DNA of 64,000 bases from positions 1 to 64,000 of the forward strand of contig JAKSYS010000132.1 of the NCBI GenBank assembly GCA_022925895.1, in the 5' to 3' direction. Below the pieces are notes generated by a model. That model was not told where the DNA came from and ran no database searches. It saw only the letters and a program-made list of their open reading frames with translations. The translations under genes were made by a program, and so were the position numbers. Source of the stretch: Fragilaria crotonensis (lineage: Eukaryota > Bacillariophyta > Fragilariophyceae > Fragilariales > Fragilariaceae). This document shows positions 1-64,000 of this stretch, one piece after another; the first letter of the stretch is position 1; each line of letters opens with the position of its first letter.

Positions 1-777
1 GCAGGGATCAAGGTGGATGACTATGGTGGCATCAAAGTGGATTCGAATCTCAGAGCAACGGCCAAGGCGCAGAATGTGTACGCTGCGGGTGATGTCGTGG
101 GACGGCCATTTTTGGCATCCACCGGAGTTGCTCAGGGTATTGCTGCCATTGCAGCCATGTTTGGAGAACCGTGTAAAGATGATCCGACATCCGTTTCCAG
201 CTGCGAACCAGAGGATACACTCTGCATTGACGGTGATATTAGTATGGCTGGAGAATCGTTTGATCCTGGATCGTTGGCGTCCAATCCTTTTGCATTTCCA
301 ACCGGAGTATGGACGTCGCCAGAAGCCTCATACTATGGCTTAACGTTGCCACAAGCCATAGAAATGGGTCTTGACGCGGCCGAGGGCATCGCCCTGTACG
401 CCGAATGTCTACGTGGTCGGGTGTTTTCTCCAAACGGTCTCTTGAAACTGGTCTTTGAGAAACCCGCAGGTCGCATTCTCGGAGTTCATATTGTTGGCGA
501 CGACGCTTGCGAATTGATTCATTACGGCATGGAATTGGTGAAATCTCGACGTACCATTGTGGATTTGACCTCGAGTCTGTACTCGGCTGTGACGTATCAT
601 GAAATGTACAAGATTGCCGCGTTGAACTCCCTCGACGAAGCCGGTGCTCGCAAACGTCGTGCGGCCGCGGGTGCCGCCGTGGCGGCACGCAATCGTCGGG
701 ACAAGTGGCAGGTCAAGACAAGTAAAATTGCAAGAGGGAGAGCAAGCAAGTACAGACACATCGAATCTTGTATCTGA
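1..777 (+). CDS. Pyridine nucleotide-disulphide oxidoreductase, soluble transhydrogenase (SthA)-like, 5' truncated
   Basis: The frame is open to the window edge, so the N-terminal FAD and NAD(P) regions lie outside. What remains starts near the end of the FAD domain: YAAGDVVGRPFLAST is the second FAD-contacting motif of the family, where the conserved Asp binds the flavin ribityl chain. The C-terminal dimerisation domain follows, with LGVHIVGDDACELIHYGMEL and AVTYHEMYKIAALN, which resemble soluble NAD(P) transhydrogenase more than lipoamide dehydrogenase (the HPHPTxSE motif is absent). The family moves hydride between NADH and NADPH with FAD. A Cys- and acid-containing insertion of about 40 residues separates the FAD motif from the interface domain. 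The tail after the interface domain is Arg/Ala-rich. Substrate is inferred from family resemblance only. Confidence 0.8.
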   Translation, partial: AGIKVDDYGGIKVDSNLRATAKAQNVYAAGDVVGRPFLASTGVAQGIAAIAAMFGEPCKDDPTSVSSCEPEDTLCIDGDISMAGESFDPGSLASNPFAFPTGVWTSPEASYYGLTLPQAIEMGLDAAEGIALYAECLRGRVFSPNGLLKLVFEKPAGRILGVHIVGDDACELIHYGMELVKSRRTIVDLTSSLYSAVTYHEMYKIAALNSLDEAGARKRRAAAGAAVAARNRRDKWQVKTSKIARGRASKYRHIESCI

Positions 778-1084
778 ATTTGCCAATCCTGTATGCTTAG
801 AGTAGTAGTAAGAAATCGGCAACGTTCTGCCTCGTATAATCATTAAATGAACACCGGACAACGTCAACATGCATTCCTTCTGAGACGCCTGATGTCCTGA
901 CCCAACAAACCTCGTTCACCTCGCACTCCAACCGCTTGCACAAATTTTGTGTTTGTTGTCCATACTGGAGTGCAATAACCACCGTACATTGCTTGTTAAC
1001 ATTAGATATTCGCGCAACTTGAGATTCTTGTCTGCCACATATTCCGCGAACCCAACCCGACACTTCGGCGTGCGAATCAGCCTT
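778..1084. other. Intergenic gap between convergent genes
   Basis: 307 bp separating the convergent stop codons of the oxidoreductase and the glycosyltransferase. It should contain both 3' UTRs. I see no repeat, RNA gene or coding signal in it. Confidence 0.6.
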
Positions 1085-2482
1085 TCATTCTCTCGTTTTC
1101 ACATTGGCGTCCAACATATGGGTAGGACCATCATCATACGGTTCACAGGGCGCCGAGGGTCTGACCGGGAATTGCAACACAAATCCAGAGGTGTTTTCCC
1201 AAGCAAATGGAGGGAAGATAGTGTCTTCGAAAGCCTTGAAACATGTAGCGTTTGGTTGTGTCGCGCGTCCCTTGCAAGGATTCACAATCACGTGCGTTTT
1301 GGAACCTGACCAATCGGTCACGCGAACGAGTCGCTTTCCCATTATCACATGAACTAGACCCGCCTCATATTCGTAAGATCCATAGTCTGCACCTGCCTTG
1401 AACAAGCCCTGGCGTGACCAATCCATGCTAGAATTCTGTAATGTTTCAAGTCGGTCCGAAACTTGCGCCAACACATGCGCGATACGGACGTCCATTTTAT
1501 TCAACAGCGCTGGGAACAGTTTCTCGTCGTACAAGTGCCGCAATCGTCCCAAATTGTCATGACGAAAGTAGTTGCGCGTTTCGTTGGTGTTGGCAAAGAC
1601 TGTAAATTGGCCTGCCATTACAGTTCCATAGCATACGTGTGACGTCCATGTATTATTTATACCCTGCTCGACCGCAGTCATTGTAATAACATCATATCCC
1701 TCGGCAATTGGCCGTCCCAAGAATTTCGTCAAGTTGCCCAAAATCAAGTCCATGTCGGCCCATGCCCAATGAGAATACTCTCGTATGTATTCCTCAAAGA
1801 CGCATCCAAGCATGGGTTTGAGTCTCGAAATCGAACTTCCAATCACTCGAAACTTCGTCTTATATAGAATGTCACCTATACGACTGTGATAGAAGTCTTG
1901 AAGGTTCCCCACAACGTGTACTCGGACGTTACTCAATGACGAGTCGGATGGATTGGGAATGAATGCTTCAAGGAGTGCTGAGGTTTCTTGATCTGGTACA
2001 AAGATCAAGAAATCGGCAATGGGGTCATTGGCCACAGCCGATGCCACCCAATACTGAAAGAATGGTGGTGGCAACTGGTCATCTGAACTCCACACGTGGA
2101 GCACTGCTATTCTTGTTGCAGCAAGAGGTTGATGGAATTGTTCGGCATGTTCTTCCGACAATGGGGGGACTGACAAGTATGGAAAAACGGTTTGATTGGT
2201 GCGAATTTGTGAGCGGAATAAATCGCATTGCTGTTCCAACCAGCCCATCTGATTGAGACGAGACTGATAACGAAACGTTAGAGATCCACCACCAGGGACA
2301 TCTCCTGTTCTCTTGACGTTGTTCTCCATTTGAAGAAAAGTCTCCTGTACAGTGCCTATTAAGCTGATGTTGCAGGCAACAACAAAAATGGCAAGGCAAG
2401 CCCATGGGAGGACCCGTGAATAAATTGTAGCCCGGATCATTGGTTGACTGATGCTGATGTTGATGCCTTCATTTCGTACCAT
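1085..2482 (-). CDS. Putative type II membrane glycosyltransferase (GT-A-like, DxD motif)
   Basis: A 465-aa protein if started at the ATG at 2482; an upstream GTG extends the frame by 20 codons but is an unlikely eukaryotic start, and a second ATG lies at 2440. A short basic N-terminus is followed by one hydrophobic segment (about residues 22-45), the layout of a Golgi type II membrane enzyme. The lumenal part contains SHWAWADMDLILGNL at about residues 237-251; the DMD is a DxD-type metal/nucleotide-sugar site preceded by aromatic residues, as in a group of uncharacterised glycosyltransferase-like families (DUF6625-type). Several NxS/T sequons fit a secretory protein. The sugar donor and acceptor cannot be read from sequence. 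There is no sign of an intron. The upstream neighbour is divergent, across 2.8 kb of repeat-rich DNA. Confidence 0.62.
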   Translation of the reverse strand: MVRNEGINISISQPMIRATIYSRVLPWACLAIFVVACNISLIGTVQETFLQMENNVKRTGDVPGGGSLTFRYQSRLNQMGWLEQQCDLFRSQIRTNQTVFPYLSVPPLSEEHAEQFHQPLAATRIAVLHVWSSDDQLPPPFFQYWVASAVANDPIADFLIFVPDQETSALLEAFIPNPSDSSLSNVRVHVVGNLQDFYHSRIGDILYKTKFRVIGSSISRLKPMLGCVFEEYIREYSHWAWADMDLILGNLTKFLGRPIAEGYDVITMTAVEQGINNTWTSHVCYGTVMAGQFTVFANTNETRNYFRHDNLGRLRHLYDEKLFPALLNKMDVRIAHVLAQVSDRLETLQNSSMDWSRQGLFKAGADYGSYEYEAGLVHVIMGKRLVRVTDWSGSKTHVIVNPCKGRATQPNATCFKAFEDTIFPPFAWENTSGFVLQFPVRPSAPCEPYDDGPTHMLDANVKTRE

Positions 2483-2960
2483 TTGTAAGCAAACGTCGGA
2501 GCAGGCCCTTGTTTGTACGACAGAGGATGCATGCACCCTCACTTATCTCAGCTTTTGTGATTGGAAGCAACAGCAAAACTCAATTCTATTCAAACAGCGA
2601 CTTCAAGGATGAGATAGAAAACTTGACCTTGTGCTGCATTCTGGTTGCATAATCTCGCTTGGGTAGACGAAATCTGTAACATCAGCAGCCTCCATGCAGT
2701 ACTGAGGAGAGAAACAAGAGCTACGAATCGTGTGTCGATATGCAAACATCGTGAGTTCCGGCGAAAGTACATAGTACCTGGTACTGGTAGTACAAGTACG
2801 AAGTACATACTGTATGCTACCTTTTTCCAGCTTTTAATTGTACTCCGAGTACCTACTACCAGTAGCACAGTGCCTATCGTGCCATCACATGTTCCCGACA
2901 TGTCGCTAGAGAGATTCGCCATGTCGGTCTGGGGGGGGGCCTCACACAGGTATGCATACT

Positions 2961-3001
2961 GTACCAGGTACCAGGTACCAGGTACCAGGTACCAGGTACT
3001 G
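2961..3001. repeat. Tandem array, 7-bp unit CCAGGTA
   Basis: About five perfect copies of CCAGGTA in a row (gtaccaggtaccaggtac and onward). Each unit contains TAC, so the array is also a run of GTAC-like words. Confidence 0.95.
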
Positions 3002-3109
3002 TACTAACTAGTGTACCTGGTAGCATATGATGGACATCCATGTCACCACGTCGCAAAACAAGTTCTTCACTACAGTCACCACCGCATGTGTTACCATAGC
3101 AGAGAGCAG

Positions 3110-3144
3110 AGAGTGCAGAGTGCAGAGTGCAGAGTGCAGAGTGC
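3110..3144. repeat. Tandem array, 7-bp unit AGAGTGC
   Basis: About five copies of AGAGTGC, preceded by a short GCAGAGA-like stretch. The unit is unrelated to the CCAGGTA array 110 bp upstream except for its length. Confidence 0.95.
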
Positions 3145-3300
3145 ACGGTACTCCGGTAGTACAGTATTTGCACAAGGTCAGTACTCCGAGGACTTGTACC
3201 AGGTACATGTATGTCATACAAGCTCAGAATACTGCAGTACGAAATGGGGCCGATGGTTACCGGTGACGTGTCGGTCGTTGACGTTGGGTTGAGTTTTCGA

Positions 3301-3321
3301 GTCGTGTGTCGTGTGTCGTGT
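3301..3321. repeat. Tandem array, 7-bp unit GTCGTGT
   Basis: Three perfect copies of GTCGTGT followed by a decayed GTGCTCT-like continuation. Confidence 0.9.
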
Positions 3322-5254
3322 GTGCTCTGTGCGAGAGACTCTGAACTCTGAACACAGCACTGCGGTACTTGTACTGTGATAGTAGTCCGTTTTTATTCCA
3401 CTCTCTATACCACCCAGTGAAGCCTGCGCTACAAGTGTTCATTTATAGTCGTACTGTACCTGGACTACCGTGCTACGGCTACGAAAACATCTACAGGATC
3501 TGTAGTACATTGAAATCTACTTTAGAGTAGGGCCCCATTTTATGAAGGGCCGACAAGGGACCAAAACGTTCGTTTTGCTTACTTTGTTGCTAGGCTGCTG
3601 ATTGCTCACCATGAACACAACACCATCCAACTAAGTAGCTCTCTATGACATTACCTATACGTTTTACATGCATGCTTGCTCCAAAACTGCTGCAGCCTGT
3701 GTGCATTGTAGCTTTCTGCAACAGTGATTTCTGAGCCTGCATGAGATGAAGCCACATTTTATTGACGGCATCCGAATGACAACCCCCACCAGTCTGCCCG
3801 CCTAATATCCCTATGGACTAGTCCTGACACCATGTCCAAAGACAACAAACATACCATGATTCCCGGACAAAGGTACATCAGATACCTAATCACCACGACA
3901 TGCCTTTGCCGTCAGCAGCCTCAACGAGCTACTGCACCAACCAGCCCACCAACGGCTGTCACCCATATGGGTCACATGACAGCTGCTGCTGATTGATATC
4001 CATTATTGACTGTCTGAAGTTTGATCCGTGGGTTGGTCCTTGCCACCCACCTGCTTCTCTACTAGTAGGAGCTGGATTGGTTTACTTGTTGGTGACGCCC
4101 ATCGCACACACTTCTCCTGATGACGCACCATCTAAAACCATGACGAAAACAACAATCCCCGCGGTTGATAAGGAGACAGTAAAGCCCACAGTTTTCCCGA
4201 CAAATCCACCGGCATGTGCGTGTTGTCCTTGGGAATGGTGTCGGGACTGCATACTACCCGGTTGGGCTGCTGGTTTGCTTGTTGGCCGGTTGTTGCAGCC
4301 AGCACCAAATTCAATCCCCATTGACCAGCATGCAACTATGATTGCAAACTGGTAAGGCCATGACTTCTCCAACACAAGCCCATCAACAGTGCCAGCCATT
4401 ATGCCGACAGGCCAACCATCGCGTCAACTCACCACTGCGCCAACTTTGATCAGGCACCAACATGTCATTGCCAACTCTCTCACCAGCAAACTAGTAAGCA
4501 ACATCCCAAAATTTCTCCCACCAGATTGTCGGTGCACTCCACAAGATCAGCCATGCTTCATGATGATGATGCAGGAGTCATACCTCGTGAATTTCATCGT
4601 CCTTGTTAATCGGACTACTAAAAAAAAGCGCGTGGGATGCTGACAACCATTCCGAGTGGAATAGTGGAATTTCCGTAGGACACTCTACGAAGGAAAAAAT
4701 CCACTCACAGCGCCACTTGTGCAACAAAAATTACCTAATTTATACCCACCCCAAAATTACAGTACAATAAATTTGCACGGGGACCCCCGTAACCCCCCGT
4801 ACATAATACCACGTCGGTGGAATTTCCGTACTTTTGTACTCGTACTTGAGCAACGGCAATTGTGTCGTTGAAGCAGGAGTGGATCTAGTATGTCGAACGA
4901 CCAGTACAAGTGTACTGTACCAGCACTATACTGGAGTACCGGCACAACCGTACCGATGTTTTTATATGCCTGTACTCCGATTTCAGTCCTGTAGGAAATC
5001 ATGCTATCAGAGTATTGTACTACTGGTACAGTAGCAGTAGTGCGACGAGTTTGTGCAAGACTGCAAGACAACCCATGATCGAAGCGTTGAGAGCTCTTTG
5101 TCCGCATGCTTACATGCTTACACCGGACCAACAAGCGCCTATCACCATTCACCATTTGTGAGCTCATCACTCCGAGTATATACCAACTACAGCACACATC
5201 AAGTATTAGCATTCGCTATTCAAACCTGCCTAACCATCAACATACAATTCGCAA

Positions 5255-7385
5255 ATGGCTCACGTCATGAACAGCTTCTTGTCATTGTCCAATCCTTACA
5301 CGTCCAGCGACGTGTGGCCATGGAATGCGCTCAAGGTACCCCTCAAAAATCAATATCCAAATGATGTCGTGTACGAACATGAAGCCATCACTGCTGTATT
5401 CGAGGAAACCGAGTGGATGATCATCACAGGAGGACGTGACGAATCCTCCGTTCGAGCGCCAGGATTTGCAGACGGTCCGCCTTCGACTCCTGAATTCCAT
5501 GTATGGATGATGAATCTCACGCATGCCGATCTGTACGGAGAAGCATCTTGGTTTCTAATGCAATCAAACCATACAAATACATATTCAACAGAACATGTCG
5601 ACAACTGTCCTCCCTTTGTCTCCAATGCGACGGATGATCCATGGCATCGCGCAGATTTGTGGCAAGATGCTGTCGCATGTGCTCCCACGCCCCGTCGAGG
5701 ACATTTAACTACCGTTGTCAACGGTTATCTCTACGTCTTTGGTGGATTCTCCATCGATGATGATTCTCTACAGCTCACACAACCTCCCGATCATCACGTC
5801 TATCGCATTGCCCTCGGTCAGGTTCTGAAAAATTCATGGTCGTCCTGGCGTCGTATCCTTCCACGAGGTTATTTGGGTGAAAGTACGTACAATGCTTCCT
5901 TGTTATACGTATCGCACCTCGAAGGGGGTTTGTGGAAAGAGCATCCGAATAGTGATGATCTCCCCAAGCTTGTTGCATTTGTTCAGATACAGTATGACAC
6001 CAGTGGAAGTCCCGACGTCGAAGTTTACCTTGCAAACCAAATATGGCTCTACAACTTTGCAGAAGATGAGTGGGAGATGGGCGGTGACTTGGACGGCCAG
6101 ATTGACGTTGGCTTAGACGACTTCACAGTTGTTTTGGTAAGAAACTGGCTGATCGTTGTTGGTCGTTCTGTGCAACAATATTCCTGGGTCGATCTTCGAA
6201 CAATGCTTGTGGATTGCATTCAGGAAGCCCTTGAAGACACCACAGGCTTGCCAACTCAGTCCCTTGTGACCTATGAGACGATCATTAACGATGCACTAGC
6301 GTCGGTGATTGTTGGAACTGATCCACGGTCATCTTGGCTGCATCTGAATGCGGCGAATCTAGTCGTAAACTCATGGGGTGGGGTTGACGTAGATTTTGTT
6401 TCTGTGAACGGTCAAGACTCGTCCTATCCTCAAAACTCTGTCGGACACTCTGCCGTGTTATCATCGACTGGAAATATGTACTTTTTTGGAGGACTCGGTT
6501 CCCAAGACGTGGTGTGGCAAATCAATGTTGGAGGACCGACATGTCAATTAGACATTGCCGCAATACAATTTGGTGATGGACCTTGTCAATACGATTGTGG
6601 TGATGGCAGTGATCCTGCAGCACTATCCAAGTTCCTGCCGCTGTTTGTTGCTTTTCTAATGGTATTTGATTTGTGGTCTTTCCGACCGACAATCACCACG
6701 AGAAGGTGATCGCACAGCCTCCTCTCCACCCGAAAGTGTGCGAGGTTTATCACCTGAACAGATGGAAACGTTCCCTCAACGAATCCTCTCGGAAACCAAG
6801 AATAATGAGGAGGAGGACGACGACGAACGCGACCACGACAACAACGATGGCACCGTGTGTAGTATTTGCTTGGTGGATTTCGATGCAGGTGATGCAGTTC
6901 GAGACTTGCCATGCAAGCATTTCTTTCACTTGTCGTGTGTGGATAATTGGTTGAGGTCAGAATCGACATGTCCGTTATGCCGTGAAAGCTGTCGACCAGC
7001 AGTCGATGCACGAGAACAAGAGCAACAACAACATCAAAGGTCAGTGCGGCCGCCATTCGTATTGACTCGAATCATAGCATTGCTCCGTGGGGACACTCGT
7101 GATCGAGGATACGTTGTTGACGATGGAGATGATAATGACGGACTTGAACTGGGAAGCATTTACGCATTGGAATTGCAGGAGGACCATGATGATGACAACG
7201 ACGATGATGTGAGCGTCTTGTCGAATTTCTCGTCGAGCGTGCGCACGACAGTGTCACATCGTAGTGCAGAACCCACAGATGACGGGATTGATCGCCGTCG
7301 CCGACGTCGGCGGCGTGGTGCACCACGAGGTGGAGGGGAAGGCAGTGTTCCCCTTACTGCTGTAAGCGATTCAGCAATGGTATGA
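5255..7385 (+). CDS. Kelch-repeat protein with C-terminal RING-H2 finger (one intron)
   Basis: The first exon starts at ATG 5255 and encodes a beta-propeller-like region with kelch-type strands such as WMIITGGRD, GYLYVFGGF and NMYFFGGLG, followed by a Cys-rich stretch and a short hydrophobic segment (SKFLPLFVAFLM). The frame then changes, and the second part encodes a RING-H2 finger (CSICLVDFDAGDAV, CKHFFHLSCVDNW, CPLC) with C3H2C3 spacing typical of E3 ubiquitin ligases, then acidic and Arg-rich tails. One gene with an intron explains both halves (intron entry below). The inferred role is a ubiquitin ligase whose propeller selects targets. No signal peptide is visible at the modelled start, and the hydrophobic segment is short for a membrane span, so topology is open. 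Confidence 0.78.
6662..6761 (+). other. Probable intron of the kelch-RING gene
   Basis: GTATTT donor after codon ATG (6659-6661) and TGAACAG acceptor before 6762 give a 100-bp phase-0 intron joining the two frames. An alternative, GTGGTC at 6673 with AAAG ending at 6736, also restores frame and would retain VRGLSPEQMETFP, which resembles the short motif preceding many RING-H2 fingers. cDNA is needed to choose. Confidence 0.55.
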
Positions 7386-7706
7386 TGCGGTCGCATGGTG
7401 CCCTGGCCAGTCAGACGAGGCACAAATACATTTTTTTTGCTACTACATATTCAGACGAGGCACAAATACATTTTTTTTGCTACTACATATTACATATCAT
7501 CTTGACAACATCAGTGTGCAAACCTGTCTGCAGTGGTGCTCAGAGACGTAAACGTTCGTACATGAGCAATGCGTGCTGGCATCGCAATGTGTTGACGTAG
7601 CACACGTAAAGCAAACGATGAACGGCAGCCAAGAGACTTGTTGGAAGAAGAAACAAATCTAATGAAACCACCTTTGTAAGCCAAAGCAAATCGCATTCTA
7701 GTTTTC
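7386..7706. other. Intergenic gap between convergent genes
   Basis: About 320 bp holding the 40-bp duplication and the two 3' ends. No gene is seen in it. Confidence 0.6.
7411..7490. repeat. Perfect 40-bp tandem duplication
   Basis: Two copies of a 40-bp unit beginning TCAGACGAGGCACAAATACA, each with the same T-run and TGCTACTACATAT end. It lies 25 bp after the kelch-RING stop codon, so it would fall in the 3' UTR. Confidence 0.95.
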
Positions 7707-10700
7707 TTAGGCCTTAAAAGAAACTGGAAGAGGGATGAACTCTTCCTTTGTACTTCTCATGTCATAGCAATCGGCGCACAGCTCTTCGCCCTTGTGACAT
7801 GCTTCGGCAGTGTCAGGATCAACGCCAATCTGAGCCAACCGTGCAGCTCGCAACGTGGGCGGCACCCGCCCGGTATGATGTCTCTCTTCCACTCTTCGGA
7901 TCCGATGCCAGCGAATCTCTTGAATTGTCTTCTCGCACGACGAACAAGTTGGAATGAGGCCTGGCGCTTCGTCGTAGTGCAGGTGGTACAGTAAGATAGA
8001 GGTACTGTACTTCGCGCGACGGAGCGTGTCAAACTCAAGGTTTCGGTACTGAGAGAACTCGAGAAAGGCGTGTCGAGCATCTGCAATGCGCGACGGCGCC
8101 AGAGCTCTGTCTGGCATGTTCGAATTAATAAATGGTGCAATGTATGCCCGGAACTCCCTTTCCTTTGATGCTTCTTCAGGTGACATGTTAGCCTTCGGAA
8201 CCAAGGAGCAGGAGAAGAAAGAAGTCCGCATCTTTCGCACGGACAACCCGACCTCTTCACCGAGCCAACATTGCCTGCGACGCTTTGCTGGTGGCTCATC
8301 ACCATTAGAAGAATCGCCAGCACCCTTGCGACGTTTCCATGCTGCTTTTTTCTTTCCAGCGACAGGCTTGGGGGTGGAAGGGCATTTCTTGTCCATAATC
8401 CAGATGTCGTTGCCCACCATCTTTTGCAGAATCGCATCTTCGCCCCCTGTGAGCAATTCTAGCTTGGAATTCAAGAAGGCAAACATGGCATTTGCTGTCT
8501 TGTTCAGACTTGCAGGAGATTGAGAGGTAGGCTTTCTTCCAGAACTCGGCAGAAGGGCTGTCACGGTCGATGGCGAGCAGTGATCAGAGGGAAGCGACGA
8601 TTCTTGACCAAGCATAATATCTTCAGGAAGTTGAATTCTGAGCTCGCCCTTAGGCTTGGGCGAAATGGATATAATTGCGGGGCTGGTGGGTTTGGGAACG
8701 GTCTCGTCAGCTCCACAAACTCTTTCAGGAACCGTGAGCTCTGCATCAGCTGGCTCGTCGAGGAGCGTATCCAAGCTGGTACTGGTCTTTGCATGGTACG
8801 TCCAGTTAAGCTCCGCTTCGCCATCGTGTTGCTCTTGATTTGTCGGCCAAGTCTTGGTAAGAGAGTCCAGTTCCTTGAAAAAAAGTTCGCGAATCTCAAT
8901 CGCTACATCGTGAACAGGGTGTCCCTTAGGGTTGTAACGCATAGCGTTGGCGAACACGAGCTCAACATCGTCAACAACATCCTGGAGTGTGTCAAACTCT
9001 CCGAGAATACAGCGAGAATAAACCGTGCCGAGATCCATCGGCCGCGTAATCACCTTGTGATAATCCTTCAACTGCAACGACGCAGCATTCACAGGTCGCC
9101 TGAACGGAGCTGCTGCGGATTGAGCCATAATGCGATCGCGTAGAAGAATTGCAACCTGGACTGCCGGACAGCGCTCGTCGGCAGTATCGGATTCGGCAGG
9201 AGAAGGCTTACTCTTCAAGTGACGCACGATGCTCGTGGCGTGCAAGCGAACGGCCTCTTCAATCCAAAAGTCGCCGTCCATAAGTGGAGGGCAAGCCATC
9301 CGACCGTCTAGGACACCCTCGTCTATAACAGTCATATTCTCGGGGCTAAGTGCGATTCCGGCGTCAGATGTTCGAACGCCGGTTGCGAGTGGGAATGAAG
9401 ACTCAAAGAGACTCTGCACATCCGTGACAACGCCGCTCTCGACACATCTGTTGATGGCGCCGTGGTACCATGCAATGAGCCTTTCTTTTGTTGGAGTCCT
9501 TTGAGATGCAGGATGGTTCCAGAAAACGAAGGAGTTTCCGCGAGATGGCGGGCAAGCCCAGATGTGGGCAGATTCAAACCCTCTTGCTCTTGCAGTAGCA
9601 AGATAGGCGACGAGTATCTCCCGGAAAACTTGCGTGCGACACGCCCGGGGTTGAAAATGTTCCACGGAATCAAGGTATGCAATATAAACGCGCTTCTTTT
9701 GTTCGCCATCAACGTCACCCTCGAAGTCGTCGTTGCAATTGTACTCTTGCACATACATGCAAAAGATACAAACATCAAGGCCGTCAATCTTCTGAAAGAG
9801 CGTGATCGCCTTGGACTTGTAGTTAACCCTGGCAGGGGGCACGACTCCAGAATCCTTCGAGTGTGGGGCTGGTTGACGGAAATGCTTTCGAACCACCTCT
9901 GGAACTTTGAAGCTTTTCGAGCAGTCGGAAATGACACGAACAGTCACAGTCTTCTCTGCGTTGGGAACATTGCTGGCTGCGATACAATCACGAACCCGTT
10001 GTTGGATGAACGCCGATACTGGAGTCTCGGGAAGGGATTCCGCTGAGAGAATCGAAAGGGAAACTGCCACGTCTGAAAGTTTGACGGGTGTATCCGAGCC
10101 GCTAACGCACGTATAGTAGTCACTGCCGACATCGTTCGCTTCTGCATTGCTCTTGCGCTTCTTCGATGGTTTTTTCAAGGATGAGGCATGCTTCTCGGAT
10201 TCAATGGTACAGCTTGGACATTCGTAGTCTTCATCGGAATGGACGAACTCGTTGTACATGGAGCAAACCTTGTGCACACCGTTGTGGCAACTTTTGCATG
10301 TCAGCCAAGCTTCCGCAACATCTTCCTCGTTCTTGCGCTTCAGAAGATCACGCTTGTATCGAACCGAAGACCCAAACGATTCAATTTGATCGGCAGTATG
10401 TGGCAACACGGCCTGCAGATTAGTGTAGCACCGCTGGCAGAATTGGCGACTGCCATCTTTCGCAATGTAATAGACCACCCCTTTACGAATCTTGGCGCCC
10501 ATGCAGTTGGAACCAGTGCATATCAATAAAGCAGGTTCGTGCGACAGACATCCTTGCTCGCAAATCGAACAAGTCCTGCCGAGACAGGATCGACAACTGT
10601 GTTTAGCGTGCTTTGCAGCAACGTTTAGTGCTCTCTTGAGCGCCTTCTCTGCTTGAGGTGGAGCAGCAAAGAGATGTTGACTGCTGGAATGAGATCCACG

Positions 10701-11744
10701 AAGACCGCACTTGGTCTCGACAGGGACTGCGGGGTTTGGAGGAACAATCGGACCAGAGCACGAATCTCCTAATGGAGGATTCGCCGAGGCATCCACACCA
10801 GACTCAAACAACCTGTCGACTGCCGCGGACGCATTTCGTTCCACATTGGTTGCTTCGGAGCTTGATGTCACAGTTGCAACCGTCAGTGGCGTGAGTTGGA
10901 CAGCACTAGGGGGAGTAGGCAACGGCTCGCAAGCTGCTGCTTGGGCCACATCAACCATGGAGATAGAACGAGTGGCATCATGTCGAGGAGCTGGCTCTGT
11001 TGGGATGCACGACCATGACTTAGAGTTGGCGCTTTTAGTGTCAGCAAGCGTGGATGGATTGGAAGTTGCCTTCATGACTTGATATGCTTCTTCGAAATTC
11101 TGAAGCAAGTGCTTCGCCGCAATATGTACAGGGTTGTTGGGCGGGCTGTATGTCATGGCATTCACAAACACTAAGCGAATGTCATCTGCAACCTCTTCAC
11201 GATTGTCATAGGACACGGCATGTAGCTTGGCCTTGATAGTTCCCAAATCCCGAGGTTGGGTGATGATTGTTTCATAGTCCGTCAGTCCGAGAGCGACGTG
11301 GTCGACGGGTGAGTTGAAGAGGCCGCGACGGTTGTGTGTGGGATGGGCCATGAGGCGTGCAACTTGTTGACGCATTGGGAAGAGCTCTGCCTCAAGGCGC
11401 AAAGCATGAACATGAGTCGCGAGGAGCTTTGAGTCGTGGAGAGGATTTGGTTGTGCTGGAACATTGGGTTCATTCTTGACGTCAACGTCGAACATGGGAG
11501 CCTTCTCTTTCACGTCGTCGAGTGAGTTTTCATCATTCTCGCTTATATACTGTGCGTCGTGAGAGACAATTCGAGCTAGTCGGGGTTGTTCGTCACGAGG
11601 GCGTTTGCGTCCTGTCCCCAATTCTTCATCTGAGGAGATCACATCGCCTGTGTGGTCGGGTGTCTGATCGGGTTGGCCAGAGCCAGCATCAGCGGCCGAG
11701 AACCGCCGCAATTGCCTCACAGGTCTAGCGTTTCCTACGGTCAT
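7707..11744 (-). CDS. p300/CBP-type (KAT11) histone acetyltransferase with two bromodomains
   Basis: A 1345-aa uninterrupted frame from ATG 11744. Order of domains: bromodomain 1 at about 118-228 (DYETIITQPRDLGTIKAKL, VFVNAMTYSPPNNPVH); a Cys/His-rich zinc region at about 383-513 including a PHD-like part (CKSCHNGVHKVC, YECPSC); the KAT11 acetyltransferase core at about 550-830 with YLDSVEHFQPR, AHIWACPPSRGNSFVFWNHP and RLIAWYHGAI; bromodomain 2 at about 865-962 (DYHKVITRPMDLGTVYS, VFANAMRYNPKGHPVH); and a C-terminal ZZ-like Cys/His cluster. The Trp of HIWACPP and the Tyr of AWYH match residues important for catalysis in human p300, so the enzyme is probably active. It should acetylate histones in the nucleus. 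I see no TAZ or KIX domain. A second bromodomain after the catalytic core is unlike animal p300 and plant HAC proteins. Confidence 0.93.
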   Translation of the reverse strand: MTVGNARPVRQLRRFSAADAGSGQPDQTPDHTGDVISSDEELGTGRKRPRDEQPRLARIVSHDAQYISENDENSLDDVKEKAPMFDVDVKNEPNVPAQPNPLHDSKLLATHVHALRLEAELFPMRQQVARLMAHPTHNRRGLFNSPVDHVALGLTDYETIITQPRDLGTIKAKLHAVSYDNREEVADDIRLVFVNAMTYSPPNNPVHIAAKHLLQNFEEAYQVMKATSNPSTLADTKSANSKSWSCIPTEPAPRHDATRSISMVDVAQAAACEPLPTPPSAVQLTPLTVATVTSSSEATNVERNASAAVDRLFESGVDASANPPLGDSCSGPIVPPNPAVPVETKCGLRGSHSSSQHLFAAPPQAEKALKRALNVAAKHAKHSCRSCLGRTCSICEQGCLSHEPALLICTGSNCMGAKIRKGVVYYIAKDGSRQFCQRCYTNLQAVLPHTADQIESFGSSVRYKRDLLKRKNEEDVAEAWLTCKSCHNGVHKVCSMYNEFVHSDEDYECPSCTIESEKHASSLKKPSKKRKSNAEANDVGSDYYTCVSGSDTPVKLSDVAVSLSILSAESLPETPVSAFIQQRVRDCIAASNVPNAEKTVTVRVISDCSKSFKVPEVVRKHFRQPAPHSKDSGVVPPARVNYKSKAITLFQKIDGLDVCIFCMYVQEYNCNDDFEGDVDGEQKKRVYIAYLDSVEHFQPRACRTQVFREILVAYLATARARGFESAHIWACPPSRGNSFVFWNHPASQRTPTKERLIAWYHGAINRCVESGVVTDVQSLFESSFPLATGVRTSDAGIALSPENMTVIDEGVLDGRMACPPLMDGDFWIEEAVRLHATSIVRHLKSKPSPAESDTADERCPAVQVAILLRDRIMAQSAAAPFRRPVNAASLQLKDYHKVITRPMDLGTVYSRCILGEFDTLQDVVDDVELVFANAMRYNPKGHPVHDVAIEIRELFFKELDSLTKTWPTNQEQHDGEAELNWTYHAKTSTSLDTLLDEPADAELTVPERVCGADETVPKPTSPAIISISPKPKGELRIQLPEDIMLGQESSLPSDHCSPSTVTALLPSSGRKPTSQSPASLNKTANAMFAFLNSKLELLTGGEDAILQKMVGNDIWIMDKKCPSTPKPVAGKKKAAWKRRKGAGDSSNGDEPPAKRRRQCWLGEEVGLSVRKMRTSFFSCSLVPKANMSPEEASKEREFRAYIAPFINSNMPDRALAPSRIADARHAFLEFSQYRNLEFDTLRRAKYSTSILLYHLHYDEAPGLIPTCSSCEKTIQEIRWHRIRRVEERHHTGRVPPTLRAARLAQIGVDPDTAEACHKGEELCADCYDMRSTKEEFIPLPVSFKA

Positions 11745-14141
11745 CTTGGATTATTGAGCCGTAAGTCTTCTTCAATCGCTGTTTTATGTACACTTGAGCG
11801 AACGAAATTGCGTTAGTACGATTGAACCATCAAAGCAGTGTCACGACTGTGCCGAAGAAGGCTTAAGAGGAACGAAAGTTCAGCGTACGAGAGAGAACTC
11901 TGGGACAGAATGGCGACAGTAAGACGAGAAAATGAAGGTGACTGGTATGAATGAGGAAGATCTTGCAACGCGATCTCACCAAATTGTGAGGCCCTGAGTT
12001 GAAGGTTTGCAAACATCAGGCTGCCCAATTGAAAAAAATGTCACAGACTTTTTCGTGTCAAGGAGGAGAAAAAAAGAACATACGTAGGAGCTACACGACA
12101 CCTCGTATTGCAGCAAAAACCTTCCAAAGACCTCCATCGGAATACACCATGTCACAACAGATGAACAACACGACGAGGGGAGGCAGCGAATGCGATTGAT
12201 TGACCTTGACAATGATATTGATCAATATGAATTCGAGGGGCGCGAAGGAATGGAAGCAAAGCACGAGTTTGTCATGTGAATGGACGTAGGTACGAGATTT
12301 ATTGGCCAACGTCGCGAACCTCCATACCAGTTTTGCCGCGGCATGGGATTTTGTGCCGTTCAATGCCGAACGTGGTAAATTCTGTCTATCCAATTCGCAC
12401 CACACCTCTAGATTCATAACATGATATCATTGTCAACTTTGACGGTGATTAAGTAGTCTACACATTGATGGAAGCGTCGCATTGCTGGAGGATCTTCATT
12501 GCGCCTCGGACGGCTGGAGGTGGCAGAACCTTTTTCGCATTCCTCGAAATAAAATTCCTTACGACAATACGAGAGTCTACGTGTTCTACTTACAGAGACA
12601 GAAAGCTGATCAAAGTCAGATTCCTCACTGATGAGGAAGTCCCCGAAACACTCGGGATCGAAAAATTGTGGTGATACACGTTTCTTACTTTCAACGCTGA
12701 TTGGGACAGCACATGGGAACCCTCCCCTGTACTGATTCCCACGTGGCTGTACTATCTCATTTTGATTTCGCTAAGTATGTACCAAAGCGTTCGTAGGAAC
12801 AAAAAAGCAGCGAAGAGTGCGTGCGCGGTCATTTCGGAAATGTATATACACTCAATTTGTTGTACCTAGTTTGTAGTAGTAATTCTACTGATGAAACAAG
12901 TCTTACTGTTGGATCTTTCCAGAGATGGACTCGAAGATTTAAACCACTCCAAATGAACGACGTGACAATGTTCTTTCCCGCGAGAAATCACACACTATAA
13001 ATAAATTTGGCTTAATCCAGTCAGGCTATGGACCTTTTTCTTAGGGAAATCTGGGCATCTGCGTGAGGGAGTGCGTCATTGGCACTCACTTCCGATCCTG
13101 AAGTGGGCTTTCACAGAAAAAAATAAAAAATCAGTGGACCTGGATCGGCCTCAACCCCTTAGAAAAGATTAGCTCGTTCCCTATCATGCTTTTACTTTTT
13201 TTCTATTGCCGCGTTGCATTTTTCACAAACCACAATTGCCGGAACGATGTTCAAAGGTGACAGTAGCGACATATAGTACAAGTAGTTGTATCTTGTATCT
13301 ACTATGTACCAGAGTCCTGCACCGGGTATGAAGCCTGTGCCCATGGGTACCCAAGGCTGCCGGTAGGCAGGCTTGGACCACCCATGACCCACCCACGCTT
13401 CGCGCGGTCATGGCTGGACCACCGTTACCCACCCACGCCCGGTAGGGCCTACCCATACCCACCCACTACCCATTTTCCCTGCAAAAATTTAGCCCGCCGC
13501 AGGCGAGTTGCTCTCACCGCGTACTATACTCTACTACTCCTTACTAGCTACAGTATACTTGGAGTACAATGGTCGATTCGCGTTGGCAGGCTTGGACCAC
13601 CCATTACCCACCCACGCTTTGCGAGTCAAGTTGGGACCACCCATTACCCACCCACGACTGGTTGGGAATGCCCATACCCACCCGTTAACCATGGGTATGG
13701 GTGGGTAGTGGGTGGGTACTGGGTATGGGTACCCAGTGCAGGACTCTGCTATGTACGGCAAAATGCACCGCATGGAGTACAACAGTAGACTGCCTTCCGT
13801 ACCTGGTACTACAGTACTCGTGATACCAACCTATATGTACTCGTTGGCTACGGAGACAACGATTTGACCGCAAGAACCCAACATGGCGAGTGGTGAGCAC
13901 GCGAGGGACGTACGTTCGGAGTTCGGAACACGGACAGAGCTTCTGCAGAACAGAAAACAGATTGTGGAAGGTTTCATGGTGCTCGTATCAATCACCATTT
14001 AATAGCATGGTATCGGCATCGCTGACCTTGTCAAAAACATCATAAGTCAGGAGTCTCTCTGTAACAGCGATATCTGGCTTGTTGTTTCAAGTAGCGACTG
14101 CATTCTGCATTAAACGACCTCTCGAACCCTCTTATACAACA
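11745..14141. other. Intergenic region containing a MITE
   Basis: About 2.4 kb between divergent genes. 11745-13300 shows no convincing gene; the small frames are non-ATG or lack domains. 13310-13748 is a hAT-like MITE, listed separately. The remainder is GTAC-containing spacer leading to the PPR gene. Confidence 0.6.
13302..13756. mobile_element. hAT-like MITE (439 bp) with 8-bp target-site duplication
   Basis: The element proper is 13310-13748. Its ends are inverted repeats: CAGAGTCCTGCACCGGGTA at the left and the complement of CAGAGTCCTGCACTGGGTA at the right (18 of 19 match). It is flanked on both sides by the direct repeat CTATGTAC (13302-13309 and 13749-13756). An 8-bp duplication and a CAGAG start match hAT-superfamily elements. 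The interior is ACCCACC/GGGTGGG-rich and contains two related blocks of about 100 bp (from 13366 and from 13585), both beginning GGCAGGCTTGGACCACCCAT. It encodes no transposase, so it would need one in trans. Confidence 0.88.
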
Positions 14142-16521
14142 ATGAACGTGAACTCCCCAGCGCAATGCGTCGTTTCATGTGAAGGGACATCCAAGCGGTG
14201 CAGACTGACGACAGGTTCAAGAAGCAATTGCTCGAGCAGGGTGCGAGTCCTTTTTGGGGTCGCCTTTGCTTTTCTGATATCGCCAAGCACGTCTTTCGTG
14301 CATCCAATTCTTGAACCATCCCGCCTTGGCCTCCGACCGGCATCGGTTGTCCGTCATCGCAACGTCGCCCTATCGCCTCCGACCGACGCCTCCTTTGCAG
14401 CGCCTGACAGCTTCCATGCCGATTTAAAAAATGCATTGAAGGACTATAAATTTGAAATGGATCCTCTCCAACGACGGAGCAAACCCAAGGTCCTGAAAGG
14501 CGATCCGGATGGTGTCGAAAGGCCGTTCGCATGTTACGACACATGGTGCGGATCGGTGTCGGGACAGAAACATCCTTTCAAATGGTATTTTCCGCTCTCC
14601 TACGACGAGGTCGAATGCAGTGGTTCGTTAGCAATAGTAGTAGTGGTGGTGGTAGTGGTGAGTACACGTGTGCCGCAAACGAACTTGAAATACTCTTGAC
14701 GGAATTGGAAGAATTGGTCGATGCCGATCGATACAATCGAAATGATAATAACAAGAATATCAATGGTGACAGTGTCAACAACCGCATATCTACAACAACC
14801 TACAATATGGTATTGGAAGGCTACGCGAATTGCGCCAATTCGCGTGGAAATTATCGCTATGCCGAAAAAGCGGAAGATTTGTTAGGACGAATTACAACAT
14901 CATCCGCGGCGATGATGGTTGATTCCACCTCATTACTTTGCGTGTTGCGCGCTTGGGCTTGGCAACAAACCAATCGCGGCGATTCCAAATGTGCACGACG
15001 GGCCATGGACTATGCCATGCAATTGGAACAAAGACTCTCGCCAGGCATTGCTCAACGTGAGGAGGGTGGCGGCGATGACATCAACCAGAAGAATGATGAA
15101 GCCATATTGGCCGAGGCTTATGATTTGGTGTTGGAGGCGTTTAGCAAGGCTGTTGGCGGAGCGGCGCAGGCGGATGCCATTTTTAGGAAGCGTGCCAAAT
15201 TGAACATCCCCACACCCATTGCGGATTATACCAATGTGATACTGGCATGGACGAAGGACACGAAAGAAGAATCGATTGTGCGAGCCACGTCGCTGGTTGA
15301 AACCATGTCGGAACTCTTTCTTGCTGGCAAGTTGACAGAGGATCCAGAGCACATTGCGTTCAGCAGTGTCATTTCGGCGTGGGCACAGTTGGATCAACCA
15401 GAAAAAGCAGAAGAGCTTCTGTGGCTTATGGAGAAGGACGTAAGACCCATGGCAAAGTCGTTCAAACCGAGTGTATATACCTATAACAATGTCTGCCACG
15501 CGTATATAAAAGACAATGCCAGGATCAACAACAAATCGGTAAATGCGGTTTCCAGGATTGTCAAATACATGGAAGAGAATTGGAAGGAACAACCGCTTAT
15601 CAAACCAGACAGCTTCACCTACAACACCCTTATCAAGGCCTGGAATATGTCTGGTAATCTGCAAACAGTGGAACAAATGGAGCAAGTTCTGGATCGTATG
15701 GAAGCAGTACTGGAAGGTGGGACCGTATCAAACAAGAATTTCAACACAGTGTTGAACGCATACGCCAAATCGACGGACGAAAGTGCAGTCGACAACGCTC
15801 TGCGGTTTTCGAGCGTATGAAGGCTTCCAAATTGGTCGAACCTGATACCATCACATATACAAGCGTCCTTGAGTGTCTGTCCAAGTGCACTCGCCTCGAC
15901 TTTGCCGCGAACAAGGCTTGGGAGATTTTAAATGAGATGAAATCGACATACGAAACAACAAGGAAGCCATCCATGATGCCGAATTCCCGAACCTTCAGCA
16001 TGGCGATTCTGACCATTGCCAAGTCACCCGACCGAATCGTTGAAGCCCGAGCGCTGCTGGATCAACTCATTGCTCTGTACCAAGAGACCAAGGAACCAAC
16101 ACTGCGACCGACCGCGCACGCGTACAATTATGTGATCAACTGCGCTGCCTCCAACGTCAGCAATCGCTCCCAAGCCTTCAAGATAGCCGCCAAGACCTAT
16201 CAAGGACTGCGAGAGGACAAGGAATTGGCCCCCGATTCGTACACGTACGCATTCTGGTTCAAGGCATGCAACCAATTGTTGAAAGAATCCAACATGGAGT
16301 TGTACGAAAAGTTTATAAAGTTGTCGTTTGTGCAGTGTTGCAAGGAAGGCATGGTGTCGCGGGAGGTGTTAAATCGACTCCGGCAGGGTCATTTGAATTA
16401 CGATCAGCTCAGCGAATTGTTACGGTGCGATTCCAGGAATGTGATGCGAATCCAAGTGGACGAGTTGGATCTGTCTTGGACTAGGAATTCCAAGCGAACC
16501 ACCCCCTACAAGAATAAGTGA
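14142..16521 (+). pseudogene. Plastid-type pentatricopeptide (PPR) protein gene with two apparent frameshifts
   Basis: Three consecutive frames together read as one PPR protein. The first starts at ATG 14142 and encodes a hydrophobic signal (LFGVAFAFLISPSTS) followed by FVHP, an ASAF-like cleavage site typical of diatom plastid import, then runs to about 14640. The second frame (to 15820) carries helical PPR units such as TTTYNMVLEGYANC, YTYNNVCHAYIKD and FTYNTLIKAWNMSG. The third frame resumes immediately (VFERMKASKLVEPDTITYTS) and continues PPR units to the stop at 16521. PPR proteins bind RNA and act in organelle RNA processing. The second junction is explained by one missing base near 15806. 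The first lies in or beside a GTA/GTG trinucleotide run near 14635-14655. Both shifts are -1, so assembly errors, true decay, or an intron at the first junction are all possible. Confidence 0.75.
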
Positions 16522-17079
16522 TGATAGTGTCTTCATGACATGACATGGCATGAAGTCACTATGAAGTAGACATAACGCTTGCGCGACACAAATCATAAGT
16601 TAAACATTGGCTTGCCATCCTACCGGTAGTGTCATACGTAGTACCATACTATAACAGACAACCTGCGGAGTTCAGGCGTGCGACAGACTCTCATGTTGCT
16701 GAGTTTCGGCAAGTTAACTGCTATCCAGGCGCACCACCTTTGTACTAACGTTGAGAGTTGTCGGCTGCAATTTCGTGAGCAGCAATCATGCAGAAAATGT
16801 CAATGATTCATTGCTGCTCGTGTCAAGGGCTCCTCAATGAGAATAAGGCCCTGGAGTATCTCATCTTTGAGTACAAATTCATCGAGTCCGACATGAATAC
16901 GACGTCGCACCATAGTACCAACTTTCGGGTAGGTCTATTGTCTTTGCAGAGTCTCTTCGAAATTCAGACACTGAGAGCAGTCCAACTACATCCAATTGGA
17001 CATTGGCAGCGAATGATCTCTGACGTTCATTGAGAAACCTGACTTTCCCGCCATCCCCGCATGCTGTGTGTAGACCTGA
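16522..17079. other. Intergenic gap, nothing recognised
   Basis: About 560 bp between convergent genes. One small frame (16788-17033) has an ATG but no domain, signal or compositional support, so I leave it uncalled. Confidence 0.5.
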
Positions 17080-17490
17080 TCAAGATTGATGTTGCTGTGG
17101 TTGTACTGGCATGGCCCATTCTGGAAGTGGCACTGGCTGAGGTTTCCATTCATCCTGGGACGGCGGTGTCCATTCGTCAATCGGAGCATTGCTGTTGTTG
17201 TCGTTGCTATTATTGTGGGCCTGCAGTGAAATTGCGAGACAATCGCGAATGGCATTGGCACTCCATGTGAAACCAGTCGTTGGCCTTTCTTGTTGCTGCT
17301 GTCGCGGTTTTCCAACTATCGGATTGGATATCATGAGTGGAGTTTCCATCGACATTAAATCATAGTCATCGCTATCGTCATCGTCATCGTCTCGTTGATG
17401 ATCTGCCGCGTCTCCAACATGTTCATCTGTTCCAGGAGGTAATGCTTCTTCCATTGCTACGCTGGTGTCGGTAAGAATCAAATCACTCAT
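17080..17490 (-). CDS. Small acidic hypothetical protein
   Basis: A 136-aa frame from ATG 17490, not recognised. It begins with acidic sequence including a run of six Asp, has a central predicted-helical part (FTWSANAIRDCLAISLQ), and ends in Gln/Pro/Trp-rich low-complexity sequence (QDEWKPQPVPLPEW). There is no signal peptide or membrane span. A DNA transposon begins 22 bp upstream of its ATG, so its original promoter is probably displaced by 3.5 kb, and an upstream exon may have been lost. It could be a real gene, a truncated one, or a chance frame. Confidence 0.38.
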   Translation of the reverse strand: MSDLILTDTSVAMEEALPPGTDEHVGDAADHQRDDDDDDSDDYDLMSMETPLMISNPIVGKPRQQQQERPTTGFTWSANAIRDCLAISLQAHNNSNDNNSNAPIDEWTPPSQDEWKPQPVPLPEWAMPVQPQQHQS

Positions 17491-17636
17491 GAAGATTCGA
17501 ATAAACTGGTATGGCGAGTTTCACTCTCAACCTTACTTTAGTAGGGATTCGTAAAATATATACCAGACATACAAAATTCAAGAGTAAAACGTATCCAAAA
17601 TGAAACTGATTCCGAGATCCTTGCATGTCTCGTAAC

Positions 17637-18236
17637 TCATACTTCATAAAAATCATTCTCATCCACTTCTTCATTCCTTGCCGTCGCTTCGTTCAACACT
17701 GAATTGACAAACTTGCAATCAAAGTGAAGGGCACACCGGTGCCCTCTCATATCCTTCGTGAGCCTCTCAATCTCAGAGTAGAGGAGTTCCTGCTGGTTCG
17801 TCCATTCTATCTCATCACGGTCATTCTTGTCAGAATTCTGATTCGCAGCAGCCAGCAGTCGTTCTTTCTGTTGCTCCAAATGATGGTACGTGCAAATGTA
17901 TGCCCTCGCTCTCGCCGCAAATTTTTCCATTCTCACCTTCGTTAACACACTATCAGGGCAGGTGCAGTCTCGTACGAGCTTCTTGAAACTCTCTCGACCT
18001 CGCTTCTGTGATAAAGGAAGACGTCGATAGAAGGCTTTGGAATGTGCCCAACTATATTCAATGCCTTCCCCAGCAAGCTCTGCATGAAACTTCGGTGTGA
18101 GTTTCACTGTCACGCCAAGCTGAGTCCCTAAGAACTCAAGCGCGGTTTCTTCATCCTGAAGTCCTTGCAATTGGCAAGGATGTGGCGAAGTGACGATTGT
18201 AAGTTGACCTCGCCTGTAATTGGATTTTTCTTCCAT
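17637..18236 (-). CDS. DDE transposase, C-terminal part (catalytic Glu)
   Basis: A 199-aa frame whose ATG at 18236 overlaps the stop of the upstream transposase ORF, in the -1 frame relative to it. It contains LTPKFHAELAGEGIEYSWAH, equivalent to the YPKFHCELNPIE segment of related transposases, where the Glu completes the DDE triad. A helical, basic tail follows (RRLPLSQKRGRESFKKLV, EKFAARARAYICTYHHLE), then an acidic C-terminus. The two ORFs together therefore hold exactly one complete catalytic domain. A single-base deletion, an unrecognised intron or programmed frameshifting would all produce this arrangement. Confidence 0.75.
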   Translation of the reverse strand: MEEKSNYRRGQLTIVTSPHPCQLQGLQDEETALEFLGTQLGVTVKLTPKFHAELAGEGIEYSWAHSKAFYRRLPLSQKRGRESFKKLVRDCTCPDSVLTKVRMEKFAARARAYICTYHHLEQQKERLLAAANQNSDKNDRDEIEWTNQQELLYSEIERLTKDMRGHRCALHFDCKFVNSVLNEATARNEEVDENDFYEV

Positions 18237-20821
18237 CAAGAGTATACTTGTCTAATGATGATTCGTCGATGAACCCTCTCCCACAGAACTTGCATCAGGC
18301 CCTTTGGCTGCCCCTGCCACCCTGGTATAACAAGCTCTCTGTCTTCAAAGAGGTCGACACCATTGTTATTTGCAAACTCGATCAGCTCTTTCTTTGTATG
18401 ATTCCGTTGCTGTTGAAGGACAACACCCGCCGCCGCAAGTGCATCAACGAGCATTTTCTTCGAGCGTTCAATGCGTTTCCTCTTCCCTGTTGGTCTATTG
18501 TGCCTCTGTCGTTCCTTCTCCTCCGGGGATAAATACCATGGCCCACTGTCTTCGTCCTTGAAGATCAATGATTGGGTATCGCCAACTTTCAAAACAGGTG
18601 AGTGGGGACCGAGATATCCTGTGTCTGACATTATTGTCGTATCTCTCATCACCGGTTGTGCTCCTCCATAGTTCTTGGACATGTGAAGAGCATTCAGTGC
18701 CCCGTTTCGCTTCCGTGCATGTCCCTGACTGTGATCGAAAAGAAAGATGAACTCGAACTCTGGATACAATACCATAAGACAATCAACGACATCTTCAAAT
18801 TGAAGAGCCATATGATAGCTGTTCCAGAAACCCTCATTATTTGCACCGATGTATAAATACTTAACAAATGGTGATTCGGTGAGGAGTGGTTTGCGATGAG
18901 TCTTGAGGATCTCCTCGGCGGCTTGAGTATCTGTGTAAGTCTTTCCGATTCGTCTCTCGTTGTTTATTCTTGTCAACTCATCTGCCGTCAATCTCCTCCC
19001 AAATCCAAAGTCCCTTGAGACGAACGCCGAGAGCATGTACCCATCCCCTTCTGACTTGGGAAGGAGCGGTCGTTGACCTTTTGGTCCGATCCATGTCTTC
19101 GACCCCAGAAGATACTGAGCAAAAACACTTTCATCCTGACCTATCAGCATGATGGGTTTTGCCTTCGATGACACTCGGATGCTCATTGTTGGCTCTATGA
19201 TTGGGACTGTGCTTCTTCCTGGTGCTGTTTCTTTGAAACGGAAGCGATTCCAGTAGTCAACATGGAACTCGATGTAATCTTTGCCAGCAATGATGTTGTG
19301 ATAGTGGTACCCGAATCCTACGTCGAGATCTTTGATTGCTGCAGCATCCTCCTTTGATATTTGCACCCATCGGTGACAGTAAGGTTCGTACTCTGTGAGA
19401 TATTCTCTGCAAAATGTCTTGCGATTTGCAACAACATCCTCACGTTCGTGCCCATCAACATAGAAGCTCTTCTTTTTCAGGTCGTAGTGGAATCCAAGTA
19501 AGCGCATCCACCTCCATGCGGTTGTTAAACTAAATGATTCAAGTCGATGAGCTTTGAGAAACAAACGGATCCGATCATCGTGATCAGAGAGCTCTTCATT
19601 GGTCGAATCATTTGTGGTGCTGGTTCTCGTTGTTCTTGTCGGCGATGATGAAATTGAAGCTGCAACATCGCTTTTCCATAGAGTAATAAGTCGCGGAATG
19701 ACTTTCGATAGGATGAAATCGTGTACACCTTCTATCGTTAGCTTCGCTAAATTCTTCAGTGCGAATGATACAATCTGATCCTTCGCATCCGGAAAGACCT
19801 CCAAAAGTCTTGGCAAAGGTCGCTTCCCACATTGTATGTAGGGATTTGGGTGAGGAAACCCTTCAAACTGTCGATACGTCATGTTCCATACTGCTACAGT
19901 CTTATAGGACCTAGCCTGGAGCATCCCGAGCTCATTGAGCTCATTACAAGCCTCTTGACAACACTTGTACCATGTCCACTGGTTCATTCGTATAATTGCT
20001 AACTGATAAGCTCTACATAAAAATGTTGCTCTTTGGCGGATTTCGAATATCTCTGCCTTAGTGCAGAAGTTGTCGGCATCCCTTCCAATAACGACATTTC
20101 GCCAGCAGTCTTCACCCTTGTGCACCGATTGTAAGACCCGGATACGACGCTCGACTGCCTCAAGAGGACTTTCATTGCATACTGTGACGCCAGAAACACT
20201 TCCCCCACTTCGTCTCCGAGGGCGAAACAATGCGTGCGCTTCTGGGCTGGCCCAATAGGTTGTTGTCGTAATACTTCTGGTGCTGCTGTCAAGAGGAGCA
20301 TCAGTTCTCTGACGCTTTGACGGTGACGGCGCTTGATCTTCAATACTTTGTCCAGCAGGATCACCGTTGGTGTTTTCTGCCGTCGTCGTGTCTTGTTCCA
20401 CACTTGCGCGAGCAGGAGCTGGTCTCGCTCTTGTAGATGGAATGACAAGCACATTCGCAGCGTATTCGAGCACTTTTTCCTTCCAACCTCGGTCCAGTGG
20501 ACTTGGATAAGTCACCTGCTTCTTCACCTGAGTCAAGTAGTAGTAGTGGCGATGCTGGAAGGTGACTCGGAACATTCCGCTCTCGTTTGATCCGTCAAAC
20601 CTTGACATGACAGATCCGAAGGAACTTGACCTTGAAAATGCCGCATTAAATTGGCGGACAGTAAAGGTTAGGGAAGCATCAATGTGACCTAATTTTTGCA
20701 GTGCCTCAACCCAAGTTTCAGCTGGAAGCCAACAATTCATTAATCGCGGCGCGTAGATATTGTCGGAACGAATCAATACGACAGCACTGATTACAATGCT
20801 GTAAATTCTTTTGTCAGCCAT
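18236..20821 (-). CDS. DDE transposase, N-terminal and central part (first two catalytic Asp)
   Basis: An 861-aa frame from ATG 20821. The N-terminal 300 residues are unrecognised, with a Thr/Arg/Pro-rich linker. From about residue 400 it follows a family of Tc1/IS630-like transposases: TTAWRWMRLLGFHYDLKKKS, YVDGHEREDVVANR, then MLIGQDESVFAQYL with the first catalytic Asp, and EFEFIFLFDHSQGHARKRN with the second. The third acidic residue is in the next ORF. The frame ends TGA, which overlaps the downstream ATG as TGATG. The protein would cut and reinsert the surrounding element. Whether the two ORFs make one protein by frameshift, splicing or not at all cannot be decided here. Confidence 0.8.
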   Translation of the reverse strand: MADKRIYSIVISAVVLIRSDNIYAPRLMNCWLPAETWVEALQKLGHIDASLTFTVRQFNAAFSRSSSFGSVMSRFDGSNESGMFRVTFQHRHYYYLTQVKKQVTYPSPLDRGWKEKVLEYAANVLVIPSTRARPAPARASVEQDTTTAENTNGDPAGQSIEDQAPSPSKRQRTDAPLDSSTRSITTTTYWASPEAHALFRPRRRSGGSVSGVTVCNESPLEAVERRIRVLQSVHKGEDCWRNVVIGRDADNFCTKAEIFEIRQRATFLCRAYQLAIIRMNQWTWYKCCQEACNELNELGMLQARSYKTVAVWNMTYRQFEGFPHPNPYIQCGKRPLPRLLEVFPDAKDQIVSFALKNLAKLTIEGVHDFILSKVIPRLITLWKSDVAASISSSPTRTTRTSTTNDSTNEELSDHDDRIRLFLKAHRLESFSLTTAWRWMRLLGFHYDLKKKSFYVDGHEREDVVANRKTFCREYLTEYEPYCHRWVQISKEDAAAIKDLDVGFGYHYHNIIAGKDYIEFHVDYWNRFRFKETAPGRSTVPIIEPTMSIRVSSKAKPIMLIGQDESVFAQYLLGSKTWIGPKGQRPLLPKSEGDGYMLSAFVSRDFGFGRRLTADELTRINNERRIGKTYTDTQAAEEILKTHRKPLLTESPFVKYLYIGANNEGFWNSYHMALQFEDVVDCLMVLYPEFEFIFLFDHSQGHARKRNGALNALHMSKNYGGAQPVMRDTTIMSDTGYLGPHSPVLKVGDTQSLIFKDEDSGPWYLSPEEKERQRHNRPTGKRKRIERSKKMLVDALAAAGVVLQQQRNHTKKELIEFANNNGVDLFEDRELVIPGWQGQPKGLMQVLWERVHRRIIIRQVYS

Positions 20822-21065
20822 CGAGAGAAATCACCCAGCCTACACAATGTGTTTCTTCAAAGTGTTTTGAAGGCAACTGTTGGGGTCGGGTGATTTCAAA
20901 AGCGTGAAATTGTCGCAAACGACGGTGTGCAATCTCATTGTGGAACGCTTGCTTCCAACACGAGAGAAGAATCTATTCATGACGAAATACCTAAATTTCT
21001 ATTGGCTGCGCGTACATTTTGTACTGAGTCCTACTATAAGGATATTGGAAGCGAAAATCGCCATA

Positions 21066-21747
21066 CAAGATGGGGCCTCAATCCAAGAGAACATACTACA
21101 GTACTACTTGTGCAATACAAATCTTGCGTGTTTTCTCAGTATGAACTATCATGTGGGTGTCTTCGCCATATTGGGCAGCTTCATCACAGGTACTACAGGT
21201 ACAGTATACAGTTACTTTCCGGGAGGGATCATCGATGCGGAACATCTCGCCTTGATGCCAAAGTGGACGTGTGTATACTATGCTACCTGGTACATGTACC
21301 GTACCTGGTACCCAACGTAAACCCACATATATAACTTTTAAGCATACGATGTTGTATACACACATAAATTTCGCATTACTGAAGTAATTTTTTAAGGCAT
21401 GGAGACGATCAATAATGACCGTACAACATGACCGCATGTACCCTCCCAGCAAAACGATAGTACGCGAAGTACTATCTCCAATTGTGTGTCGCAACTTCGG
21501 GACCCATATGAGGTCATAGCAGGTCAAACGATTCGAGTGCAGGAACGCCCAAGCTATCATTTATCCCATCGGGATTTTGATGACCACTGTGAGTGACGAG
21601 GCAGTCTTCAATACAGTTACACGCTGCCAACAAATGTCCAGATGACCCCGATGCTTTGCTGGCTTCTCGAAGCCCGATCCGAAGGCAACAAGTCCAGCAG
21701 CGACATAAAATCAGACCCAACGACAAATTTCACTCCTCAACCTGAAA
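21066..21747. other. Intergenic gap with GTAC-rich spacer
   Basis: About 680 bp from the transposon edge to the TPR gene. It contains TACCTGG/GTAC words (21270-21312). No gene is recognised. Confidence 0.55.
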
Positions 21748-22427
21748 ATGTTGGCCCAATCGCTTAACGTTATGCTCTCGGGCATCACTCACAACAACAG
21801 AGGAGTTGCATTCCTCGAGAAAGGATTTCACGACCATGCTCTTGCTGAATTTAAGTCAGCTGCACAACTTTTGTACGTGTTTACTCAAGAGTTGAAAAAG
21901 GAGTTGAAGGACGGAACACCGCCCTCCCGCCGGGCAGAAGCTTTACAGAATGCAGACCAAGCAAGCGACCCATCTCATCCACAAGCGCTTTCATGTGCAG
22001 CACACCTATCATCATGCTTGGCTCAGATCAACAATCTTCGTCATGTACTATCGAAAGTGCGTCGATACTACTAAATATGGCGTTGACCTACCACGTCAAC
22101 AGCTTGCAAGCCAACCCAATGCACAATGGAATCAAGAATGCCATGGAACTCTACGAGATGGCGTATGGCTTGGCAATTCAAGTGCATGGCGACAGACGTT
22201 CACATAAGATTATCATGACTTCGCTCAATAATTTAGGGCTGATCAAGTACGAGATGGGAGAGTTCGGCGCTGCTGAAGTTTGTCTGAAAGACTTGACAAC
22301 GTACATCAATTTCGTGAAAAACGATGTGTCACAAGGTGTTCAAATGTTCAATGCTGGTGAGCTTTATGAATGTATGCTCAATGCTATGATTTTGAGGAAC
22401 GAGCATCACTGCGCTGGTGCAGCATAG
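21748..22427 (+). pseudogene. TPR-type protein gene, apparently frameshifted
   Basis: The frame from ATG 21748 encodes ITHNNRGVAFLEKGFHDHAL, a TPR-like helical hairpin of the kind abundant in diatom hypothetical proteins. It ends at 22074, but the similarity moves to another frame at about 21995, where ASILLNMALTYHVNS, AMELYEMAYGLAIQ and TSLNNLGLIKYEMGEFGAAE continue two further TPR units to a stop at 22427. The overall order (NNRG..LEKG, then LLNMALTYH, then NNLG..YEMGE) matches a known diatom TPR protein type whose C-terminus ends with a His/Ala tail, as here (HHCAGAA). The partner is unknown. A -1 shift near 21980-22000 or a missed intron would explain the break. Confidence 0.6.
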
Positions 22428-23097
22428 CTTGGACGTATGTGGCTCTGAACCCATTTCTCGAGTGCTCCGAGTCGCTTTGCAAGTTAACCGTGAACCCCTC
22501 TAGGAAGACTTTCGACATCAACTTCTCCTTTTCAATCGTTCTAATGTTTGGAATGTAGGATCATCGCATCATCATACCAGATACAAAGTGTAAAGCCTCT
22601 CGAAGTTCTCTGAACTCTAGGTTCCTCGAGTAACCCAACAAGTACTTCATTAGTGCCGTCCGGATTGAGGTTGGCACGCTGGCACTAGTAGACTACTCGT
22701 ACTCTACTACAAGTACTAGAGTAGAGAGTACTGTAGAGAGTGTAGTCTTCTCTGTTAGTTGAAGAGTTCTTGCCACCGCGTATGTAGTGGAATACATTTT
22801 CCGTGGATACGGAATGTCGCCAGTCTACCGGTAGGTTAGACACTATATCGGCCAATACCGCCTTGTACTGGACATTTCTGACAAATCCGTAGTTGACATT
22901 CTCGACACTTTTTCCCCGATATTCACGAGGGCTTAAGAAAATGAATAGGGCTCGTATAATGTAATAATCAATAGATTCCCATTGGGCGCGTACCAAATGT
23001 CATCAACAGTTTTCTGCCTCGACATGCCTTCAATTTTCACCGACACTTTGCTACCTCTGCGTTGTAAAATTGCCAAGTTAAAGTGCAGTACAAGGTT

Positions 23098-23127
23098 GTA
23101 GAGTGTAGAGTGTAGAGTGTAGAGTGT
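23098..23127. repeat. Tandem array, 7-bp unit GTAGAGT
   Basis: Four copies of GTAGAGT ending in GTC. Another example of a 7-bp unit with a sequence unlike the other arrays. Confidence 0.92.
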
Positions 23128-23361
23128 CATTTCATGAAAGAGTTCTCATTTCATCGAAAACGGTACGCGATGATGCACTAAAAAAATTTCGCCATCCGTT
23201 AAAGGCAAGTATGATCTTTTATGCGAGACTCTGTTTAGTGTTACACAAAAACGCGACATGCATGTACAAGTACTGCATGCTCTACCGGTAGTACAAATAT
23301 GGATAGTAATACTACAGCTGGTACTGGAGCATGACATAGCTGGTACAGGTACTATCATGCA

Positions 23362-23540
23362 TTCCTGGCACCACCTACATGGTGAAGACTTCTGTTCAAA
23401 TCCTGCAGGAAAGTAATTGACCAAAACCTATCAATTCATATTGCTAAATGTTCCTGGCACCAACGTCATGGTGAAGACTTGTTCAAATCCTGCAGAAAAG
23501 TGATTGACCAAAGGAAGTCCTATCAAGAATTCATATCAGT
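23362..23540. repeat. Imperfect tandem duplication, period about 89 bp
   Basis: Two copies start TTCCTGGCACCA at 23362 and 23451 and share CATGGTGAAGACTT, GTTCAAATCCTGCAG and GTGATTGACCAAA-like blocks, with small indels between them. Confidence 0.88.
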
Positions 23541-25956
23541 AATCCTGTGCGTTCTCCCCACCATCATCAGGAAAGTGCCATGGTTGGGTACCTAGTGAGA
23601 TCTTGAGAAACATTCTCAATTGAGTTAACCTGTATGATTCATTCATATTCATTTTGTTGCCAGAATCCAGATTGGGCAGTCAAGCAGGTTTCATTGCTGT
23701 TCTTGACCGAGCGGTGCATTGAAGTCATCAACCTATTTGAGCATTGCTAACTTTTACATGCACTAGAAATGAGTTCTGATTTGGTTATGAGTAATCTTTT
23801 CAATCAATGCCTGACTGGCAAGTGAGAAACAATGACCACAACATCCCTTGAGAGGCACACCAAGCAAATCATCACATTGCTGCAGTCTTGTTGGTGGAGC
23901 AGTTGATGCCAGCAATGAGACAGAAAAGACATTCACAAGACAAGGAGATATAGAGCAATTTATACAGATAACAACATCTACAGAATTTTTGCGAATGTCC
24001 TTAAATACATATCTGGATTTGATTTAGTAGCAGCATTGACCTAAGAACACCTGTGAGGAAAGTCCCTATGCTCCTCAAAGTAATCAGTTTTTTGTTAGAT
24101 CAATTTGTAGCTAGTTTTTAATGGGGTGATAATTGGAGATTACTAAAAGTTATGAGACTAGTCTTAGAAGACTTGAGAGCAGTCCCATTCCTGGTGGGAT
24201 TGAACTGATCCTCTTTGATTCTCTAGTAGGAGACTCACTGAGTTTCCAGGAGTTGTCAACCAGTTCTCATTCTACTGTATAATCACATAGTTGTATGGTT
24301 GTACTGTTGTACAGGATCAGTGCTCTACTGTTGCACTGTACTATTGTATTACTAGCCTGCTGGTATATCCAAGTACTATACATGGCCATTGTATTTGCAG
24401 TATTGTAGTAGCTACTGGATACTAGGAATGGTAGTATACTGTATGACACTACACTAAGGGTACATGTGGTGTACTGCAGGAAATACCCAATCTTGCGACA
24501 CTGCTGGTCAGACAAAGCATAGAATGTGATTGATATGGTTGCGTTTGGACAGAATTTAAAAGTGATCCCACTCAAGGATCAACCTGCACACTTGAAATTT
24601 ATTCACAACTATCATCTGCTGCTTTTGGACCATCTTTATCAAGAACGAACAATTCAGAATGACAATCTCAAACTATGTCCGATGTGTATTTACCATTCTA
24701 GACAACCTTTGAGGAAGAAACAACCCTACATTCGCTTTATGCATGGAGCAGTATCTACTCAATCCAGGACAATCCATCACATTTTGGGACAACAAATTCC
24801 CTGTCTCCATGGAGGAGAAACAACTCTCATTGGTTGGCACCAACTCTTACTGGGATACAGCACATCCAAGATGTGGCTTCTTTTGCCTATATGGATCTGA
24901 TCAACACCAGAAAAATCAATCTATCAGCGGGAAGAACAAGCAAAACATACACTGCTCTCAAAGCATTGACTCTACTGATATAGCACTATGGCTGGGATGA
25001 CAAAATGAAGTGCTACATGCACACAAAGATGAAGACCAGACCGAATACTTGTTAGAATCAGCTGAGCTCCAACACTATCATTCCAATCCCATACTCCTTC
25101 CAACCTCATACCAACACGCACTATTGTCCACAGTATACTGCTGAATGAGCTACTTCAAGGCAACCTTTGTTTTTAAGTGGCTGGAATGGATAGAATAATG
25201 TGTGAGCATGAATTATTCTTCCGCGATGGTGGAGCTCATACAATGCAATTCAAAACTTTAGCCAATCTCTTGCAAAAGTCTTTAGAAATACCTCTGTGAG
25301 AAGAGAAGGTAGTTGCTGCATTAGAGAGCATGGCATCTGCTCAGGCAACTATTGCTGTGTTGGATGCACCTTTGTATGACTGCTGCTGGTGGTGGTAAGA
25401 GGCCTCACGCCATTGTATCAGCCTAGTATTCATTCATTGTGTTGCAGGATCAAGGTAATGGAAATGCTGCTACTCAAAAGTGTAAAACAATTTCTATAGG
25501 GTTTTTTGTAGGAATGGTTGCAAGGACTCACTCGGTACGAGTACCCACCTTGGCATCACTCGAGGCGAGAGAGAGCGAAAGATTTTCCGAAACCTCAAGT
25601 GCACCCCAACTGTTGTTCTAGGGGGATACGTAGTTGCTTTCGTCCTCCTCACCCTACACCTGACCATTTAATGTGCTCCTTAAAATTCATCATCTTCCAG
25701 TAGTAGGTTGTGCAGAGCACAACAAGGTGTAATTGCTGGTCCAATATGTTGAAATTCTTCAACAAAAGAACAGGTACTTTGAGGATGTCAAGCATCCCCA
25801 GAATGAAACGTAGTACACTATTTGCCCTTTTTGGACTGCGCTCCTAACGTGCGAGTTTCCTATTCCCTAAAGAAGGGCAATGACTCCGTTGTCACCTAAT
25901 TGTGCATTTTTGCACCAGAGCTTTGCGTTTGACGGAAGCTAATGTTTTCCCCTCGA

Positions 25957-28032
25957 TCAGTGGGCTGCGACGATGCCGTTCGCTTTCTTCACAAACTGCA
26001 ACGGATGTTGAAACTCTTCGACCATCAATTTGCCGAAGTAATTTTGTTCCGTATCGGCGCCATCATGAAACGTATCGATGTCCTCGATAATGACTCGCAG
26101 TCGTTGAGGTTCGTTGCTTGTTGCAGGTACTCGGATATCCAGTACACCTTCCTGTGCAGACATTTGAAGGGAAGTGTCGCCAACAATTGTCATGCGAGTT
26201 ATACCTTTTTGTAGTTGGTAAACATTTGTTTGCAAGGCTTTGAATTGCACGACAAGCGGTGTCGATATCCGATAGATATCGGTATTCTTGCCGTCCAATG
26301 TGATATCAATAACTCCGTCATGAAACCAAACGGTACGCTGCCAAGGACCAACGGTTGTAGCAGTTGGAACCGTCGCGGATGCATTGCATTGTGACGAAGG
26401 ATCTGCGATACCCCCCGAAGTGGCAAGTCGTGTGCCCGCGACACTCTCCACAAACGGATAGACGATGGCTCCTTTCCCATCGAGGCAAACCTTCCTGGCC
26501 AATGCTAGATCCGTCATTTCTTGCCTTTCGCTGTCCCAGCCCCAACCGCGCGTCTTGGCATACACAAACTTACATCCTCTACACACCGAGTGAGTATGCG
26601 TCATATCGTATCTCCGATGGAACTTCTCGGACAAGGGTTTTCCCCGCCACTCGTGATATGATTCGTAAAGAGTTTTGTTGGCAATCACCTGTTGAAGGTA
26701 ATCTCCGAGCGCCTGAGTGGACGTAAAGTCGTGCCACGAAATAATTGAATGCTCTGGGACATGATCTTGAACATTCGGTGCGCCCATGTAGACAGGTAAT
26801 GTGCCACTAGACAAAGCCCCCCACAATTTTTCGGTGATGTAGTCTTCTTCATTCGAGTTCTCAAACGAAAAATGCAAGAGGTACTTGTTCATCATGCTTT
26901 CTTTGTTTGTTTGATCGCTCCCTTCGGGTAGACTAGCTCCGTTATTAAGGCAGCCTCCCAACGAATCGACTCGGATCATCTTCGTCAACTCCGTCACCAC
27001 GCCTTCGCGGTTATTCCTTGATGCACAGTTGTTAGCAATGAAAGAAGCTCCCTTTATTGACGAGTTGTAGTCGACGGCAGGATTTTGAATAGAATACTCG
27101 GCCCACGAAAAGTACGGAAGAGGAACCTCGGACTTGAAGGATGTTGTTGCATAAAACAAATTCTTCCTCCATTGATCAGGACGTATTCTCAAATCGTCAT
27201 AATTCACCGACGACTCCATCGAATGTTGAAACTGAAAATCAGTTCCGCCAACATAGACCGTCTGTTGGGTTCCTGGCGTTCCATATTGCCGGCATGGAAC
27301 TGTACATTCGTAGCTCTCGGGAGAACGTCCAGCCTCGTCCGGCGACCCCATCAACAAATCAATCGGAGTAATCTTGATGACCTTGAGCGAAGGCTCCTCC
27401 TCAAAGATTCGGATCCCCTCGTGACACGCTTCCTTGACATCAAGAAAAGCTCTTGGCTTAATGACATGTCCACAATAGTATCGAGAGTGATGCCAGGAGT
27501 TGAATGCGCGAATCGTATGGCCTTTCTTGAGATCACACACATCCATTTGTAGCAAGCAAGGTGTATAATCGGCTCCGGCGAGAGACATTAGTTCCTTAGT
27601 GGATGAATCGCCGTATGACAATGCCACAAGCCTTTCATATACGGTAGGTATAGGTTGCTGTTGGTTTGAGCTGTCCTTCTCGTTGGTTCGCAGTGGAGAC
27701 AATGATTTGCTCGTCTGCGGTATTCGCTCCCTGTTATCATTCCGGGTTTTAGGTGTCGGTTTAGAGCTCGCGTCCTCGTTGACTCGCGGTGGTGACAATG
27801 ATTTGTTCAGACGTGATCTTCCCTTTCGGCTCTCCTTCAAGTTTTTGGCCATGGCGCCTTCATCATTTTCTGGAACCAGCCGCACGTGAGACGAGGTGAC
27901 GACGCCATAGGATATTCGTATGCACAGTCCACAAATCAATCCCGCTAGAACTATGAAACATGTTCGGACATTGACAGTCACTTTGCTTCGCTTCGACGGG
28001 CTGCGTAAGGCCCGAATAGGAGAATTCACCAT
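25957..28032 (-). CDS. GT10 alpha-fucosyltransferase-like type II membrane protein with two extra modules
   Basis: A 691-aa frame from ATG 28032. A basic N-terminus precedes one membrane anchor (about 23-45), then a stem with two related segments (KSLSPPRVNEDASS and KSLSPLRTNEKDSS). Module A (about 160-212) has a Cys-Asp pair, IRAFNSW, YYCGHVIK and ACHE. The catalytic GT10 region (about 285-500) contains LLHFSFENSNEEDYITEKLW and LPVYMGAPNV, the GDP-fucose-binding signature of alpha-1,3-fucosyltransferases, and ends in a CxxC-type Cys pair. Module B (about 512-690) begins VCLDGKGAIVYPFVE and contains WQRTVWFHDGVIDITLDG. The enzyme should add fucose to glycans in the Golgi lumen. Modules A and B are not part of ordinary GT10 enzymes and recur in the gene at 29446-30855. 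The DUF3110 gene is divergent from it. Confidence 0.88.
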   Translation of the reverse strand: MVNSPIRALRSPSKRSKVTVNVRTCFIVLAGLICGLCIRISYGVVTSSHVRLVPENDEGAMAKNLKESRKGRSRLNKSLSPPRVNEDASSKPTPKTRNDNRERIPQTSKSLSPLRTNEKDSSNQQQPIPTVYERLVALSYGDSSTKELMSLAGADYTPCLLQMDVCDLKKGHTIRAFNSWHHSRYYCGHVIKPRAFLDVKEACHEGIRIFEEEPSLKVIKITPIDLLMGSPDEAGRSPESYECTVPCRQYGTPGTQQTVYVGGTDFQFQHSMESSVNYDDLRIRPDQWRKNLFYATTSFKSEVPLPYFSWAEYSIQNPAVDYNSSIKGASFIANNCASRNNREGVVTELTKMIRVDSLGGCLNNGASLPEGSDQTNKESMMNKYLLHFSFENSNEEDYITEKLWGALSSGTLPVYMGAPNVQDHVPEHSIISWHDFTSTQALGDYLQQVIANKTLYESYHEWRGKPLSEKFHRRYDMTHTHSVCRGCKFVYAKTRGWGWDSERQEMTDLALARKVCLDGKGAIVYPFVESVAGTRLATSGGIADPSSQCNASATVPTATTVGPWQRTVWFHDGVIDITLDGKNTDIYRISTPLVVQFKALQTNVYQLQKGITRMTIVGDTSLQMSAQEGVLDIRVPATSNEPQRLRVIIEDIDTFHDGADTEQNYFGKLMVEEFQHPLQFVKKANGIVAAH

Positions 28033-28392
28033 TCACACCGAGATGTCTGGAACCAAAACAATCAGTCCATCTGGAGTAAAGCTTGTGACATTGAGTGCGG
28101 GGATGGAGGCGTCTTACAAACGACTTGGATGAGAAAAATCGTGTTCACGTTTGAAGATACCGCACCCCGTACTGTAGCTGGTACTACCGTAGTACTGTTG
28201 TTTAGTAAAAGATGCTACAGTACTGACAGCTGACAGTAAAAAGAACTGCTACACCGTGCGCGTTGGAGTAAAACGTACGACTACGGTAGTGCACTACTGT
28301 TATGAGTGATAGACGTGATACGTGATACAAGTACGGCATACGGCATACCGCTCCATTCTAATCGTCGACAACCACAAACAACGATAGTTTCA
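28033..28392. promoter_or_regulatory. Divergent promoter region between fucosyltransferase and DUF3110 genes
   Basis: 360 bp between two divergent ATGs must hold both promoters. It is rich in GTAC-type words (28175-28290) and has a short ACGGCAT repeat near 28334. No TATA box or known factor site is convincing. Confidence 0.45.
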
Positions 28393-29082
28393 ATGAAGTC
28401 CCTATCGTTCACGCTACTTCTTCTAGCATGCGATTCGCTATGGGTTGGGGGTTTATCATTTATGATTGCTCCCCATCAACAAAAGTACCTTCATCACCAA
28501 CATGTGCGGCACCAACTCCGCTTCAAAAGCCCATCAACGGGAGATCTTCGTGCATCGAAGCATGAATCCGATGAGACTATGGATCCATTTGATATGAGTC
28601 AACTTCAGAGTCGAATCGAACAGCAACAGAATCGATATCGTGATTTTATCTTGTCTGCGGACGAAATGGAACATCGACCCGAAAACGTGCATATCATCGT
28701 CTTCAATCCTGAAACGGACGAACAGGGCGTCCACACGATTGAGTTCCCGCAAGGATCGGGTCTCAATATCATTCTCGCCTTTGAATCTCATATTGACTGT
28801 GAGACCTTCGCAACCATGCTGAAACATGAGGGGAGCCGACACTTTCAAAATGCCGTGTCGGCGGAGGCACCTCTGGACGAACTGGAAGAATTCTGCGACT
28901 CGGCGAACATGCTAGTCAAGGTCGTGCCTCGCGGGAAGGACCTTCGTCCTCCATCCGATAATGTGGAAGAATTATCCTTTGATCCAACGTTGACAAACAA
29001 TCGTGGAAAATCACGCGCCGAGTTCGAGGAAGAGGATGATGACGGCGACGACGCGGCACAATTCATGGAGAGTTGGCAGTAA
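28393..29082 (+). CDS. Plastid-targeted DUF3110 protein
   Basis: A 229-aa protein from ATG 28393; an upstream frame extension from 28306 would bury the signal peptide, so I prefer the later start. The N-terminus MKSLSFTLLLLACDSLW is a signal peptide, followed by GGLSFMIAP, an ASAF-like site with Phe at +1 as in diatom plastid precursors. The central part (about 95-205) matches DUF3110, a domain of cyanobacteria and plastids: NVHIIVFNPETDEQGVHTIE, LAFESHIDCETFATMLK, and LEEFCDSAN followed by a Pro-Gly pair. The C-terminus is acidic. The function of DUF3110 is not known; location in the plastid is inferred from the motif. Confidence 0.85.
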   Translation: MKSLSFTLLLLACDSLWVGGLSFMIAPHQQKYLHHQHVRHQLRFKSPSTGDLRASKHESDETMDPFDMSQLQSRIEQQQNRYRDFILSADEMEHRPENVHIIVFNPETDEQGVHTIEFPQGSGLNIILAFESHIDCETFATMLKHEGSRHFQNAVSAEAPLDELEEFCDSANMLVKVVPRGKDLRPPSDNVEELSFDPTLTNNRGKSRAEFEEEDDDGDDAAQFMESWQ

Positions 29083-29445
29083 ATATTTGATGCCTCTTTT
29101 TTGATACAGCGCAGCCGTATTCTCGATGTGGACGTGTTATGAAGTCAGCAAGATCCCCTTTCAATCCGGATTGTGGGGCACAATCGAAAACCAATAAATC
29201 GTTGGAAAGATAGCATAATGGTCCACACAAGGCACTTGGCTTCCGCTTCCTACTCTCGATTGGGAAGGTACTTGGGCAGCGAAATCGCCATGAAAGATGA
29301 TATCGTCGAATTGCCAACCCGTCTAACTGCGAAGCCAAGTTTAGTAAGCAAGCGGGTTCTAAATAGCTGTTGCGAAGTCACTGTCCGGGATGCGTTTGCT
29401 GATTTTGTGAATGGAATCAGTTCTGAGTTAGGGAGGCACAAAGCT
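29083..29445. other. Intergenic gap between convergent genes
   Basis: About 360 bp holding two 3' ends. A plus-strand frame (29173-29502) runs through it into the next gene and has no domain; I do not call it. Confidence 0.5.
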
Positions 29446-30855
29446 CTACGTGCGTGTCTTCACTACTCGAAAGAATTGCACCGGAGACATGAACTCACTT
29501 AGCATCGTCTCAGTGTGATTCTGGTCCTCACGCTTGTGCTTCTTCCAGGATTCCTTTATCACCCGTATGCGCTTCGGCTCATGACTAATTTGAGATGTTT
29601 GCATTTGAAGCACTCCGGGGGATGGGTTGGATACCGAGATACGCGGGTCCACAATAACGACGACTTGAGATGCGTTGCCTTGGAACGCATACACATGATC
29701 ACGAAGCATTGTGGAGTGTACATGCATTCGAATTTCGATTTGGTACGTGTCAGGAGAACGACCTTCCAACGTGATATCCACCACACCATCGTGGTGCCAT
29801 ACGGTGCGCTGCCATGATCCCAAAGTCTTGACGAGAGGCACCTTGAATTTGTCTCGGCACGTTGACTTGCCTGCTGCGACTGTATAGTTCTGTCCTGATG
29901 GATTTTTCTCGATAATGGTCTCCACAAAGGGGTAGTCTACCTGTCGGTTATGGGGGTCCAAACACATTTTTGTGATTCCCGTGCCTAGTTGCTCATTCAC
30001 ATAAACACGAGTGTTTTCATGGCACGGCTTGACAATCTCGATCGAAGTCTGTGCCTTGATTAGCTCTCCACATAGGTAAAGGTCTTGTTCCCAAGGATTG
30101 AACGCTCGGATGATGTCATTGACAGTATCGCAATCAGAAACTCTGCACAGAGCATATCTATTAGCTGGATCTTGCTCTTCAACAAGAGCTATCATTTTTG
30201 CAACGTCTTGCGCGCTGTACATGGGCGTTAGCAGTTGCGTAAAGACCTTCTCCTTGCGATGGTCCAATCTTTTGGTCAGGATTTCCGACATCAAAGCTTT
30301 CGACTCGTGCATCTCCGGTGCTTTCGGTTCCAATGATTGAGCCTGACCGCCGATGTCAGTAACTTTAGGTGCCTCCACCAGAATACCGGTAGCTCCTTCA
30401 CTTTGAGCAGGATGTTGCTGGCGCGATGGAGGTTGGTGCTCAGGTATGGGTGGGTTCGCCGCAAAGAGTGCCTTGATGACTTTCGCCTTTCGATGCCCCC
30501 CACCTTTCTTCGCTCTTGTCACTTCCGCATTATTTCCTTGTTGATTCACATCACTCGGAGGTGCGATTGTGACAGGTACCAACATCTGTGCCATCTGTTG
30601 CGCCCTTTCTTGCATAGCCCGCGACACAACGAGCGGTTTCGGATGCTCTCGTTTGAATCCATGTAGTGGAAACACCCGTTGGTGAGGGTTAACGTTTTGC
30701 CCCTGTTGTTGACTGCTATACGCAGACATGGCCACAAGTTGGACGATGAACACACATGCGGCGGCACCCAGGGTAAGGAAGGCTCCCAGTCTGCATTTAG
30801 GCTTCGACCCACCCCTTTGGAAAAGCTTCAATCGATTATTGCCAATTGCTACCAT
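29446..30855 (-). CDS. Type II membrane protein with fucosyltransferase-associated modules A and B, no GT10 domain
   Basis: The frame is open further upstream, but the ATG at 30855 gives a normal type II start: a basic N-terminus then one anchor (about 24-46). It is 469 aa long. A Gln/Pro/Ala-rich stem follows. Module A (about 235-285) reads DCDTVNDIIRAFNPW, LYLCGELIK and KPCHENTRVY. Module B (about 296-465) begins MCLDPHNRQVDYPFVE and contains WQRTVWHHDGVVDITLEG. Both align in order with the GT10-like protein encoded 1.4 kb away, but here A runs directly into B with the roughly 300-residue catalytic domain absent. It is probably a lumenal Golgi or surface protein. A glycan-binding role is a guess; no catalytic motif is visible. 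Confidence 0.8.
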   Translation of the reverse strand: MVAIGNNRLKLFQRGGSKPKCRLGAFLTLGAAACVFIVQLVAMSAYSSQQQGQNVNPHQRVFPLHGFKREHPKPLVVSRAMQERAQQMAQMLVPVTIAPPSDVNQQGNNAEVTRAKKGGGHRKAKVIKALFAANPPIPEHQPPSRQQHPAQSEGATGILVEAPKVTDIGGQAQSLEPKAPEMHESKALMSEILTKRLDHRKEKVFTQLLTPMYSAQDVAKMIALVEEQDPANRYALCRVSDCDTVNDIIRAFNPWEQDLYLCGELIKAQTSIEIVKPCHENTRVYVNEQLGTGITKMCLDPHNRQVDYPFVETIIEKNPSGQNYTVAAGKSTCRDKFKVPLVKTLGSWQRTVWHHDGVVDITLEGRSPDTYQIEIRMHVHSTMLRDHVYAFQGNASQVVVIVDPRISVSNPSPGVLQMQTSQISHEPKRIRVIKESWKKHKREDQNHTETMLSEFMSPVQFFRVVKTRT

Positions 30856-31461
30856 GATGATTCTCGATGATTGCCAAGGATGGTTACAACCTGAATGCAA
30901 TCCCGAAAATGTACTTCGCCTCTGGACTTTGGAGTTTGTTTGCGTTGGTGGCAAAATATGTATCCGAAACACCGACATCCGTGTATGCATAGTGGAGTGG
31001 ACAACAAAGAAAACACAATTTTTAGTCACGCATGCATCTCTGTGCGACACTTCAAAAACGAAAACATTTATGCTTCGAAGCTTCGAAGTACGACATTCAA
31101 GCGTCATCATGACCGCGGAAGGATTCCACGTTCCATTGGCGAAAGGTACTGGAGTACTGTATGCTGCGAGGTTCGAGAAGTTCCCGTAACAGTGTATTCT
31201 GGTCTGCTGTTGCGGGAGCTGGGACAATTGAAGGATAGCAATGATCAACTCTAAGTATCAAGGTGCCAGTTGAAACCTTGAAAATAACCACCTAAGTTGG
31301 GTTCGTTGATGGCTTGAACATGCAGACAATATGCCACTGAAGGAGAGCCTTTAGTGTATCTATTGTACGGACCATGGCAGTTGGTACGACAGTTCTTGTT
31401 TTCCAAGTTTGTATGATGGGTATGAATACCTTGAGCAGGATGTCTCAACATATTAATACTC
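30856..31461. other. Intergenic gap between same-strand genes
   Basis: About 600 bp. Minus-strand frames here (31251-31547 and the upstream extension of the previous gene) lack recognisable features. It probably includes the promoter of the downstream gene and the 3' end of the upstream one. Confidence 0.45.
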
Positions 31462-32172
31462 TTACGACGTCTGTATCTGCACGAGCGCGCTGTTCGTCCC
31501 TGCTTGTTGCGACTCTTCTCGCTCATCAGGAACATAGTTTTGATCACTGGGATGCACTTGATTTATTATTTGCCCGTTACTGGTATCCAGCGGCGTCATA
31601 ACCTTATGGAAGTCTTCAATGAGGGGAATGACCGATCCTTCCTGAACTCGGAGAGTCTTGGAAGGGTAGTCGCTTTGACTCAGTACTTTATTAGCGATCG
31701 ATCCCGATCCCATTTGCTCTATTGTATCTTTTGATGTCGACTTTGTGATGCCAGGCTGCGACGTAGTGCTGTCTACGTGCTGTTCGTTAAGTTTTGTGGC
31801 ACCCACTTGGGGCTTCGGTTCACTTCTTAATTTGTGAAAAAGAGTCTTCAGCGTTTTTTCTTGCAAAGCTTGGGCATTCGAGACACCCTTAGTCGCGTGC
31901 CGGACTAATGCTTCAGTTGGACGCTGTACCACTTTTGTTGGGGAGTTGTGGTGGTCGATTGGGCGATGACAGAACAATCTCGACATTGCCATGAGCGCCA
32001 CGGTGCAAACCAATACAACCAAAACAACTTCTCGGAGAACTTGAAATCTGGATTTCCCTTCTCGAAATGGATTTGAGGGAGGTGTTAGGTAAGTTCGATA
32101 CCTCACGACGTGCGAAAAGGATCTGTGTCTGTTTGAACTGATGCTGGCAAGGAGATTGTCTTTGGCGAGCAT
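31462..32172 (-). CDS. Short type II membrane protein, third member of the cluster, unrecognised
   Basis: A 236-aa frame from ATG 32172. It has a long basic N-terminus (about 45 residues) and one strong anchor (VLREVVLVVLVCTVALMAMS). The stem is polar, including ALQEKTLKTLFHKLRSEPKP, and resembles in composition the stems of the two neighbouring membrane proteins. There is no globular domain: it ends where modules A and B would be expected. It could be a stem-only paralogue, a gene whose distal part was lost, or one whose next exon I cannot see. No intron with a clear continuation was found. Confidence 0.55.
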   Translation of the reverse strand: MLAKDNLLASISSNRHRSFSHVVRYRTYLTPPSNPFREGKSRFQVLREVVLVVLVCTVALMAMSRLFCHRPIDHHNSPTKVVQRPTEALVRHATKGVSNAQALQEKTLKTLFHKLRSEPKPQVGATKLNEQHVDSTTSQPGITKSTSKDTIEQMGSGSIANKVLSQSDYPSKTLRVQEGSVIPLIEDFHKVMTPLDTSNGQIINQVHPSDQNYVPDEREESQQAGTNSALVQIQTS

Positions 32173-33947
32173 GCTTTAGCTCTATGACAAAAACAAAAGT
32201 AGTAAAATAAAGGATGGAAAGACTGCACAGATACGTAAGTATGTGAGATATCAGTGATGATTGAATAGCAAGGGGGTGGTTGTCATTTGTGTCGACAAGC
32301 ACAATATGGGGAGATATTGGAGTACATACAGTACAAAAAGCACTCTGACTTAATCAGTCGGGTTCAAAGCGAAACCATGTACTAGCTAGTACTTGTACTA
32401 CGAGTATGTCATACAGTTTTAGTCACTGTACACAACAGTAGACTGTAGATACTAATAATACACAATACACAAACTACATTACCTGGTACAGAGTACCGAG
32501 TACCAAGTACAAGGTACTGGTAGTACCTTACTCAGTGTAGAGGTGTTCCCATCAGCCAGCAAGAAGAATCTAAAGGTGATTGACATGTCCACAATGCTGG
32601 AAGATACATTTTAAGCACCTGCAGCAAGTGCATACTAGGCCAGGCTGGCATGAAGCTGTCACCACCCAACAGGGATGGTGGATCCAATATCAGCTCTGAA
32701 GTTGGGCAGGACAGCTGGGCCACTATCTGGGCAAGGATGGAGCCAGCATAGCCACCACCATGACCACTGGCCCTTGTATCCAATGGTGGTGCGATGAGCA
32801 ATCATGCTGTTGCCATCCAGCAAGGCATTCATAAGCACAAGCTGGTGCCCCATTGAAAAATATCCAAGGAGTGCTCCAGCAGCATTTGGATTGCCAGGCC
32901 ACCAAAGGGTCCTCAATTGTCCATGGTAGGAGTTTGCAGCTAGTATCTCCTACACCAATCCGCTCCAACTACTTTGTCAGAATCGGTATGTATCACAGAA
33001 CCACTTCATTCCATGACCTGGCAGTGGGACCTTAACAATTTTGATTACGAATGTGCTTTAACTGCGCCTCTCTACAGGCAACATCCTTACTCATCGAGAC
33101 CCTGCAACCGGAGATCAATGCTGCACTGATTGGTGCATATACAGGAGCCTCTTTTCTGTAACTCTATGTCCATTGCTGCCATGAGGGCTCTATTGATGCT
33201 GGTCATCAATCTGTCTGGGCTTAGACAGAGGAGTGCACTGTGCGAGTGGTGGGTCCGACGTACTACTTCGGATGGGGGTCATAGACCCTTGCCAAGATTG
33301 GCATGGGAAGCCATCTCAACTTTTGCCTCGCCGCGATGTATTGCGCATGGAAATAAGTGGACAAACCCCCAGTGCAGGTAAAGCTCGTGCTATTAGTGGT
33401 CATTGTATGAGTTTGAACCACATCCCACACAATGGCTGCTGCTGAATGCAACTAGGTAGTAATCTGAAATATATTTCCCCTTATGCACAAGCAAACATTT
33501 AGTCACCACACAGGGCACCGAGCTATTTCGCCTGTGTGTGGATCAGCTGCGTGCCCTCAACACAGTCAGAATGCAGGATGATGACAAACTTTTGTGCCCA
33601 TTTATGTCACCCTTACCTTCAACAAACAATAGAACAGCAACTACAATAAAACAAACCACCATGGGTATTGTGGACACGCCATTTGTGCCCCGTGCATTGT
33701 GCTGCCATACACTAGCAGCCAGGCTCTCGGCATTGGCGCTGCCAGTAACTCCACTCAGTCACTCTCAACAATGCAGTGAGTCACACGGCAACCACACCCT
33801 TTCTCTATAATCGCTACTTCCTTGGAGCTTTGTGGACGCTGCCCCTGCTGAAGCGATTCTATGTGTAACTGCTACTTTGATGGCGGCTATGCCTAGTCTT
33901 GTGACGGACGCAGGGCACCAAGGTTGCTCCAATTTGACGATCCCGTA
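32173..33947. other. Intergenic region, nothing intact recognised
   Basis: About 1.8 kb. 32330-32530 is GTAC-rich and includes the heptad-phased run listed separately. 32540-33830 contains overlapping short frames on both strands with protein-like composition but no consistent reading; it may be an old transposon remnant. I do not call a gene. Confidence 0.45.
32487..32517. repeat. Diverged array with TAC every 7 bp
   Basis: TAC occurs at 32487, 32494, 32501, 32508 and 32515, exactly 7 bp apart, while the four bases between vary (AGAG, CGAG, CAAG, AAGG). This looks like a decayed heptanucleotide repeat. Confidence 0.8.
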
Positions 33948-35358
33948 TTAGCTTCTGTACAAATCCCGACGTTGAAGCGAAATGTGTTCATCTCTCTCTT
34001 CTGCATGAATACTTCGAAGCTCTCCAAAGGTCGACACTAGACCGGAGAGGAGAGGAACGAGTGACAACAATATTAAAGCAGAGACAACCACGGCAGCCGT
34101 TGCATCCGCTTCTTCCGATGTGACGCCATCCGCAACTTCGGCAACTGTTGCCGCTATAATCACTGCCAAGCTACGTAATGTATCGGCAAAGACATGCTGC
34201 GAAGGTTAACGCGTGAGCACATAGAAATTCGATGCAGAAACCTATTCCGTTTCCCCCCGCACTTACGGTGTAGGCCGAACACATGTTGAGGTTGGCTTCC
34301 TCCTGTAACTTTTCTTCTTCGTCGCTTTCGTCCTGCCTTTGACTATTTCGTCCGCCAACGTGCTCGTCGGCATTATTTCCATTGGATGAAGGGACAGTCT
34401 TGTCCGACGACCAATCCTCTGCCGGCTCGTCCTGATATTCTTCCTGCTGCTTTGTTCTGGCAAGTGTCGCTTTGATGGCTTCAAAGCGATCTTCAAAGGT
34501 CATATCCTCAATGTCAGCATGCAATTCCAGCTCATCTTCGTAATCCGCGGAATCACTACGAACGCCAAGTTGGGCATAGTGCTTCGGCGTACGAAACTGC
34601 GGTGACCCTACGCTATTCGGAGTGCTCCCAGGCACCAAATGTTTCGACGTTGTGGCGTATCCGAATAGTCGCTTGGCACGTGCGAAGCAAAACACATTGA
34701 CTAGGTCGAGCAAGAGGTTGAGACATGAGAAGATAAGCATAAGAGACAAGTTTGGATCCCCTTGCTCACTTCGCTCACGATGTGTATCCAGGAGTATCAT
34801 CCGGAGCGAGCTATGCAAGACGAATGCCGTAACACAAAGCAAGGTAGCGACGGATATGACGGGAGGAATTAGTTCCATGCGGAGAATCAACTTTCGTTTT
34901 GAACGTTGCTTCAGCTTGGCTCGTCTTACAGCGTCATCGCCAGCAAGGTGTTGAGGTTCCTGGTAGTATTCTTCGAATCTTGATTTGCGTCGTTCCGCAA
35001 CCAGGTTGAAGAGGTATGTTATCGCATCAACAAACATGGCCCCTGAATCTCCCATCATGGCCTCTGAGCCTGCGATGAATGCAGCTCCTGTTTGAAACAT
35101 TGTGAATGTTGCGAAGGTTACAAATGCTATCAGCAGCAGTCTTTCATTGGAAGGTCTTTCATCTTCAAAGTCTGCATCCTCCAATGCACCAGTTTGACGT
35201 AAAGTTAGTACCACGGGAACCATTTCCAGCCCATCGTCATCATCGAAGGACCCTTGGCTGATTTCCTGCGAGGTGAAAACAGTCTGGTCGGGTATTTCCT
35301 TGGCAGTCTCCGCGTACATTGCGGGATTGTTAGCCTCACGACTTCCGTTGGACACCAT
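33948..35358 (-). CDS. Cation diffusion facilitator (CDF/ZnT-like) transporter, one intron
   Basis: Exons 35358-34267 and 34196-33948 give 446 aa; the frame extends upstream only on a TTG, so ATG 35358 is used. An acidic N-terminus is followed by membrane spans near residue 73 onward. The segment GDSGAMFVDAITYLFNLVAE (about 103-122) corresponds to CDF TM2, and two more spans follow (ELIPPVISVATLLCVTAFVL, LMLIFSCLNLLLDLVNVFCF). A long charged loop precedes the splice junction. After splicing, AYT joins HVFADTLRSLAVIIAATVAE, the CDF TM5 motif with the HxxxD metal site, and a last span follows. CDF proteins export Zn2+ or similar ions against H+. The TM2 site lacks the usual D/HxxxD spacing, so metal choice or activity is uncertain. 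Confidence 0.85.
34197..34266 (-). other. Intron of the CDF gene (70 bp)
   Basis: On the minus strand the donor is GTAAGTGCGG and the acceptor CCTTCGCAG, phase 0. Splicing joins the frame to the conserved TM5 motif; reading through instead adds about 30 unrelated residues and then a stop. Confidence 0.93.
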
Positions 35359-35518
35359 GCTATTTTTCGATACGGATGTGATCAAACAAGTTGGACTACT
35401 TTTTGGGAAATCACAACACTACAACGGAGTGGTGTTAAACATATCCGTTGATGTGGATGTGGAAGGTGATGAGTTCTACCAGGGGTACGACAACGAAGAT
35501 GCGATGTTGGACGTGTCA

Positions 35519-35546
35519 TGAGCCGTGAGCCATGAGCCATGAGCCA
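35519..35546. repeat. Tandem array, 7-bp unit TGAGCCA
   Basis: Four copies of TGAGCCR (first unit TGAGCCG, then TGAGCCA three times), about 160 bp upstream of the CDF start codon. Confidence 0.92.
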
Positions 35547-35686
35547 TGCAGCAGTCGTAAGTTTTCATATCCGTGCGTATGGTCTACAAGACTGTGTACT
35601 AAAACGGTTTGAGTAGCGTGCACTACTGATACTTGTACTCCAACCCAGTACGCATACGCCTCAAATACAATGGTATGCATACGTAC

Positions 35687-38600
35687 CAGTTAAAAATGGC
35701 TTTGAGTCATTTAAAAAAAAATTGAGCCACAAAATGGTGTAATTTTCACGACGTCTACAAAAAAGGTACTCAATATCATTTTAACTACTTCTTCACATAC
35801 GGCAATGATGTTCCTTGCGATGTGGAGCGACGTTCCTTTGCTGTGCAAAACAGGCATTTTGGAAGCCGGGGTTTCGCTAAACGCACTAGACGATGGCACC
35901 TCCGAGATTTTGCACATCTCAAATTTTCCACCATTGAGCCGGGCCACCAATTTAATGTAGACATACCACGCAGTATTTTTTTTAATGCTTGCGAGAAATA
36001 TAGATAACTGTAGTTTTCGCGCCATAACCATGACAAGATTCGATACAGTATGCAGTATTGCATTGGCATGGTACCTCGTGGTGATCCAATATCCCGATCA
36101 TGCCAACCAAGAAAAGGAGCCAACGACCATCAAAGTACAAAGCAAAGCCTCCAAGACATTTGCAAGATGCTTTGAAGCTCAATCTGAATCACATTGTCAG
36201 GGAGCTGGAAGCTGCAAAAGTAAACAATGATGGAAAGATACCGTACGGTGCTATTACTTCCATGGTTCGCAAAATGACACATTTGCTTCCATGGTTGACA
36301 AAGGATATGATCCAACATCAACTAAGAAAACGGAATGGAATGATGAATGATCTAGTAGATGGTGATGATGACTACAATAATGGTGGCAGTGGACAACATG
36401 GCACCAGTTTGCCTGGTTCCAGCATGAGCAATACCGATGGAGGCACACTGTCAACACTGACACATGACACCGCTGCCGACAATACCGAGGACAACATGAC
36501 GGAACCTCCTCAGGCACAAAACTATAAGCCGCTAGATCACCACATCACCACCACGCTACCACTAGGGCTTGTCCACCACCATGCAAGAGACAACGAGGAA
36601 GAAGAAGAAAATAGTGAGTTCATGCTTGTGGAAGGAGAAAAGACGACAGCAGGTGAAAAAAACAGCAATGACGCAGCTTCAACACCCACCTGTAGAGATT
36701 TGGTTGGGAGAGTGATGGTTGTCGAACGTTCCCACACCAATGAAGAGAGTACTAGTAACTCATTTGGACGCCCAAGAGGAACGACCATGATGTACTCGCG
36801 AGACTTGAAAGAGCAGGTGAGACTTGCGACAAAAGAGGCGGCAACGAAGTACAGAGATGTGAGAGAGAAGGCAAAGCTCGCAAACTCAAGAGCGAAGAGA
36901 GGGAGCCTCGCCGATATTGTTGCCGCTGCAAAGCACAAGTACGGAATCATCGATGCCAACATCTGCATTCATACAGTTCGCACGCGAGCCAGCAGTAAAA
37001 CAAGCTGAACCCTGACGTGTGCCAAGGAACTCCGTCTCCGATGCTCAGCATTGAGCCATATCTTGTCGCCCTCATCACACAACTTTCATGGATGCGTTTG
37101 CCAATAACTGTCGCAGCTGGTCTGCAGCTTGCAAATTCTCTCATTGTTGGGACCATATTCAAATCAAAACTCAGAGCATGGAAAGAGAAACATAATGTCC
37201 ATACTCGCCGCATGTTGAATATCGACAACTGTGCAAGCACCCTTCTTCTCGGATGGGGATACTGGAGAGGGTTCATGAATCGGCATGGTCATCTGATTAA
37301 GAGCAAGAAGGCCGTGAAATTCGAATCGAAACGAGCTGATTGGTGTACGCACCACAACTTCTCAATCATGTACAGAGAAGTTTACGAGGAAATGGTGAAA
37401 GGCGGGATCGCAACAAAGCAAACTGATGAAATCTTTTTGAACCGCGATGGTGAACCAACCAATGAGAACGCTGCCAGTGGTCTTCCAACATCATACATGA
37501 TGCAGCATCCTGATAAGCTAATCTTCGTTGACGAGGTCGGCTCTAACACATCCACCACTAAAGATGGAAACGTGGGGGTTGAGAAATACCTTTGTGAGGC
37601 AGGTGCACGACCACAAGTGAGAGCGGCAACAAGAGACTCATACTTTACCGTGTTGGGGTTCACAGCTGCAACGGGTGTTCCATTAATGTGTGCAATTATA
37701 TTCTCCGCAAAAGAATTGGATGAGAATTGGGTGCTTGGATTCGATGCAAGCGCGCCATGGATTGGAGAAGATACCGACAGGATAGGGAATAGTGGTGGAC
37801 TTGGGAAACCTTTTCCTATGGGACCGGTGTGCAACTCGAATGGCATCGAAGTTCCAACATTCTGCTGTGCCTCTGAGAGCGGAAGCATCACGGGCGACTT
37901 ACTTGTTAAGATGCTCGCGGCAATTGACAAGCTCGGTGTTTTTAATCGTTCTGATGGTGTACCTCCATTTCTTCTGCTCAATGGCCATGGAAGTCGATTC
38001 GATCTGACGTTCTTACAATACATAAACAGGGACAAGACAAAATGGAATGTGTGCATTGGAGTACCTTACGGTACCAGTTACTGGCAGGTTGGGGATTCCA
38101 CCGAACAGAATGGCTGTTTCAAGATGGTACTTACCAAGCACAAAAGGAATCTCTTGACACGGTAGGAACAATGTCGGTTAGAATTTGCGATCGAAAAGCG
38201 CGATGTGGTTTACCTTGTGCATCAAGCTTGGCTTGATTCCTTCGCTCGTGTTCAACCGAATAAAAAGGCAATTGCTGAAAGAGGCTGGAATCCGCTGACA
38301 TACAATTGTCTGCTGCATCCAGAAATACTTGCAGCAAAGTACAACGGTGTTGCATCAAACACCAGAACAAGTGAGCAACAATCACAAGAAAGTTCACAAG
38401 AGTCCCCGATTTCTGCAGATATCATTCTTCCGAACTCAACAAGCATCGCCAGCGAATTGAACTTGTCACAAGGCATGGCAGGTATGTTGATCGATGAAAT
38501 TGTGGAGATGAGGATGAGAGATGATGCTCGCAACGGTGTGAACCTTGAAGATACTCGTCGCAAGCAAATTCAGACGGCACTTGATGCCATTCAGAAGGGT

Positions 38601-39419
38601 AAGCGAATAACAGCCGGTAATCTTGTGGCCTCTGGATCGCACGCGTGAGTGGCCCTGATGTGCTGAAGAATATGACTGAAAGAGAAATGAGAAAAGAAGA
38701 AAAGGAGTGTGAGAAAGTGCATAAGAAGATCCGAGAGTTCAAGGCTTTGCAAAGGAAGGTTCTGGATATCCGAGCACTCAACAAAACACATGATCAAATG
38801 ACTGTCTCAGAGTTGCGAACCATGATTTCATGGTACAAGCGTCTCACTGATGCGTCCGCACCAACGACACGCCAAGCTTTACTTACCAGATTGCCAGAGA
38901 TATGTGATCGTGATGAGCCGAAAGAGCCCATCCCTTGCTTTGCTCGACCAGAAAGGCAAGAAGCGAGAGCAATGGAGATGTCAGAGTTGCTGTGAAAGCA
39001 CAAAATAGTATTACATACATGCACGCTGCGTAACGAATCTTAGTCAAATCTTGGAATATAACATACTACGAATGTGCGGCGTACAAATCAGCGTAGCAGT
39101 ACAAGGAAATTGGGTGAAGATGATGATGAAATTTTTGTTGAATGGGGTAAAAAAACTCAACGGACCGATATTGAAAAATACTCAGGTATAGATATAAACG
39201 AGTAAATTGCTTAGAGCCATTAAGCCAAGAACGACGCTTGTAAAAGCATCAACATCTTCATGAATTCTTTGTCCAGTATAGAAATGATTCAACCATGCGG
39301 TAGCATAAAGCATGATTGACATGTGTGGCACTTGACGTTAATTGCATTGCATCAGATTGTCAATGAGAACTTTTTAGTCCAACATGGTGTTTTTAATGAC
39401 TCAAAGCCATTTTTAACTG
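35687..39419 (+). mobile_element. DDE-type DNA transposon with 25-bp perfect TIRs
   Basis: The left end reads CAGTTAAAAATGGCTTTGAG and onward, and the right end is its exact inverted copy over 25 bp. TAC flanks both ends, consistent with a 3-bp target-site duplication, although TAC is common here. The element is 3733 bp and encodes a decayed transposase on the plus strand. Its superfamily is not clear from the ends. Confidence 0.85.
36100..38995 (+). pseudogene. Decayed DDE transposase of the TIR element
   Basis: ATG 36100 opens a 302-aa frame with a basic N-terminus (MPTKKRSQRPSKYKAKPPRH), a helical region and a long polar linker, ending at 37008. A -1 shift in an A-run near 36990 leads into the frame 37017-38165, which holds the catalytic region: LIFVDEVGSNTSTTKDGN, YFTVLGFTAATGVPLMC, FLLLNGHGSRFDLTF and VGDSTEQNGCFKM. 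This frame is cut by TAG at 38163-38165 but continues unchanged to 38648 (FARVQPNKKAIAERGW). A further -1 shift leads to a charged helical C-terminus (38645-38995). In relatives I remember, the GHGSR motif is preceded by Asp; here it is Asn, which would remove a catalytic residue. This copy is probably inactive. Confidence 0.78.
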
Positions 39420-39751
39420 TACTGTCCTCTCCTACTCTATGCAGAATCAGTTTTCGAAAATGTTACTGGTACGTGTACCGGCGCCCGGCGCTGCAAACTC
39501 CGAGGATGAGTTCACCGTAAAAATCGCAGTTCACGGGGGTACGACCGGTGGTACACTGTACACTGCAACACTGCTTCAAGTATTCCAGAATACTACAAGG
39601 TCTGAGGGATACAGAACCTCCAGTCGCAGTATTTCAAAATACGGCACAACTCTTGGTGTTTTCAGCATGTCGATATGATTGTTAAAATCTCCCACCACCT
39701 TGTCATTGAAACCATCAGGCATGCCCGCATGATCCTATAAAGTAATACTTG
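39420..39751. other. Spacer between two transposable elements
   Basis: About 330 bp of host DNA between the DDE element and the copia element. The short frames in it have no recognisable content. Confidence 0.5.
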
Positions 39752-39756
39752 GAGTA

Positions 39757-40045
39757 TGACAAAACCCTACTTGACTACTGGTATGGTTGAGCTGGTATCG
39801 CGTACTGTATGCTTGAATACTGTACTACTGTCTGTTTCCTGACACGATACTACATTCTACACACATGGTATGTTTTCTACACAGTTTCTACATGCTTCGA
39901 ATTATGGAAATCCTACGATTAAATTATAATTATTGTTGTTGAAAAATTGATAAGTACCATCGGTAGATTGTTCGGATTGATCACCCGTTTCAATCTATCA
40001 TACCACTGTTTGCCCCTGTTTTGCCCTTTCGTTTGCTCGCTGTTA
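39757..40045 (+). repeat. 5' LTR of the copia element
   Basis: 289 bp, identical to the 3' LTR. It should carry the promoter and the R/U5 boundary; I cannot fix the start site. Confidence 0.95.
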
Positions 40046-40670
40046 GATTAACAGTCCCGCATTGCTTGTCTTTAACCCGAGAAAGCAAGCGATTTGGTCC
40101 ATTTGAAGGCCTCAAGTGGATTTGTTGAGTTGTGAAAATCGTCGTTTGTCGAATCGACGTTTAGAAGTGCTAAGTAGCACCTGCCGTCCCTGTCGTTTTG
40201 CGAAGGTTCGAGGCATTCGTGTGATCTGCATTGAAGCAGATCAGTGTGACCGTCATTGAGACGAATATCGACGCTTTGTTTAGCGGAAAAAGGACCATTG
40301 TCGCTGGCCCTTCATCGAACGAGTTCGGAAAGCCAGTTGAAACGGGGTTGTTCTGATTCCAACTGGTACTGACGTTCCTGTGTTCTGACGTACGAGTCGT
40401 ATACTTCCTAAGTAACGAGGAAGATTTGGTCCGAAGTTCCGAAGATTCGGGAAGAAGATTCTTCGGAGATTCGCAATTTGTCACGATTCCCTAAGTAATT
40501 TGGAAGATTCGAGATTCAGATTCGTTGAAGATTCTGAGAGTCACCGAGATCCGGAGAGAGAACAAGAATCTTCTGCAACTTCAAGGTCTGTCGGTCAGCC
40601 GGTTTTCCAGATCGAATCTAAGGTCTGTCCTGTGTCCAAAGTTTTCGACGTCTGTCTGTCCAACGTCATT

Positions 40671-40800
40671 TGAGTCGAGTCGGATCGGAAGTCAACGTCC
40701 GTCCGTCATCCCATTTTGAGTCGAGTCGGATCGGAAGTCAACGTCCGTCCGTCATCCCATTTTGAGTCGAGTCGGATCAGAACACTAACCGTCCGTCTGT
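40671..40800 (+). repeat. 46-bp tandem repeat in the copia leader
   Basis: TGAGTCGAGTCGGATC starts at 40671, 40717 and 40763, a period of 46 bp, with the third copy diverging after about 20 bp and ending in a CCGTCCGTCTGTCATCC-like block. It lies in the untranslated leader before the polyprotein start. Confidence 0.9.
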
Positions 40801-41056
40801 CATCCGATTTTTTGGTTACTGAACTTGTTAGTTTTGTGAGTTCGCAATCCGGTGTATTCCGTGGCATTGAGACGCCAAGCTCCTTTCCTTCAGAAACTTA
40901 TCACAGTCACCTGCGAGAGGTTCTCAACACAGTTGAGTGAATCGAACCACGTGTCTAACTGTGTAGGTCCTGCTTGATTGGTGGTTGGTGGTTTGTCCGT
41001 CTGTCATCCGTTTTTTGCGAGCTGCATCCCTGACCGGTCTAGCTACCCTTGTTAAG

Positions 41057-44000
41057 ATGGTTTCAACCAGACAAACTGTTGAACCAACTCCCTTTGTTCA
41101 TTTGATGAACAATGTGTTGACCTCTGCCATGTATGCAACTGCATTTGAGGCATGGGGTGTGACTTCGGTCACTGATATCCTGTCCCTGACCAAGGAAGAT
41201 ATTGAGTCTGAGTTCCCTGGTGCTGATGGAGCAACAACCAGGCTCCGTTTGATGGATCGTAAGAAGGTCCTTGAAGTCCAAGATTGGTTCCATGAGGAGT
41301 GTGAAGATCCTTCTGCAGATGTGTGGTTTGGTTTGACTGCGGAGGTCCTTGAGGAATTCCGTGCTGCTCGTACCGCGATGACGACTTCAAAGAGCATTCC
41401 AAATTTGACTTCAGGCAATGTTGCACCTGACCCTGCACCACCAGCTGCCTCTGTTGACCGTGCTGCACCTGATTTGGCTTATGAGTTTGCCAAGGCTACG
41501 AAGAGGAGCTTCTCTGATCTGAAGCAGTTCAAAGATGCGCATCAGTGGACTTGGTGGCATCGCCATTTGATTTCAACGTCGCGTGCCCAAGGAATTGGGA
41601 ATGTCTATGATGTCAACTTTGAGCCAACAACTGATGCTGAGAAGAAATTGTTCAAGCTCCAGAATGAGTTTGCCTTCAGTTGCTTGGAGCAGGCCCTCCA
41701 TACTGCTGATGGGAAGTTGTTTATCCGTGAGTTTCAAGAGTCTGGAAATGCTCGCGGTGTGTATCAGCGTTTGGTTGCAACCTACAACACTGGTGAAGCT
41801 GGTCGTTTGAAGGCTGAGAAGATTGAGACTGAGTTGCAAGATATGAGACTTGATGTGAGGCAGTGGAAGAAAGGCTGCCAAGCTTTCTTGACGGCATGGG
41901 AGCACAAGATTCGCGACCTTGCTGAGTTGGATCCTGAGGCTGTGACCGAGTCCAAGAAGTGGCGTTGGCTCCGTCAAGCCGTGTTGCCTCACAAGACCAT
42001 GGAGGCTGCAATCACCAACTTTGATTCCTTGGATAAGTTTGCCCGCAAGATGACTCCTGATGGTGATGGATTGGGTTTTCAGGAGATGTTCAATCAGTTG
42101 ATGGATGCTGCAACTCGACATGACAAGATTACGAAGGATAATGTTGCCAACCAACAACGTCGTGTCCAGGAAGGCAAGTTCCAAACTGTCACCAACAAGA
42201 AAGGCATTAAGGGTTCCAGTGATGGGAAGAAGGCCGATCCTGCTGTTGTTTGGAAGTATTATTCGCCTCAAGATTGGGAGAAGTTGTCTGTTGAGAAGAG
42301 GAAGCAGATTCTTGAGCAGCGCAAGGTTACTCCGCGACCACCACGTTCCCAACGTGCTAATTCTGCTTCAACCACCACCACGCAATCCTCGTCAATGGAG
42401 GCTCCAGCAAGTGCTGCTCCGATTCCTGCCACTGTGATTGCCAACCAAGCCCAAGTTGATGCTCAGTCAGTTGTGTCCTCCAGTTCTGCGCCATCTGTTT
42501 CTGGATCTGCTGTCCCTGGATCTACTATCCGTTCCATGCTTTCCAATGCTGCACACTCGCGCCGTGACGATGACAGTGTCATGGTTCAGGAAGGGAAGGT
42601 TTACCTCCGCGTCAAGATGGCAAATGTTAAGTATCGTTTCCGTGCCCACTCTGCTGCTCGAACTGCTTGTACTGGTTCTCTCATTGATGGGGGAGCCAAT
42701 GGTGGTTTGTGTGGATCTGATGTTTTGATTCTGTCGGAAACTGGCCAACGCTGCGATGTCACCGGTATCACCAACAATGCTGTGACCGATTTGCCGATTG
42801 TCCAAGCTGCTGGTCTGATTCAAAGCTCCATTGGTCCGATTATTGGTATCTTCAACCAATATGCATCCATTGGTGATGGAAAGTCTGTGCATTCCTGTGC
42901 GCAACTTCGAAGTTTTGGCACTTTGATTGATGATGTCCCTATTGCTTGTGGTGGAACTCAGCAACTTGTGACCCCTGAAGGTTACATTGTTCCCTTGTCC
43001 ATTCGTGATGGATTGGCTTACATGGATATGAGTTCCCCTTCTGCTGATGATCTTGACCGCTACCCTCATGTGATTTTCACCTCGGACGCTGCTTGGGATC
43101 CTTCGCTCCTTGACCATGAACACGCTTTGGTTCCGGATGTCTATCATGTTGACTACACCCATGGTTTTCAGGATCACCGAGTCAATGATTTTGGGGAGGT
43201 TATCTTTGATCATCAAGCCCGTGTTGAGTATTGTTCTGTGCATGCCCATGAAGCTTCTGTGCATCGCCATGACCCTCACTATGAAGCCATGAGACCCTAT
43301 CTTGGATGGGTCAACCTTGAGCGTGTGAAGAAGACTTTTGAGAATACGACGCAATGGTTTCGTGCTTCTGTTCGCTTGCCGTTTCGCCATCACTTCAAGA
43401 GTCGTTTTCCTGCTGCAAATGTTCCTCGCCTGCATGAAACTGTTGCAACAGATACTTTCTTCTCGGATGTTCCCGCTCATGATGACGGCGTTCTCGGTCA
43501 TGGAGGCGCTACGATGGTCCAAGTCTACTGCGGCAAGGACAGCCAGCTTACTCGTGGCTATCCGATGACTTCAGAACATGACATGTACCATACCCTTGAA
43601 GATTTCATTCGCCAAGAAGGTGCCCCTGATGCTCTGCTCAGTGACAATGCCAAGGCTCAGATTGGGAAGAATGTCCAACAGATTTTGCGGATGTACCGCA
43701 TTGCTGACTTCCAGTGTGAGCCTCACTACCAACATCAGAACTATGCTGAGCGCCGGATTCAAGAGATCAAGAAGACTGTCAATGCTTTGTTGGATCGCAC
43801 CGGTACTCCTGCTGCTTACTGGCTTCTTGCCATGCTCTATGTGATCAATTTGATGAATCATCTTGCTGTTGCTTCCTTGGATTGGAAAACTCCCTTGGAA
43901 GTTGCTCATGGACAGAAGCCTGATATCTCACCATTCTTGCAATTTCGTTGGTGGGAACCTGTGTATTATGAGGCTCCGGCGACGAGTGGTTTTCCGTCTG

Positions 44001-46606
44001 AAAGTGTTGAGAAGACTGGCCGCTGGGTTGGTATTGCTGAACACCAAGGTGATGTGCTGACTTACTTGGTGCTCACAGACGACACTCTTCAGGTTATTGC
44101 TCGCTCCAATGTTCGCTCTGCCCTTTCGCCAACGCACCCCAACTTTCGTGCCTATGCTCCCTCGCCTTCCGATGGAGGGGAGGATTTGATTCCGTTGAAT
44201 GTCGATCCAGGTGATTCTCCGCGTCAGCATGTCAAAGATATCATCTACAATTCGAGCGACCTTGCTGGTGTTAACGTTGATCCATCGGAACTCAAGCTCC
44301 CATACTTCACGCCTGACGAACTTTTGAATCGCACATTTCTTCACGAAGTTGACGGTCAACGCATGCGCGCCCGAGTCGTTCGGAAGATTATGGATAACGA
44401 TGCGCACAATCATCAAAATATCAAGTTTTTGCTCGAGATTGGTGCTGGTGAACATGACGAAATTATTGCTTACAATGAACTTTCGGATTTGGTTGAGCGA
44501 CAGGTCAATGAGGAGCGAAGCACTGATGATGTGTCTCCTTGGGTCTATGATGACATTATTGCGCACCAAGGTCCTTTGAAGCCAACTGATCCATTTTACA
44601 AAGGCTCTTCCTACAATGTTCTTGTTCGCTGGATGAATGGTGAAGAAACCTATGAACCCTTGTATGAAATGATCAAAGACGATCCGATTTCGGTTGCCAA
44701 GTATGCCAAGGAACAAGGATTGCTTGATACTCCAGGTTGGAAGAAGCTTCAGAAGTTTGCGCGTCGGATCAAGAAATTTCTGCGCATGGTCAAGCAAGCA
44801 AAGCTCCAGCGCGGGTCTCGTGGAATTCGTTTTAAGTTTGGAGTTCAGGTCCCTCGCAATTGGAAGGAAGCCATGGAACTGGATGAGAAAAACAAGTCAA
44901 CTTTGTGGCGTGACGCAATCAAGAAGGAGATGGACCAGATTGCGGAGTATGGAACTTTCCGCGATCTTGGAAGGGGAGCAACCGCTCCAGCTGGCTACAA
45001 GAAAATCACTGTCCGCCTTGTCTTCGATGTCAAGCATGATCTCCGTCACAAGGCGCGTCTTGTTGCAGGTGGCCATCTTACTGATCCGCCGAAGGACTCT
45101 GTCTATTCAGGTGTTGTTTCTTTGCGAAGCCTTCGTCTTGTTGCACTGTTTGCTGAATTGAATGGCTTACAGCTTTGGGCTGCCGATGTTGGAAATGCCT
45201 ACCTTGAAGCTTTGACAAAGGAAAAGGTTTATGTTATTGCTGGTCCAGAGTTTGGGGAGCTGGAGGGTCATATCCTCCTGATCCATAAGGCTTTGTATGG
45301 TCTTCGTACTTCTGGTGCCAGGTGGCATGAACATTTTGCCGACACACTTCGTGATCTTGGATTCACGCCCTGCAAGGCTGATCCTGATGTTTGGATGAAG
45401 AATTGTGGATCACATTATGAGTATATTTGCGTTTATGTTGATGATCTTGCGATTGCCATGAGAAACCCTCAAGAATTCATCGATGTTTTGGTCAATGATT
45501 GTGGTTACAAGCTTAAGGGTGTTGGTCCAATGGAGTATCATCTCGGAGCGGATATCTACCGTGATAATGATGGCACTCTCTGCTTTGGAGCCAAGTCCTA
45601 CATTTCTCGTATGCTTCGTACCTACGAATCGATCTTTGGGGAGCAACCAAAGGAATACTCTTCCCCCCTTGATCGCAATGACCACCCAGAGTTGGATACC
45701 TCCGATGAGTTGCCTGAGTCCGATATTAAGCGTTTTCAGTCACTGATTGGCGCACTCCAGTGGGCTATCAGCCTTTGTCGTTTCGATATTCAATGTGCTG
45801 TGATGACCCTTGGACGTTTTCGTGCTGCGCCGCGCATCGGACATATGCTGCGTGTCCAACGCATTTGTGGCTATCTTCGCAAGAAGCCTGATGCTGCCGT
45901 TCGTTTCCGTATTGGTATTCCTGATACGACGATCCATGTTGAACCTCCTCGTCAGAATTGGGAGTACGTCTACGGTGATTTGTCTGAAGAACTTCCGTTT
46001 GATATGCCTGTCCCACTTGGGAAACCTGTTCGGATTTCCACGTTTGAAGATGCGAATTTGTTGCATGACCACGTCACTGGACGTTCTGCAATGGGTATTT
46101 TACACTTTGTGAATCAGACTCCGGTGGAATGGTTTTCTAAGCGACAGAATACTGTGGAAACTGCTACGTATGGTTCTGAATTTGTTGTTGCTCGGACGGC
46201 AACTGAACAGATTATTGATATTCGTTACACGATTCGCATGCTTGGTGTGCCTTTGGATGGTCCTGCTTGGATGTTTGGTGACAATGAGAGTGTTGTTAAG
46301 TCTGCTACGATCCCGCATTCTTCTCTCATGAAGCATCACAATGCTTTGGCATACCACCGTGTCCGCGAAGCGATTGCTGCAAAGATCTTGCATTTCTGCC
46401 ATATCCCTGGTAATCAGAATCCTGCTGATGTTCTTACCAAGTTCTTGCCTTGGGCCACGTCCTGGCCATTGATTGAGCCCATTCTGTTTTGGAAAGGGGA
46501 GACCGATAAGTCTGCATCTGATGATGATCCTCAGACATTCTCCTTGAGTATCGCGTCCATCACAGAGGGGAGTGACAAAACCCTACTTGACTACTGGTAT
46601 GGTTGA
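41057..46606 (+). CDS. Ty1/copia Gag-Pol polyprotein
   Basis: 1849 aa from ATG 41057; the frame is open upstream to 40985 on a TTG but the ATG is preferred. The Gag part (about 1-480) includes WTWWHRHLISTSRAQG and has no CCHC zinc knuckle. A protease site LIDGGANGGLCG lies at about 543-554, with DGG in place of the usual DSG/DTG. The integrase core has Asp in VATDTFF (about 800), Asp in LLSDNAKAQ (about 862) and Glu in NYAERRIQEIK (about 897). The reverse transcriptase has KARLVAGGH, ADVGNAYLEA, KALYGLRTSGARWHEHF and YVDDLAIAM (about 1461). RNase H follows with TFEDANLLHDH, TYGSEFVVAR and FGDNESVVKSA. The order integrase before RT defines copia. The stop lies inside the 3' LTR, so the last 11 residues are LTR-encoded. 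Confidence 0.95.
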   Translation: MVSTRQTVEPTPFVHLMNNVLTSAMYATAFEAWGVTSVTDILSLTKEDIESEFPGADGATTRLRLMDRKKVLEVQDWFHEECEDPSADVWFGLTAEVLEEFRAARTAMTTSKSIPNLTSGNVAPDPAPPAASVDRAAPDLAYEFAKATKRSFSDLKQFKDAHQWTWWHRHLISTSRAQGIGNVYDVNFEPTTDAEKKLFKLQNEFAFSCLEQALHTADGKLFIREFQESGNARGVYQRLVATYNTGEAGRLKAEKIETELQDMRLDVRQWKKGCQAFLTAWEHKIRDLAELDPEAVTESKKWRWLRQAVLPHKTMEAAITNFDSLDKFARKMTPDGDGLGFQEMFNQLMDAATRHDKITKDNVANQQRRVQEGKFQTVTNKKGIKGSSDGKKADPAVVWKYYSPQDWEKLSVEKRKQILEQRKVTPRPPRSQRANSASTTTTQSSSMEAPASAAPIPATVIANQAQVDAQSVVSSSSAPSVSGSAVPGSTIRSMLSNAAHSRRDDDSVMVQEGKVYLRVKMANVKYRFRAHSAARTACTGSLIDGGANGGLCGSDVLILSETGQRCDVTGITNNAVTDLPIVQAAGLIQSSIGPIIGIFNQYASIGDGKSVHSCAQLRSFGTLIDDVPIACGGTQQLVTPEGYIVPLSIRDGLAYMDMSSPSADDLDRYPHVIFTSDAAWDPSLLDHEHALVPDVYHVDYTHGFQDHRVNDFGEVIFDHQARVEYCSVHAHEASVHRHDPHYEAMRPYLGWVNLERVKKTFENTTQWFRASVRLPFRHHFKSRFPAANVPRLHETVATDTFFSDVPAHDDGVLGHGGATMVQVYCGKDSQLTRGYPMTSEHDMYHTLEDFIRQEGAPDALLSDNAKAQIGKNVQQILRMYRIADFQCEPHYQHQNYAERRIQEIKKTVNALLDRTGTPAAYWLLAMLYVINLMNHLAVASLDWKTPLEVAHGQKPDISPFLQFRWWEPVYYEAPATSGFPSESVEKTGRWVGIAEHQGDVLTYLVLTDDTLQVIARSNVRSALSPTHPNFRAYAPSPSDGGEDLIPLNVDPGDSPRQHVKDIIYNSSDLAGVNVDPSELKLPYFTPDELLNRTFLHEVDGQRMRARVVRKIMDNDAHNHQNIKFLLEIGAGEHDEIIAYNELSDLVERQVNEERSTDDVSPWVYDDIIAHQGPLKPTDPFYKGSSYNVLVRWMNGEETYEPLYEMIKDDPISVAKYAKEQGLLDTPGWKKLQKFARRIKKFLRMVKQAKLQRGSRGIRFKFGVQVPRNWKEAMELDEKNKSTLWRDAIKKEMDQIAEYGTFRDLGRGATAPAGYKKITVRLVFDVKHDLRHKARLVAGGHLTDPPKDSVYSGVVSLRSLRLVALFAELNGLQLWAADVGNAYLEALTKEKVYVIAGPEFGELEGHILLIHKALYGLRTSGARWHEHFADTLRDLGFTPCKADPDVWMKNCGSHYEYICVYVDDLAIAMRNPQEFIDVLVNDCGYKLKGVGPMEYHLGADIYRDNDGTLCFGAKSYISRMLRTYESIFGEQPKEYSSPLDRNDHPELDTSDELPESDIKRFQSLIGALQWAISLCRFDIQCAVMTLGRFRAAPRIGHMLRVQRICGYLRKKPDAAVRFRIGIPDTTIHVEPPRQNWEYVYGDLSEELPFDMPVPLGKPVRISTFEDANLLHDHVTGRSAMGILHFVNQTPVEWFSKRQNTVETATYGSEFVVARTATEQIIDIRYTIRMLGVPLDGPAWMFGDNESVVKSATIPHSSLMKHHNALAYHRVREAIAAKILHFCHIPGNQNPADVLTKFLPWATSWPLIEPILFWKGETDKSASDDDPQTFSLSIASITEGSDKTLLDYWYG
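46564..46572 (+). promoter_or_regulatory. Polypurine tract
   Basis: AGAGGGGAG sits immediately before the 3' LTR, the normal place for plus-strand DNA priming during reverse transcription. It is also coding sequence. Confidence 0.8.
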
Positions 46607-46861
46607 GCTGGTATCGCGTACTGTATGCTTGAATACTGTACTACTGTCTGTTTCCTGACACGATACTACATTCTACACACATGGTATGTTTTCTACACAG
46701 TTTCTACATGCTTCGAATTATGGAAATCCTACGATTAAATTATAATTATTGTTGTTGAAAAATTGATAAGTACCATCGGTAGATTGTTCGGATTGATCAC
46801 CCGTTTCAATCTATCATACCACTGTTTGCCCCTGTTTTGCCCTTTCGTTTGCTCGCTGTTA
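46573..46861 (+). repeat. 3' LTR of the copia element
   Basis: 289 bp, identical to the 5' LTR. It contains the end of the polyprotein frame (stop at 46604-46606). Confidence 0.95.
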
Positions 46862-46866
46862 GAGTA

Positions 46867-49800
46867 CTATTGATCATGCTGTAATCATGTTTTTATCTGC
46901 AACTTCGTTGTCACGGCAGCAGGACTTGCTAGAGGTTTCAGAGATACTGGGTTGTACAATGAAGTCAACGTGCCCTTGTCCCTTGACATTTGTCAGAACT
47001 ACAGCATGCACCAGTTAGTTGATGAAGAAAGTTAAGGGAGTGTTGCAAGCACTCAAAAGTGAAACAAGAAGGAATGAAAGGTGGAAAAATCTGTGATTCT
47101 TGTTGCAGCATTTGAAGTCTAGTGTTAGGCCTAACTCTTGGGATCACTTCATGACAATCCATGATGCTAGTGGAAGTGGTGAGGTTTTGTGCACCAATAA
47201 GCACAAGGGAAATAACCACCATGCAATAAGAAGGATGAAAATTGCTGAAGTTGTTGCCAGCTGGGTTCATTATTTGCAACCAAGAATGATGCTGCGATGG
47301 CAATGACTGAGTTAGATCAACTACTTCCTGCTGCTGGTGATGAAAAAGATGCTGATCTTGTTTGTGGAAAGTCCTCATATGCATCCGAATTTCAGAGAAG
47401 GTGATCTCAGCAAACCTGAAGTATGGAAGCACATTCACTCCCTTGTCATGTCGGTGCAACAAGGCAAGTTTTGCCTTTCTGCTGACAAGTTGCAAGTATC
47501 TTTAAATAGGACTGAAAAGGGTAGCATTGACATGTATTTTGGTTATCAGGCTTGAAGCATTGTTAACAATGCGAACAAGAAGGTTGTAAGGAACTCCTGC
47601 GCAGTCCCTACTCTCTACTAAACCATAACTGGCGGACAGAGACAAAGGGATGCTGACCACTTGACAAATATCTCATGTGCAGGCAGTACTAGCTTGTGTA
47701 CATAAATATGGTAAGCAAACTTCAAATTGCATGTGCCATCTAGGAGATAGTAGATGTTGCAACCAACCTTATGCTTGTGCAATGTAGAATGCTTCCCTGA
47801 TTGGATGCAGTTGGCACACACAGCATTAAATTCAGTAGTTCAAAAATGGATACGGGACCAGCATAAGAACCTTACAGACGTTATTGCGAAGGTCATTGCT
47901 ATCTCAAGAAGATCTTGTTGTCTACAATGAATGTGACATTGGTGAGGTAAACAAGCTACGCCACAAGTTTGAAGGCCACCAATGAGATGAGGGGGTCACT
48001 CACTCATGACATGGAGTGTCTGGCTGTATTTCCAAATCCAGCAGCATCAATAGAATGCCGTTGTAAAATGTGGGAACTCCTTCGAATGTCTGTCAAGGAA
48101 GTCACACAAATCTAACTTTGAATTATTGCATCACCAATCATTCATAAGGGGCCATGTAGAGTAATTCTCAATGCATCATAACGTTGTTGCAACCAGATAT
48201 ACAGCCTACAGTATTACCAGCAGCAGCATTGGAGGAAATGAGGATTCCACTCCAACACTCCCAACATCTCCATCCAGCATACTAGTAACAGAGAGACTTT
48301 GCCTAGAACAAGGCAAAATTGAACAAAATTGAAAATGGTGGTAGACCGGATTCACCGACAAATTTCTCAAAAATTGAGCAGGTCAATAAAATGTCCTGCT
48401 TGATGGCAGTTTTGGCGTGGTATCTTCTGACATGAAATTGGATTGAATATGCATCAAGATTTGTGCCGTTTTGGTCACAAGACAAGAAAAAAGCTAAAAG
48501 CCCAACTGGCTCCATTGTGATGATCATGCCATCTCTGTAGGCATTCTGGAAAGAGGTTTGCTTACTGTAATGGTTTCAAGAATTTGCATGTGGTGAGCAA
48601 ATACGGTGTCAGCGGTAGCATAAATATCTGTCTAGTCTATCCTCATAATTATCATGACAGTCCTTTGAGAAAAGGGCTTTGGAATATATTTGAATGGTGC
48701 TCGTTCGGGAGCGACAGTGCGCTCGCGTTAGCGCGATGTTCACTCTTTTGACTTATAAACTATGGTCGTTACTGACTTTCATCATTCTTGATTGCCCGTA
48801 CTCACTCTGTTTATCAGACCCAACTTGGCAAACTTCGTCGCAACTAAGAGTCAACTTGAAAGGCACCTGATGAAGGGGCTACAATTAAATCCAAGGATGG
48901 GCCTAAAACGAGAAGGGAAGCAATCCATGGGTAACTGTGTTCCTACCTAGGTGATTAAAAGATTCCACTGGCCTTTGTTCACGACAAAATGATTGCTTGT
49001 GCACCACACTTTTTCATAGTTGCAGATCCCGCCGCCATTGGTCAACAGAGAGGAGGTGTGGGAGGTCATCACGCGCAGCATTTCACGCAAACAGAAGTGC
49101 TGGCTTACGTCAAGCTGGCACAGCGAACGAGGGATGGCCGACTGGCATATGAGGAGGGTTTGTACACTCACTATCTTGGTCCTAAAACTGTGGACGACAT
49201 GGCCATGATTGCCAAACTAAAGTTGACATCCACTGTTACTACAATGCCGATCAGAGATGCTGGAATTTCGAAAAAGTATGTTAACATGCACAAATCTCAA
49301 CATTCTATTATGGAGGGTTTGGTAAAGCATTTACCTGAGCTGTGCTCAATAGTCAGGCAAATACGAGATGGAATTTTGTACTGATAAACATCACGACCCA
49401 TTTTATGTTGCATGCAACACTTTGTAACAACTCCGACGTGTGTGTGACCCTTTAGCAATATTTCAGCCTTACTAAACATACAACATCAATGACAAACAAG
49501 GGAACCCGAACGTTCATATCTCAGAAGTAACGGTCCGTGGTGGGAAATGCAAAGCTTGCTTCTGATGATACAGTGGAGGATAGAAACCACAGCATGCAGG
49601 CCGAATATGCTGCTCAATCTCTGAACCAATGCAAGAACAGTGGCTGCTGCCCCAGCCAAACATGGGCAAACAAAAGCAAGGGGCAAAGGGCAGCAAGGTT
49701 ATCAAAGGAACAATGGATAAGAGCAAAACAACTTCGCCATGCATTGACATCAGCATGACGACTGCTTAGAACTATTCAGTTGCTCAACTCAGTAAGACGA

Positions 49801-49980
49801 CGGCTGAACAACCGGCACCTGCTGATGATGACTCCTGTCGTGGTACCAAGTCCACTGATGACATGTCTAGCAAGGGTGGCAATCCTGTTGACACAGGGGT
49901 AACTGTACCAACCCTTCCGTTCTTACTCATCAGTCAAGTCATGCAAAGAAGTCCAAGCAAGTGACTCTGCCATCTACAAT
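46867..49980. other. Region of decayed coding remnants, family not recognised
   Basis: About 3.1 kb without an intact gene. Protein-like stretches appear in shifting plus-strand frames, for example PEVWKHIHSLVMSVQQGKFC with LSADKLQVSLNRTEKG (about 47415-47530), and a 131-aa frame at 48989-49384. They could be the Gag or leader side of the degraded copia copy that follows, or a different old element. Confidence 0.45.
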
Positions 49981-52900
49981 CTCTGTACTAAGATCTGTGG
50001 TGTGTTCCCTTGATGTATCCATCTCAGGAGGATCTAGTAGGACTCACCTCAATTTACACGCTGACCAGAGTGCAGTGGGAAGTAATGCTCAATTAGTACA
50101 CGCCTATGAAGATACTGGCTACCCCACCAGCCCTATAGCCTTGAGCCTTTGCACCGTCTGATGATGTGAGGCGAAATGATGTACCCAGTTCTTTCCTCAG
50201 CAACAGATCCGTCTGCTGATGTTGACAGGCATTACCTCATGTTTCCCACCAACACACAAGCTAATGCAAGATGAATATGAGACACTACTGCATTTGCACT
50301 TAACACGTGAGAAACCCAAATACAATCCACATGACCCGGCCTATGCCGAACACTAAAATCATTAACCAATTAAGTATTGACCACAGGGGACCAAATCGGC
50401 ATTCCTTCACCCTTGCATCACATCTGTACAGTGTACAGTCTCCATGACCCAAATGGTTGCTGATCATCAGATCAATTCAGGGGTATGACGTATGACGGGA
50501 TCAATTTGTCAGTATGTCAATGCATGTCGCCCGTACTCGAGGACGATTCGCTTCTTCGGAACGAACTTGCTACCGCAATAGTATGAACATTGTCGGCTGG
50601 TACTATACATTTTGATGTCAAGCACCTTGCTCATAATTGGGGCATCTATGTTGCGACTGCGTGAAGAATGGTCAAGTCACAACACAATGTGGCATCAGGA
50701 CTCTCCTGCATCCCACTTATTCTTGCCGTTTCAGAACTAATGATAGACATCTTCGGTACAGACGACTGCCTCTTGATTTTTAACCGACTCTTTGATCGCC
50801 ATCACTTTACCGTCATGGAAAAATACCTACGGTATTTCGCAACTCCAGACAGCTGGTGCCATTTGTACCCAACAAAGGCGAAGAAGAAGAGTCAGGCACA
50901 CAAAAGTCTCTTGCTCCTGTTTTAGCGCAAAGGGGTCCCAAACACGCTCATTATAGACGGAGCGAAAGAACAGGTCATGGGCTAGTTCCACAAAAAGTGT
51001 AGAGAGTTTGGAACACGCGTCAAACAAATGGAGCCGCATACACCAGCCATGGTCCAACATGGCAGAAGCAGCAGTCCGCAAACTTAAACAACGTGTCGGG
51101 AGCAAGAGGCGTATGAACCCTTCTTACTGATGGCCCATGACATGAAAGGCTTTAAGGCCAACTTCCTGAAATGGTTGTCAAATAAAGACACTGCTGACAT
51201 CTCCCAATATGCCATGTTCGGCCGGTTGGTCTGGCAAATAAGCAGATGGAACTGGGCCGGGACTTAGGTCCAGCAATCAATAAAGGTCCTGTGATGACCA
51301 GGAAGGTTACTTAGGCTGCTGGCAAAATGCTGGTCTATCAATTGACTGTACGGCGTGGTCAAACAAAAGACCGGCTCTCCAATGACATTCACAAGCTGCA
51401 GGGCACAAGGTTCACCAAATCATTGGAGAAACAAGCCCTTGGTGATGCATTCAAATATGAGGACGTTGCCAATGATCCCAAATTGGAAGGTCTTGGGACC
51501 CGCCCGACCTCAAGAAGGCAACAACTGACAGGTTACTGGAGAAAAACCCAATCCGGATAGACGATACGACCAGTGCGTTGGTGCCGAAGTGGCGCCCCCA
51601 ATTGGGGACAAAATCATGAATGCAACCGCTTTTGTCAGAAAGTGACAACTGTATGGTTCTTTGCATAATAAGGCCAATTCAAATCCAATCCTGGAGACTC
51701 AAACTTACTACTATGATTATGAGCTCCCGGACAGCCAACGAGCCGAAGCCAGCGCAGCTATAACTGCACAAAACATGCATGTGCAATGCAACATTGAGGG
51801 TAACAAGTATTTGCTGCGTGCAGGAATCACAAGACAGAAGCTTTGGTGGCTCGCGCAGATGTGTGGGCAACATGCAGACCGAACAAACAAATGCAAAAGA
51901 CCACCAAGAAGGGATGGCAAATGTGCATCAAATGGCAAGATGGAAGCACTTCATAGGAACATTTGGCATACTTGACGGAGTCCAAACCCATGGAAATTGC
52001 AGAGTATACTACTTTCAATGGCATCAATAGGGAGCCAGTTTTTGCCTGTTGGTTCCCCTTGTTCATGTTGAAAAGGAGAACCCAGCCATATCATAGCAGC
52101 AAAGAATCATGATGGGAATACTCCATGGCAGGATGACATACAAAAGGAAATGTCTAAAGTCCACATCACATTTGAGATGTGTCTGCCATTAAAACGATGG
52201 AAGACTTCCAGAGGAAAGCTTGCCTTGTTGCCGGGGGCCACATGACAACTGCAACCTCTGGGGCTGCTACTTATGCAAGTGTAGTCTCCTGTGCATCGGT
52301 TCAAATTGCGCTAACGATTGCAGCAATTAAAAATCGAAAATGCCTATTCAACCGCACCAGTGGGCAAGAAGATATGGTGCAAACTTGGTTCAGAGTTCAG
52401 GTCCAATTGTGGCGAATGCTCCATTATCAATTAGGTGCTCAATGGGCTCAAATGTCCTCCAGCAAATACATCCAAGCTGCTGTGTTAAACATCAAGGCAT
52501 TTGCTTCTTGCAAACACTTCCCAATATGAGGGAGGAAGTGGGCTAAATGGGTTTCCATGTCATTCCCAGCATTGAACTACTAGCTCTACAACATAGCTTG
52601 ACTCCACACCCCAACTAAATCCCGATCAGGCCTCGTTCTATCAATCGTCAAACTGGGGTGCACTGACATAATCACAGAGGTTTCCGATGTTGCTTTGTTC
52701 CTGGAAATGCCTTGTGAAGGGCATCTTGTTGAGGTTGTGTTTCACATGTTCCTGCATTTGGAAAAGAAACATAATGCCAGTATGATCAGCCAACTTCAAC
52801 CGTTTGTACCCCAAGGTTGATCGATTGATGTTCAATAAGTGCAACTGGAAAGCCTTCTACGGGAATGTGACTGAAGCAATCCCGCCTAGTGTTCCACCAC

Positions 52901-53330
52901 TCCGCAGAAAAGACGTGAACCTGTGCTTATTTGTTGGTGTTGATTTGGATCACGACGGTGATCAGCAAACGAGGACGAGAAGATCTCGAACTGGCTGGTT
53001 TCCTCCTCGTCAGCTATCTCAATATGTCTCCCGTGATATGCTGGTACTCAAAAGAGCAGTGAAAAACGGGTAGGAAGTTCCTCTCCGGGTACTCTGCTAT
53101 AAGTTGCAAATGATTGGTGTCCCCCTGGATTGTCAGCAACCTGAATCAGTACTAGCGCAGTTCAAGAAGCCATGGCCTTGGGCAAGTGTTTGACTGGGCA
53201 CATCTTGACCCACAAGAACCCAGCCAATTTGTGTATGAAGCTCATACCGGATGGGCAAAAGCGAGATCATTTGGTAGGTCTCATCCTTTACGACATGAAT
53301 GAGGATCACACTTGATCTCCTCCAAGGAGG
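49981..53330 (+). mobile_element. Heavily degraded Ty1/copia pol region
   Basis: Copia signatures occur in the right order on the plus strand but in shifting frames with many stops: a protease-like RTHLNLHADQSAVGSNAQ (about 50040-50095); integrase pieces IIDGAKEQ (about 50955) and AEAAVRKLK (about 51063); linker text KANSNPILETQTY (about 51670); reverse transcriptase RKACLVAGGHMTTA and TYASVVSC (about 52213-52290); RNase H KCNWKAFYGNVTEAIPPS (about 52838), RTRRSRTGW (about 52975) and YKLQMIGVPLD (about 53101); and a last piece LTHKNPA (about 53208). No LTRs were identified. It is an old, inactive copy distinct from the intact element next to it. Confidence 0.85.
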
Positions 53331-55120
53331 TTTAAAGTTCCAAGGTTGCCAGGGTTCCCTTGTAGTACGCACGTTCGTGGCGTCTCAATATCAGTTTTTG
53401 TGTTACGAGTTACGACAACGATGACCAAAGTCGGCACAATAGCCTCGTATAGATCGAGGGGGACTCAGAAAATGGCAAGTAGTGTATAGTAGTAAGCTCG
53501 TACGTACTGTAGCAGGCACGACAGTATGCTCTTCTTGCCTTGCCACGCACGATGTTCGGCCACTTTTTAGCAACGCCCGTTCACGGTTGATTGCCCGTAT
53601 TTACTTTTATATATATTACAAGAGTTGTGGGTACGAGTACCTCACATTGATCGGAGTGTCTACTACAGGAAACTGGACGTACAGTACCTGGTATGATACA
53701 ATCCTTTATAGCTTATAGAAGCAGGATGACTTGAATGGACAGCTGACACTTTTGGACAAATGGCTGTGGTATGCGTTGCGTAGAAACTATTGTAGGATTT
53801 GATTATTTTTTTTACTCGTTCAGGTTTTAATCAAAAACAAAAATATTGGCGGCTCTGGAATCCCCTTGCCATGATCTATTCATTTATGCAATAAAAATCG
53901 ACATTCAAGTGTGCTCCTGCATGCGCACCTACGCATTCAGTGTTGCTCCAATCGGTCAGTACCTGCACCCGGTAGAGGCTACGTGGCTACGTACTAGTAC
54001 CCCCACGTACCACGGTAGTTCTAGACTTACTGCGATCGAACACGCAACGAAACAAATAGACAATATCAACACATCAGATGGTATCAGAAAGCATTGAAGA
54101 AGGTAGAAAAGCAAAAAGCAACAGAATCAACAGAAGAAGTACAACAATGTGAGATGATGCCCAACCTTACGGAATTGATGGGGCGCTTTGAGATTGCGGC
54201 TGCTGGGGACAACTTTGACAGAGGACTATGCTCAAAGACATTCTCAAATTGCATGTTGGTGTCAGAATTAAAGGCATGTTGACAATGAAGAAGACAGACC
54301 TTGTCATTGATTTAACAAATCAATTGATTGCTTTAAGAGATGATCCAGCAGCTCGTTAGCCTAGTATGTACTATTGGTATAGTACTAGACTACTTCATCA
54401 ATACTAGACGAGAATGCTGTGGTTAGTTTTTATTAAATTACACCATTTAGGGTAGCTTAATTCTTGTTTTGTTCACTGGCAATATTCAAGGCCATGATCT
54501 CTTGTCTCCAAATCAGTAATAATATCATGAACTTAGGAGATAGGGTGACCACGGGCTGGTGTCGATAATTTAACTAGGCGAATCACCACGTGTCCAACCA
54601 AGTCAGCTTAATGAATTCGGGCCGAGACTCCCGAAAAAATACGACTCAAAATTCTGAGACAACTATCGATTCAAATAATAAAACTCAAAACGTATTTCGA
54701 CAGAACTCAATAAGATCTTTCGAATGGCCTATTCAGATATTGAAATTTGTTCCTACGAAGACAGTACGATTTTTGGAAACTTTTCGTGTCCAATACGTCA
54801 TCCTGCTTCTAGCTCTCTAAGAATTATTAGACCGGTACTCCGAGTACTGTACAATGTACTAACCTGTGGTAATTTGAGCACTGTGCACTTGATACAGTAT
54901 GGAGTATGGTGAACTGGATCACGTTGTTCACATCAACGAGGAGTACAAGTATCTCGCTGATCACAAGTCGCATTCCACTTGACGTGTAAAAGTAGCTGCG
55001 CTTTGAAGTTTGAGAAGAAGTGAGCTCTTTCGCTATTGTCTATCAAACGAGGAATTGATTGCTCGTCCCAGTTTCGACTGCAGTAGAGAATCACCTGTCC
55101 AGACACCCTTGCTGTCAAAA
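53331..55120. other. Intergenic region, nothing recognised
   Basis: About 1.8 kb. It has GTAC-containing stretches (53480-53520, 53930-54020) and AT-rich parts. Small frames such as 54094-54282 lack support. The promoter of the IBR-type gene must lie at its right end. Confidence 0.5.
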
Positions 55121-57325
55121 ATGGAAGTTTCCACGGAGAATAACGACGATGATGCCAACAGCACCTCAACTTCTAGTGGCATGCAAATGAATCGGGTCTG
55201 CATCATCTGTCATGACGATTTTCCTCACTCAGAGATGCACAGTTGTATGGACGACATTGATCACACCAGCGACAAGAATCATTTCATGTGCTCCGATTGC
55301 TTCTTAGGGTACGCCAACGTCGAACTTGCAGGCGGAGCATTTGAAGGAATTCGATATTTTGGTGGCGATTCATCGTCCACGCTGGTAAGCAGCCCTGGAA
55401 ACTTGCCATGTCCAAAATTCGTGACCGGAGACTGCGAAAGTGCCGCGATACCCTTGACGACACTATTCGGAGCCTTTCATATGAGCAGCGACACTGCCAA
55501 ACTCTATTACTTGGCGTCAAGGCGCATTGCGTACCAAGAAGTGGAACAAGATCGTCAGTTAGACGCTCTCGAGACTCAAGTCGGTGAAATTCCTGCTGAC
55601 GGCAATGATGGAAATGATGCTCTCGAAGCGGCGATTGAAAGCATTAAACTCAGAGTTCAAGCAGCACTCAGCAGGGGAGCCGTTGTTAAATGTCCTCAAT
55701 GCCACCAGCCAGGGATCAAGAATTCCCATTGTGTTCATATCCGATGTCACCTATGTGCTACTTCATGGTGCTATTGCTGCGGTAGAACTCGGGAATCCTT
55801 GGCCAATCCCGCGATCCGGTGTAGGGGATGTGATGCTTACGATTCGCGCCTGGAAATGCAGCAACCTAACTGGAACTCATTTGCCATTGGATCCGAATCG
55901 GCTGCTTACGGAGCCTTGCATGAGTTTCATCGTCAACGGCAAGCCTATTTTGTACAAGACGTAAAGATGTCGTCCATCCCTTATCAATGGTTGGCTTTTC
56001 AGGCGACGTACCCAAACATTCTGAACGATGTCCCTACTCCTGGAAGGCGCATTAAGTGGGAAGAACTGGAGACAACGATTGTACCGCCTGCTTTTGGGAA
56101 CAGTCAGCCTCGCGACCTGTTGTGGGCTCTCCGCCCACGCTTCAACCCAGCTGACCCCGCACAAGGCGGCAATGAAGACACAAGAGCTCCCGCAAATGTA
56201 ACGGAAACGGTTCCTGAAACGGTTCTAGTCCCATGGAGTCGAGTCTTTCGTTCTCACCGAGGGTTGGGATGGATATTTCTATTTCTGGCAACCATTTGGG
56301 TGCTTGGCACTGGCATTTACTTCGATTTGCTTTCAAAAGAATACTGGGCCGCGCTCACCATTGTTTTGAGTTTCAGTCTATTCTACCATACGGCCTTGTT
56401 CCTTTTGCTCCGTATGGCGGACTATTTCGAGCTCCACCCTGATAGTTTCGTATCGAGACACCTACCTGAAGTTGCCTTTGTTGGTAGGCGACGTCATCCG
56501 GCCAATGGAGAGGGACCCTATTTCTCTGCTTCTGGGCGCTGGAGGCATGGAAGACGCAATCGACTGGCACGTCCTCTATTACTTCTGACAATTGGATTGA
56601 TTTTATTGTCATTATCCTCCGTGTCCACGAGTTCTTTACTGGGAGCATTGGCACTCTTGTTCATTGTACCCGTTTGTAATACGGCATTTCTTCAGACATC
56701 AATTCTCAATTTCGTGCCTCTTCCACCATTGGTAGAGAACCCACAACCAAATCCGATGCCGTTCTCCCAGATGATGCAAACCCTGTGGATTCTTCAGATA
56801 CTGACTGGACTCGGGGCCGCCTTTATTCTTAGTGAGATTGATTCGAGTCCCAGTGTTGCAGGCGTTTTTTTTGTCATGCTTGGTGTGGGTCTCACGATCG
56901 CCACACTTTTACCCCGTATCTGTTCGGAACATTTCTATACACCAAGGCCTCGTGCAATGGATCAGTCAAGGTCATTTTGGGTTGGACTGGTGATATCCGT
57001 GTACTGCCTCTGGTATTTCTTTTTCATTTCAAACAGAGAGGCCCTGGGCGCCATCATTGTTGGGCCCATTCTTTCAGTTCACTGCTGGCTGTCGGCGCTT
57101 TCTCCGCAGCCAGGAGCAGTCGACCCAGGTGTCCAACCAGATGTCCAGCCAGTTGACGAAGAAGACGTCGAAGGTGGTGCCGAAGCTGATGTCGAAGGCG
57201 GTGTCCAAGGGGATAACGCCGAAGCAGATGTCGAACCCGATATCGAACTTCAAGCCGAACCCGGCGCTGGAAACATCGTCGAAGACGACATCGAGTTGGC
57301 GCCTGTGACGTCTGTTCCAAGATAA
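55121..57325 (+). CDS. RBR/IBR-type zinc protein with multi-pass membrane region
   Basis: 734 aa from ATG 55121; the frame extends upstream only on a TTG. The N-terminal half has a RING1-like cluster (VCIICHDDF, HFMCSDC), then CPKFVTGDC, and after a helical stretch an IBR-like cluster (KCPQCHQPG, HIRCHLCATSWCYCCGR). This is the Cys pattern of RING-between-RING E3 ligases, although a separate RING2 with an active-site Cys is not obvious. The C-terminal half has about eight hydrophobic segments (for example GWIFLFLATIWVLGTGIYF, PLLLLTIGLILLSL, FWVGLVISVYCLWYFFF). The tail is an acidic DVE/DVQ repeat. Inferred role: a membrane-anchored ubiquitin ligase with the zinc region in the cytosol. Confidence 0.72.
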   Translation: MEVSTENNDDDANSTSTSSGMQMNRVCIICHDDFPHSEMHSCMDDIDHTSDKNHFMCSDCFLGYANVELAGGAFEGIRYFGGDSSSTLVSSPGNLPCPKFVTGDCESAAIPLTTLFGAFHMSSDTAKLYYLASRRIAYQEVEQDRQLDALETQVGEIPADGNDGNDALEAAIESIKLRVQAALSRGAVVKCPQCHQPGIKNSHCVHIRCHLCATSWCYCCGRTRESLANPAIRCRGCDAYDSRLEMQQPNWNSFAIGSESAAYGALHEFHRQRQAYFVQDVKMSSIPYQWLAFQATYPNILNDVPTPGRRIKWEELETTIVPPAFGNSQPRDLLWALRPRFNPADPAQGGNEDTRAPANVTETVPETVLVPWSRVFRSHRGLGWIFLFLATIWVLGTGIYFDLLSKEYWAALTIVLSFSLFYHTALFLLLRMADYFELHPDSFVSRHLPEVAFVGRRRHPANGEGPYFSASGRWRHGRRNRLARPLLLLTIGLILLSLSSVSTSSLLGALALLFIVPVCNTAFLQTSILNFVPLPPLVENPQPNPMPFSQMMQTLWILQILTGLGAAFILSEIDSSPSVAGVFFVMLGVGLTIATLLPRICSEHFYTPRPRAMDQSRSFWVGLVISVYCLWYFFFISNREALGAIIVGPILSVHCWLSALSPQPGAVDPGVQPDVQPVDEEDVEGGAEADVEGGVQGDNAEADVEPDIELQAEPGAGNIVEDDIELAPVTSVPR

Positions 57326-57946
57326 CTCCGGTAGAATGAAGTAGTGGTTCATTCAGGACAAGGCGCATACCGCTGAATCTTCAAAGGAGATATGTACTAG
57401 TATAGGTTATAGTTTAATGATGTATCTCGTTTTTTTTTCTGGTCTCTTCCGTTACGTGTTCGCTGGTGTTTAATACTGCAAATGCTCTAACCACAACGAA
57501 CGCATCTTCCCATACATTTCTTGTCATGCAGAAAGCTCATTCGTTGCTTTCCGATGGTACAGCAAAGTTTGTCGTCTGCACTTGACACCGTGCATTGTAC
57601 CCACAAGTCGGGCGGAAGTATGAATCGGCCAATCTACAGCCAACAATCAATCGCGGCAAATGTAGGATGCTTCATCCCCTTCCAAACCACTAGTCACAAA
57701 GACCTTAAAACCACGCCTCGTCTGACTTTTTCAGGTGCAGTAACATATTAGAACTTGAGGTGATCGAAAGCTGCCACAGATTCGAGTTCAACGCTCAAAA
57801 GCTACAATTCAAGCAAAAAACAATGCAAGTGTAGAGGTGACCATTTTGCGCCAGCTAACGAGGCTTTCGACCAAGAGATATCACCTTCGCCATCGATTGC
57901 GACTTCTCCGATACATTCTCCCACACTCCTACAGCTCCATATCGAA
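57326..57946. other. Intergenic gap between convergent genes
   Basis: About 620 bp with two 3' ends. A small frame (57521-57751) has an ATG but no recognisable feature. Confidence 0.5.
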
Positions 57947-58840
57947 TCACTTAATATATGGCTGTACTAGATTCATGAGCTGATTCTTCATCAAAGCACC
58001 CTCCACTCGTTTGACTTCCTGGTCGCCTTGAAAGACTATAACGGTGGGAAAAGCCTGGACTTTGAGTTTGCGAGACCAATCAGGGTATTGATCCGAATCG
58101 ATCTTGGCAACACGGACCTTGTCACCAAATTCTGCGGCCACTTGGGCCAACTCGGGTGCCATTAGCTTGCATGGACCACACCACGTTGCGAAGACATCCA
58201 ACAAAAGGGGTGTGGGTGACTCAGTCTTCAATTCGTCAGCGAGCTGCAAGTCAGTGAGTTCTCCAACTTGACCGGGAGAAATGTACGCGGAGAAGATTGA
58301 CGCGGCTTCCCTAGCCTCGAGAAGGGCTTGGACCAAGTCTTCCTTCTCAAACATGCCAGCCCAACGAATATTTCTCCGCCCACATTCCGCTCGCAATTCC
58401 GATACTCGCATGGAACGAAGTTCCTGTGCGGTAGCTTTTACGTCAAATGTGGAGGGTAATCCTATTGTTTTCTTAACTGATGCCGATGTACCTGAATGCG
58501 GGGGAGTATCATTTTGGACTGGGCTGTCCTTGTTGACACTGTTTTTCTCGCCATGTTCTCGCGCACGTTGGAGACGCTCCGTCAAAGATTCGCGATCAAA
58601 GCAGTCTGCAAACGAAACCCCTCGTTCCTTCAATTCATCTCGAATCTCTCGCATTCGCATCGAGGCAATATCAGCATCTTGATTTTTAGAAAAAGCAAGC
58701 GTACACCTTCTTTTACCGAGGCGATGCAGGACATTTGGGTGGCAACTCGAGGGTCTCGCAATCACAAAGGACGACACCGTAGATGATGTCAAACATGTCC
58801 ACATCAAGGTCAACATAGCGAAGAGAGAAGTCAGAAACAT
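57947..58840 (-). CDS. Plastid-targeted thioredoxin with two SAP-like N-terminal repeats
   Basis: 297 aa from ATG 58840; an upstream TTG would add 27 residues and hide the signal peptide. A hydrophobic signal (MFLTSLFAMLTLMWTCL) ends at TVSSFVIARP, an ASAF-like plastid site. Two similar helical units follow, MRMREIRDELKERGVSFADC (about 61-94) and MRVSELRAECGRRNIRWAGM (about 144-175), each continuing with an acidic residue and LxxxLxxAR; they look like SAP-type helix-extended-loop-helix motifs. The thioredoxin domain (about 200-297) has FATWCGPCKLMAPEL with the active CxxC, KIDSDQYPD, and the cis-Pro in AFPTVIVF. It should reduce disulphides in the plastid. SAP-like motifs often bind nucleic acid, so association with the nucleoid is possible but inferred. 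Confidence 0.88.
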   Translation of the reverse strand: MFLTSLFAMLTLMWTCLTSSTVSSFVIARPSSCHPNVLHRLGKRRCTLAFSKNQDADIASMRMREIRDELKERGVSFADCFDRESLTERLQRAREHGEKNSVNKDSPVQNDTPPHSGTSASVKKTIGLPSTFDVKATAQELRSMRVSELRAECGRRNIRWAGMFEKEDLVQALLEAREAASIFSAYISPGQVGELTDLQLADELKTESPTPLLLDVFATWCGPCKLMAPELAQVAAEFGDKVRVAKIDSDQYPDWSRKLKVQAFPTVIVFQGDQEVKRVEGALMKNQLMNLVQPYIK

Positions 58841-59790
58841 GGCGTTAGACGACAAGCCAGTTCTCGTAAGCGCTAGTAGGACGATGTGCTGTTGGATGGG
58901 ATCAAGTAATGGGCGACGCAATAAATGAATAACGATTTACTACATCGTTACACAGCTGACATCAGTGCAGACTGCAGACTGCATTAATGTGCATACAGAA
59001 GGAGTTCAGACTTTCAAACATAAAATACAGTACAGTACAAGGTACAGCACTCTACTTGATGTGGCGGTCTGCTGGAGTTTGGTTCTACCAGTACTCCATA
59101 CCCGTACTTCCTACTTCGAGCACTCGAGTACTACGTAGTTCATCCATACCAGGTCCCGTACTCCAGTACTGTACTTTTCTCGAATTCCAGTAGAACATAT
59201 GCATACAAGGTGCTACCTCGTACGAGTACCGGGTACTCTACTAGTACATATGCACAATGCATACTGCATACACTCTGAGAACGTGGTAAAAGCAGCACAG
59301 AAGTACAAGTACTCCGGACTCCGGACCTACAAGTAGTACGACGATTCAGGTACGAAGTGTATGCTGTACGCCTGTAGTACTTCGAGTCTATTATCTACCG
59401 GTACAATACGACGTAATACCGTAATACGTAATACAAGACGCTGTATCAGTATCGTATTCCAGTACCAGAATGCTACTACTTGGTACTGTAGTAGGACCCG
59501 GTGTTTGAAACGGTCCTGGACTAGGAGACTGTATGGCTGCCATATGCATAGGAGTTTCGTAGGCTTCGGTTCTCGCCGTACGTCTACCGTCGGCCACTAT
59601 GGAGTCTGGAGTACAAATACTTCAGTACTATGACATATACCGGAGTACCTGTGTCGGAGTCGCTGCCTGAATACAGATGCGGTCCAAACGGTTACAGCAT
59701 TGATTTTCGCTGTCATCTCGTCGCTTTTGGACCGTTTCGTACGGGAACTCCGAGTGTATGTGAGAAGCGATACAGAATTTTCTGCGAGCA
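58841..59790. other. GTAC-rich divergent intergenic region
   Basis: About 950 bp between divergent genes, among the densest GTAC/TAC stretches of the window (59025-59480). No gene is supported; frames here are short and non-ATG or repetitive. It holds both promoters. Confidence 0.6.
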
Positions 59791-62283
59791 ATGACAATGT
59801 TGGTGCGGCTCCTCCTGCTCCTCTCTTGGCTCCACGGCTTCGCCGTTCATGCCGAAGAGGAGCAAACCACTAACACAGTGGGAGGATGCGATGATGACAG
59901 CGTGAGCGACACGATCCCGCTCTCGAAACTTGCGCCAAACCAATTTTTCAAAATCTGTCCCTCACAGCTAGCAGGCAGCAACAGCGACCTGCTGGGACAG
60001 CCCATTTGCGGAGACGGTACAAACTTTGCATTCTTCGCGACGAAGCCGATCCAACGCAAGGCGAATACTGAGAAGATTCTGATTGAATTCATGGGTGGTG
60101 GAGCCTGTTGGGATGATGAAACATGCGGGTATAACGCTGCTGCAACTACTTTTCCTGAGAAGTTGAACAACTTCGTTGGCTACTCTTGCTCCGAAGTTGC
60201 CTACTCAACAAACAATTTAAACGGATATCCTATCAATATGCTGTGCTCTCATTCGATTGGAAATACAGACTTCACCGAGTACAACACCGTCATTGTCCCG
60301 TATTGTACGCAGGATATTCATCTCGGTGATAAGACGATCACGTACGACGATGGCCTTACTATGAATCATCGTGGGGGCCACAATACCATGGGAGTTCTAC
60401 GATGGATCTTTAAGAACTTTGAGAACCCGTCTCACATCGTCTTGACAGGGTGTTCCGCCGGCGGGGCTATACTTCCGATCGCTTATGATTTGATTCGCAA
60501 ACACTACAGTCGAGTTGGACGGAGGACTGTCCAGATCAGCACTATTGGCGATTCTCCTGTCTATCTTACACCCAGCTACTTCCTGAAGAACGTTTTTAGT
60601 AACTGGTATCCAGACACCGTCATGAATAAGATTGGTTTCAACTTTTACAAGTGGCGTTACTCTGATGACTATCCCACGCGAACCTGGAGCCATATTCTCA
60701 AAAGGGGTTCTAACAAGGATCAGTGGGGGTTTGTATCACACACCGATGATCCAATCTCCTTGATTTACTACCAATGGATGTCCGGAAATGGAGCAGATGA
60801 TGGAGGGCGGCGACGATTGGAGGACGGGGATGACCAAAGTCGGTGGTACAGCGAGCTCACGTCATCGCTGTCTACTATTCAGAAGCAGCACAAGAATGTT
60901 GCAACATTCTGGATAGAAAGCGAAGGTCACTGCAGTTTCGGACTCTACTACCCGTTGCAGGAAGATGGTTTTAAGGACTGGGCATTTCAAATTGTTCGGG
61001 AACATCGAATGGGGAGCACGGCGCATTCCACTGCTTTTTTCTTCCTGTCCGTCGCCATAGGAGCCCTTGTTTTTGCGGGAGCCTACTACGCACGGCGCCG
61101 CAGCAACCGTGAAATGAATGTCGTCAGCAGTGAAGGTTTTATGGAGGATTCTACCGTCGCTGATGACGAATCACTTGCCAAGGACTCGCGAAAGAGCACA
61201 ACCTGCTTCAAATCGTGTGCCAAGTCGGTCACTACATTTCCGTTCACTGCATCTTACACTGTGGCAGCGACCATTTACTTCATGACGATGCTCGTTACAC
61301 AAGGCTTTGTTCACCCGCTTAATAATCCTTCTCTTGGCCCTTCAGCCATATCGTTGAGTCATTTTGGGATCAACAATCCATCTCTGGTTGTATATCAAGG
61401 CCAAGTATTTCGGCTCCTAGTCTCTTCCTTCCTATGCAGCGGCGTGCTTACATACTTAATTCTACTTCTGTGCCTCTGGTTCTACGCCAGACCGTTGGAG
61501 AAAATGCTGCACAACCATCTCCAGTTTGGCAGCGTCTTTATCCTCCTCATCCTTGGTACCAACATTACCTTCGCCCTGGTCGGCAACGGTGCAAGTTGTT
61601 CAAGTGTCGCCTTGGCGATTGGCCTTAATACGGTCTACATAATTCTTTGCCGTCGTCTCGAAGACTCCTCGATCGTTGGCATTACATTTGGCACTATCTT
61701 CATGACTTTGTTGGTCGTCTTTGTCTTCCCCTTCAACAGCTGGATCATGCTCCTGGCCGGTATCATTGTCGGCGCTTTGGTGTCCATGTTGGTGATAACT
61801 ATCGCCAGTAAGGAGCCAAGCATGATTCAAGATGATGGCTTGGAGAACTCTAATCTTGACGTAAATCCCGTCAAGCTCTCGCGACGAGGGCTATCAGGAT
61901 TTTGCGGCATTCTATTTGTCATGTTTCTCGTGCTACTGTTCCGCATTCGACGCCCGAATAAACTCTACCTGGAACCTTTTTATACAGGTTGCAACGTGAT
62001 GTATGCCGCGGGCGACGACGTGGCTAATGTCATGAGCAAATACGGATCAAGCTTTCGTCGCCGCCTTGAGGACGAGAACATTTGCGCTCAATTTTGCATT
62101 CCTCACCTAGCGTCGAAAGCGACTGTCTTTGGTGCGCAGCGCCTTTTGAGCCTGCCGCTGGTTCTCGGGGAATGTGAAGACATTGGCTATGATGTGCACA
62201 TGGCAGACAAAACTGTTCAAGTTTCAGGGTATTCTCTCGATTTTGAGATTTTCACGATGTCCGATGATGAAGAGGAACGATAG
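59791..62283 (+). CDS. Notum/pectin-acetylesterase-like enzyme fused to a rhomboid-like membrane domain
   Basis: 830 aa from ATG 59791, with a signal peptide (MTMLVRLLLLLSWLHGFAVHA). The CE13-type alpha/beta-hydrolase (about 45-405) has IEFMGGGACWDDETC, the nucleophile motif TGCSAGGAILP (Ser222), HTDDPIS with candidate Asp319/320, and ESEGHCSFG with His380. These match the Ser-Asp-His triad of pectin acetylesterases and Notum, so it probably removes acyl groups from extracellular glycans or proteins. A membrane span (about 413-433) and a cytosolic linker follow. The second half (about 485-670) resembles a rhomboid core: LGPSAI, YQGQVFRLLVSSF, NGASCSSVALAIGL with a possible Ser, and further spans. 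The TM6 His of active rhomboids is not seen in LLAGIIVGALVSML, so this part is likely a pseudoprotease. A lumenal tail with several Cys ends the protein. Confidence 0.82.
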   Translation: MTMLVRLLLLLSWLHGFAVHAEEEQTTNTVGGCDDDSVSDTIPLSKLAPNQFFKICPSQLAGSNSDLLGQPICGDGTNFAFFATKPIQRKANTEKILIEFMGGGACWDDETCGYNAAATTFPEKLNNFVGYSCSEVAYSTNNLNGYPINMLCSHSIGNTDFTEYNTVIVPYCTQDIHLGDKTITYDDGLTMNHRGGHNTMGVLRWIFKNFENPSHIVLTGCSAGGAILPIAYDLIRKHYSRVGRRTVQISTIGDSPVYLTPSYFLKNVFSNWYPDTVMNKIGFNFYKWRYSDDYPTRTWSHILKRGSNKDQWGFVSHTDDPISLIYYQWMSGNGADDGGRRRLEDGDDQSRWYSELTSSLSTIQKQHKNVATFWIESEGHCSFGLYYPLQEDGFKDWAFQIVREHRMGSTAHSTAFFFLSVAIGALVFAGAYYARRRSNREMNVVSSEGFMEDSTVADDESLAKDSRKSTTCFKSCAKSVTTFPFTASYTVAATIYFMTMLVTQGFVHPLNNPSLGPSAISLSHFGINNPSLVVYQGQVFRLLVSSFLCSGVLTYLILLLCLWFYARPLEKMLHNHLQFGSVFILLILGTNITFALVGNGASCSSVALAIGLNTVYIILCRRLEDSSIVGITFGTIFMTLLVVFVFPFNSWIMLLAGIIVGALVSMLVITIASKEPSMIQDDGLENSNLDVNPVKLSRRGLSGFCGILFVMFLVLLFRIRRPNKLYLEPFYTGCNVMYAAGDDVANVMSKYGSSFRRRLEDENICAQFCIPHLASKATVFGAQRLLSLPLVLGECEDIGYDVHMADKTVQVSGYSLDFEIFTMSDDEEER

Positions 62284-62467
62284 TGTGAACTTTAATTCAT
62301 GTTTCTTGTTGTAATTTCACTTTCAAAATCTCACGTTTAGATAGGACCTACTTCAGCCTCAATCGCCAACAATAACAACTTCTATACGTCTCATCGAAAG
62401 CTCACTAATTCCTAATTCCCAACAATTTCAGAGATCACGAGCACCTTCCCGAACCTTTGTGCCACAC

Positions 62468-62880
62468 CTAATGCCAGTCACCGCCCGTCTGTTCAAGCAT
62501 ACAATCAATCTGATCTTGATCATCGAGTTCCAACATCTTGGGGGTCGAGTTTTCGTCGATGCGCTCGCCATCGAGCATGAAACGGAGCGATGTTGCCTGC
62601 ACGCCTTTGCGTTGAGCGTACGTGTCGAAGACCTTGGACATCTTGGTCGTTTTCTTGATCTTGAAAAACGTCTCTTCCCCAGTCTTACGGTCGACGACGA
62701 GAAGAGACAAGGATGAGTCAAAAAGTAATACAGTCGATTAGTACGACAATGAAAGCAAATTAAACCCTAGCAAACAATTCAATAACTAGTGTCTCCAATT
62801 CTCGTCCTAGCACTCACCTGATCACGGACTCGAATGGTGATTGGTTCGGCAACCTCCGCCTTGTTATCTTCGCTCGACAT
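62468..62880 (-). CDS. SUMO: SUMO (small ubiquitin-like modifier), one intron
   Basis: Exons 62880-62818 and 62683-62468 give 92 aa. The short acidic N-terminus (MSSEDNKAEVAEP) precedes ITIRVRDQ, and after splicing TGEETFFKIKKTTKMSKVF, LRFMLDGERIDENSTPKMLE and IDCMLEQTGG follow, the ubiquitin-fold sequence of SUMO. The protein ends GGDWH, so a SUMO protease must remove DWH to expose the diglycine used for conjugation to target lysines. Length and residues match the family throughout. It would act mainly in the nucleus, attached by E1 (SAE1/2) and UBC9. The upstream frame to 62964 is not needed. Confidence 0.96.
62684..62817 (-). other. Intron of the SUMO gene (134 bp)
   Basis: On the minus strand the donor is GTGAGTGCTA after CGTGATCAG, and the acceptor CGACCGTAAG before ACTGGGGAAG, phase 0. 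Splicing restores the conserved RDQTGEE sequence. Confidence 0.9.
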
Positions 62881-64000
62881 GATTTGTTGATGATTATCTC
62901 TGGTGGAGTAGACCTTCACTTGATTATTGTTAATGACAATGATGATTGATCGGGGAGCTGGCACCGCAATTCGAAGTCTTTCGTACTCGAAGCAAGTAGA
63001 ATTTACAGTGTATATTTAGGTACTCCGACACTTTCGTTGGCGCGCGCGGCAGATTGTGCGTGAGCAGGTAAAGAACAGAGATATCCGGAGTGAAGAGAGC
63101 TAAACTTCTCGTTTCCAGGCTTCCCATCGCCTTCGCAGTTTTCAGAGTGCGAGGCGTGGAGGGATTGTTTTCGTGAGGGAGCCGTACAAGCAGTACAAGT
63201 ACTCGTATTTCGTACCAGTACACAAAGTCCCATTGCATGTACTGTACGTATGCCGGTGAATATGTACTGAGTACATGTACTGTACGTATGCCGGTAAATA
63301 TGTATGAATACTGATTATTGAGTTGTACCTGGTACCTGGTACTACCAGGTACTAGTAGAACCTCCTGTATTTCTGTGCTCTCCGTTTCTGGGTCATTGTA
63401 CTGGTACAAGCATGTACTACAATGAATACTGGAGTACGGTGATACTGTGCTTCGATCTTCGATAACAGAGTACACTACCAGTACCTGGTACAAAAATTGC
63501 CAGTACGACAGTATTTCGATTTACTTGTGACCGTTTATTTTTTGGGGAAATTACAATATCGCGTGTTTTTCAGCCACTTTTCAATATAGTACAATGACCC
63601 TCTATATACAACTTTACATCTTACTATATCACCGATTTGCTTTTGACGTTTACAATATCACGCATACATTTGTTCATATATTACTATATCACGCAAACGT
63701 GATATAGTAACACATTTTGTCGCCAGCCACATCTTCTCTCCACAGATAACATGGTACACCGTATTGTAGCCAATGTCATAAATGAAGAATGGCCAACCTT
63801 GCACCACAACCTCTTTCTCTGTCATTTTGTTTCAATCTCTTGTACCTCTCAGTTTGATTGCGCTAATGTGGTAGTTGTTATCACTCTTGTAGTGTGGTCA
63901 TTATTTGCGTTGTGCTTCGTCTGTGTTGAACGTTCAAATTCAAATTGACCATTGTGGGCGATGCATTTGAATCAACTGAACCTGATACAGTAGTCTACGC
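62881..64000. other. Intergenic region to the window end
   Basis: About 1.1 kb. 63180-63490 is GTAC-rich, including TACCTGG repeated at 63326-63341. 63551-63710 carries the repeated TTACWATATCRCG motif and a hairpin. A 65-aa frame at 63751-63948 starts with ATG and has one hydrophobic stretch but no other support, so it is not called. Confidence 0.55.
63551..63710. repeat. Cluster of a 13-bp motif ending in a perfect hairpin
   Basis: TTACAATATCGCG (63551), TTACTATATCACC (63621), TTACAATATCACG (63650) and TTACTATATCACG (63681) are direct copies, and CGTGATATAGTAA (63698-63710) is an inverted copy. The last two form a perfect 13-bp inverted repeat with a CAAA loop. Confidence 0.9.

Follow-up and report, generated by a model that had tools for sequence, protein, structure and literature searches.

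A fucosyltransferase domain between two modules that adjoin in a neighbouring diatom gene, and the probable kinship of these modules to Golgi alpha-mannosidase II

Results

Two neighbouring genes in a 64,000-nucleotide stretch of Fragilaria crotonensis DNA (the window) encode proteins of 691 and 469 amino acids that share two modules, A and B; the longer protein carries a GT10 domain between them, and the shorter (the A-B protein) does not. Together the modules most likely derive from the non-catalytic beta region of Golgi alpha-mannosidase II (ManII, GH38). We propose that A and B would be two adjacent parts of one beta region, kin to the non-catalytic C-terminal region of ManII, and that a complete GT10 fucosyltransferase may have been inserted between them in an ancestor of the diatom, producing a type II membrane enzyme within a mannosidase-derived shell. 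The A-GT10-B gene would then have multiplied, two copies keeping the GDP-fucose motif (the window gene and C22) and two keeping the GT10 domain without it (C241 and C681), and the 469-aa protein would have undergone a clean loss of GT10 that brought A and B back together. At the Golgi membrane, the A-B protein might now aid fucosylation without performing it, as a non-catalytic scaffold or partner whose bound target is perhaps the GT10 paralogue, the ManII/GnTII enzyme or an N-glycan acceptor. Taken as a whole, from ManII-derived modules through GT10 insertion, duplication and loss to a partner role, we give this account about an even chance of being correct.

Two window genes share modules A and B

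The first-pass annotation of this DNA had described modules A and B as common to both proteins and in the same order, and BLASTP bears this out, with 24 of 88 residues identical in module A (27%, E = 8e-9) and 62 of 176 in module B (35%, E = 2e-27). Its description of a GT10 domain between A and B in one protein and of A leading straight into B in the other also stands: the spacer is 300 residues long (214-513) in the 691-aa protein versus seven (289-295) in the A-B protein, lengths that depend on the core limits chosen for the aligned modules. The genes lie on the same strand about 1.4 kb apart, as had been noted, and the gap of 1413 bases between their ORFs holds an opposite-strand DUF3110 gene absent from that annotation. 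Global alignment of both full proteins put module A in the wrong place; three mixed alignments also misplaced module A, as did a fourth in part, and another alignment was used instead.

The 691-aa protein matches PF00852 over residues 329-493 (E = 8e-37; 127 bits vs a curated cut-off of 23.9). Because hmmscan against Pfam found no GT10 match in the A-B protein, we do not class it as GT10. Likewise, neither window protein is classed as a GH38 enzyme, since hmmscan found no GH38 family, catalytic domain included, in either of them up to E = 1.

Table 1. Features of the two genes and the gene between them; positions refer to the window.
Feature	Position	Strand	Basis
A-GT10-B gene, 691 aa	25957..28032 incl. 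stop	minus	intact ORF, module matches, Pfam
Predicted membrane anchor, 691-aa protein (~residues 24-45)	27898..27963	minus	most hydrophobic stretch
Module A, 691-aa protein (residues 157-213)	27394..27564	minus	BLASTP, alignment
GT10-containing interval, 691-aa protein (residues 214-513)	26494..27393	minus	PF00852 proper = 26554-27048
YITEK donor-binding motif, 691-aa protein (residues 398-402)	26827..26841	minus	alignment
Module B, 691-aa protein (residues 514-691)	25960..26493	minus	BLASTP, ManII profile match, predicted fold
A-B gene without GT10, 469 aa	29446..30855 incl. stop	minus	intact ORF, BLASTP, no GT10 match
Predicted membrane anchor, 469-aa protein (~residues 23-43)	30727..30789	minus	most hydrophobic stretch
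Module A, 469-aa protein (residues 234-288)	29992..30156	minus	BLASTP, alignment
Module B, 469-aa protein (residues 296-469)	29449..29970	minus	BLASTP, alignment, predicted fold
DUF3110 gene between the pair, outside the system	28393..29082	plus	ORF, Pfam

The A-B reading frame is open upstream to 31110, giving 554 aa from the first ATG and 469 aa from the start at 30855 that the first-pass annotation had adopted. As a single copy in one assembly, the gene might be a remnant without function, or another A-GT10-B copy shortened by an assembly deletion, but its 469 codons are open, the family cysteines are retained, and the pair is stop-free even at 35% identity. Were change unconstrained, about 29 stops would be expected at 0.5 substitutions per site. 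We regard either origin as highly improbable. We also examined a 236-aa ORF (31462-32172) as a possible truncated third copy, but it showed no significant similarity to either protein (best E of 0.33 and 0.086), and we rejected it.

The A-GT10-B family in the genome

The first-pass annotation had spoken of stramenopiles; silicon-transporter matches, 18 of 19 of them above the Pfam cut-off, identify the host more narrowly as a diatom. Nine GT10 loci were found in the F. crotonensis genome, four of them with the A-GT10-B layout, and the 469-aa window protein is the only A-B copy without GT10 that was found. At the other five loci, matches are confined to residues 326-464, inside GT10; A and B are therefore not routine parts of all GT10 proteins, a possibility that the first-pass annotation had named as counting against it. 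The mannosidase likeness of A and B, the three further A-GT10-B genes and the motif loss in two of these were not part of that annotation.

The 691-aa protein (C40) resembles the GT10 alpha-1,3/4-fucosyltransferases of CAZy, including Phaeodactylum tricornutum FucT1, in having PF00852 and the donor motif Y-x-x-E-K (here YITEK), but differs in that its GT10 domain is flanked by A and B. The alignment shows YVTEK at C22, C228 and C596. In the A-GT10-B proteins C241 and C681 the motif is replaced by HITPA and FACGV, respectively, and their GT10 domains are still recognisable despite the loss.

According to two papers, PtFucT2 and PtFucT3 correspond to Phatr3_J46109 and J46110, which have consecutive gene numbers, and contain one GT10 domain each; these papers list their lengths as 798/770 and 707/718 aa (PMC6536626, PMC9826595), and GT10 is placed in the C-terminal part (PMC6536626). 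Compared by published description only, both resemble the 691-aa protein in length and in their single GT10 domain. Unlike the A-B protein, both keep GT10.

Similarity to Golgi alpha-mannosidase II

A profile of module B matched the genome's own ManII/GnTII gene over 168 columns (hhalign; probability 92%, E = 5.9e-7). Its score was 50.5; none of 100 shuffles exceeded 23.9, and no control ORF of the window exceeded 19.3 (46 of 48 ORFs served as controls, the pair itself being excluded). Judged by this profile match above controls, module B is probably a remote relative of the GH38 C-terminal region. ManII also matched module B of the 691-aa protein in BLASTP (3e-5); the other single B sequences gave weak BLAST matches to it (best E from 0.008 to 1.0).

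The likeness might alternatively be one of fold only, A and B being accessory regions of diatom GT10 proteins with a common beta sandwich. Several searches are consistent with this. None of the five B modules matched Glyco_hydro_38C (GH38C) in Pfam, hmmsearch of B against PDB sequences returned no GH38 chain, and phmmer of A+B against PDB sequences found nothing. The B profile did not match the genome's other GH38 gene, and when a different alignment of B was compared with a shortened stretch of ManII, the match covered just 53 columns (E = 9e-4). A fold-only likeness is nevertheless quite unlikely in our judgement, given that the 168-column match lies far above the shuffles, that BLASTP finds the same relationship, and that an A-like stretch is correctly placed in ManII. 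We dismissed as chance a single Pfam hit for B to another family (E = 0.21) and hmmsearch hits of B in PDB to a ribonuclease and a thermonuclease (E of 0.49 and 0.65).

For module A, the likeness to the ManII region is suggestive at most. The ManII locus has 103 open frames, and the one that module A matched best was the ManII frame with the sequence YNPLSF (18.6; runner-up 14.4). Against the ManII peptide joined across the frame break the score rose to 26.8, with 300 shuffles reaching at most 18.3. The open ManII frame leading into B scored 12.6, which is not significant (shuffles reach 20.4).

In structure prediction, which the first-pass annotation had recommended for asking whether A and B form one fold, two predicted models both had GH38 mannosidases as their best PDB matches, but unrelated sandwich-fold enzymes, from several families, followed within 1-2 Z and module A was poorly modelled. 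The A+B model aligned to Drosophila GMII 538-938 with Z of 8.2-8.9 over 190-204 residues, and the best Foldseek E was 1.7e-3. Model quality was modest (mean pLDDT 47.8 and 64.2; 30-71 for module A). A+B resembles the C-terminal region of Golgi ManII (Drosophila GMII, the diatom ManII/GnTII fusion) in the B profile match and may do so in fold and in the order of its parts; it differs from it in that the window proteins lack the GH38 catalytic domain, B falls below Pfam detection, long loops are missing from the alignment and four copies carry GT10 between A and B.

Relatives were also sought elsewhere. Two scans of viral contigs gave 2 and 7 pattern matches and one scan of prokaryotic genomes gave 16, none confirmed as a relative; a plasmid search with the ManII piece found no relative either.

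Insertion and loss of GT10

Insertion and clean loss had been offered as alternatives in the first-pass annotation; both may hold, at different depths. The ManII-type gene of this genome has its A-like part directly next to its B-like part, the A likeness being suggestive at most, and with the two adjoining there, GT10 between them would be an insertion. The trees favour a later loss from the A-B protein, and not every test agrees. In the A+B tree the A-B protein grouped with the window GT10 protein in 98% of 200 bootstraps, and in the B-only test the tree uniting the two ranked first (AU 0.985). An A-B protein placed outside window GT10 + C22 gave p = 0.03 (SH 0.35) with B only, a topology that arose from an incomplete B-only run. 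An A-only FastTree, from about 55 comparable residues, had a different topology.

The A-B protein could instead be the ancestral uninterrupted form, GT10 having entered a copy, so that the pair would preserve the states before and after; A and B adjoin in ManII too. For this history the tree must be rooted on the branch of the A-B protein, a placement that in the ManII-rooted A+B test (the ManII part of A joined across the frame break) was 9.5 log-units worse, disfavoured by AU (p = 0.03) but not rejected by SH (p = 0.18). With B alone and ManII as outgroup, a basal A-B protein was 5.0 and 5.6 log-units worse and not rejected (AU p = 0.22 and 0.09). In the GT10 tree, whose outgroup was two plant-type sequences, one of them a fragment, a root on the window protein, also compatible with an ancestral A-B form, was not rejected (p = 0.27); the maximum-likelihood root fell on C22 with 65% support, and three topologies splitting C681 + C241 were likewise unrejected (AU 0.09-0.13). 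Nor did SH tests reject the principal competing trees (p = 0.30 and 0.32). On balance we consider the ancestral form unlikely, and secondary loss remains our preferred reading.

Possible role of the A-B protein

The presence of the shell without the enzyme in the neighbouring gene points to a separate function for the shell, and the A-B protein is a putative glycan binder or non-catalytic partner in the Golgi. A working analogy is offered by Cosmc-like inactive partners of Golgi glycosyltransferases, in which a non-catalytic relative helps an active paralogue. The sandwich might instead be a lectin that binds the same N-glycan acceptor as its GT10 paralogue, and no protein partner. Its probable kinship is with part of an enzyme that acts on N-glycans, and carbohydrate-active enzymes make up the majority of the listed fold matches, but a common fold says nothing about ligand and no sugar-binding site was identified in this analysis; a lectin seems to us somewhat doubtful.

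More broadly, and tentatively, diatoms may have reused the non-catalytic beta region of ManII as a chassis that first took in GT10 and then shed catalysis step by step (motif loss twice, domain excision once); the resulting Golgi proteins, no longer catalytic, would assemble or steer the N-glycan machinery. The proposal would connect three things that are usually kept separate: a fold of the mannosidase kind, a fucosyltransferase, and a protein that has neither activity. If the proposal is true, these genes would include a set of diatom Golgi pseudoenzymes testable by gene removal in P. tricornutum, might explain why long diatom fucosyltransferases differ from those of plants, and would give an example of a fold that gained an entire domain and then lost it from the same position. 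The ManII/GnTII fusion is already published (PMC12507850); in a limited search of the literature, we found neither the relation of the modules to ManII nor the copy without GT10. Finally, since the donor motif is missing at two of the six GT10 loci (of nine) at which it was inspected, GT10 gene counts can overstate the number of active fucosyltransferases.

Two neighbouring genes share modules A and B

The first-pass annotation had described two same-strand proteins with common flanking modules, A and B, and a GT10 fucosyltransferase domain between them in only one. Both minus-strand open reading frames lie where it had placed them, and the pairwise alignment it had proposed, run with BLASTP, recovers A (27% identity, 88 columns, E = 8e-9) and B (35%, 176 columns, E = 2e-27) in identical order. 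The GT10 family profile PF00852 matches residues 329-493 of the 691-aa protein (E = 8e-37), and the Pfam search gave no such match in the 469-aa A-B protein. Each has one strong hydrophobic stretch near its N-terminus, a pattern typical of type II membrane proteins, and we infer a Golgi location for both. A DUF3110 gene lies between them on the opposite strand. Immediately upstream of the A-B gene, a 236-aa ORF shows, by eye, a hydrophobic stretch within the first third of its length; Pfam gave it no match, and it has no significant similarity to either protein.

Locations of the features discussed
Feature	Locus	Position	Strand	Remark
691-aa A-GT10-B protein	window	25957-28032	minus
469-aa A-B protein	window	29446-30855	minus
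236-aa ORF	window	31462-32172	minus
861-aa ORF	window	18236-20821	minus	no Pfam match; perhaps from a mobile element
GlcNAc-transferase gene (PF11397)	L007 (C22:58500-64500)	3986-5740	opposite to the C22 A-GT10-B gene
In-frame TAG	L008 (C681:7000-11500)	1521-1523
ManII/MGAT2 gene	L013 (C345:23500-28500)	1453-3599
1456-aa single open frame	C97	29749-33762		three silicon-transporter matches

The A/B family in the genome

A profile search of the genome (62.1 Mb, 881 contigs) gave 12 PF00852 matches at nine loci. Similarity to the 691-aa protein runs beyond GT10 at four of these, the window locus and those on contigs C22, C241 and C681, and is confined to its residues 326-464 at the other five (C676, C97, C228, C596 and C496). 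The A-B protein is the only GT10-free copy found in the genome; five module A residues, three of them cysteines, are invariant among the five A/B proteins. The C22 gene has a 77-base intron within GT10, away from the domain borders, and possibly forms a small glycan cluster with the adjoining GlcNAc-transferase gene. The single TAG in the C681 copy, between A and GT10, may mark a pseudogene, an allele or an unrecognised intron. Silicon-transporter matches in the genome number 19, 18 of them over the cut-off, and identify the host as a diatom.

The Y-x-x-E-K donor motif was read at six of the nine GT10 loci (all except C97, C676 and C496). It is YITEK in the window protein and YVTEK in C22 and the plant-type C228 and C596, and is replaced in C241 (HITPA) and C681 (FACGV), whose GT10 domains nevertheless score 89.5 and 54.1 bits and so pass the PF00852 cut-off. 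The equivalent residues Tyr246, Glu249 and Lys250 are described in PMC11468063 as interacting with GDP-fucose. Judged by motif and domain status, two of the five A/B proteins look active, two retain GT10 but not its motif, and the fifth has no GT10 at all.

Probable relation to Golgi alpha-mannosidase II

Two GH38C (Glyco_hydro_38C) loci were found in the genome. The C345 gene encodes Golgi alpha-mannosidase II (ManII, GH38) followed by an MGAT2 domain (PF05060, E = 4e-28), the order of the bifunctional ManII/GnTII that PMC12507850 reports for several diatoms; its ManII reading frame shifts near a YNPLSF motif. None of the five B modules matched GH38C in the Pfam search. A B profile nevertheless matched C345 ManII over 168 columns (E = 5.9e-7, score 50.5), against at most 23.9 for 100 shuffles, 19.3 for 46 other window ORFs, 13.8 for the reversed sequence and 17.1 for the genome's other GH38 gene. 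On the contrary side, a different B alignment matched a trimmed ManII piece over only 53 columns (E = 9e-4). Of the single B sequences, four of five reached E values of 0.008 to 1.0 in script-run BLAST; the fifth, from the 691-aa protein, gave 0.002, versus 3e-5 with standard BLASTP.

An A+B profile carries the ManII match on through the cysteine end of A. Module A alone did not match the ManII frame leading into B significantly (12.6; 200 shuffles up to 20.4). Among 103 open frames at the C345 locus, its top match was the preceding ManII frame, with YNPLSF (18.6; next 14.4). With the two frames joined the score was 26.8 (300 shuffles, at most 18.3), a match we take as no more than suggestive, the junction having been picked by eye.

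Sequence searches with B and A+B found no GH38 chain among PDB sequences. The AlphaFold model that includes the B module of the 691-aa protein, from a six-row alignment, has a mean pLDDT of 47.8, with 69-79 in B at model residues 391-410 and 431-530. GH38 alpha-mannosidases head the PDB matches of this B module, at Z up to 10.6 and 7-15% identity; GH92, rhamnogalacturonan lyase and further families follow at Z of about 9. An A+B model of the 469-aa protein (mean pLDDT 64.2, pTM 0.61; module A only 30-71) also has GH38 as its top match, Drosophila GMII 538-938 aligning across the model at Z 8.2-8.9 over 190-204 residues, with rmsd 4.4-4.9; a bacterial glucoamylase (Z 8.3, 139 residues) and a GH65 enzyme (Z 8.2, 147) are close on fewer residues. 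Foldseek was weaker, its top match being bovine lysosomal alpha-mannosidase at E 1.7e-3, with none below 1e-3.

Proposed insertion and loss of GT10

The first-pass annotation had posed insertion of GT10 into an A-B protein and its loss after tandem duplication as alternatives, and each may apply to a different step. Judged against ManII as outside reference, adjacency of A and B would be ancestral, and the GT10 that separates them an insertion. Among the five A/B proteins, A+B gave the tree ((A-B, window GT10), C22, (C241, C681)), with 98% and 100% support in 200 bootstraps. Topologies splitting the window pair have AU p <=0.04 on A+B; SH fails to reject the best two (0.30, 0.32). When A+B was rooted on C345, with the ManII part of A joined over the frame break, a root on the A-B branch was 9.5 log-units worse (AU 0.03, SH 0.18); with B alone it was weakly disfavoured (AU 0.22 and 0.09 in two alignments). 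The GT10 tree does not settle the root: AU was 0.85 with the root on C22, 0.42 on the internal branch and 0.27 on the window protein. Taken together, the trees favour a loss of GT10 in the A-B protein but do not prove it.

Possible role of the A-B protein

It is unlikely that the A-B gene is a relic, since its frame is open at only 35% identity to the 691-aa protein in B, whereas a sequence that had changed freely at 0.5 substitutions per site would be expected to contain about 29 stops. Because no catalytic domain was detected and a membrane anchor is predicted, its product would most plausibly assist the GT10 paralogue or ManII/GnTII in the Golgi, as a scaffold, a chaperone-like partner or a binder of glycans. 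The open-licence papers searched yielded nothing on the A/B modules, their relation to mannosidase or a GT10-free copy. Long diatom fucosyltransferases are already known (PtFucT2/3; PMC6536626 and PMC9826595), and their architecture may be the same as that of the window A-GT10-B protein.
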